This document shows, piece after piece, positions 1-33,370 of a DNA stretch of 33,370 nt. The DNA lies in contig CANRFU010000014.1 of assembly GCA_947629975.1 (NCBI GenBank), positions 1 to 33,370 of the forward strand, in the 5' to 3' direction. A model generated the notes under the pieces. It ran no database searches, had not been told where the DNA came from, and saw nothing but the letters and a program-made list of their open reading frames with translations. The position numbers and the translations under genes were made by a program. Within the stretch, counting starts at the first letter, position 1; every line of letters starts with the position of its first letter. The DNA comes from an uncultured Oscillospiraceae bacterium. GTDB lineage: Bacteria > Bacillota > Clostridia > Oscillospirales > Oscillospiraceae.

Positions 1-21
1 GACGGCGCCGCAGGCGCTGTC
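1..21. repeat. short hairpin at the left edge
   Basis: GACGGCGCC and GGCGCTGTC form a 9-bp stem with one G-U pair around the loop GCA. It is cut by the window edge, so it could be the tail of an upstream terminator or one unit of a dispersed hairpin repeat. From here to the promoter at 155 nothing codes convincingly. Confidence 0.35.
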
Positions 22-154
22 TGATCTGTAATCTTTATTTTAATCTTTTCTCTGTCCTCTTGACGGGGTGCGGGTCACAAAATCGCCGGAGCGTTTTCTA
101 TTCGACATGGGCATAAATGTCGTGAGAAGTTCGACTAACCGTTTCAACAGACGG

Positions 155-183
155 TAGATTTCTTCACATTTGGGTGGTATAGT
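155..183 (+). promoter_or_regulatory. possible promoter for the 235 ORF and GNAT gene
   Basis: A TATAGT -10 at 178-183 is preceded by TG one base upstream (extended -10). It has a weak TAGATT -35 at 155-160 with 17-bp spacing. This would start a leader of about 45 nt before the ORF at 235. The -35 matches consensus at only three positions, so the extended -10 carries the call. Confidence 0.4.
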
Positions 184-234
184 ATTAATTGTCGAGTGGG
201 CGACTGTTTGACAAATCGACATTATGGAGGTTAT

Positions 235-477
235 ATGCTATATCACGGAACGCCGATAGGCGGATTGAATGTTATCAAGGCAAACGCTAAATCCCATACG
301 ACAGGCAAGAATGTGGCATACTTTACCGAGGATAGATGCTATGCACTCGTCTGTTGCAGAAGTCCTAACGAAAATTTTGTTACCATGGGTCCCGGCAAGG
401 ATGGTAAGCAGCACTACTTCGAGCGATTTCCTGATCAGTTGCGCACACTTTACGGCGGAAAACGTGGATATTTATAG
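235..477 (+). CDS. small hypothetical protein, possibly truncated
   Basis: This 80-residue ORF starts MLYHGTPIGG and ends LYGGKRGYL. The ATG at 235 is preferred over the in-frame ATG at 196 because GGAGG lies at a proper distance before it. The residues read like the conserved N-terminal part of a longer clostridial protein (HGTP, then TGKNVAYFTED, then HYFERFPDQL), with the stop coming abruptly after the best-conserved stretch. Truncation is therefore suspected but cannot be proven here. No signal peptide or membrane segment is seen. The stop codon overlaps the ribosome binding site of the acetyltransferase gene, which is in the same frame 12 bases downstream. Base composition is clearly more AT-rich than the genes after 1162, suggesting transfer. 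Function is not recognised. Confidence 0.6.
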   Translation: MLYHGTPIGGLNVIKANAKSHTTGKNVAYFTEDRCYALVCCRSPNENFVTMGPGKDGKQHYFERFPDQLRTLYGGKRGYL

Positions 478-489
478 GAGCGTTCTTAT

Positions 490-960
490 ATGGAAGAAAT
501 ATCTCTCTGCATTATGACGAGGGAGCTTTGTCAAGAATTATATGGGGACTGGCAAAACGACCCTGCCATATATATGGACATGGATGAATTTGAACCCTAT
601 CACTACAACGAGGCAGTAGTAGATAGATATTTTGACTCCAAGCAATCCCCGTCCCGTGTTTTGTTTGCGATTATGAAAGACAGCAAGCCAATAGGTGAAC
701 TTCAACTAAAGCAGATAGACCGGGAACGCAAAGAATGTACTTTGAGCATTCACCTACAAAATGACTCTGTAAAAGGGCATGGCTATGGAACAGCGGCAGA
801 AAAGCTGGCATTGAAATATGCTTTCGACACGTTGGGAATGAACGCTGTAAATGCGGATACCATTATCAAAAATACACGAAGCCAGCACGTTCTTGAAAAA
901 ATCGGTTTCAAGTACATAGAAGAAAAGGGCGACTTCAAGTATTACCGCTTTGACCGATAG
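490..960 (+). CDS. GNAT-family N-acetyltransferase
   Basis: This 156-residue protein of the GNAT fold would transfer an acetyl group from acetyl-CoA to an amine; the acceptor cannot be read from sequence. The acetyl-CoA pyrophosphate loop is visible as KGHGYGTAAE (about residues 94-103), followed by the helix leading to ALKYAF. The typical C-terminal NTRSQHVLEKIGFKYIEE block (about 128-145) resembles RimJ/RimL-type and small-molecule acetyltransferases. Length is normal for the family. AGGAG at 476-480 supports the ATG at 490; the ATG at 514 is an alternative. It is the second gene of the AT-rich patch, probably co-transcribed with the small ORF before it and ended by the terminator at 1007. 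Codon use differs from the GC-rich neighbours, so recent acquisition is likely. Confidence 0.85.
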   Translation: MEEISLCIMTRELCQELYGDWQNDPAIYMDMDEFEPYHYNEAVVDRYFDSKQSPSRVLFAIMKDSKPIGELQLKQIDRERKECTLSIHLQNDSVKGHGYGTAAEKLALKYAFDTLGMNAVNADTIIKNTRSQHVLEKIGFKYIEEKGDFKYYRFDR

Positions 961-1006
961 TTTTCTGCTTACTGCACTACACGCCAAAACTGAATACCGA
1001 AAGATT

Positions 1007-1053
1007 GACCGTTGACACACCGGCTCCCCGGTGAAAAGTCAACGGTCTTTTTC
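1007..1053 (+). terminator. intrinsic terminator after the GNAT gene
   Basis: GACCGTTGAC (1007-1016) pairs perfectly with GTCAACGGTC (1038-1047), followed by TTTTTC. An inner CACCGG/CCGGTG stem extends the hairpin. It closes the AT-rich two-gene unit. Confidence 0.85.
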
Positions 1054-1101
1054 ATACTGTTTTAAGCCAAGCTCTTTTGGGGGGCCGGAAGTTTTTCCCC
1101 C

Positions 1102-1130
1102 TTTTCAACTGCCATTTTATGTGGTAAAAT
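1102..1130 (+). promoter_or_regulatory. promoter for the zinc-ribbon protein
   Basis: TTTTCA at 1102-1107 and TAAAAT at 1125-1130 are spaced 17 bp, about 30 bases ahead of the ATG at 1162. The -35 matches four of six consensus bases and the -10 five of six. Confidence 0.55.
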
Positions 1131-1161
1131 AGGACAAAACATGACAGGGAGGGGAATCGGG

Positions 1162-2154
1162 ATGCCATTTTGTACACAATGCGGGAAAGAGCTCCGTCAG
1201 GGGGATCGCTTCTGCCGCTATTGCGGCGCGCCGGCGCCGGACGTCAGCGTGCCGCCGGATGTCAAGGCGCCGCCGGACGGGCAGGGCCCCCGCGCCGTCG
1301 GGACGCCGCCGGCGGGCGGCGAAGGCGGCAAGCGGCCCCGCCCTGCCGTTGTTGTGATTGCCGTGATCGCTGCCGCGGCGGTACTGGCGCTGATCCTGGC
1401 GCTGACCCGCGGCCATGAGGCCGGGCCGGGCACGGCCGGGACCGATCCGGGCGCGGCGGTGACCGATCCGTCCGGTCCGGCCGCGGAGGAGACGGATCCC
1501 CCAGAACCCGGTCCCTCAGACGGCGCCGGCGGGGAGACGCCCTCTCCCTCCCCCGCCCCGAAGTTCCGCGCGGAGGAGATGGCCGCCGGGATCCTGCGGG
1601 ACATCCTGGACCAGGGCGTTCTGACGGAGGCGTCCCTCAACAGCCCGCTCGTCGCCATGGGGGACTTCAACGGGGACTCCGTCCGGGAGCTGCTGGCGGT
1701 CTATGAGGCCGGCCAGGGCAGCGTGCAGTACGAGCTGTGGCGGCTGGACGAGGCCGCCGGCCCCGGCCGCCTGGACGGCGGAGAGCTCTTCATGGAGGTG
1801 GGCGGCGACAACGGTACCATCGGCCTGGTGGAGCGCTCCGGCGGCGTGTATCTGGCCCTAGAGCGCTCCTCGCCCACGGGCAGTTCCACCGATGACGTCT
1901 ATACCTTCTGGGCCTGGGATGCGAGCGACCCCTCCCCCGATTTTGACCATCCTGTCACCATGGAGAAATCCTCCTCGTTTGACGACCCGGATGACCGCAC
2001 CTACAGCTACAGCTATATGGGGGAGACGGTGAGCGAGTCCGAATACCAGGAGCGCTTCGACGAGTTCCGGAACTGGACCCTCACCATGAACCCCTTTTAT
2101 GGCCCCGGCGGCGGCGTGATGACCTTTGAGGATCTCTTATCCGCGCTTGAGTAA
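1162..2154 (+). CDS. zinc-ribbon, membrane-anchored protein of unknown function
   Basis: The protein has 330 residues from the ATG at 1162, chosen because AGGGAGGGG lies just upstream; the ATG at 1141 would place that site inside the gene. An N-terminal zinc ribbon has cysteines at 4, 7, 18 and 21 (CTQCGK and CRYCG). A Pro/Gly-rich linker follows, then one hydrophobic segment at about 62-82 and a second Pro/Asp/Glu-rich linker to about 135. The C-terminal outer domain contains MGDFNGDSVREL (about 167-178), a pattern like FG-GAP or propeller calcium loops. The topology would put the zinc ribbon inside and the acidic, aromatic-rich domain outside the cell. Such zinc-ribbon proteins are common in clostridia and rarely characterised. 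The WYL regulator starts 23 bases downstream and may be co-transcribed. Confidence 0.75.
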   Translation: MPFCTQCGKELRQGDRFCRYCGAPAPDVSVPPDVKAPPDGQGPRAVGTPPAGGEGGKRPRPAVVVIAVIAAAAVLALILALTRGHEAGPGTAGTDPGAAVTDPSGPAAEETDPPEPGPSDGAGGETPSPSPAPKFRAEEMAAGILRDILDQGVLTEASLNSPLVAMGDFNGDSVRELLAVYEAGQGSVQYELWRLDEAAGPGRLDGGELFMEVGGDNGTIGLVERSGGVYLALERSSPTGSSTDDVYTFWAWDASDPSPDFDHPVTMEKSSSFDDPDDRTYSYSYMGETVSESEYQERFDEFRNWTLTMNPFYGPGGGVMTFEDLLSALE

Positions 2155-2177
2155 AAAAGACGAGGAGGCGCTGATCC

Positions 2178-3074
2178 ATGTCTGTGAACCGGCAATTCCA
2201 ACTGATCTGCCTCTTGCTGGAGCGGGGCCGCATGACCGCCGGGGCGCTGGCGGAGGCGCTGGAGGTCTCCCCACGCACCGTGCTGCGGGATGTGGACGCC
2301 CTGTCCGCCGCCGGGGTCCCGGTATACACCGCCCAGGGGGCCGGCGGCGGCGTGGCCCTCATGGACGGCTACGCGCTGGACAGGGCCCCCTTTACCGACG
2401 ATGAGCGGCAGCGGTTCCTCGCCGCCCTGGCGGGCCTCTCCGGCCAGGAGGACGCGGGGACCCTGGCCAAGCTCTCCGCCCTGTTCGCCCGCCAGGATGC
2501 GGACTGGCTGCGGGTCCATCTGTCCCGCTGGGGCGATCCTGACCGGGACGACGAGACCTTCCGGCGGCTGAGAGAGGCCATCCTGGAGCGGCGGTCCCTC
2601 CGCTTTTCCTATGCCTCCTCCCCGGGGGAGACGGGGGCGCGGCATGTCCTCCCCGCCCGGCTGATCTTCCGGGAGCGGGCGTGGTATCTGCAGGCCTTCG
2701 ACGCGGACTGGGAGGACTACCGCACGTTCCGCCTCACCCGCATCCTGCCCCCCGTAGAGGCGGGAGAGCCCTTCCGGCGCAGGCTGACCCCCCCGGACCT
2801 GGAGCCGGAGCGGGACATCCCGCCCCTGTTCCGGGTGGAGGCCCGGCTGCGCTTCTCCCCGGACCTGGCCTGCCGGGTACATGATGAGTTCGGCCGGGAC
2901 CGGATCACCCCCCTGCCAGACGGCTCGCTGCTGGTGGAGACGGTGTTTCCGGAGGACCAGCGGCTGTACGGCTACCTGCTGTCCTTCGGCCCTGGGGTGA
3001 CGGTGCTGGCGCCCGACACCCTGAGGAAGCGGCTGGGGGAGCTGGCCGGCGAAATCGCCCGTCAAAACGCGTGA
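2178..3074 (+). CDS. WYL-domain HTH transcriptional regulator (YafY/DeoR-like)
   Basis: This 298-residue regulator begins with a winged helix-turn-helix at about residues 1-55, recognisable by TAGALAEALEVSPRTVLRD and the GAGGGVAL wing. A WYL domain follows at about 130-215; its name-giving motif appears as ERAWYLQAFD, preceded by a SLRFSYAS strand. The remaining part to 298 fits the WCX extension. WYL domains bind nucleic acid or nucleotide ligands and often control DNA-damage or defence genes. GAGGAGG lies a few bases before the ATG. The gene lies between the zinc-ribbon gene and addB, with a 78-base gap to addB holding a strong inverted repeat. Control of addAB is an inference from position only. 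Confidence 0.88.
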   Translation: MSVNRQFQLICLLLERGRMTAGALAEALEVSPRTVLRDVDALSAAGVPVYTAQGAGGGVALMDGYALDRAPFTDDERQRFLAALAGLSGQEDAGTLAKLSALFARQDADWLRVHLSRWGDPDRDDETFRRLREAILERRSLRFSYASSPGETGARHVLPARLIFRERAWYLQAFDADWEDYRTFRLTRILPPVEAGEPFRRRLTPPDLEPERDIPPLFRVEARLRFSPDLACRVHDEFGRDRITPLPDGSLLVETVFPEDQRLYGYLLSFGPGVTVLAPDTLRKRLGELAGEIARQNA

Positions 3075-3079
3075 TTTCC

Positions 3080-3109
3080 GGGGGATGGGATCAAATCGTC
3101 CCATCCCCC
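3080..3109. repeat. inverted repeat between the WYL regulator and addB
   Basis: GGGGGATGGGA (3080-3090) and TCCCATCCCCC (3099-3109) form a perfect 11-bp stem with an 8-base loop. There is no T run after it, so it is not a classical terminator. It could be an operator for the adjacent WYL regulator or a transcript-processing hairpin. Confidence 0.6.
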
Positions 3110-3152
3110 GCTGTACGATAGTCCCGTAAACCGAGGAGAGGAGGCGGCGCTA

Positions 3153-6100
3153 TTGCTGACCCTGCTGTACCACCGGGGCGGTCAGGACGCCCGGGGCGAG
3201 CTGCTGGAGCGGATGGGCAGGTCCGCCGCCCGGAGGAACCTGCTCATCGTGCCCGAGCAGTGGTCCCATGAGAGCGAACGGGCCATGTGCGCCGCCCTGG
3301 GCAATTCCGCCTCCATGACCTGCGAGGTGCTGTCCTTTACCCGCCTGGCCGGCCGCCTGGCCGACGTCTGCGGCGGCGGGGCCGCCCCCATGCTGGACGG
3401 CGGGGGCCGGATGCTGCTCATGTACGCCGCCCTGCGGCAGATCGCCGACAGCCTGAGCGTGTACCGGGCCCCCTCCCGGAAGCCCGCCTTCCTCACAGGA
3501 CTGCTGGCCACAGTGGACGAGTGCCGCAGCTACCGGGTGGCCCCGGAGGAGCTCATCGTCGCCGGGGAGGAACTGGGCGGCCGGCAGGGGGACAAGTGGC
3601 GGGATCTGGGCCTCATTTACGCCGCCTATCAGAGCCTGGAGGGGCAGTCCGCCGCCGACCCCCGGAGCCGTCTGGACCGGCTGGCGGAGCAGCTGAAAAC
3701 CTCCCGCTGGGCGGACGGCATGGCCGCGTTCGTATATGGCTTCACCGACTTCACCCCCCAGGAGGAGGCGGTGCTGGCCCAGCTGATGGCCCAGGGGGAG
3801 GTCACCGTCTCCCTGCTGTGCGACCCGAAAGACAACTCCGATATATTCCGCCCCGCCCTCCGGTGCGCCGGACGGCTGAAACGGCTGGCAAGGGAGGACG
3901 CTTTACCCATGCGGGAAAAACAGCTCTCCCGACCGCTGTCCCGTCACCCCTCCCTGGTATTTTTGGAGGAAAACCTGTTCGGCGGGGAAAACGTCCGCCC
4001 CTGGGAGGGGGAGTGCGCCGTCACCCGGATCAGGGCGTCCGACCCCCGGCAGGAGGCGGAGTGGTGCGCCGCCGAGATCCGCCGGCTGCTGCGGGAGGAG
4101 GGATATCGCTGCCGGGACATCGCCGTGTGCGCCCGCCGCCTGGACGGGTACGGAGAACTGATCGAGAGCGTGTTCGCCCGGTACGGCATCCCGGTGTTCC
4201 TCAGCGCCATGGAGGACGTGCTGCAAAAGCCCCCCCTGGCCCTGGTGACCTCCGCCCTGGCCGCCGCTGCCGGAGATTACCCCTACGAGGAATTGTTCCG
4301 CTACCTCAAGACCGGCCTCACCGGCCTCACCGACGAGGAGCGGGACCTGCTGGAGAACTACGTCCTCACCTGGGACATCCGGGGCGGCACGTGGACAAGG
4401 GAGAAGCCCTGGGACATGCACCCGGAGGGCTACGGCCTGCCCTTCTCCCCCGAACAGCAGGCCCTGGTGGAGCGGCTAGACGGCGTCCGCCGGAAGGTCA
4501 TCGCCCCGCTGGAGCGTCTGCGCAAAGATCCGGACAGGACGGGCAGGGGCCGCGCTCTGGCCCTCTGGCGGCTGCTGGAGGACATCGGCCTGCCGGAGCG
4601 CCTGGGGCAGCGGGCGGATGATCTGGAGCGGCGGGGGAATCTGACCGCCGCCGCCCAGTACCGGCAGCTCTGGGACATCCTGGCGGGGGGACTGGAGCAG
4701 TGCGCCCTGCTGCTGGCCGGCGCGGAGCTGGACCTGGACGAGTTCTCCCGGCTGTTCTCCCTGGTGCTGTCCCAGTACGACGTAGGAGCCATCCCTGTAT
4801 CCCTGGACCGGGTGGCGGTGGGGGACGCTCCCCGCATGGCCCACCGGGAGGTCAAAGTCCTGTTCCTGCTGGGGGCGGACAGCGGCTCCATCCCCGACTG
4901 CACCCCCTCCCCCGGCCTGTTCACCGATCAGGACCGGGATGGGCTGACGCTCCACGACATCGAACTGGCCCCCCGGCAGGAGGACAAGCTCCGCCGGGAG
5001 ATGACCATCGCCTATGAGACCTGCGTCCGGCCCACAGAGAGACTATATGTGAGCTATGCCGCCGGGGCCGGGGACAACGGAAAGGCCCCCTCCTTCCTGT
5101 GGGAGCGGCTGGCCGCCCTGTTCTCCGGCGAGGAGACGATCGACGCCTCCCGGAGCCCCGCCCGGCTGACCGCCCCCGACGCGGCGCTGGATCTGGCGGG
5201 ACAGGACAGGGCCCTGGCCGCCCTGCTGCGGCAGGTCCCCGGACTGGACGAGCGGGTGGACCGGCTGGACCGGGCGGCCGCCTGGAGGCGGGGATCCCTG
5301 TCCCCCCAGGCGGTGACCGCCCTGTTCGGTCCTGCGGTGCCCATGTCGGCCACCCGGCTGGATCTCTACAACTCCTGCCACTTCAGCCACTTTATGCGCT
5401 TTGGGCTGGACGCCAAAGCCCGAAAGACGGCCAAATTCCGCCCCACCGACTACGGCACCTTCGTCCACGCGGTGCTGGAGGACACCCTCCGCTCCGCCGG
5501 GGAGCAAAGGATCTCCCTTGACGACCCCGAGGGCATCCGGCGGCTGGCGCAGGAGGCCGCCGGCCGGTACGAATCGGAGACGCTGTCCGGATTGGAGGGC
5601 GAGACCGCCCGGTTCCGCTGGCTGTTTGAGCGGATGAAGGAGTCCGCCCTAGCGGTGACCCAAAGCGTGTGCCAGGAGCTGGCCGTATCCGACTTTGACC
5701 CCGTGGCCTTCGAACTGGGCTTCGGGCGGGGCAAGACCCTGCCCCCCGTGGAGGTGAAAAACGGCGTCACCCTGCGGCTGTCCGGCGCGGTGGACCGGGT
5801 GGACTCCTGGGTGAAGGACGGGAAGCGCTACCTCCGGGTGGTGGACTACAAGACCGGCAAAAAATCCTTCGATTTCACCGACGTGGAGGACGGCCGGGGC
5901 CTCCAAATGCTGCTGTATCTGTTCACCCTGGCCCGCGAGGGAGGGGATCTGTTCGGCCCGGAGGAGATCGTCCCCGCCGGAGTGCTGTACGTCCCCGCCC
6001 GGGACCCGGTGATGGACGGCGAGCGGACCATGTCCGACGCCGACGTGCAAAAACAGCAGCGCCGGCAGCTCCGGCGGCAGGGCCTGGTGCTGGACGACCC

Positions 6101-6431
6101 GGACGTCATCGCCGCCATGGAACACACCGGTGAGGGTGGCTATCGTTTCCTGCCCGTGGACGGGAAAGGGGAATCCCTTGTCACCCCCGAGCAGATGGAA
6201 CTGCTGGACGAATACGTCACCGAGGCGCTGAACAAGGCCGCCGGAGAGCTGGCCGCCGGAGTCGTCGATGCCGACCCCTTCTGGCGGGACGGAACTCACA
6301 ACGCCTGCCGCTGGTGCGACTATCGGGCCGCCTGCCACTTTGAGGAGGGCTGCGGCGACCGGACCCGCTATCGCCGGGGCGTGAGGGCGGCGGAGTTCTG
6401 GAACTGGCTGGCGAAGAAGGCCGATCAGTAA
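3153..6431 (+). CDS. addB: AddB subunit of the AddAB helicase-nuclease
   Basis: At 1092 residues this has the usual length for clostridial AddB, partner of AddA in processing double-strand DNA ends for RecA loading. Visible features are the LLIVPEQWSHESERAM block near the N-terminus and the C-terminal RecB-type nuclease motif VVDYKTGKK (D898, K900). Four cysteines likely bind the iron-sulfur cluster: C742 in NSCHFSHF, then C1052, C1055 and C1061 in the CxxCxxxxxC motif close to the C-terminus. The start is TTG, preceded by GAGGAGAGGAGG. Unusually, the N-terminal position where AddB proteins normally carry a Walker A loop (GxxGxGKT/S) reads YHRGGQDARGELL, with no GKT/GKS. addA, normally adjacent, lies about 1 kb downstream behind a repeat element. 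Confidence 0.93.
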   Translation: MLTLLYHRGGQDARGELLERMGRSAARRNLLIVPEQWSHESERAMCAALGNSASMTCEVLSFTRLAGRLADVCGGGAAPMLDGGGRMLLMYAALRQIADSLSVYRAPSRKPAFLTGLLATVDECRSYRVAPEELIVAGEELGGRQGDKWRDLGLIYAAYQSLEGQSAADPRSRLDRLAEQLKTSRWADGMAAFVYGFTDFTPQEEAVLAQLMAQGEVTVSLLCDPKDNSDIFRPALRCAGRLKRLAREDALPMREKQLSRPLSRHPSLVFLEENLFGGENVRPWEGECAVTRIRASDPRQEAEWCAAEIRRLLREEGYRCRDIAVCARRLDGYGELIESVFARYGIPVFLSAMEDVLQKPPLALVTSALAAAAGDYPYEELFRYLKTGLTGLTDEERDLLENYVLTWDIRGGTWTREKPWDMHPEGYGLPFSPEQQALVERLDGVRRKVIAPLERLRKDPDRTGRGRALALWRLLEDIGLPERLGQRADDLERRGNLTAAAQYRQLWDILAGGLEQCALLLAGAELDLDEFSRLFSLVLSQYDVGAIPVSLDRVAVGDAPRMAHREVKVLFLLGADSGSIPDCTPSPGLFTDQDRDGLTLHDIELAPRQEDKLRREMTIAYETCVRPTERLYVSYAAGAGDNGKAPSFLWERLAALFSGEETIDASRSPARLTAPDAALDLAGQDRALAALLRQVPGLDERVDRLDRAAAWRRGSLSPQAVTALFGPAVPMSATRLDLYNSCHFSHFMRFGLDAKARKTAKFRPTDYGTFVHAVLEDTLRSAGEQRISLDDPEGIRRLAQEAAGRYESETLSGLEGETARFRWLFERMKESALAVTQSVCQELAVSDFDPVAFELGFGRGKTLPPVEVKNGVTLRLSGAVDRVDSWVKDGKRYLRVVDYKTGKKSFDFTDVEDGRGLQMLLYLFTLAREGGDLFGPEEIVPAGVLYVPARDPVMDGERTMSDADVQKQQRRQLRRQGLVLDDPDVIAAMEHTGEGGYRFLPVDGKGESLVTPEQMELLDEYVTEALNKAAGELAAGVVDADPFWRDGTHNACRWCDYRAACHFEEGCGDRTRYRRGVRAAEFWNWLAKKADQ

Positions 6432-6477
6432 GGGCGAACACTGTGCGCCCGCGCCCTGTAAGGGAGGTTCCGTCTCA

Positions 6478-6612
6478 GCGCGGCTTTGGAGGGCGGCAGC
6501 CCTCCGGCGGCGGCGAAGCCGACGACGGCCTGCGTAAGCAGGCAAAGACGCGCCCTTGCGCGGTACGGCCTCCGACGGGGAGGTTCCGCCTGCGGGCGGG
6601 TCACTTTTCCTC
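6478..6612. repeat. left inverted arm of the composite element
   Basis: It pairs with 7298-7376 (79 bases, one mismatch) and with 7161-7206 (46 bases, one mismatch). It contains the smaller palindrome GGAGGGCGGCAGCCCTCC and the short repeat GCCTGCGTAAGCAGGC, so the arm is itself built of small hairpins. Confidence 0.8.
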
Positions 6613-6628
6613 CGGAGGAAAAGTGACC
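6599..6628. repeat. perfect 30-bp palindrome
   Basis: The half GGTCACTTTTCCTCC is followed directly by its exact complement, with no loop. It marks the left boundary of the unique core. Confidence 0.85.
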
Positions 6629-6689
6629 AAAAGGCCGCTCAAGGGGCCGGCGGCCGGGTTGGAGCGTTCCGCTCCACAGGCCGCCTTGC

Positions 6690-7032
6690 CCCCTGAGGAC
6701 CCCCATTTACGGGGGAGCCCGCTTCGGTCTCTCGGCAATCGAACCCGGCACAAACAGCTTTCGCCCCGTTTTTCTTCGATTTGCGCCATGCGCTTGGTGC
6801 CTGAACACTGAGCCGCTCCGTCCTCTTTCGCTGTGCCTGGGTGGGCACTCACGCACCAACGGGGTGGTAGACACACCCCTTAGGCGCGGGTCGGTAGACT
6901 GGACTGTTCCGGTCACTAGACCGCCAGCGGCAGCGGAAAGAGCAACACCTGCATCCGAACGCCGCCGGCGCCGGAAGGACCATCTGATGCGGAACCATCA
7001 TGAGCCTCGTAAAAACCGGGGGTCCTTAGGGG
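6690..7032 (+). ncRNA. candidate structured RNA core closed by a 15-bp stem
   Basis: On the plus strand CCCCTGAGGACCCCC (6690-6704) pairs with GGGGGTCCTTAGGGG (7018-7032) over all 15 positions. One of these is a G-U pair, which would be a C-A mismatch on the other strand and so favours plus-strand RNA. Inside are local hairpins such as GGGGTG/CACCCC (near 6860-6880) and a bulged stem near 6889-6923. Competing stems exist: 6638-6647 with 6688-6697, 7025-7032 with 7088-7095, and 6700-6704 with 6711-6715. This may therefore be only an inverted repeat in DNA. No match to a known RNA family is recognised. Confidence 0.3.
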
Positions 7033-7105
7033 ACGGAGACGCTGAGAGCGTTGGACGTCCTCTGTCCAACGCGAACCGCGGCTCTGCCCCCTAAGCGCGC
7101 TCTTT

Positions 7106-7137
7106 GGGTACTTTCTCTCGCGCGAGAGAAAGTACCC
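7106..7137. repeat. perfect 32-bp palindrome
   Basis: The half GGGTACTTTCTCTCGC is followed directly by its exact complement. It marks the right boundary of the unique core and mirrors the palindrome at 6599-6628 in design: GGT/GGG, then ACTTT and a pyrimidine run. Confidence 0.85.
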
Positions 7138-7293
7138 CGCCGGAGGCCGTGCCTCCCGCAGAGGAAAAGTGACCCGCCCGCAGGCGGAACCTCCCCGCCG
7201 GAGGCCAGTCCCCCACGCGGGGGAAAAGTAGGTCGCCGGAAGGCGAAACCCTTCTTTCCGCATGAGAGAAAGTACCCCGCCGGAGGCCGTGCC
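7124..7293. repeat. modular direct repeats in the right arm
   Basis: A 30-base sequence at 7124-7153 recurs exactly at 7264-7293. Its core CCCCGCCGGAGGCC is present a third time at 7193-7206, and inverted with one mismatch at 6567-6580. Between the copies are different short inserts, so the arm is a mosaic of modules. Confidence 0.75.
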
Positions 7294-7376
7294 CCGCAGG
7301 GCGCGTCTTTGCCTGCTTACGCAGGCTGTCGTCGGCTTCGCCGCCGCCGGAGGGCTGCCGCCCTCCAAAGCCGCGC
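7161..7376. repeat. right inverted arm of the composite element
   Basis: Segments 7161-7206 and 7298-7376 are inverted copies of parts of the left arm. They are separated here by an additional module (7207-7274) with no counterpart on the left. Confidence 0.75.
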
Positions 7377-7394
7377 CTGTTTTGGGTGCGCACC

Positions 7395-7423
7395 AAGCCT
7401 TCCCCCCTGCTGGTGGAAGGCTT
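7395..7423 (+). promoter_or_regulatory. leader hairpin in front of addA
   Basis: AAGCCTTCC (7395-7403) and GGAAGGCTT (7415-7423) form a 9-bp stem ending five bases before the AAGGAGG ribosome binding site of addA. It may protect or modulate the start site. No T run follows, so a terminator is unlikely. Confidence 0.45.
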
Positions 7424-7444
7424 TACGAAAGGAGGCCGCGCCTC

Positions 7445-10400
7445 ATGGACCTGACAAGAGAACAGCGCACCGCTGTGGAGAACCGGGGCGGCGATCTGCT
7501 GGTGGCCGCCGCCGCCGGGTCCGGCAAGACGCGGGTGCTGGTGGAGCGGCTCATGGGCTGGGTAGAGGCCGGCGAGGACATCGACCGCTTCCTGGTCATC
7601 ACCTTCACCAACGCCGCCGCCGCCGAGCTGCGGGGCCGCATCGCCGCCGCCATCCACACCCTGCTGGCAAAGCGGCCGGGGGATCCCCACCTCCGCCGGA
7701 ACGCCACCCTGGTGTACAAGGCCCCCATCTGCACCATCGACGCCTTCTGCCTGGACTTTCTACGGCAGTGGGGGCACCTCATTGACCTGGACCCGGACTT
7801 CCGCGTCTGCGACGAGGCGGAGGGCGACGAACTCCGCGCCCGCGCCCTGGAGGAGGTGCTGGAGGACCGCTACGCCCACATCCGGAACGACCCCGCCTTC
7901 GCCGCCCTGGCGGCCGAACTGGCCGGGGAGCGGGACGATCAGACCCTGGAGGAAGTTGTCCTGGACATCCACCGGCGGGTCCAGGCCCAGACCGACCCAA
8001 AGGGCTGGCTGCTGGCGCGGCGCAAGGATTTCGCCCTGCCGGCGAACGCCATGCCCGAGGACACCCCCTGGGGCCGGCTGCTGCTGGCCGACGCCCGCTC
8101 CCTGGCGGACAGCTGGCGCAGGACCCTGGACGATCTTCGATATGAGGTCAGCTTCGACGAGGGTCTGGAGAAGAACTGGGGGGACTCCCTGGACGGGACC
8201 ATCGCCGCGCTGGAGGCCCTCTCCGCCGCGCTGGCTCAGGGCTGGGACCAGGCCGCCGCCTGCTTCCCCGTCCCCTTCCCCCGGATCGGGACCAAAAAGG
8301 GGGACTGCGACGAGGGGCTGAAGGCCCGCCTCAAAGCCCAGCGAGACCTGTGCCGGGAACAGATGAAAAAGCTGGCCGCCCGGTTCGAGATCACCGGGGA
8401 CCAGGCCATGGAGGATCTGCGGGCGGTCTCCCCCGCCATGACGGCGCTGCTGGAGGTCACCGCCCAGTTCGGGGACGCCTTTGCCGCCGCCAAGGCGAAA
8501 CGGCGCCTCATCGACTTCAACGACGGGGAACACCTCTCCGCAAAGCTGCTGACCGATGCCGATGGCTCCCCCACTGATCTGGCCCTGGACGTGGGGACCC
8601 AGTTCAAAGAGATCATGGTGGACGAGTACCAGGACACCAACGGCGTGCAGAACGCCATCTTCGGGGCGCTGGCAAGCCATCACAACCTGTTCATGGTGGG
8701 GGACGTGAAGCAGTCCATCTACCGGTTCCGGCTGGCCGACCCCGCCATCTTCCTGGACAAGTACGACCGGTATCCCACAGCGGAGGACGCGGCAGACGGA
8801 GAGGGCCGCAAGCTGCTGCTGTCCGCCAACTTCCGCTCCCGGCCCGAGATACTGGACGGAGTCAACTTCATTTTCCGGAACGTGATGAGCCGGGAGAGCG
8901 GCGAGCTGGACTACACCGCCGCCGAGGAGCTGCGCCCCGGCCGGGCCGATCCGGCCCCCGACCCCCGGTACAGCGTCGAACTGGACTGCGTGGACCTGTC
9001 CGATCTCACCGACGACCCGGACACCGGGCGGGCGGACAAGGACCTGGTGGAGGCCCGGGCCGCCGCGCGGCGCATCCGCGAGCTGCTGGACAGCGGCCTG
9101 CCCGTGGGGGACCGGCCCGTCCGGCCGGAGGACATCGTCATCCTGCTCCGCTCGCCGGGGCCGGTGATCCGCCACTACGCCGCCGCCCTGGACGAGCTGT
9201 CCGTCCCCTGGACCGCCGAGGGGGGGCGGGACTTCTTCGGCTCCACCGAGATCTCGGTGGCCATCGCCCTGCTGCAAGTCCTGGATAATCCCCGGCAGGA
9301 CGTGCCCCTGCTGGCCGTCCTCCGCTCCCCCCTGTTCCACTTCACCCCCGACCGGCTGGCATACCTGCGGGCCGGCAACGGGGGGACCGTGTACGACTGC
9401 CTCTCCGCCGGGGCCGCCCGTGGAGAGGCGGACTGCGCCTCCTTCCTGTCCCTGCTGGGCGAGCTGCGGGAGCTGGCCGTCGAGGAGAGCAGCCACCGAC
9501 TGATCTGGGAGATCTACGGCCGGCTGGACGTGCCGGCGGTGTTCGCCGCCATGCCCGAGGGCCAGCAGCGGAGGGCCAACCTGATGGCCCTGTACGACGA
9601 GGCCGCCCGGTTTGAGAGCGCCGGCCACCGGGGCCTCATGGCCTTCCTGCTCCATCTCAGCCGCATGGCGGAGAACGGCGTGCCCGTCCCCGTGCCCTCG
9701 GCGGAGGGGGGCGGGGTGCGGATTTTGTCCATCCACAAGTCCAAGGGGCTGGAGTTCCCGGTGGTGTTCCTCTGCGGGCTGGAGCGCCGCTTTAACGAGG
9801 GGGACTCCCACGAGACCATCCTGTTCCACCCGGATCTGGGGCTGGGCCCCAAGCGCATCGACCGGACCCGGATGCTCCGCTATACGACGATGGCAAGAGA
9901 CGCCGTGGCCCTCAGGCTGCGGCAGCAGCTCCGGGCGGAGGAGATGCGCCTGCTGTACGTGGCCATGACCCGGGCGGAGCACAAGCTGTTCCTGTTCGCG
10001 GCGGTGAACGGGCGGGCGGGTTCGCTGGCGTCCCAGGCCGCCCAGGCCCAGTGTCCCCCCTCCCCCCGGCAGATGGCGGAGGCGAACTCCATGGCCGCCT
10101 GGGTGCTGGCCCCGGCCCTGTGCCGGTCCGACAGCTGGGCCCTCTGGGAGAACACCGACGCCCCCCGGCCCCTGCCCCCGGCGGACCAGGGCTTTCCCTG
10201 GGACATCCGGCTGCTGTCCGGGCGGGACTACGAAAAGCCTCAGCTAACCGCCGCCGGAAACAGGGCGGAGACCGCCCGCCGGTACGATCTCCCGGACAAT
10301 CTGCTGGAAACCCTTTGCTGGAAGTATCCCCACGGCGTGTCGGCGGATATGCCGTCGAAACTCACCGCCACCCAGCTGAAGGGCCGGGAGAAGGACAAGG

Positions 10401-10999
10401 AGGCCGCCGAGGAGGCCGCCGAATACCGCCCCGCCCCCCAGTCTGTCAGTCTCCGGCGGCCCGTATTTCAGAGGGACCGGCCCCTCACCCCCGCCCAGCG
10501 GGGCACCGCCCTCCACATGGTGATGCAGTACCTGGACTACGGCAAAACCGACGCCCCGGAACAGGTGCGGAACGAGACCGCCCGGCTGGTGTCCGGCCAG
10601 TTCATCACCCCCCAGCAGGGGGAGGCGGTGGACCCGGACGACATCCTGGCCTTTTTTCGCTCCGATCTGGGCAGGCGGCTGAGGGCCGCCCTCCGGGTGG
10701 AGCGGGAATTCAAGTTCTCCCTGCTGGCCCCCGCCGCGGACTACTACCCCAACGCCGAGGAAGGGGAACAGGTCCTCCTCCAGGGGGTGGTGGACTGCTG
10801 GTTCGTTGAGGCCGACGGCGCGGTCACCGTAGTGGACTTCAAGACAGACCGGGTGACGGAGGACACCGTAAATCAGCGGGCGGAAGAGTACCGGCCCCAG
10901 CTCACGGCGTACAGCCGCGCCCTGTCCGAGGCGGCCGGAGTCAAAGTGTCCCGCCGATGCCTGTGGTTCTTCGCCCTGGGCCGGGAAATCGATGTATAA
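7445..10999 (+). CDS. addA: AddA subunit of the AddAB helicase-nuclease
   Basis: This 1184-residue UvrD/Rep-type helicase has a C-terminal RecB-family nuclease domain. The start is the ATG at 7445 behind AAAGGAGG, giving MDLTREQRTAVENRGG. Visible motifs are Walker A AAAGSGKT (about 22-29), Walker B VDEYQDTN (D393, E394), GDVKQSIYRFR, ILSIHKSKGLEFPVVFL, LLYVAMTRAEHKL, and the nuclease core VVDFKTD (D1131, K1133). It unwinds DNA ends and degrades the 3' strand, with AddB acting on the 5' strand and in recombination-hotspot recognition. The gap from addB carries the inverted-repeat element. Whether addA is transcribed through that element or from a promoter within it cannot be decided from the sequence. 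A convergent recR gene follows across a shared terminator. Confidence 0.96.
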   Translation: MDLTREQRTAVENRGGDLLVAAAAGSGKTRVLVERLMGWVEAGEDIDRFLVITFTNAAAAELRGRIAAAIHTLLAKRPGDPHLRRNATLVYKAPICTIDAFCLDFLRQWGHLIDLDPDFRVCDEAEGDELRARALEEVLEDRYAHIRNDPAFAALAAELAGERDDQTLEEVVLDIHRRVQAQTDPKGWLLARRKDFALPANAMPEDTPWGRLLLADARSLADSWRRTLDDLRYEVSFDEGLEKNWGDSLDGTIAALEALSAALAQGWDQAAACFPVPFPRIGTKKGDCDEGLKARLKAQRDLCREQMKKLAARFEITGDQAMEDLRAVSPAMTALLEVTAQFGDAFAAAKAKRRLIDFNDGEHLSAKLLTDADGSPTDLALDVGTQFKEIMVDEYQDTNGVQNAIFGALASHHNLFMVGDVKQSIYRFRLADPAIFLDKYDRYPTAEDAADGEGRKLLLSANFRSRPEILDGVNFIFRNVMSRESGELDYTAAEELRPGRADPAPDPRYSVELDCVDLSDLTDDPDTGRADKDLVEARAAARRIRELLDSGLPVGDRPVRPEDIVILLRSPGPVIRHYAAALDELSVPWTAEGGRDFFGSTEISVAIALLQVLDNPRQDVPLLAVLRSPLFHFTPDRLAYLRAGNGGTVYDCLSAGAARGEADCASFLSLLGELRELAVEESSHRLIWEIYGRLDVPAVFAAMPEGQQRRANLMALYDEAARFESAGHRGLMAFLLHLSRMAENGVPVPVPSAEGGGVRILSIHKSKGLEFPVVFLCGLERRFNEGDSHETILFHPDLGLGPKRIDRTRMLRYTTMARDAVALRLRQQLRAEEMRLLYVAMTRAEHKLFLFAAVNGRAGSLASQAAQAQCPPSPRQMAEANSMAAWVLAPALCRSDSWALWENTDAPRPLPPADQGFPWDIRLLSGRDYEKPQLTAAGNRAETARRYDLPDNLLETLCWKYPHGVSADMPSKLTATQLKGREKDKEAAEEAAEYRPAPQSVSLRRPVFQRDRPLTPAQRGTALHMVMQYLDYGKTDAPEQVRNETARLVSGQFITPQQGEAVDPDDILAFFRSDLGRRLRAALRVEREFKFSLLAPAADYYPNAEEGEQVLLQGVVDCWFVEADGAVTVVDFKTDRVTEDTVNQRAEEYRPQLTAYSRALSEAAGVKVSRRCLWFFALGREIDV

Positions 11000-11005
11000 A
11001 ACGGA

Positions 11006-11036
11006 AAAGGCGCCTCTGTCAGGCAGAGGCGCCTTT
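11006..11036. terminator. bidirectional terminator between addA and recR
   Basis: AAAGGCGCCTCTG and CAGAGGCGCCTTT form a perfect 13-bp stem around the loop TCAGG. T-rich sequence follows on the plus side and a TTTT run on the minus side, fitting termination of both convergent genes. Confidence 0.85.
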
Positions 11037-11058
11037 GTTCGTGTTTTTTATCAGACCA

Positions 11059-11661
11059 TCAGATTTCCCGCCTGCCCTCCATGGCCCGCATAAGGGTGGC
11101 GTCGTCGGCGAACTCCAGATGACTGCCCACCGGGATCCCGTAGGCCAGCCGGGTGGTCTTCACCCCGAAGGGCTTCAACAGCCGGGACAGGTACAGGGCG
11201 GTGGTCTCTCCCTCGGTGTCCGGGTTGGTGGCCATCACCACCTCCTCCACCCCGCCGGCGGCCACCCGCTCCACCAGCTGGGACACCCGCAGATCGTCCG
11301 GCCCCACGTGGTTCATGGGGGAGATGACTCCGTGGAGCACGTGGTACACCCCCCGGTACTCCCGGGAGCGCTCCATGGCCACCACATCCTTGGGGTCGGC
11401 CACCACGCAGATGACGGCGTGGTCCCGCCGGTCCGAGGCGCAGATGGGGCACTCCCCCTCCCCCTCGGTGAGGTTCTGGCACACCGGGCAGCAGCCGATG
11501 GAGGTTTTCGCGTCCAGGATGGCGTCGGCGAAGGCCCTGGCCTCCCCCTCCGGTCGGTCCAGGATGTAGAAGGCAAGCCGCTGGGCGCTCTTGCGGCCCA
11601 CCCCGGGGAGTTTGGCGAACTGCTCCACTAAGTTTTCCAGCGCCGCGGGAAAATAGTCCAT
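11059..11661 (-). CDS. recR: recombination protein RecR
   Basis: This 200-residue protein has the standard RecR length. RecR works with RecF and RecO to load RecA at single-strand gaps. The helix-hairpin-helix LPGVGRKSAQRLA lies at 18-30. The four-cysteine zinc motif follows (C58, C61, C71, C74 in CPVC and CPIC), then a Toprim domain from about 84 with VVADPKD and MATNPDTEGETTALY. In many Firmicutes recR follows dnaX and ybaB; here no dnaX lies upstream, and a hairpin-repeat cluster separates it from rpe. The ATG is preceded by GGAGGA. Confidence 0.96.
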   Translation of the reverse strand: MDYFPAALENLVEQFAKLPGVGRKSAQRLAFYILDRPEGEARAFADAILDAKTSIGCCPVCQNLTEGEGECPICASDRRDHAVICVVADPKDVVAMERSREYRGVYHVLHGVISPMNHVGPDDLRVSQLVERVAAGGVEEVVMATNPDTEGETTALYLSRLLKPFGVKTTRLAYGIPVGSHLEFADDATLMRAMEGRREI

Positions 11662-11691
11662 AATCGTCCTCCGTTCTTGAGGAACATCCTC

Positions 11692-11827
11692 AGTCAGCCC
11701 TGCGGGCTGACAGCTCCTTCTAAAGAAGGAGCCTTGGTGCTTTTATTGCCGCAGAGCCAGTTAGCACCAAGCCCCCTTTTGCAAAAGGCCGACTCCCCCT
11801 GTCAGGGGGAGATGTCCCGCAGGGACA
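11692..11827. repeat. cluster of hairpin repeats between recR and rpe
   Basis: Consecutive small stems fill the gap: GTCAGCCC/GGGCTGAC (11693-11711), GCTCCTTC/GAAGGAGC (11713-11732), CTTGGTGC/GCACCAAG (11733-11771), CCTTTTGCAAAAGG, CTCCCCCT/AGGGGGAG (11793-11811), and TGTCCC/GGGACA (11813-11827). Their GC content and order are typical of a dispersed multi-hairpin repeat of gut clostridia. That identity is from general knowledge, not from a search. No gene is seen here. Confidence 0.7.
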
Positions 11828-11871
11828 GAGGGGGTAGGGAGGTGCCGAGCATAGCGAGGCGGGGGATTTTT

Positions 11872-12525
11872 TCAAATCTCCGCCGCCCGCAGCGTCCCGA
11901 TCATTGCCGCCGGGTCGGCGGCCCTGTACACCGCCGAGCCGGCCACCAGCACGTTGGCCCCGGCGGCGATGACCCGTTTGGCGGTGACGGGGTCCACCCC
12001 GCCGTCCACCTCCAGGTCGCAGGCGGGGTTGTATTTCTCGATGTACTCCCGCACCGCCCGGACGGTATCCAGCTGGCTGTCCATGAACTTCTGGCCGCCG
12101 AACCCCGGCTCCACCGTCATCACCAGGACCATGTCCAGCCGCTCCAGGTAGGGCAGCACAGCCCTGGGGCTGGTGATGGGCCGCAGGGCCACGGCCTTTT
12201 TGACCCCGTGGGCCTCCATGCGGTCCAGCGCGGCCCGGATGCCGGTGGGGTGATCGGCCTCCAGATGGACGGACAACAGATCCGCCCCGGCCTCGCAGAA
12301 GGCGTCGATATAGCGGACGGGCTTCTCCACCATCAGGTGGACGTCCAGGAACATCTTCGTGTGCCTGCGGATGGACTCCACCACCGGCACGCCCACGGTG
12401 ATGTTGGGCACAAAGGCGCCGTCCATCACGTCCACGTGGAGCATGTCGGCGGCGGACACCCGCCCGATGTCCCGCTCCAGATTGCAAAAGTCCGCCGAAA
12501 GGATGGAAGGGGCGATCTTGACCAT
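11872..12525 (-). CDS. rpe: ribulose-phosphate 3-epimerase
   Basis: The protein has 217 residues from the ATG at 12525, chosen because GAGGGAAACGGT precedes it and the protein then begins with the family signature MVKIAPSILSADF; the longer open frame upstream is shadow. It interconverts ribulose 5-phosphate and xylulose 5-phosphate in the pentose phosphate pathway. TIM-barrel motifs are all present: LHVDVMDGAFVPN (metal-binding His and Asp), LDVHLMVEKP, VMTVEPGFGGQKF and LEVDGGV. Length is normal. It is transcribed toward the repeat cluster and recR. In many Firmicutes rpe sits beside rsgA and thiN; that context is absent here. Confidence 0.96.
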   Translation of the reverse strand: MVKIAPSILSADFCNLERDIGRVSAADMLHVDVMDGAFVPNITVGVPVVESIRRHTKMFLDVHLMVEKPVRYIDAFCEAGADLLSVHLEADHPTGIRAALDRMEAHGVKKAVALRPITSPRAVLPYLERLDMVLVMTVEPGFGGQKFMDSQLDTVRAVREYIEKYNPACDLEVDGGVDPVTAKRVIAAGANVLVAGSAVYRAADPAAMIGTLRAAEI

Positions 12526-12716
12526 ACCGTTTCCCTCGTTTCTCTGAGATTTGCGGAGCGCCGGAGGGCCGTCCGGCGGGATGGGCGCCACACCGGAAAG
12601 CCTGTCTCCACATAGGATAGGGCACGCGGATGTTCGCCGGGACGCCGGCGGGCGGCTTCCCCATGCCCCCCCGCTCGCGTCCGCCGCTGCCGTTCCCGGC
12701 GCGCCGCACCTGTATA

Positions 12717-12748
12717 GCCGCCCGGCGGGCGCGATCCCGCCGGGCGGC
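12717..12748. terminator. strong hairpin downstream of the threonine ammonia-lyase gene
   Basis: GCCGCCCGGCGGG and CCCGCCGGGCGGC form a perfect 13-bp stem with a 6-base loop. A second palindrome lies at 12756-12770. No T run follows on either strand, so termination without a U tract, or simply a repeat, are both possible. The rest of the 260-base gap to rpe shows no gene. Confidence 0.45.
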
Positions 12749-12784
12749 ATTGGAATCCCCGCCGCGGGGACGGGCCTGCGCCGC

Positions 12785-14002
12785 TCAGTTGGCCCCGGAG
12801 AAGGCCACCTCCAGCACGTCGTACCCCGCGCTCTGGAGGGCGTCCATGATTTCCTTTTTGTGGGCGTGGCCGAAGGCCTCCAGCGTGACCTTCAGTTCCA
12901 CCCCCGCCTGCCGGTTGATGTTGACGAACTGGTTGTGGTCCAGCTTGATGATGTTGCCGCTGTGCCTGGCGATCAGGTCGGCGATGCGCAGCAGCTCCCC
13001 GGGGCGGTCGGGCAGCTGCACCGAGAAGGTGAAGATGCGCCCTCGGTTGATGAGCCCGTGCTGCACCAGGGACGAGATGGTGATCACGTCCATATTGCCG
13101 CCGGAGAGGACGCTGACCACGTTCTCCCCCTTCGGCTCCAGATGGTTCAGAGCGGCGATAGTGAGCAGGCCCGCGTTCTCCACGATCATCTTGTGCTTCT
13201 CCATCACGTCCAGGAAGGCGTCTACCAGCTCGTCGTCGTCGATGGTGATGATCTCGTCCACATTCTTCCGGATGTAGGGGAACACCTTCTCCCCCGGCGT
13301 CTTGACGGCCACGCCGTCGGCGATGGTGCTGATGGGATCCACCGTCACCACATGGCCGGCCTCCAGGCTGGCCTTCATGGAGGCCGCCCCGGAGGGCTCC
13401 ACCCCGATGACCCGCACCGAGGGGTTCAGCAGCTTGGCCAGGGTGGACACCCCGGCGGCCAGCCCGCCGCCCCCGATGGGCACCAGGATGGCGTCCACGT
13501 CGGGCAGATCCTTGAAGATCTCGTAGGCGATGGTCCCCTGGCCGGTGGAAACGGTGAGATCGTCGAACGGGTGGACGTAGGTGTACCCCTTCTCCTCGCT
13601 TAGCTTTGCGGCCAGGGCCGCCGCGTCGTCAAAGGTCTCGCCGTGGAGGATGACCTCCGCGCCGTAATCCTTGGTGTTGTTCACCTTCACCAGCGGAGTG
13701 GTGGTGGGCATGACGATCACCGCGTGGATACCGGCGGCCTGGGCGGCGTAGGCCACCCCCTGGGCGTGGTTGCCGGCGGAGGCGGTGACCAGCCCCCGGC
13801 CCTTTTCCTCGTCGGTGAGGGTGGAGCACTTGAAGTACGCCCCCCGGATCTTATAGGCCCCCGTCACCTGCATGTTTTCCGGCTTGATGTACACCTGGTT
13901 GCCGGTGGCTTTGCTGAAAAAGGGGCTGTACATCAGGTCGGTGCGGTGGAGCACGCCGTCCAGCACCCTGCGGGCCGCCTTGAACTGGTCCAATGTCATC
14001 AT
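12785..14002 (-). CDS. ilvA: threonine ammonia-lyase (threonine dehydratase)
   Basis: The protein has 405 residues from the first of two adjacent ATGs at 14002, which lies nine bases after AAGGAG. This PLP enzyme deaminates threonine to 2-oxobutanoate, either for isoleucine synthesis or threonine catabolism. The PLP lysine is K51 in TGAYKIRGAY; SAGNHAQG (75-82) and the PIGGGGLAAG phosphate loop are present. A C-terminal ACT domain (about 330-405, starting near FSVQLPDRPGELLRIADL) suggests amino-acid feedback control. The short, single-ACT form fits the roughly 400-residue clostridial enzymes that are labelled either ilvA or tdcB, so the exact physiological role is open. A consensus-like promoter lies upstream. 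Confidence 0.93.
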   Translation of the reverse strand: MMTLDQFKAARRVLDGVLHRTDLMYSPFFSKATGNQVYIKPENMQVTGAYKIRGAYFKCSTLTDEEKGRGLVTASAGNHAQGVAYAAQAAGIHAVIVMPTTTPLVKVNNTKDYGAEVILHGETFDDAAALAAKLSEEKGYTYVHPFDDLTVSTGQGTIAYEIFKDLPDVDAILVPIGGGGLAAGVSTLAKLLNPSVRVIGVEPSGAASMKASLEAGHVVTVDPISTIADGVAVKTPGEKVFPYIRKNVDEIITIDDDELVDAFLDVMEKHKMIVENAGLLTIAALNHLEPKGENVVSVLSGGNMDVITISSLVQHGLINRGRIFTFSVQLPDRPGELLRIADLIARHSGNIIKLDHNQFVNINRQAGVELKVTLEAFGHAHKKEIMDALQSAGYDVLEVAFSGAN

Positions 14003-14072
14003 GGTCAAAAACTCCTTTGCGGGGAGGGACCGCACATAGACGGCCCCGCCGCCGGGTATGCTTCTCTGTGCC

Positions 14073-14102
14073 ATTATACTGTAAGGGAGGCGCGAAAGTC
14101 AA
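14073..14102 (-). promoter_or_regulatory. promoter of the threonine ammonia-lyase gene
   Basis: Read on the minus strand, TTGACT (14102-14097) and TATAAT (14078-14073) are spaced 18 bp, about 70 bases before the start codon. The leader shows no T-box-like specifier or other obvious riboswitch. Confidence 0.8.
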
Positions 14103-14122
14103 TGGCGGAGGCGCCCTTTCCC

Positions 14123-14151
14123 TTGACAGTTTCGTTCGCTGGGAGTAAAAT
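14123..14151 (+). promoter_or_regulatory. promoter of the xpaC-telA operon
   Basis: A perfect TTGACA (14123-14128) and TAAAAT (14146-14151) are spaced 17 bp, about 45 bases ahead of the GTG start. It lies back-to-back with the ilvA promoter, the two -35 elements being about 20 bases apart. Confidence 0.88.
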
Positions 14152-14194
14152 ACAGGGTGAAGGATTCTGACCAGATCGGAAAGGAGGGGCGGCG

Positions 14195-14980
14195 GTGAAT
14201 TACGTGAGGAAAAAGTCTGTCCTGCCCATCTATTTTGTAGGGGCGGTGTGGCTGCTGTGGTCCCTGTTCCTGCCGCTGTACCGGCCGCTCCACTTCGTCC
14301 TGGCGGCCCTGGTGTCCGCCATCGCCTACTTCGCGGGCAAGATCATCTTCCCCGACCGGGGATACGCGGTGAACCCCGTCGCGCAGCCCCAGGGGTCTCC
14401 CCAGCCCGCCCAGGCCAGGCAGGGCGCCCCCGCCAAAAAGGCAGAGCCGGCCAAGACCTATCCCCCCAAGATCCAGGAGCTGGTGGATGAGCGCAACCGG
14501 GCCATCTCCGAGTTCCGGCGGCTGAACGACTCCATCGCCGACCCGAAGGTGTCCGCCCAGATCGACCGCATGGAGGCCACCACCGGCAAGATCATCGACG
14601 CCGTGGTGGAGGCCCCCGCCAAGCTGCCCCAGATCAAGAAATTCATGAGCTACTATCTGCCCACCACCATGAAGCTGCTCAACGCCTATGACCGCATGGA
14701 CTCCACCGGGGCCTCCGGCGTGAACATCGACGGCACCAAGGGGAAGATCGAGGACATGCTGGACACGGTGTGCCAGGCCTTTGACAAGCAGCTGGACTCC
14801 CTCTACGGGGCCGAGGCGCTGGACATCTCCACCGACATCACGGTGATGGAGCAGCTGCTGGCCCAGGAGGGGCTGGCGGGCGCGGACATCAACAGCGTGA
14901 AACCGCCCTCTCCGTCCGGCTCCGGGGCCGCCTCCGCGTCCGCCGCCGCCCCGGACGACGACATCCGGCTCCACTTCTGA
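14195..14980 (+). CDS. XpaC-like membrane protein (5-bromo-4-chloroindolyl phosphate hydrolysis family)
   Basis: This 261-residue protein has a GTG start behind AAGGAGGGG. Two hydrophobic segments at about 9-28 and 31-52 anchor it in the membrane. A Pro/Ala-rich linker follows, then a helical cytoplasmic domain (about 88-215) with YPPKIQELVDERNRAI and KFMSYYLPTTMKLLNAYDRM, the family's most recognisable stretch. The C-terminal 40 residues are low-complexity Ser/Ala/Pro. The family name comes from a Bacillus activity assay and the true role is unknown. It is regularly encoded next to TelA, as here (43 bases apart), which suggests a joint role in envelope stress or toxic-compound resistance. 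First gene of a four-gene operon. Confidence 0.88.
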   Translation: MNYVRKKSVLPIYFVGAVWLLWSLFLPLYRPLHFVLAALVSAIAYFAGKIIFPDRGYAVNPVAQPQGSPQPAQARQGAPAKKAEPAKTYPPKIQELVDERNRAISEFRRLNDSIADPKVSAQIDRMEATTGKIIDAVVEAPAKLPQIKKFMSYYLPTTMKLLNAYDRMDSTGASGVNIDGTKGKIEDMLDTVCQAFDKQLDSLYGAEALDISTDITVMEQLLAQEGLAGADINSVKPPSPSGSGAASASAAAPDDDIRLHF

Positions 14981-15023
14981 ACCCGCTGAAACAAACTCAA
15001 CATATTGAACGGAGGAAACTGAC

Positions 15024-16220
15024 ATGGACGATCTGAATCTGACCCCCGAGCTGACCCTGGACCCCGAAGGCGCCTCCGGCGCCGCGGCGGCCGCCCAGGC
15101 CCCCGCCGCCCCCGACATCAGCCTCACCCTGGACGGGGAGGCCGCCCAGCCCGCCGCTCAGCCCGCCAAGCCGGCCGCCCAGCCCGTCCAGCTGGACGAC
15201 TCCATGCTGTCCGAGCCGGAGAAGAAGATGGTCAACGATTTCGCCGAGAAGATCGACATCACCGACTCCACCGTGGTCCTCCAGTACGGCGCCGCCGCCC
15301 AGAAGAACGTGGCCTCCTTCTCCGAAAAGGCCCTGGGAAACGTCCGCACCAAGGACCTGGGCGAGGTGGGACAGGCCCTGTCCTCCCTGGTGGTGGAGCT
15401 GAAGACCTTCGACGAGCCGGAGAAGACCGGCATCTTCGGCTTCTTCCAGAAGAAGAAGCACGACGCCGTCGCCCTGAAGGCCAGCTACGACAAGGCCAGC
15501 GTCAACGTGGACAAGATCGCCGGTATGCTGGAGGATCACCAGGTCACGCTGATGAAGGACATCGCCATGCTGGACCAGATGTATGAGCTGAACACCAAGT
15601 ACTACAAGGAGCTGACCATGTACATCCTGGCCGGCAAGAAGGCCCTGAACAAGGCCCGCACCGAGACCCTGGAGCAGCTCCGGCAGAAGGCCGCCCAGAC
15701 CGGCGCCCAGGAGGACGCCCAGGCCTACAACGACTACGCCAACCTGTGCAACCGGTTCGAGAAGAAGCTCCACGACCTGGAGCTGACCCGGATGATCTCC
15801 GTGCAGATGGGTCCCCAGACCCGGCTCATCCAGAACAACGACACCCTCATGCTGGAGAAGATCCAGTCCTCCCTGGTGAACACCATCCCCCTGTGGAAGA
15901 GCCAGATGGTGCTGGCCCTGGGGCTGGAGCACTCCCGGGAGGCCACCGCCGCCCAGACCGCCATCACCAACATGACCAACCAGCTGCTCCAGAAGAACGC
16001 GGACATGCTCAAGATGGGCACCATCGAGACCGCCAAGGAGGCCGAGCGCTCCATCGTGGACATCGAGACCCTCCAGCACACCAACCAGCAGCTCATCTCC
16101 ACCCTGGACGAGGTCATGCAGATCCAGAAGGACGGCGCCCAGAAGCGGGCCGCCGCCGAGCAGGAGCTGGGCCGGATCGAGGGCGAGCTGAAACAGAAGC
16201 TGCTGGAGCTGAGGGGCTGA
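15024..16220 (+). CDS. telA: TelA-family toxic anion resistance protein
   Basis: The protein has 398 residues, with CGGAGGAAACTGAC before the ATG. An Ala/Pro-rich N-terminus (to about 60) is followed by a long, mainly helical body typical of TelA/KlaA. Visible blocks include VLQYGAAAQKNVASFSEKAL, a lysine-rich GFFQKKKHD segment, LDQMYELNTKYYKELTMYI and MISVQMGPQTRLIQNNDTLM. No membrane segment or signal peptide is seen, so it is cytoplasmic. The family was named for tellurite resistance and is linked to envelope stress and drug tolerance in Firmicutes; biochemical function is unknown. Its coupling to an XpaC-like protein and a TPM protein in one operon is the best clue to its job. Confidence 0.93.
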   Translation: MDDLNLTPELTLDPEGASGAAAAAQAPAAPDISLTLDGEAAQPAAQPAKPAAQPVQLDDSMLSEPEKKMVNDFAEKIDITDSTVVLQYGAAAQKNVASFSEKALGNVRTKDLGEVGQALSSLVVELKTFDEPEKTGIFGFFQKKKHDAVALKASYDKASVNVDKIAGMLEDHQVTLMKDIAMLDQMYELNTKYYKELTMYILAGKKALNKARTETLEQLRQKAAQTGAQEDAQAYNDYANLCNRFEKKLHDLELTRMISVQMGPQTRLIQNNDTLMLEKIQSSLVNTIPLWKSQMVLALGLEHSREATAAQTAITNMTNQLLQKNADMLKMGTIETAKEAERSIVDIETLQHTNQQLISTLDEVMQIQKDGAQKRAAAEQELGRIEGELKQKLLELRG

Positions 16221-16241
16221 GCAGGGCCAAAGACGGCGGCG

Positions 16242-16293
16242 GGCGCGCATTGCGCGCCTCTGCCGACGGGATTTCACGCGAATGGCCTTCGCG
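16242..16293 (+). repeat. two small hairpins between telA and the TPM gene
   Basis: GGCGCGC/GCGCGCC (16242-16258) and CGCGAA/TTCGCG (16277-16293) lie in the 88-base intergenic stretch. They could act in processing or translation control of the downstream gene; no T run is present. Confidence 0.4.
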
Positions 16294-16308
16294 GGAAAGG
16301 ATATTCCT

Positions 16309-16848
16309 ATGAATGTATTGAAAAAGCCCGCGGTGGCCTGGTCCATCGTCGTGGTGGCCATCATCATCGCCGTGGCCATCGGCCTGTTCAGGGGCAGGAC
16401 GGCGTCCGACACCCCCGCGCCCGGCCCCGGCGGCCCGGCGGCCTCCGGCGGATACAGCGACTACACACTGGTCTATGACGACGCGGGCGTGCTGTCCGCC
16501 TCCACCGAGCGGGAACTGGGCCGGATCAACGACGATCTGATCCGCAGCTACAACTGCGCGGTGGCGGTGGTCACCTGCAACTACGGCGGGAACGACCTGT
16601 ACGACTACGCCATGGACTACGCCGAGGCCATCGACCTGGGCGGCACCGATTTCATCGTGGTGCTGGACATCTCCGGGGACAACTACTGGCTGGTGCAGGG
16701 CTCCGGCCTGATGGACCGCTTCACCAACCAGAACTGCTCCGATTACACCTACGACTATATGGAGCGGGATTTCGCCCGGGGCGACTATGACGGCGCCGTG
16801 CTCGCCCTGACTAAAGCCCTGGCCGGCTGGTACGCAGACAACTTCTGA
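16309..16848 (+). CDS. membrane-anchored TPM-domain protein
   Basis: The protein has 179 residues from the ATG at 16309, preferred over 16282 because AAAGGA lies eight bases upstream and the protein then begins MNVLKKPAVAW with a single N-terminal membrane segment (about 8-27). A TPM (Psb32/YgcG-type) domain fills residues 50-175. It contains LVYDDAGVLSASTERELGRI, the VAVVTCNY strand, the acidic DIMVVLDIS-like stretch FIVVLDISGDNYWLVQGSG, and a C-terminal GDYDGAVLALTKALAGWY. TPM proteins are outward-facing and have been linked to photosystem repair, receptor assembly and weak phosphatase activity; here the role is unknown. The usual glycine-rich tail is missing and is instead encoded by the next gene. 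Confidence 0.85.
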   Translation: MNVLKKPAVAWSIVVVAIIIAVAIGLFRGRTASDTPAPGPGGPAASGGYSDYTLVYDDAGVLSASTERELGRINDDLIRSYNCAVAVVTCNYGGNDLYDYAMDYAEAIDLGGTDFIVVLDISGDNYWLVQGSGLMDRFTNQNCSDYTYDYMERDFARGDYDGAVLALTKALAGWYADNF

Positions 16849-16880
16849 TCGGGCCACATCTCTGAAAAGGAGGTCATCCT

Positions 16881-17339
16881 ATGGAACTCCTGCTGCTCAT
16901 CATCCTTGCCGTGGTGCTGATCCTCGTCATCGAGGGCTCCCACCGGCGGCGCTACTTCGGCGGCTATTACGGGCCCAACTACGTCTACCGGCCCTTCTTC
17001 ATCTTCCCGCCCAGGGCTCCCCGGCCCCCACGGCCCAGACCGGCTCCCGGTCCCCGGCCCGGAAGCTTCGGCGGACCCGGACCTGGTCCAGGACCCCGGC
17101 CTAATCCGGGCCCCAGACCCGGAGGCTCCTTCGGGGGCAGACGGCCCTCCGGCGGCTCCTTTGGGGGAGGGCGCTCCTTCGGCGGAGGCGGCAGGCCCGG
17201 CGGCTCCTCTTTCGGAGGCGGGCGCTCCTCCTTTGGCGGGGGGCGCTCCGGCGGTTCCTTTGGCGGAGGGCGCTCCTTTGGGGGCGGCGGACGGTCCGGC
17301 GGCGGATTTGGAGGCGGGCGCGGCGGAGGGCGGCGCTGA
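16881..17339 (+). CDS. membrane-anchored Pro- then Gly/Ser/Arg-rich protein
   Basis: This 152-residue protein has a strong AAAAGGAGG before its ATG. Residues 2-18 form one hydrophobic segment, then HRRRYFGGYYGPNYVYRPFF, a Pro/Arg stretch (about 40-65), and a low-complexity tail built from repeated GGSFGGGRSFGGGGR-like units to the end. The tail resembles the glycine-rich C-terminus normally fused to TPM domains in YgcG-type proteins. Because it directly follows a TPM gene that lacks this tail, a split version of that architecture is the natural reading. The opposite-strand open frame is a Pro-rich shadow. Last gene of the operon, ended by the terminator at 17361. Confidence 0.8.
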   Translation: MELLLLIILAVVLILVIEGSHRRRYFGGYYGPNYVYRPFFIFPPRAPRPPRPRPAPGPRPGSFGGPGPGPGPRPNPGPRPGGSFGGRRPSGGSFGGGRSFGGGGRPGGSSFGGGRSSFGGGRSGGSFGGGRSFGGGGRSGGGFGGGRGGGRR

Positions 17340-17360
17340 GTTTCAAAACCGCATATCCCG

Positions 17361-17395
17361 CGGGAGGGCAGGTCATCTGCCCTCCCGTTTTGCTG
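17361..17395 (+). terminator. terminator of the xpaC-telA-TPM operon
   Basis: CGGGAGGGCAG and CTGCCCTCCCG form a perfect 11-bp stem around GTCAT, followed by TTTTGCTGTTTT. Confidence 0.92.
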
Positions 17396-17481
17396 TTTTC
17401 CCCAAAAACGGCGGGACCGCCCCGGCGGAAACCGTCTGTTTCCGAGAAAATGAAAAAAGTCCGCAAAACTGCCGGACGATG

Positions 17482-17490
17482 TGATATAAT
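17482..17490 (+). promoter_or_regulatory. extended -10 promoter for the Na/Pi cotransporter gene
   Basis: TGATATAAT is an extended -10 with a perfect TATAAT (17485-17490). The -35 region is poor. It lies about 60 bases ahead of the gene. No PHO-box repeat is obvious nearby. Confidence 0.65.
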
Positions 17491-17550
17491 CCCCTCGAAC
17501 CGTGACAGACACAGGCGGCCCGCCGGGCGGCGGGCGCACATCCAGAGAGG

Positions 17551-19320
17551 ATGATACTTTCACATATGGGCATTGCGGACATTATCTCCCTGCTGGGCGG
17601 ACTGGCTTTCTTCCTGTTCGGCATGTCCCTGCTGGGGGACGGACTGAAACGGGTGGCCGGCGGCCGGATGGAGACCATTCTGGGCAGGCTCACCTCAAAC
17701 CCCATCAAGGGCGTGCTCCTTGGCGCGGTGGTGACGGCCGCCATCCAGTCCTCCTCCGCCACCACGGTGATGGTGGTGGGCTTTGTCAACTCCGGGATCA
17801 TGCAGCTGTCCAACGCGGTGGGCATCATCATGGGGGCCAACATCGGCACCACCGCCACCGGCTGGATCCTGACCCTGGCCGGCGTAAAGGGCGAGGGCGG
17901 GTTCTCCTCCGCCACCGTGTTCGCCCTCATCGCCTTCGTGGGCATCATCCTGTTCTTCTTCTGCAAAAAGCAGGCCAAAAAGAACGTGGGACTCATCCTG
18001 CTGGCCTTCTCGGTGCTCATGAGCGGTATGCAGTCCATGAGCGCCGCCATGGACCCCCTCAAGGAGAGCCAGGCCTTTATCGACTTCATCGGCGCGGTGT
18101 CCAACCCGGCGCTGGCCCTGATCTTCGGGGCGCTGTTCACCGCCGTCATCCAGAGCAACTCCGCCGCCGTCGGTATCCTGCAGGCCCTGTCCGTCACCGG
18201 GGCGGTGAGCTACGGCACCGCCATCCCCATGATCCTGGGCATGGGCATCGGCGCCTGCGCCCCCGTGCTCCTGTCCGCCATGGGCGCCAACCGGGACGGC
18301 AGGCGCACCGCCCTTATCTACCTGTATTTCAACGTCTTCGGCTCGGCCATCATGCTGATCCCCTACGCCGTGGCCTGCGCCATGGGCGCGCCCGCCCTGT
18401 CCGCCCCCGCGGCGCCCTTCGGCATCGCCATCGCCAACACGGTGTACAAGCTGTCGGCCACTCTGTTCCAGCTGCCCTTCACCGGCGCCATGGTCCGCGT
18501 GGCCAAACTGACCGTGCCCGACGGCCCCTCCGACGGGGAGGACGAGGAGTTCGAGGAGAACCTGCTGGACGAGCGCTTCCTGGCCTATCCCCCCCTGGCC
18601 CTGGAGCAGAGCGGCAAGACCATCCAGCGGATGGCCTCCGCCGCCGTGAAGAACCTGAACCGCTCCCTGGAGCTGTTCGACGCCTTCAGTCAGGAGAAAT
18701 TCGACAAGATCCAGAGCCGGGAGAACGTGGTGGACCGCTATGAGGACCGGCTGGGCAAATACCTGGTGCGGCTGGGCGGCCGCCAGCTCTCCGAGCGGGA
18801 ATCCCTGCTGTCCTCGGAGTACCTCCACTGCCTGACCAATCTGGAGCGCATCTCGGACCACGCGGTCAACCTGGCCAGGCTGGCGGAGGAGCGGCACGAC
18901 AAGGACGTCTCCTTCTCCCCCGAGGGCCAGGCGGACATGAACCGCTGCGCCGAGGCGGTGCGGGAGATCCTCTCCCTGGCCCACACCGCCCTGGTGTCCA
19001 ACGACTTTGAGTCGGCCGCCAGGGTGGAACCTCTGGAGGAGGTGATCTCCTCCCTGCTGGAGCGGATGAAGCTGGGCCACATCCGGCGGCTCCAGAGCGG
19101 GGCCTGCACCCTGGAGGTGGGCTTCATCTTCAACGACTACATCACCAATCTGGAGCGTGTGGCCGCACACTGCTCCAACATCGCCCTGGCCGTGCTGGAG
19201 GTCAGCGACAGCGCCGCCCTCCAGCCCCACACCTACACCAAGGGGATCCGCCGGGACGACCACCCGGAGTTCCGCCGGTGGCTGGCGTACTATCAGGATC
19301 AATATCTCAACGAGACGTGA
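17551..19320 (+). CDS. Na+/phosphate cotransporter with C-terminal PhoU domain
   Basis: This 589-residue protein belongs to the NptA/YjbB-type Na/Pi-cotransporter family. The membrane part (about 1-310) carries two inverted Na_Pi_cotrans repeats, each with the QSS/QSN signature: AAIQSSSATTVMVVGFV near 68 and TAVIQSNSAAVGIL near 207. The cytoplasmic part from about 340 is a PhoU-like helical bundle (MASAAVKNLNRSLELF, LTNLERISDHAVNLA, ITNLERVAAHCSNIA). It should move inorganic phosphate (possibly outward) with sodium. Two starts are possible: the ATG at 17551 touches GAGAGG directly, while the ATG at 17566 (MGIADIISLLGG) has it about 16 bases away, so the exact start is uncertain. It is monocistronic, with a hairpin after the stop. 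Confidence 0.93.
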   Translation: MILSHMGIADIISLLGGLAFFLFGMSLLGDGLKRVAGGRMETILGRLTSNPIKGVLLGAVVTAAIQSSSATTVMVVGFVNSGIMQLSNAVGIIMGANIGTTATGWILTLAGVKGEGGFSSATVFALIAFVGIILFFFCKKQAKKNVGLILLAFSVLMSGMQSMSAAMDPLKESQAFIDFIGAVSNPALALIFGALFTAVIQSNSAAVGILQALSVTGAVSYGTAIPMILGMGIGACAPVLLSAMGANRDGRRTALIYLYFNVFGSAIMLIPYAVACAMGAPALSAPAAPFGIAIANTVYKLSATLFQLPFTGAMVRVAKLTVPDGPSDGEDEEFEENLLDERFLAYPPLALEQSGKTIQRMASAAVKNLNRSLELFDAFSQEKFDKIQSRENVVDRYEDRLGKYLVRLGGRQLSERESLLSSEYLHCLTNLERISDHAVNLARLAEERHDKDVSFSPEGQADMNRCAEAVREILSLAHTALVSNDFESAARVEPLEEVISSLLERMKLGHIRRLQSGACTLEVGFIFNDYITNLERVAAHCSNIALAVLEVSDSAALQPHTYTKGIRRDDHPEFRRWLAYYQDQYLNET

Positions 19321-19328
19321 CGAGACAA

Positions 19329-19360
19329 AGCGGCGGAGACCCCTTCGGGCCTCCGCCGCT
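19329..19360. terminator. hairpin between convergent Na/Pi and SPFH genes
   Basis: AGCGGCGGAG (19329-19338) pairs with CTCCGCCGCT (19351-19360), with an inner CCC/GGG stem. No long T run follows. A second stem, GGGCCGCCC/GGGCGGCCC (19381-19402), lies directly at the SPFH stop codon. Confidence 0.6.
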
Positions 19361-19402
19361 GACTGACGCAGGGGGGAACCGGGCCGCCCAGGGGGGCGGC
19401 CC

Positions 19403-20392
19403 CTACTTTTTGCCGGCGGGCTGGTCGGGTTCCGGCGTGTCGAACACGGCCTTCGCGCCGGCGGCGAGGCCGGCCAGCCCCTGCAACTCGCTGGGGATGA
19501 TGATCTTGGTGGCCTTTCCGTCGGCCACCTTCTGCATGGCCTCCAGCGCCTTGATCTTGATGACCCCGTCGCCGGGGTCGGCCTCGTTGATGAGCTTGAT
19601 GGCGTCCGCCGTGGCCTGCTGCACCTTGAGGATAGCCTCGGCCTCCGCCTCCGCCTCCAGGATGCGTGCCTGCTTGGCGCCCTCCGCCCGAAGGACGGCC
19701 GACTGCTTCTCGGCGTCGGCCCGGAGGATGGCGGACTGCTTCTCGCCCTCGGCCACCAGGATCTGGGACTGCTTCTGGCCCTCGGCCTGGAGGATGGCCT
19801 CACGGCGCTCCCGCTCGGCCCTCATCTGCTTCTCCATGGAGTCCTGGATGTCCCGGGGGGGCATGATGTTCTTCAGCTCCACCCGGTTCACCTTGATCCC
19901 CCAGGGGTCGGTGGCCTCGTCCAGGATGGAGCGCATCTGGGTGTTGATGTGGTCCCGGCTGGTGAGGGACTGATCCAGCTCCAGATCGCCGATGATGTTC
20001 CGGAGGGTGGTGGCGGTCAGGTTCTCGATGGCGCTCATGGGGTGCTCTACCCCGTAGGTGTACAGCTTGGGGTCGGTGATCTGGAAGTAGACCACCGTGT
20101 CGATCTGCATGGTCACGTTGTCCTTGGTGATGACGGGCTGGGGGGCGAAATCCACCACCTGCTCCTTCAGGGACACCGTCTTGGCGATGCGCTCGATGAT
20201 GGGCACCTTGAAGTGGAGGCCCACGCTCCATACGGCGTGGAACGCGCCCAGCCGCTCGACGACCACCGCCTTGGACTGCTGGACCACCTTGATGTTGGCG
20301 GCCAGGATGACCAGGACCGCCACGATGATGACCAGGGGGATGGCAAAGGTCAGGACCTGCGCCGCCCCAATACTCAACGCCAGATTCAGCAT
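19403..20392 (-). CDS. SPFH/stomatin-like membrane protease-associated protein (QmcA-like)
   Basis: The protein has 329 residues. One N-terminal membrane segment (about 14-34) is followed by the SPFH domain (about 38-195, with VVERLGAFHAVWSVGLHFKVP, ITKDNVTMQIDTVVYFQI and VNRVELKNIMPPRDIQDSM). A charged helical region at about 195-255 has repeated AEGxKQSxILxA units that form the oligomerising coiled coil. The C-terminus is Pro-rich. Such proteins form ring-like membrane microdomain scaffolds. The gene overlaps the end of the NfeD gene by seven bases, the standard NfeD-stomatin pair, so translational coupling and physical interaction are expected. The ribosome binding site AGGAGGC lies inside the end of the NfeD gene. 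Confidence 0.93.
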   Translation of the reverse strand: MLNLALSIGAAQVLTFAIPLVIIVAVLVILAANIKVVQQSKAVVVERLGAFHAVWSVGLHFKVPIIERIAKTVSLKEQVVDFAPQPVITKDNVTMQIDTVVYFQITDPKLYTYGVEHPMSAIENLTATTLRNIIGDLELDQSLTSRDHINTQMRSILDEATDPWGIKVNRVELKNIMPPRDIQDSMEKQMRAERERREAILQAEGQKQSQILVAEGEKQSAILRADAEKQSAVLRAEGAKQARILEAEAEAEAILKVQQATADAIKLINEADPGDGVIKIKALEAMQKVADGKATKIIIPSELQGLAGLAAGAKAVFDTPEPDQPAGKK

Positions 20393-20847
20393 TTCACAGC
20401 CTCCTTTACCGCCTGTACATAGACCTTGACGCCCTCGATGCGCATCACCCGCACCGTGGTCCCCTTGGGGATGACCACGTCCCCGCAGCTGCGGGCGGTC
20501 CAGGCGATACCGCCGATGATGACGGCCCCGATCCCTTTCACATTGTCGATGGTCTCGGTGACCAGCGCCTCGGAGCCGATGACCCGGTCGGCGTTGGTGG
20601 GTTCGGTCTTATTGTTCAGATATCTGGCCGCCAGCGGGCGCACCGCCAACAGGCAGAGGATGCTCACCGCCACAAACAGCACGATCTGCACCACCAGATT
20701 CCCGCCCAGCATGGCGGCGATCAGGGCGGCCAGCGCGCCGGCGGCGAACCAGATGGAGGTCAGGCCCACGGACACGGCCTCCCCCGCGGCAAACAGCAGC
20801 AGCAGGACCAGCCAGACGATCCTTTGGACCAGTACCGGATCAAGCAT
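20386..20847 (-). CDS. NfeD-family membrane protein
   Basis: The protein has 153 residues from the ATG at 20847. The longer frame from 20877 is rejected because that ATG overlaps the -10 box, whereas AAAGGAG lies nine bases before the chosen ATG. Three to four hydrophobic segments occupy about 9-72. A small OB-fold domain then spans about 85-145, with IGSEALVTETIDNVKGIGAV and VVIPKGTTVRVMRIEGVKVYV. This is the short, protease-less NfeD type that partners with stomatin-like proteins in membrane organisation, matching the overlapping SPFH gene downstream. Confidence 0.92.
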   Translation of the reverse strand: MLDPVLVQRIVWLVLLLLFAAGEAVSVGLTSIWFAAGALAALIAAMLGGNLVVQIVLFVAVSILCLLAVRPLAARYLNNKTEPTNADRVIGSEALVTETIDNVKGIGAVIIGGIAWTARSCGDVVIPKGTTVRVMRIEGVKVYVQAVKEAVKC

Positions 20848-20875
20848 GAGATCACGCTCCTTTCTTGCTGTGTGC

Positions 20876-20884
20876 ATTATACCA
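20876..20884 (-). promoter_or_regulatory. extended -10 promoter of the NfeD-SPFH operon
   Basis: On the minus strand TGGTATAAT gives a perfect extended -10. The -35 position (TTCCAA) is weak. Transcription would begin about 20 bases before the chosen NfeD start. Confidence 0.7.
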
Positions 20885-20925
20885 TAAAGCGCCGCAGATT
20901 GGAATACTTTTTTTGTAAAATTTTA

Positions 20926-20954
20926 TTGCCAACCCTGCCAGTTTCCGCTATACT
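20926..20954 (+). promoter_or_regulatory. promoter of the THUMP methyltransferase operon
   Basis: TTGCCA (20926-20931) and TATACT (20949-20954) are spaced exactly 17 bp, about 40 bases before the start. It is divergent from the NfeD promoter. Confidence 0.8.
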
Positions 20955-20993
20955 GTTGACAGGCAGGATTTCTCCTCAATTTTTCCCCGGACG

Positions 20994-22124
20994 GTGCAGT
21001 TTATGAACCAAACGTTTGAATTTGTGATCCCCGCCCTGATGGGCACCGAGAGCTGCGTGGCCTATGAGCTGAAAAAGCTGAACCTTGCCGATGTGCGGGC
21101 CGAAAACGGCCGGGTGCTGTGCGCCGGCGGTCTGGCCGACGTGCCCCGGATCAACCTGAACCTCCGCACCGGGGCGCGGCTGCTCATCGCCTTGGGCTCC
21201 TTCCCCGCCCGCACCTTTGAGGAGCTGTTCCAGCGGGCCGCCGCCCTGCCTTGGGAGGACTTCATCCCACGGGAGGGCCGCTTCCCGGTGAAGGGGTACT
21301 CCATCACCTCCCAACTCCACTCGGTGCCCGCCTGCCAGTCCATTTTGAAAAAGGCCATCGCCAAACGGCTGGGGGAGGTCTACGGACTGAACACCCTGCC
21401 CGAGACCGGGGCCCTGTACCAGGTGCAGTTCTCCCTGCTGAAGGATCAGGCCACCCTGATGATCGACACCTCCGGGGACAGCCTCTACAAGCGGGGCTAC
21501 CGGGCCCAGGGGGTGCTGGCCCCCCTACGGGAGACCCTGGCCGCCGCCCTGGTGTCCCTGTCCCGGTATAAGGGCAAGGCCCCCTTCTGCGACCCCTTCT
21601 GCGGCTCCGGGACCATCCCCATCGAGGCCGCCCTCATTGCCAAAAACCGCGCCCCCGGCCTGAATCGGACCTTCGCCGCCCAGAGGTGGCGGCAGATCCC
21701 CCCAAAGCTGTGGCAGGACGCGGCGGACGAGGCCAGGGACAAGGAGTTCCACGGGACCTACGACATCTGGGGCGGGGACATCGACCCGGCGGCGGTGGAG
21801 CTGTCCCGGCACAACGCCAGGCTGGCCGGGGTGGATGACGCCGTCCGGTTCGACGTGGCCGATGCCGCCCGGTTCCACCGGGAGGAGCCGAAGGGCCGGG
21901 TGGTGACCAACCCCCCCTACGGGGAGCGGCTCATGGAGAAGAGGGAGGCGGAGGAGCTGTACCGGGCCTTCGGCAAGGCGGTCAGGACCCTGCCGGAGGG
22001 CTGGCAGGTGGGGGTGCTGTCCTCCCACACCGAGTTCGAGCGGACCTTCGGCAGACCCGCCGACAAGAAGCGGAAACTCTACAACGGCATGATCAAGTGC
22101 GACTTCTTCCTGTATGGAGTGTGA
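20994..22124 (+). CDS. THUMP-domain class I SAM-dependent RNA methyltransferase
   Basis: The protein is 376 residues from the GTG at 20994, or 373 from the ATG at 21003; neither has a clear ribosome binding site, so the start is uncertain. The N-terminal part (about 5-160) is a ferredoxin-like/THUMP RNA-binding region. The Rossmann methyltransferase domain follows, with FCDPFCGSGTIPIEAAL (about 199-215), the acidic WGGDIDPAAVELSRHNARLAG and the N6-adenine/guanine-type catalytic motif VTNPPYGERL. This matches the YpsC/RlmL-N family, which makes m2G in 23S rRNA in characterised members. The exact target base here is not known. The lipid kinase starts six bases after the stop, so the two are co-transcribed. 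Confidence 0.92.
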   Translation: MQFMNQTFEFVIPALMGTESCVAYELKKLNLADVRAENGRVLCAGGLADVPRINLNLRTGARLLIALGSFPARTFEELFQRAAALPWEDFIPREGRFPVKGYSITSQLHSVPACQSILKKAIAKRLGEVYGLNTLPETGALYQVQFSLLKDQATLMIDTSGDSLYKRGYRAQGVLAPLRETLAAALVSLSRYKGKAPFCDPFCGSGTIPIEAALIAKNRAPGLNRTFAAQRWRQIPPKLWQDAADEARDKEFHGTYDIWGGDIDPAAVELSRHNARLAGVDDAVRFDVADAARFHREEPKGRVVTNPPYGERLMEKREAEELYRAFGKAVRTLPEGWQVGVLSSHTEFERTFGRPADKKRKLYNGMIKCDFFLYGV

Positions 22125-22130
22125 GACGAC

Positions 22131-23030
22131 GTGAGACATCTCTTCATCATCAATCCCTCCGCCGGCAAGGGCAGCCGGCAGGTAGACCTGGTGGCCGCCG
22201 TCAAGGCCCTCCCCTTCCCCGCCGAGATCGTCTACACCCAAAAGGCCGGGGACTGTGAGCGCATCACCCGGGAGGCCGCCGAAACGGGGGAGGCCGTCCG
22301 CATCTACGCCTGCGGCGGAGACGGCACCCTGAACGAGGCGGTGAACGGCGCGGCCGGCTTTGCCAACGCCGCCGTCACCAACGTGCCCCTGGGCACCGGC
22401 AACGACTTCCTCAAGATCTTCGGCAAGGAGAGCCGGGCGCGGTTCAGCGACCTGCCTGCCCTGGCCGCCGGCCCCCAGGCCGCCATGGACCTCATCGACT
22501 GCAACGGGCGGCTGGGGATCGACATCGTCTGTGTGGGGCTGGACGCCCGCGTGGCGGCGGAGGTCCACAAATACAAGGCCCTGCCCCTGGTATCGGGCAT
22601 CGGGGCGTACATCCTGTCCATCGGGGAAAGCGTGGCGTCCAGGGGACTCAGCCAGCCCATGGCCGTCCGGGCGGGGGATCTGCGCCACGACGGGGAGACC
22701 GTCCTGGTGTGCGTGTGCAGCGGAAGGTTCTACGGCGGCGGCTTCATGCCCGTGGGGGACAACATGCCCGACGACGGGCTGCTGGAGACCCTGGTCATCC
22801 CCAGGGTGAGCTTCTTTACCTTCGCCCGGCTGATCGGCAAATACGCCTCCGGCCATTATCGGGACTACCCCGACAAGATCTTCTACCGGCAGGGGGCGGA
22901 CGTGACCGTCCGCTCGGAGGAGGAGCTCACCGCCGTGGTGGACGGGGAGGTCCTGCAGAGCCGGGAGTTCTCCATCCGTTTGTCGGAGAAAAAGGTGAAT
23001 TTCTTCTATCCGGCGGATGTGCGGTACTGA
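22131..23030 (+). CDS. diacylglycerol kinase-family lipid kinase (DgkB/YegS-like)
   Basis: This 299-residue protein has a GTG start with GGAG eleven bases upstream, overlapping the end of the methyltransferase gene. Catalytic-domain motifs are FIINPSAGKGS at the N-terminus, ACGGDGTLNEAVNG (about 62-75) and VPLGTGNDFLKIFG. The C-terminal beta domain includes VCVCSGRFYGGGFMPVGDNMPDDGLLE in two blocks and ends with VVDGEVLQSREFSI. It probably phosphorylates diacylglycerol or a related lipid for return to phospholipid or lipoteichoic acid metabolism. There is no membrane segment. No terminator was recognised before the groESL promoter. Confidence 0.92.
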   Translation: MRHLFIINPSAGKGSRQVDLVAAVKALPFPAEIVYTQKAGDCERITREAAETGEAVRIYACGGDGTLNEAVNGAAGFANAAVTNVPLGTGNDFLKIFGKESRARFSDLPALAAGPQAAMDLIDCNGRLGIDIVCVGLDARVAAEVHKYKALPLVSGIGAYILSIGESVASRGLSQPMAVRAGDLRHDGETVLVCVCSGRFYGGGFMPVGDNMPDDGLLETLVIPRVSFFTFARLIGKYASGHYRDYPDKIFYRQGADVTVRSEEELTAVVDGEVLQSREFSIRLSEKKVNFFYPADVRY

Positions 23031-23140
23031 GACCCCTCAGTCCCATGGGCGATTTCCCCGAAAATTAGCACTCCGGACTACTGATTGTGAACGAAAAGTG
23101 AATTTTTTGGAATCGGCCCCTGTTTTTTTCAAAATGGGGG

Positions 23141-23169
23141 TTGATTTTTTTTCGCGTTAGGGGTATTAT
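23141..23169 (+). promoter_or_regulatory. groESL promoter
   Basis: TTGATT (23141-23146) and TATTAT (23164-23169) are spaced 17 bp. The predicted start point is just in front of the CIRCE operator. Confidence 0.85.
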
Positions 23170-23180
23170 CTAAATCGTGG

Positions 23181-23207
23181 TTAGCACTCAAATAAAAAGA
23201 GTGCTAA
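23181..23207 (+). promoter_or_regulatory. CIRCE operator (HrcA binding site)
   Basis: A perfect TTAGCACTC-N9-GAGTGCTAA inverted repeat lies between promoter and groES. By established knowledge HrcA represses groESL here until heat or folding stress titrates GroEL. hrcA itself is not in the window. Confidence 0.97.
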
Positions 23208-23255
23208 CCCGCAGGTCTGTTTACAAACCATATCACATATAAGGAGGAACCTGTT

Positions 23256-23540
23256 ATGAATCTCAAGCCCCTGTCTGACCGCGTCATCCTCAAGGCCGTA
23301 GAGCCGGAGGAGACCACCAAGGGCGGCATCATCCTCACCTCCGCTTCCAAGGAGAAGCCCGAGATGGCCGAAGTCATCGCCGTGGGTCCCGGCGGCATGG
23401 TGGACGGCAAGGAGGTCGTGATGACCGTGAAGGTGGGCGACAAGGTGCTCACCAGCAAGTATTCCGGCACCGAGGTCAAGCTGGACGGCCAGGAGTACAC
23501 CATCGTGCGCCAGGGCGACATCCTGGCCATCGTCGAGTAA
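23256..23540 (+). CDS. groES: co-chaperonin GroES
   Basis: The 94-residue GroES has the normal length. It starts MNLKPLSDRVILKAVEPEE, with the mobile loop around ETTKGGIILTSASKEKPE and a conserved C-terminal half (VGDKVLTSKYSGTEVKLDGQ in part). A seven-subunit ring caps GroEL and drives substrate folding. AAGGAGGAACC precedes the ATG. First gene of the heat-shock operon under CIRCE control. Confidence 0.98.
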   Translation: MNLKPLSDRVILKAVEPEETTKGGIILTSASKEKPEMAEVIAVGPGGMVDGKEVVMTVKVGDKVLTSKYSGTEVKLDGQEYTIVRQGDILAIVE

Positions 23541-23554
23541 TTATTAGGAGGTAA

Positions 23555-25189
<1,635 letters not shown>

Positions 25190-25208
25190 TCCACTGCTGA
25201 GACAGTTG

Positions 25209-25246
25209 AAGTCCCCACGGCCATAGGCCGTGGGGACTTCTGTTTC
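25209..25246 (+). terminator. groESL terminator
   Basis: AAGTCCCCACGGCC and GGCCGTGGGGACTT form a perfect 14-bp stem around ATA, followed by CTGTTT. It may also stop the convergent permease transcript. Confidence 0.88.
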
Positions 25247-25279
25247 ACTTCTTCGGATACGGCTTCCCGCAGGGGCCGG

Positions 25280-27634
25280 CTACGTGTTCAGGAAGCAGGC
25301 GGCGCACACCGCCAGCCCCGCCAGGGCCGCGCAGCAGAGCAGCCATTCGGCGGCCCCGCCGCCCGCAGCGTTCAGCAGCGGCATGGCCGCCACCGGCCGG
25401 ATGCAGGCCAGCGGCCGGAACGCCTCGACGCCCAGATAGGCATACAGCAGAGACGGGAGCAGCATGACGCCGCCGCAGGCGATACAGGCCGCCTCCACGC
25501 GCCTGGCAAGGCCGGAGACCGCCAGCACGATGACTCCCCCGCAAAACAGCGCGAACCACCGGCCGGCGTACAGGGCGGCCAGCCACCCGGCGACGGAGCA
25601 CGGCGCGGGGAACCCGGCGAGCATGGACAGGTTCTGTACCGGCGCCCTCCACGCGGAGACGGAGAAGCCCGTGAGCAGGGCGTACAGCTCCATTCCGTAG
25701 ACCACGGCCCACACCAGCCCCGCCATGGCCGCCGCCAGCAGCAGCTTGCGGAGCAGAAGGGCGCCCCGGCCCCTGGCCGTGGATCTCAGCAGGAGGACCA
25801 CGCCGGACTGCCGCTCGTACGCCGCGCCGCCGGCCAAAAGCAGCGTCAGGGCCAGCACCGCCGCGGCGGCCGCCCGAAGCTGATTTCCCTCCGCCTGGCT
25901 GCCGTACACGCTCTCAAACGGAATTTCATCTATCAGCCACGGTGTGAAACTTTTTTCCGCACCCAGCGTGCGCAGCTCCTCCGCCCTTGCGCGGACGGCA
26001 GCCAGTCCCTTCCGCCTCGTCTCTGCGGCCGACGCCTCCCGGGCGCACCCGTCCAGGCTGGAGAGGTCTGTCTCGCCCCGCTCATAGGCGGCTTTCGCCT
26101 CCTCGTAGGCAGCGGTCTTCGCGTCCAGCTCCGCCTCTTCCCCGTCCATCCGGGCAAAGGTGCCGTCGGTGATCTCCCCGGCGAACCGTGCCGTGTACTC
26201 CCGCGCCGTCTGCTCCTCGGCGGACGCGACGGGGATCTTCACCACGTAGGTGAGACCGGCGGCCGTATAGACCAGCAGCGCCGCGATGACCACCCCCTTT
26301 TGGAGCCACAGGGTCTTGTAAAGCTCCATGCCCAGCAGCCGCAGACGGCGCAGGAGCCGGTCGGCGGCGCGGTTGATCCGATAGGCCGCCCGCCCCAGCC
26401 GATCCCGGCCGGCGGCGGGCTTTTTGCGGCATTGGACGAAGATACACGCCGCCGCCGAGGCCAGACACAGGGGGATCAGTGCCAGCTGGGAGATGCTTCG
26501 GATCCCCAGGGGAAAACCCAGCAGGTCGATGTTCAGGTAGTTCGTATAGAGGTCGGACAGGCTGACATAGGTAAAGAGGTTGAAGTACTTCAGCACGTTG
26601 AAGGAGCTCTGTACCGGCAGGAAGGTGTAGAGTCCGTACTCCGCCGCCAGGACCCCCGCCGCCGCCACCACGGCGTATTTCACGTTGTCCACCGCCGCCA
26701 GCAGCAGCCACAGCAGCAGGCCCGTGAAAAAGGCGGCGGCGGTCCGCAGCAGCAGGAAGCGCCCGAGAAATCCCCCCACCGTCCAGAGTTCGGGCAGCCT
26801 GCCCAGCACCTCCGCCGACTGTGCCGCCCGCCCCAGGCCGTCCGCCCCGCCGTAGAGGGAAAATCCGATGGCCAGGTCGGTCCCGTAGAGCAGCGCCACG
26901 CCGCCGGCCGACACGCCCAGCAGGATCGCCGCCCGGCGGACGGCCAGCTGCAGCCGCCCGTCCGGGGCGGCGTGGACCACGCTCCACAGCCCCGCCTTCC
27001 GCTCCTCCAAAAAGGAGAGGGCGAACAGCAGCAGGACCGCCGCCAGGAAATAGTCGGTGAGCCGGAAGGAGAGAACGGCCTCCACCGCCCCGTCCGCGCC
27101 CAGGGTCAGCTCCACCCCCTCCAGTTTTTCGAACTCCTCCGCCGTCTTGATGATGTTGCGGCCGGAAAAGCTGTCCGGGTCGTTGAAGATGGAGAAGGTC
27201 AGCAGGTCGTCCCGGCTCTTTCGGACCCCGTCCAGCCAGCCGCCGTAGCCGGTGAGATAGTCCGTCTGGTCCAGCAGACGGCCCACGGCGGCATAGTCCA
27301 GCTTTTCACTGTCCGTGGCGGCGTCCCCGCCGATCTTCCTGGTCAGCGCCTCCCTCTCCTCCGCCAGAAGGGCGGCGGCCTCGGCCAGGGGCATATCCCC
27401 CAGCCGGTCCAGCCAGTCCAGGTACCGCCCGTAGGCCGCCGCCGGGTCCACCGTCTCCCGGGCCGGCTCAAAGGAGCCGTCAAAGACGACATAGCTCCCG
27501 GCGGGCAGCTCGCAGTCCAGCCCGTAGTCCCGGTCCCGCTGCTCCCGGACAAAGAGGACCCCGTTGGCCAGCAGGATCAGCGCCAGCGCCAGGGCGAACC
27601 GGCGGTTCCTGACAATGCGTCCCAGCTCTCTCAT
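25280..27634 (-). CDS. double ABC-2-type transporter permease
   Basis: The 784-residue membrane protein appears to contain two ABC-2 permease halves. The first half begins RNRRFALALALILLANGVLF at the N-terminus. A large outer loop (about 30-190) follows, then hydrophobic segments from about 195 to 400. The second half begins near 420 with GMELYKTLWLQKGVVIAALLVY, has its own roughly 140-residue outer loop rich in Glu/Ala/Arg (coiled-coil-like, ending SFTPWLIDEIPFESVYG), and then further segments to the end. It is encoded four bases after the ATPase gene, so the pair should form one exporter. Substrate is unknown. A duplication giving a full permease in one chain would need only an ATPase homodimer. 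Confidence 0.82.
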   Translation of the reverse strand: MRELGRIVRNRRFALALALILLANGVLFVREQRDRDYGLDCELPAGSYVVFDGSFEPARETVDPAAAYGRYLDWLDRLGDMPLAEAAALLAEEREALTRKIGGDAATDSEKLDYAAVGRLLDQTDYLTGYGGWLDGVRKSRDDLLTFSIFNDPDSFSGRNIIKTAEEFEKLEGVELTLGADGAVEAVLSFRLTDYFLAAVLLLFALSFLEERKAGLWSVVHAAPDGRLQLAVRRAAILLGVSAGGVALLYGTDLAIGFSLYGGADGLGRAAQSAEVLGRLPELWTVGGFLGRFLLLRTAAAFFTGLLLWLLLAAVDNVKYAVVAAAGVLAAEYGLYTFLPVQSSFNVLKYFNLFTYVSLSDLYTNYLNIDLLGFPLGIRSISQLALIPLCLASAAACIFVQCRKKPAAGRDRLGRAAYRINRAADRLLRRLRLLGMELYKTLWLQKGVVIAALLVYTAAGLTYVVKIPVASAEEQTAREYTARFAGEITDGTFARMDGEEAELDAKTAAYEEAKAAYERGETDLSSLDGCAREASAAETRRKGLAAVRARAEELRTLGAEKSFTPWLIDEIPFESVYGSQAEGNQLRAAAAAVLALTLLLAGGAAYERQSGVVLLLRSTARGRGALLLRKLLLAAAMAGLVWAVVYGMELYALLTGFSVSAWRAPVQNLSMLAGFPAPCSVAGWLAALYAGRWFALFCGGVIVLAVSGLARRVEAACIACGGVMLLPSLLYAYLGVEAFRPLACIRPVAAMPLLNAAGGGAAEWLLCCAALAGLAVCAACFLNT

Positions 27635-27638
27635 GGCG

Positions 27639-28502
27639 TCACTCCCCGAGATAGTAGAGGTACACGTCCTCCAGGGTCAGGTGGTCAGGCACATACTCCC
27701 CCTCCACGGGAAGCTGGTCCCCCACCACCCGCACCCAGGTCTCGCCGTTCCGCTGGAACACGTTGCCCACCCGGTACCACCGCTGCATCCGCTCCAGGCC
27801 CACGGATCCGCAGGGCAGCTCCTTCACCTTGTCCGCCACGCTGTCGATCAGGTTGGCGGGGGTGTCCACCCCCACCACCCGGCCCTTTTTCATCATCAGG
27901 ATCCGGTCGGAGATGGACTCGATGTCGCTGACGATGTGGGTGGCCAGCAGGATGATCCGCCCCCGGGACAGGGAGGAGATGAAGTTGCGGATCCGGATGC
28001 GCTCCCTGGGGTCCAGCCCCGCCGTGGGCTCGTCCAGGATGACCACCCTTGGGTTGCCCAGCAGGGCCTGGGCCAGCAGCACCCGCTGCTTCATGCCGCC
28101 GGAGTAGCCCCCCAGCTTTTTGTGCCGCACGTCGGACAGGCCGGTGACGGCCAGCAGCCGGTCGATCTGTCTCTCGGCCCGCTTTTTGGGGATGGCCTTC
28201 AGATCGGCCATATAGTACAGGAAGGTCTGGGCGGTCATGTGCTCGTAGTACCCCTGCTGCTGGGGCATGTAGCCCAGCACCCGGCGGAAGTCCTTCCCCC
28301 ATCGGAGGATGTCCACGCCGTCGAACAGGATCTGCCCCTCCGTCCGGGGGATGTTGTCGGTGAGCAGGTTCATCATGGTGGACTTTCCCGCCCCGTTGGC
28401 CCCCAAAATGCCGTAGATCCCCTCGGTGAAGGTGATGTTCACGTGATCCAGGGCGGTGAGGCCGCCGTACGTCTTGGTGAGGCCCCTCAGCTCCAGTCTC
28501 AT
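27639..28502 (-). CDS. ABC transporter ATP-binding protein
   Basis: The protein has 287 residues. It carries Walker A GANGAGKST (34-42), a Q-loop in LGYMPQQQGYYEHM, signature YSGGMKQRVLLAQALL, Walker B with VVILDEPTAGLDP, and the H-loop LATHIVSDIESI. A C-terminal extension of about 70 residues (GLERMQRWYRVGNVF onward) follows the nucleotide-binding domain. It resembles the regulatory tails of ABC-2 exporters such as those for peptides, antibiotics and lipids. It is encoded between the lipoprotein (10-base gap) and permease genes and is the energising subunit of that exporter. The operon lies downstream of a two-component system whose predicted operator precedes it. Confidence 0.94.
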   Translation of the reverse strand: MRLELRGLTKTYGGLTALDHVNITFTEGIYGILGANGAGKSTMMNLLTDNIPRTEGQILFDGVDILRWGKDFRRVLGYMPQQQGYYEHMTAQTFLYYMADLKAIPKKRAERQIDRLLAVTGLSDVRHKKLGGYSGGMKQRVLLAQALLGNPRVVILDEPTAGLDPRERIRIRNFISSLSRGRIILLATHIVSDIESISDRILMMKKGRVVGVDTPANLIDSVADKVKELPCGSVGLERMQRWYRVGNVFQRNGETWVRVVGDQLPVEGEYVPDHLTLEDVYLYYLGE

Positions 28503-28512
28503 GGCGGCGCCC

Positions 28513-29859
28513 TCAGTGGTCGAACTCCATGATCTGTGTGATCTCCCCGGTCTCCGCGTTCAGACAGACGAGGATATTACGCGGCTCCTTCTTGTCCCCG
28601 CTGACGACGAAGTTGCCCTGGACGATGTCCTCCCCCTCTATCACGGTCCCCGCATCGGCCATGAGATAGACCTCGTCCCCGGAGGCGAACAGCACGAAGT
28701 ACCCGTGGACGGTGACCTCATCGGTCAGCGCCTTCAGAGACAGCTCCTTTTGGAGCGTTCCGTCCAGGCCGTAGACGAATACGGTGTCCCCGCCCTCCCA
28801 GGCGGCCGAACCCTCCGCGGGCCCGTCGTTCAGCAGCCACATATGCTCGTCGGAGAAGATGGCGGTGCCGTAGTCCGCCTGGGCGGCGGTGTCCGCCAGC
28901 TTTTTGTACTCGCCGGTGGCCAGATCGCACCGCCACAGGCCGTTCCCGCTCAGGAAGAAGTAGATGTACCCGTTCAGAACATACCACTGGTCCACCTCGT
29001 CCTCTGTGGCGCCGATGGTGAATACCTTGACCGCCCCGTCGTCCGGGCTCTTCGGCTCGCCCACCACGTCGGCGCCGGGGGTGACCCACAGCTGCTTGAC
29101 CTCCTTGGTACCGGGGTCATAGGAGAACAGGGTGTCCCTGTAAGACCCGTCCGCCTGCTCCACGTTCACCATGAAGTACATCAGGTCCCCGTCGCCCCAG
29201 AGGGTGTAGGCGGGCTCGTTCCCCGTGTATACCGGGATGCCGTTCCAGAACTCCTGCTCCTGGGGCTCCGGGGCCCAGACCGTCTCCGCGTCCTTCAGGT
29301 CCGCCCCCAGGTCCGCCCGGTAGAGCGTGCCGCTGTACACGAAGTAGACGGACCCCCGGTGGAAGATGGGCTGGCTGACGGTGAAGGAAGTGTCGCCCCC
29401 CACCTCGAAGTCCAGGTCCTGCACCACCTCGCGGCCGGTGGCGTCCATGTTCACGGAGAACACCCGCTTGCCGTGGTCCTCCACCCGCCGGTCGTTCTCC
29501 ACCTTGAAGTCCTCGGCGACGTAGTAGAGCTTGTCCCCGTACTGCCAGAGGCTCCTGGCGCTGATGAGGGCGTTGCAGTCGCCGGTGGTGTGGTCGCAGT
29601 CGGGCTTGCCGCAGACCACAGTGGCCTTATGGGTCGCCTTCTCCAGATAGTAGAGCTTCCCATAGTCGAAGTAGAACCCGTCGTCGGTCTCGCAGATTTC
29701 GTCGAACCAGCAGCCGAACCCCTGGGCCTGGTGCATGTTCTTCTGGAAGTCCCCGCCGCCGCTTTGGCCGGCGGAGGCGCCCGTCCCGCCGCTTTGGCAG
29801 CCGGTCAGGGACAGGGCCGTCAGCGCCGCCAGGAGGGCGGCGGTCAGTCTCTTTTTCAT
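28513..29859 (-). CDS. lipoprotein with predicted beta-propeller domain
   Basis: This 448-residue protein has a lipoprotein signal MKKRLTAALLAALTALSLTGC, with the lipobox cysteine at 21 followed by a Gly/Ser linker. The body contains repeated motifs of the form aromatic-Asp/Gly-xx-YY, such as DDGFYFDYGKLYYLEKAT, QYGDKLYYVAEDF and NGYIYFFLSGNGLWRCDLAT. These are typical of DUF5050-like six- or seven-bladed propellers on Firmicute surfaces. Internal cysteines CGKPDCDHTTGDC (near 83-95) could bind metal or form a disulfide. It is the first gene of the operon with the ABC exporter and could be a sensor, chaperone or substrate-handling partner. The function itself is not known. Confidence 0.85.
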   Translation of the reverse strand: MKKRLTAALLAALTALSLTGCQSGGTGASAGQSGGGDFQKNMHQAQGFGCWFDEICETDDGFYFDYGKLYYLEKATHKATVVCGKPDCDHTTGDCNALISARSLWQYGDKLYYVAEDFKVENDRRVEDHGKRVFSVNMDATGREVVQDLDFEVGGDTSFTVSQPIFHRGSVYFVYSGTLYRADLGADLKDAETVWAPEPQEQEFWNGIPVYTGNEPAYTLWGDGDLMYFMVNVEQADGSYRDTLFSYDPGTKEVKQLWVTPGADVVGEPKSPDDGAVKVFTIGATEDEVDQWYVLNGYIYFFLSGNGLWRCDLATGEYKKLADTAAQADYGTAIFSDEHMWLLNDGPAEGSAAWEGGDTVFVYGLDGTLQKELSLKALTDEVTVHGYFVLFASGDEVYLMADAGTVIEGEDIVQGNFVVSGDKKEPRNILVCLNAETGEITQIMEFDH

Positions 29860-29883
29860 CGTGAGATCCCCCTGTCATGAAAA

Positions 29884-29912
29884 ATCGCGCGGACGTTTTC
29901 CGTCCACGCGAT
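29884..29912 (-). terminator. terminator after the kinase gene, overlapping the next operon's start point
   Basis: On the minus strand ATCGCGTGGACG pairs with CGTCCGCGCGAT (12 bp, one U-G) around GAAAA, followed by TTTTC. It fits a terminator for transcripts coming from the histidine kinase. It lies between the predicted -10 (29920-29915) and the lipoprotein start, so transcripts beginning at that promoter would contain only part of the stem. Confidence 0.7.
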
Positions 29913-29914
29913 CC

Positions 29915-29946
29915 AGTCTAAGGGCCGTTTCTCAATTTTTTCTCAA
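29915..29946 (-). promoter_or_regulatory. predicted response-regulator-dependent promoter of the lipoprotein-ABC operon
   Basis: On the minus strand two copies of TTGAGAA (29946-29940 and 29935-29929) are 11 bp apart. After 8 bp comes TAGACT (29920-29915) as a -10. No good -35 exists, as expected for an activated OmpR/PhoB-class promoter. The same layout lies before the response regulator gene. Confidence 0.6.
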
Positions 29947-30031
29947 CATTCCGCAAAATTTTCCGCCGCAAGTCCCAAATCAGAAAAATACAGCCGTACA
30001 GCGCTTTGGCCTGACGATCAAAGTTCTTTTT

Positions 30032-30059
30032 GGTCCTTTTTCTTTCAAGAAAAAGGACC
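30032..30059. repeat. inverted repeat at the end of the histidine kinase gene
   Basis: GGTCCTTTTTCT and AGAAAAAGGACC form a perfect 12-bp stem with a 4-base loop. The TGA stop codon of the kinase gene (30045-30047) falls in the loop. Its design resembles the palindromes at 6599 and 7106. Confidence 0.8.
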
Positions 30060-31322
30060 CATGGCAAACTTCGCCGTGACCTCCGCCCCGCCGCGCTCCC
30101 CGTTGGCCAGGGCCAGCCCGCCCCCGTGCTTTTCGCAGAGGGTCCGGCAGATGTGGAGCCCCAGGCCGAAGTGGTATCCCTGCCCGTGCCCGTCCCCGTC
30201 CCGCGCCCCGCTGTAGTAAGGCTTGGCGGCGGTCAGCAGCTCCTTGTCCGTAAACCCCGGCCCGTCGTCCGCCACCCGGAGGGCCAGAGCGTCCCCATCC
30301 TCCTCCAGCCGGACCGTGATCTCAGAGCTTGCGAAGCGGAGGGCGTTGCCCAGCAGGTTCTCAAACACCTGAGCCACCGCCGCCGGGTCGATGCGCAGGG
30401 TGTCGGGGCAGCCGGCGGCCTCCACGTCAACGGCCAGGCCCCTGCCCTCGGACAGGATGGCCGCCGTCTCCCGCAGGGAGGCGGCGAACTCCCCGGCGGG
30501 GACCTCCTCCCGCTCCACGGTCACATCGGCCAGCTTCTGCGCCGTGTTCATACTGCCCACGAACTGCTCCAGCCTTGCCACATGGGCGGACATGGTGCGG
30601 ACGGTGTCCACCACCTCCTCCTGGGGTATCTGCCCGGTTGGGAGGTATTTGGCCAGCATGTCCGTGTAGCCCTTCAGCACGGCGATGGGGGTCCGCAGGT
30701 CGTGGGTGTAGGCGTCGTTCAGCTGGCGGCGCTCGTCCAGCACCGAGAGCATCCGCCGGTTGTTCTCGTCCAGGGCGGAGCGCATCTGCTCAAAGGCGGC
30801 GCACAGCCGGGCCATCTCGTCCCGGCCGGCGTAGTCCAAAGAGAAGTCCAGCTCGTTGTCCGCGATCTTGGCGGAGGCGTTCTCCAGCAGCGTCAGGGGC
30901 TTTTTCAGCTTGGTGAAGTAGAAGGCCAGCGCCGCCGCCAGCAGAAGGGCGGAGTAGATGGCGAAGGGGGCGTACCGGGTCAGCTGCCGGAGGACCTCAT
31001 ACCGGTGGGCGTCCGCCTCCGACATTTTTTCGATGGTGGCCGTCCAGGAGGTGACGCCGAGGTCCTCCGACGAGGTGATGTGGAAACCCTCATCGGCCGC
31101 CCGCCCGACGGAGTAATAGGTCATGCCGTTCTCCACCCGAACCTCGCCCTCCTGGTCCGGGGCGCGGAGGATATAGTTCACCGTGAGCCCCGTCATGCCG
31201 CTGTAGGCCGCGCCGGTCACCCGGTTGGACAGGAAGGAGGCCCCCACCAGCGCCGCCGCCGCGTACAGAAAGACCGCCAGCCAGATGGGCACGCTGCGGT
31301 ACCACTCCTTTATTTTATCCAT
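30045..31322 (-). CDS. sensor histidine kinase
   Basis: The protein has 425 residues. TM1 lies at about 13-32, an outer sensing domain of about 85 residues follows, and TM2 is at about 118-138. A HAMP-like linker leads to the HisKA dimerisation helix with the phospho-acceptor H207 in AYTHDLRTPIAVLKGY. The catalytic domain has VFENLLGNALRFA (N box), VADDGPGF (G1) and GYHFGLGLHICRTLCEKHGG (G2). The start overlaps the end of the response regulator gene by 13 bases, so the two are translationally coupled. The last residues (FAMGPFS) are encoded by a palindrome and differ from the usual ending of such kinases. The signal sensed is unknown; the adjacent lipoprotein-ABC operon is the likely output. 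Confidence 0.94.
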   Translation of the reverse strand: MDKIKEWYRSVPIWLAVFLYAAAALVGASFLSNRVTGAAYSGMTGLTVNYILRAPDQEGEVRVENGMTYYSVGRAADEGFHITSSEDLGVTSWTATIEKMSEADAHRYEVLRQLTRYAPFAIYSALLLAAALAFYFTKLKKPLTLLENASAKIADNELDFSLDYAGRDEMARLCAAFEQMRSALDENNRRMLSVLDERRQLNDAYTHDLRTPIAVLKGYTDMLAKYLPTGQIPQEEVVDTVRTMSAHVARLEQFVGSMNTAQKLADVTVEREEVPAGEFAASLRETAAILSEGRGLAVDVEAAGCPDTLRIDPAAVAQVFENLLGNALRFASSEITVRLEEDGDALALRVADDGPGFTDKELLTAAKPYYSGARDGDGHGQGYHFGLGLHICRTLCEKHGGGLALANGERGGAEVTAKFAMGPFS

Positions 31323-31987
31323 CTGTATCCGCTCCCCCAGACCGTCTGGATGTAGGGCTTGCAGCCCGCCTTGGCGAACTTGGCCCGGATCCGGCTGATG
31401 TGCTCGGTGATGACGCTGAGTTCCGCGTCGCTGTCCGGCTCCCAGATGTGCTCGAAGATCCGCTCCTTGCTGAACAGCTGCCCCGGATAGGCGGACAGCA
31501 GCTCCACGATCTCGAACTCCTTGGGCTTCAATGGGATCTCCCCGCCCCGGAAGCTCACCTGCCGGGCGGCGTAGTCGATGACGAAGGAGCCGTCCAGCAG
31601 CACCCGGCGGGGGGCCTGGCTCCGGCGCTCCTCCCGGCGGAGGTGGGCCTCCACCCGGGCCCCCAGCTCGTCGATGGAGAAGGGCTTGACGATGTAGTCG
31701 TCCCCGCCGGCGGCGAAGCCCCTCAGCTTGTCCCGGTCCTCCACCCGGGCGGTGAGGAACAGGATGGGGCAGGCTACATGGTCCCGGATGCGGCGGCAGA
31801 CCTCCACCCCGTCCATGTCCGGCATGTTGACGTCCAGCAGGATCAGGTCGGGCTGCCGGCCGGCTTTTTCCACACCCTCCCGGCCGCTCTCCGCCAGCGC
31901 GACGGTATACCCGTTCAGCTCGAAATACCGCCGCAGCATGACGCCCAGGTCCCGCTCGTCATCGACGATCAAAATGGTCTTGCCCAT
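31310..31987 (-). CDS. OmpR/PhoB-family response regulator
   Basis: The 225-residue regulator has a receiver domain (1-115) with the acidic pair D9/D10, phospho-acceptor D52 in LILLDVNMPDMDG, LTARVEDRDKLRGFAAG and the conserved lysine in DDYIVKPF. The winged-helix output domain (about 130-225) has LKPKEFEIVELLSAYPGQLFS, and ends with the DNA-contacting VITEHISRIRAKF helix and TVWGSGYRW wing. GGGAGGG precedes the ATG. It forms an operon with the histidine kinase. The direct repeats 24-55 bases upstream of its start match those before the lipoprotein gene, implying autoregulation. Confidence 0.96.
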   Translation of the reverse strand: MGKTILIVDDERDLGVMLRRYFELNGYTVALAESGREGVEKAGRQPDLILLDVNMPDMDGVEVCRRIRDHVACPILFLTARVEDRDKLRGFAAGGDDYIVKPFSIDELGARVEAHLRREERRSQAPRRVLLDGSFVIDYAARQVSFRGGEIPLKPKEFEIVELLSAYPGQLFSKERIFEHIWEPDSDAELSVITEHISRIRAKFAKAGCKPYIQTVWGSGYRWIK

Positions 31988-32010
31988 GGGCTGACCCTCC
32001 CTTCGGGATC

Positions 32011-32042
32011 AGCGTAGCGGATAATTCTAAATTTTTTCTAAA
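32011..32042 (-). promoter_or_regulatory. predicted autoregulatory promoter of the two-component system
   Basis: On the minus strand two copies of TTTAGAA (32042-32036 and 32031-32025) are 11 bp apart, followed after 8 bp by TACGCT (32016-32011). The first repeat overlaps the stop codon of the GH53 gene. The leader would be only about 17 nt. Confidence 0.55.
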
Positions 32043-33162
32043 CACCGCGGATCTTTCTCTCCCCGTCCGGCCGGAGTTCCTCCAATGCGGGCAGGGCGTT
32101 CCCGTCGTAGTCGAACAGGGTCTGGTTGGCCCACTCGTTGCCGCCGGGGCCGGGGTCGCCCACGTAGAGCCAGCCCTCCCGGTTGGCCCACTGGCTCCCG
32201 GGGATGGGCAGCCAGCAGGGCTCCCACCAGCAGCAGCCCGCCGCTCTGGGGTTGTCCCGCAGCAGGGCGATCAGGTCGTGAAGGAAGGCCCGCTGGCCCT
32301 CCGGGGTCATGGGATAGTCGATCTTCTCCACCAGGGCGGGCTTGGTGGCCATGTCCTTCCGGTCCTCCGGGGCCAGCTTTTCGTACTCCCGGTAGTTCTC
32401 CATGGTAAAGCCCATGGAGGTCTCCACCACGATGAGGTCCTTGCCGTACCGGGCGGCCAGGTCGGCCAGATTGTCCCTGAGGCCGGACATGGGACCGTGC
32501 CAGAAGGGGTAGTAGCTGAGACCGATCACGTCGAAATCCGCGCCGCCGTTGGCAAAATAGTTGTCGAACCACCGGCGGTACAGAGCGTTGTCGCCGCCGG
32601 CGTCCAGGTGGATCATCACCGGCAGGGCGGGGTCGCAGGCCCGCGCGGCGCGGACGCCGGCGCTGACCAGCCGGGCGATGGCGGGATAGTTGGGGACCTT
32701 CCCCACCGGCCACAGCAGGCCGTTGGACAGCTCGTTCCCCACCGCGACCATCTGGGGAGGCACCCCGGCCTCCCGGAGGGCGGCCAGCGTTTTGGCGGTA
32801 AAGTCCCCCACCGCGGCGGCAAGGCCCTCCTCGTCCAGCCCCTGCCACGCCTTGGGGATGACCTGCTTGCCCGGGTCGGCCCAGAAGTCGGAGTAGTGGA
32901 AGTCCAGCAGCCAGTCCAGCCCCAGATCCTTCGCCCGCTTTGCCAGAGCGGTCACGCAGTCCAAGTCGCAGCCTCCCGCGCCGTAGGATCTGCCCTCGGG
33001 GGAATAGGGGTCGTTCCACAGGCGCAGCCGCACCGTGTTCACCCCGTAGCCTTTCAGGATGGCCATGGGATCCCCCTGTACGCCGCCGTCGTAAAATTTC
33101 GCGCCCTGGCCCTCTACCTCCAGCAGAGAGGACAGGTCCGCGCCGATCATCCATTTTTTCAT
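32038..33162 (-). CDS. glycoside hydrolase family 53 (endo-beta-1,4-galactanase)
   Basis: The protein has 374 residues from the ATG at 33162; the longer frame from 33267 runs through a terminator and is rejected. GH53 enzymes cut beta-1,4-galactan side chains of pectin and act on galacto-oligosaccharides. The TIM-barrel signature is clear: MIGADLSSLLEVEGQGAKF at the start, VNTVRLRLWNDPYSPEG, LLDFHYSDFWADPGKQ, the acid/base E144 in VAVGNELSNGLLW, and the nucleophile E247 in LIVVETSMGF. No signal peptide or membrane segment is seen, so it probably acts inside the cell on imported oligosaccharides. No transporter or other galactan genes lie next to it in the window. The ribosome binding site is weak (GGGTGAT). 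Confidence 0.93.
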   Translation of the reverse strand: MKKWMIGADLSSLLEVEGQGAKFYDGGVQGDPMAILKGYGVNTVRLRLWNDPYSPEGRSYGAGGCDLDCVTALAKRAKDLGLDWLLDFHYSDFWADPGKQVIPKAWQGLDEEGLAAAVGDFTAKTLAALREAGVPPQMVAVGNELSNGLLWPVGKVPNYPAIARLVSAGVRAARACDPALPVMIHLDAGGDNALYRRWFDNYFANGGADFDVIGLSYYPFWHGPMSGLRDNLADLAARYGKDLIVVETSMGFTMENYREYEKLAPEDRKDMATKPALVEKIDYPMTPEGQRAFLHDLIALLRDNPRAAGCCWWEPCWLPIPGSQWANREGWLYVGDPGPGGNEWANQTLFDYDGNALPALEELRPDGERKIRGV

Positions 33163-33203
33163 AGCCGTATCACCCGAATGAAAGAGTTGGGCCACAGGGC
33201 CCG

Positions 33204-33236
33204 AAAAGGGCGCCGCGGGGTCAACCCGCGGCGCCC
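33204..33236 (-). terminator. terminator of the right-edge gene
   Basis: GGGCGCCGCGGG and CCCGCGGCGCCC form a perfect 12-bp stem around a 5-base loop, followed on the minus strand by TTTT. It separates the right-edge gene from the GH53 gene. Confidence 0.88.
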
Positions 33237-33247
33237 CCGTGGAAATG

Positions 33248-33370
33248 TCAGTCGTCCAGAGCGTCAAAGTCGAACCGCCTGAGCATGTCCCGGTAGCGGA
33301 ACCGGGCCAGCTGATTGGCCTTCAGCACCTCTTCCTCGGTGCCGGTGTACTCGCAGCGGATGCAGTAGTA
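33248..33370 (-). CDS. 3' end of an unidentified gene
   Basis: Forty codons and a TGA stop are visible; the start lies beyond the window. The peptide contains a CxxC pair (YYCIRCEYTGTEEE) followed by LKANQLARFRYRDML and an acidic end FDFDALDD. The CxxC could be half of a zinc site whose other half lies upstream. Codon choice matches the neighbouring genes and a strong terminator follows the stop, so it is a real gene. No family is recognised. Confidence 0.65.
   Translation of the reverse strand, partial: YYCIRCEYTGTEEEVLKANQLARFRYRDMLRRFDFDALDD

Follow-up and report, generated by a model that had tools for sequence, protein, structure and literature searches.

Bacterial intergenic regions commonly contain palindromic repeats that lack a transposase, and these often have no explanation. 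In the p-dif modules of Acinetobacter plasmids, genes are bracketed by inverted recombination-like sites, with no recombinase inside. TIRtrons (TIRYT elements), as described in part of PMC3733652, flank a Y1 gene; some have self-complementary TIRs and dimers, and a GGGGWSAS motif is common to some. The family reported here belongs with the non-autonomous, transposase-less palindromic elements (MITE- or REPIN-like) and is of a known kind; what is unusual in it is its XRE cargo, its structured ends, and a rule by which a linker mirrors the arm of a palindrome. Like MITEs, its members are short, intergenic, multicopy and without a visible transposase, with terminal inverted repeats. They differ in having two-hairpin ends of roughly 70-125 nt instead of plain TIRs, in showing no readable duplication and no matching autonomous element, and in long forms that bear a regulator gene. 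With REPINs and GTAG REPs, which have a RAYT, they share inverted hairpin pairs, non-autonomy and a short tag beside the hairpin, but their ends are much longer, they have cargo genes, and many carriers have no Y1. As in p-dif modules, genes lie between inverted sites and no recombinase is seen inside; the sites here, however, are palindromic and have hairpins behind them.

We studied an insert between addB and addA in the window, the whole 33,370-nt stretch analysed, which is contig C14 of a draft genome (G000; 1.86 Mb, 98 contigs, 93% complete). The features of this locus are as follows.

3153 to 6431, plus strand: addB, helicase-exonuclease subunit B (TIGR02773, 597.6 bits, under the curated cut-off of 903.7); the insert comes after its stop codon
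6478 to 6556, plus strand: left 79-nt arm of the outer module, 1 mismatch to the right arm
6567 to 6598, plus strand: H0 of the left end, an outer GC hairpin region within a 53-nt inverted pair, with terminator-like sites at 6585-6601 on the plus strand
6599 to 6628, unstranded: H1 palindrome of the left end, TTTTCC class, 30 nt, perfect and loop-less
6629 to 6634, plus strand: linker AAAAGG of the left end, mirror of the H1 right arm
6637 to 6704, plus strand: H2 hairpin of the left end, closing with ACCCCC
6705 to 7017, unstranded: gene-less core with subterminal motifs AGCGGCAGC (6926) and GGCGCCGGAAGG (6967)
7018 to 7095, minus strand: H2 hairpin of the right end
7100 to 7105, minus strand: linker of the right end, AAAGAG on the minus strand
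7106 to 7137, unstranded: H1 palindrome of the right end, TTTCTCTC class, 32 nt, perfect and loop-less
7138 to 7297, minus strand: stack of outer half-H1 units, read by eye; 7154-7206 pairs with 6567-6619
7298 to 7376, minus strand: right 79-nt arm, 1 mismatch to the left arm
7445 to 10999, plus strand: addA (TIGR02785, 882.3 bits, over the cut-off of 707.65)

A first-pass annotation of the same DNA had reported nested inverted repeats and two loop-less palindromes between addB and addA. Both gene calls are right, and the repeats are real: their lengths and mismatches were reproduced, and exact inverted matches between 6200 and 7700 reach 49 nt, whereas none of 100 shuffles of two-base blocks gave one above 20 nt. 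The second inverted pair, 6567-6612 with 7161-7206, is 46 nt at 98% and extends to 53 nt at 92%. The annotation had also proposed a composite of palindromic modules, which fits what we read by eye. On this reading the segment 7138-7297 is a series of right H1 halves with their outer hairpins, and modules resembling the 79-nt arms stand on both sides of a second copy of the element in the related genome G052. At the addB-addA site itself, again by eye, there is one arm-like module in G006, on the addB side, and one in G052, on the addA side. The half-palindrome stack was probably built by nested insertion or by rearrangement, for which we propose recombination at H1 centres. A separate small hairpin, AAGCCTTCCCCC...GGTGGAAGGCTT, lies at 7395-7423 directly before addA; units like it occur beside elements in G006, and they seem to be another dispersed repeat.

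All 42 genomes of the genus searched have AddA, and we examined the junction at 30 loci, G000 included. At 27 of these addB directly adjoins or overlaps addA (gap -10 to -1). A gap between them occurs only in G000 (1013 bp), G052 (987 bp) and G006 (909 bp). The idea of an insertion into the operon is borne out by the 27 of 29 other genus genomes that have the junction without insert, and there is, as the annotation had said, no transposase in the addB-addA insert. The test of mobility it had suggested, copies with the same ends together with empty junctions, gave both.

Within the insert, the inner element (6597-7137) belongs to a dispersed family and has no genes. Its core of about 310 nt had been called unique, which is wrong: parts of the right half of the element match two other places in G000 (74%) and the G006 copies (86-87%). 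Matches to the element sequence were found in 14 of the 40 genomes searched (G000 included), all of the same genus, and at other places in G000. The end pattern, with at most 1 mismatch, occurs in at least 15 of 42 genus genomes, a lower bound because G001, G010 and G018 lack the pattern yet have covariance-model hits; there are up to 18 ends per genome, and the reversed control gave 0. A similar exact end pattern was found in 45 stretches of an 84,980-species collection, titled Oscillospiraceae, Bacillota or uncultured bacteria, many of which apparently coincide with contigs of genus genomes already counted. A covariance model built from 37 ends, with only 11 pairs and rough E-values, was run on 245 genomes of the order; at E up to 1e-5 it detected related ends in 15 of them (4 of the genus) and in 7 of 126 genera. 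It matches window 7018-7137 at E 1.2e-22, both window ends being among the 37 training ends. G006 has three copies at different loci that are 91-94% identical over 547-548 nt, and its remaining two copies are 72-88% identical to those three and to each other.

Viruses and plasmids were rejected as carriers of the family. The genus end pattern gave 0 hits on viral contigs, and the window element had no match in phage records. Against plasmids it gave one 53-bp match, a lone H1 with linker at L198 4001-4053 on Vescimonas fastidiosa pMM35_01, a large plasmid on which it sits between annotated genes; plasmid searches with a second element and with L244 gave no match. An Rfam family as the identity of the element was rejected: the window insert gave seven matches, all below the gathering score and mostly to microRNA models, nine further loci gave one T-box only, outside the element, eight loci at E up to 0.05 gave none, and no match within the elements exceeded the gathering score. 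The open-access literature searched, with the string GAAAGTAACC and DUF6809 among the terms, did not describe the family.

The ends share an anatomy. From the outside in, each consists of the GC-rich hairpin H0, the palindrome H1, a short linker and the hairpin H2, which typically opens with CTTAGGGGG and closes with CCCCCTAAG, followed typically by AACCCCC. Of the 1540 positions compared in the H1 arms of 110 distinct ends, 1456 are paired (with the centre chosen for best fit), and many variants have changed on both sides, among them GTTAC/GTAAC, GGTAC/GTACC, GTCAC/GTGAC and CCTAC/GTAGG. The linker in these 110 ends is AAAGAG (80), AAAAGG (18), AAAGAC (10) or another (2). It mirrors H1: the 6-mer of the H1 right arm, reversed but not complemented, equals the linker 6-mer in 107 of 111 distinct ends, compared with a mean of 62.5 and a maximum of 73 when linkers were shuffled 1000 times, although the ends, being related and mostly of three classes, are less independent than 107/111 suggests. 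The two ends of one element often disagree. H1 classes differ between them in 24 of 33 distinct paired elements, and in 20 of those 24 both linkers match their own H1. Two subterminal motifs recur: GCTGCCGC (1 mismatch allowed) at 75 of 108 ends versus 30 after one shuffle of each, and CCTTCCGGCG at 39 of 108 versus 5 after one shuffle of each. Runs of three and four are usual in the genus; the H1 at L142 in G048, right after a gene stop, has instead runs of five, of T and of A, and its linker has five A.

Empty sites were found for several copies. The site of the G006 copy on contig C58 is empty in G000 and G050, that of the copy on C54 in G052 and G050, and that of the second G052 copy in G050 and in the window, near 2880-3280. 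No target-site duplication was readable at the filled and empty site pairs compared. From such genome comparisons we infer that the elements move. Behind the element L069, the site in 12 genomes (four read in part) has paired ends in two (G016, and G044 with its right end read by eye), one end in two, a lone H1 or half of one in two, nothing in five, and a single hybrid H1 in G043. This G043 scar (L134, C33:68064-68098) is one H1 made of two unlike outer halves, where relatives have a whole element; such a hybrid can also come from a simple deletion between two direct H1 repeats. It was the sole hit in 42 genomes of a solo-palindrome pattern, which covers the GGCGTTAC type only, and on that count we rejected solo palindromes as independent target repeats.

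Two further sites show what changes between the ends. At mnmG in 12 genomes (three read in part) there are four XRE-bearing pairs, one gene-less pair, one single end, one remnant, one XRE gene pair without ends (G055), one other gene, and nothing in three. At the third site, G044 and G043 have flanks that are 92-95% identical and ends that are alike, but their middles are unrelated; G043 and G002 are collinear there at 80%. The difference between G044 and G043 is best read as a cassette exchange within conserved ends. Between some orthologous elements there are also differences in the form of internal gaps.

At the addB-addA junction the window copy lies in the opposite orientation to both sister copies. 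The flanks are collinear with those of G052, and window 6478-6873 and 7005-7205 match G052 in reverse; in G006 it is window 6875-7156 that matches in reverse. Local alignment of the window element scored 273 flipped to 59 in the same direction with G052, and 339 to 95 with G006, the element being partly symmetric, so that short or weaker matches in the other direction occur too. For G052 against G006 the same direction is better over whole elements (251 to 152), but over the cores alone the flipped direction is better (77 to 43), so the lineage that inverted is not certain. The reversed part begins at the left 79-nt arm, which makes recombination between the two arms in the window lineage a simple cause, and it is by this route that the inner part may have been flipped. 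Alternatively, the window copy may have inserted in the other direction.

Some members carry genes. Of 34 distinct paired elements, counting L215 from a different family of the order, 11 encode a small protein with an XRE helix-turn-helix, namely all ten elements of 1037-1305 bp and one of 776 bp; the other 23, of 366-758 bp, have no XRE protein. The profile was trained on ten of these eleven elements, which leaves L170 as its one independent hit; in two more elements, L059 and L054, XRE is confirmed by Pfam. A DUF6809-like profile matches six XRE elements, the same six that built it, and Pfam gives a weak DUF6809 match in L059 (E 6e-4, below the cut-off) and none in L054. L063 and L078 have another small ORF that looks like a ribbon-helix-helix protein by eye. 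Inspection by eye of the ORF clusters in 26 paired elements showed no transposase; a minority of these ORFs were scanned against a library. The window copy has no genes. Upstream of mnmG, the XRE gene and its opposite-strand partner occur with palindromic ends in L066 (G054) and without them in L152 (G055), so genes and ends can part company. Gene-less copies would be internal-deletion derivatives of XRE-bearing cassettes, but derivation could also have run the other way, from gene-less to XRE-bearing, as the G055 pair without ends would allow.

The explanation that we consider probable, taken as a whole, is that the insert belongs to a dispersed family of non-autonomous elements with palindromic ends, a copy of which lies at the normally overlapping addB-addA junction of G000, G006 and G052. 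The genome comparisons support it: 27 other genus genomes lack the insert, the element is multicopy and has empty sites, its two-hairpin ends are conserved, and XRE-bearing forms occur besides gene-less ones. Because the genomes are drafts, many of them titled as MAGs, their nested repeats could be wrongly assembled, and G000 is in 98 contigs, with repeats of a kind that is hard to assemble. Still, we give an assembly artefact a very slim chance as the source of the nested arms, because two separate genomes, G006 and G052, also have homologous inserts at this junction, and arms stand on both sides of the second G052 copy. It is scarcely credible that the insert is structured intergenic DNA that does not move and has been retained between addB and addA to act as a terminator or insulator. 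Seven overlapping terminator-like sites (in five places, against 1.5 expected) do lie at the element ends, pointing inward, and every copy whose flanks were read is intergenic; yet the insert is missing at most of the other junctions, the closely similar G006 copies sit at unrelated sites, and the empty sites of relatives contradict a fixed position.

The readings differ on what would move the element. We favor a trans-acting enzyme outside the Y1/HUH class that would recognise the folded H1-linker-H2 end. Hairpin ends, inverted end pairing, a short motif next to the hairpin that varies with the arm, and the lack of a visible transposase inside all recall a REPIN/RAYT-type element or a TIRtron, which would be mobilised by a Y1 (HUH) tyrosine transposase through cleavage of folded single strands at the foot of the hairpin. 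Y1_Tnp, the one family covered by our genome-wide transposase search, does occur in 16 of 42 genus genomes, with four hits in G000. It is present in 7 of 15 genomes with the end pattern and in 9 of 27 without; the eight genus genomes that have ends and no Y1_Tnp include G016 (95% complete) and G002 (94%), and it is also missing from 8 of 14 order genomes with model hits, including G270 (100% complete). The Y1 loci themselves had ends of this family in 0 of 29 cases (up to 1.5 kb on each side), while the same finder succeeded at 38 of 39 control loci, which sets the family apart from TIRtrons by locus and not by comparison of TIRtron sequences. Nor did any of 110 ends have a GTAG or CGTC tag at the hairpin foot; GTAG appears only inside the paired arm of the CCTAC class. 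A Y1/HUH mobiliser is largely refuted by the missing Y1_Tnp and the 0 of 29 loci, and we rejected it as very unlikely; guides of the IS200/IS605 kind were dropped because Y1 is missing in many carriers. Another reading takes the H1 palindromes as sites for a site-specific recombinase, as in p-dif modules, with circularising cassettes exchanged at the palindrome centre. The absence of a recombinase inside, the inverted palindromes that bracket changing XRE cargo at one site, the G043 palindrome of two unlike outer halves and, by eye, the half-H1 stacks would all suit it. What makes it rather improbable is that the arms match within one H1 and not between outer halves, with differing H1 classes in most paired elements, that a solo palindrome of the pattern searched occurs in only one of 42 genomes, and that homology runs inward over H2, which is not known of p-dif modules.

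The run-length part of the mirror rule recurs on viral contigs, judging by matches in IMG/VR. A linker of three A with arm runs of three or more gave 11 stretches, and with arm runs of four or more gave 0; a linker of four gave 4 stretches with arms of three or more, all also found with arms of four or more, and 10 in the search with arms of four or more; a linker of five with arms of five or more gave 4. Read one by one, these loci contain 25 distinct places whose two arms have runs of the same length (no place had to be left out because its arms differed), and the linker run equals the arm run in 24 of them, the exception being L247, with 4 against 3. Most of these places were selected by the pattern itself, the fair tests being a linker of four with arms of at least three and a linker of three with arms of at least four, where numbers are small. 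An H2-like stem of at least 7 follows the linker in 10 of 25 places (shuffle p at most 0.02), a feature not selected for, although some loci are alike. L242 and L271 may be chance matches, and L269 resembles the Oscillospiraceae genus itself. L239 is probably gammaproteobacterial, because the mutS-like gene beside it matches Aeromonas and enterobacteria best (70-75%).

At three of these viral loci the TwoAYGGAY RNA (Rfam RF01731) lies 38-65 bp inside the H1-linker end with this motif: L239 2752-2942, L264 9605-9770 and L268 598-780. In L265 it is present but far from the end, and it was found neither in the window insert nor in the other order loci searched. TwoAYGGAY is listed, in part of PMC2864571, for the human gut, gamma-Proteobacteria and Clostridiales, and part of PMC4333381 proposes it as a CsrA-binding RNA of unknown function. 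Its position suggests that it may be part of a mobile element. More broadly, and with considerable doubt, we suggest a cross-phylum class of mobile DNA end in which the linker mirrors the palindrome arm, reversed and not complementary, with n T in the arm and n A in the linker (n = 3, 4 or 5). Such ends might be read by a new class of enzyme through a non-standard contact, for example a fold-back triplex or parallel pairing. In gut Clostridia the ends might have captured exchangeable XRE-regulator cassettes.

At the junction itself, the insert could plausibly disturb transcription of addA. No promoter-like site was found in the addB-addA insert, and AAAGGAGG at 7428-7435, before the addA start, is likely its ribosome-binding site. 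Together with the terminator-like sites, these features lead to the prediction that the insert uncouples addA from addB and that addA would be translated from its own ribosome-binding site. The insert separates the genes of two subunits of the AddAB break-repair enzyme, which overlap or abut in most relatives. One family is traceable here from empty to filled site, through gene-bearing and gene-less forms and apparent cassette exchange, and a candidate RNA motif, TwoAYGGAY, is tied to such ends at three loci. That the linker mirrors the arm is a sharp, testable rule, and it makes the question of what moves elements that no transposase fits directly testable.
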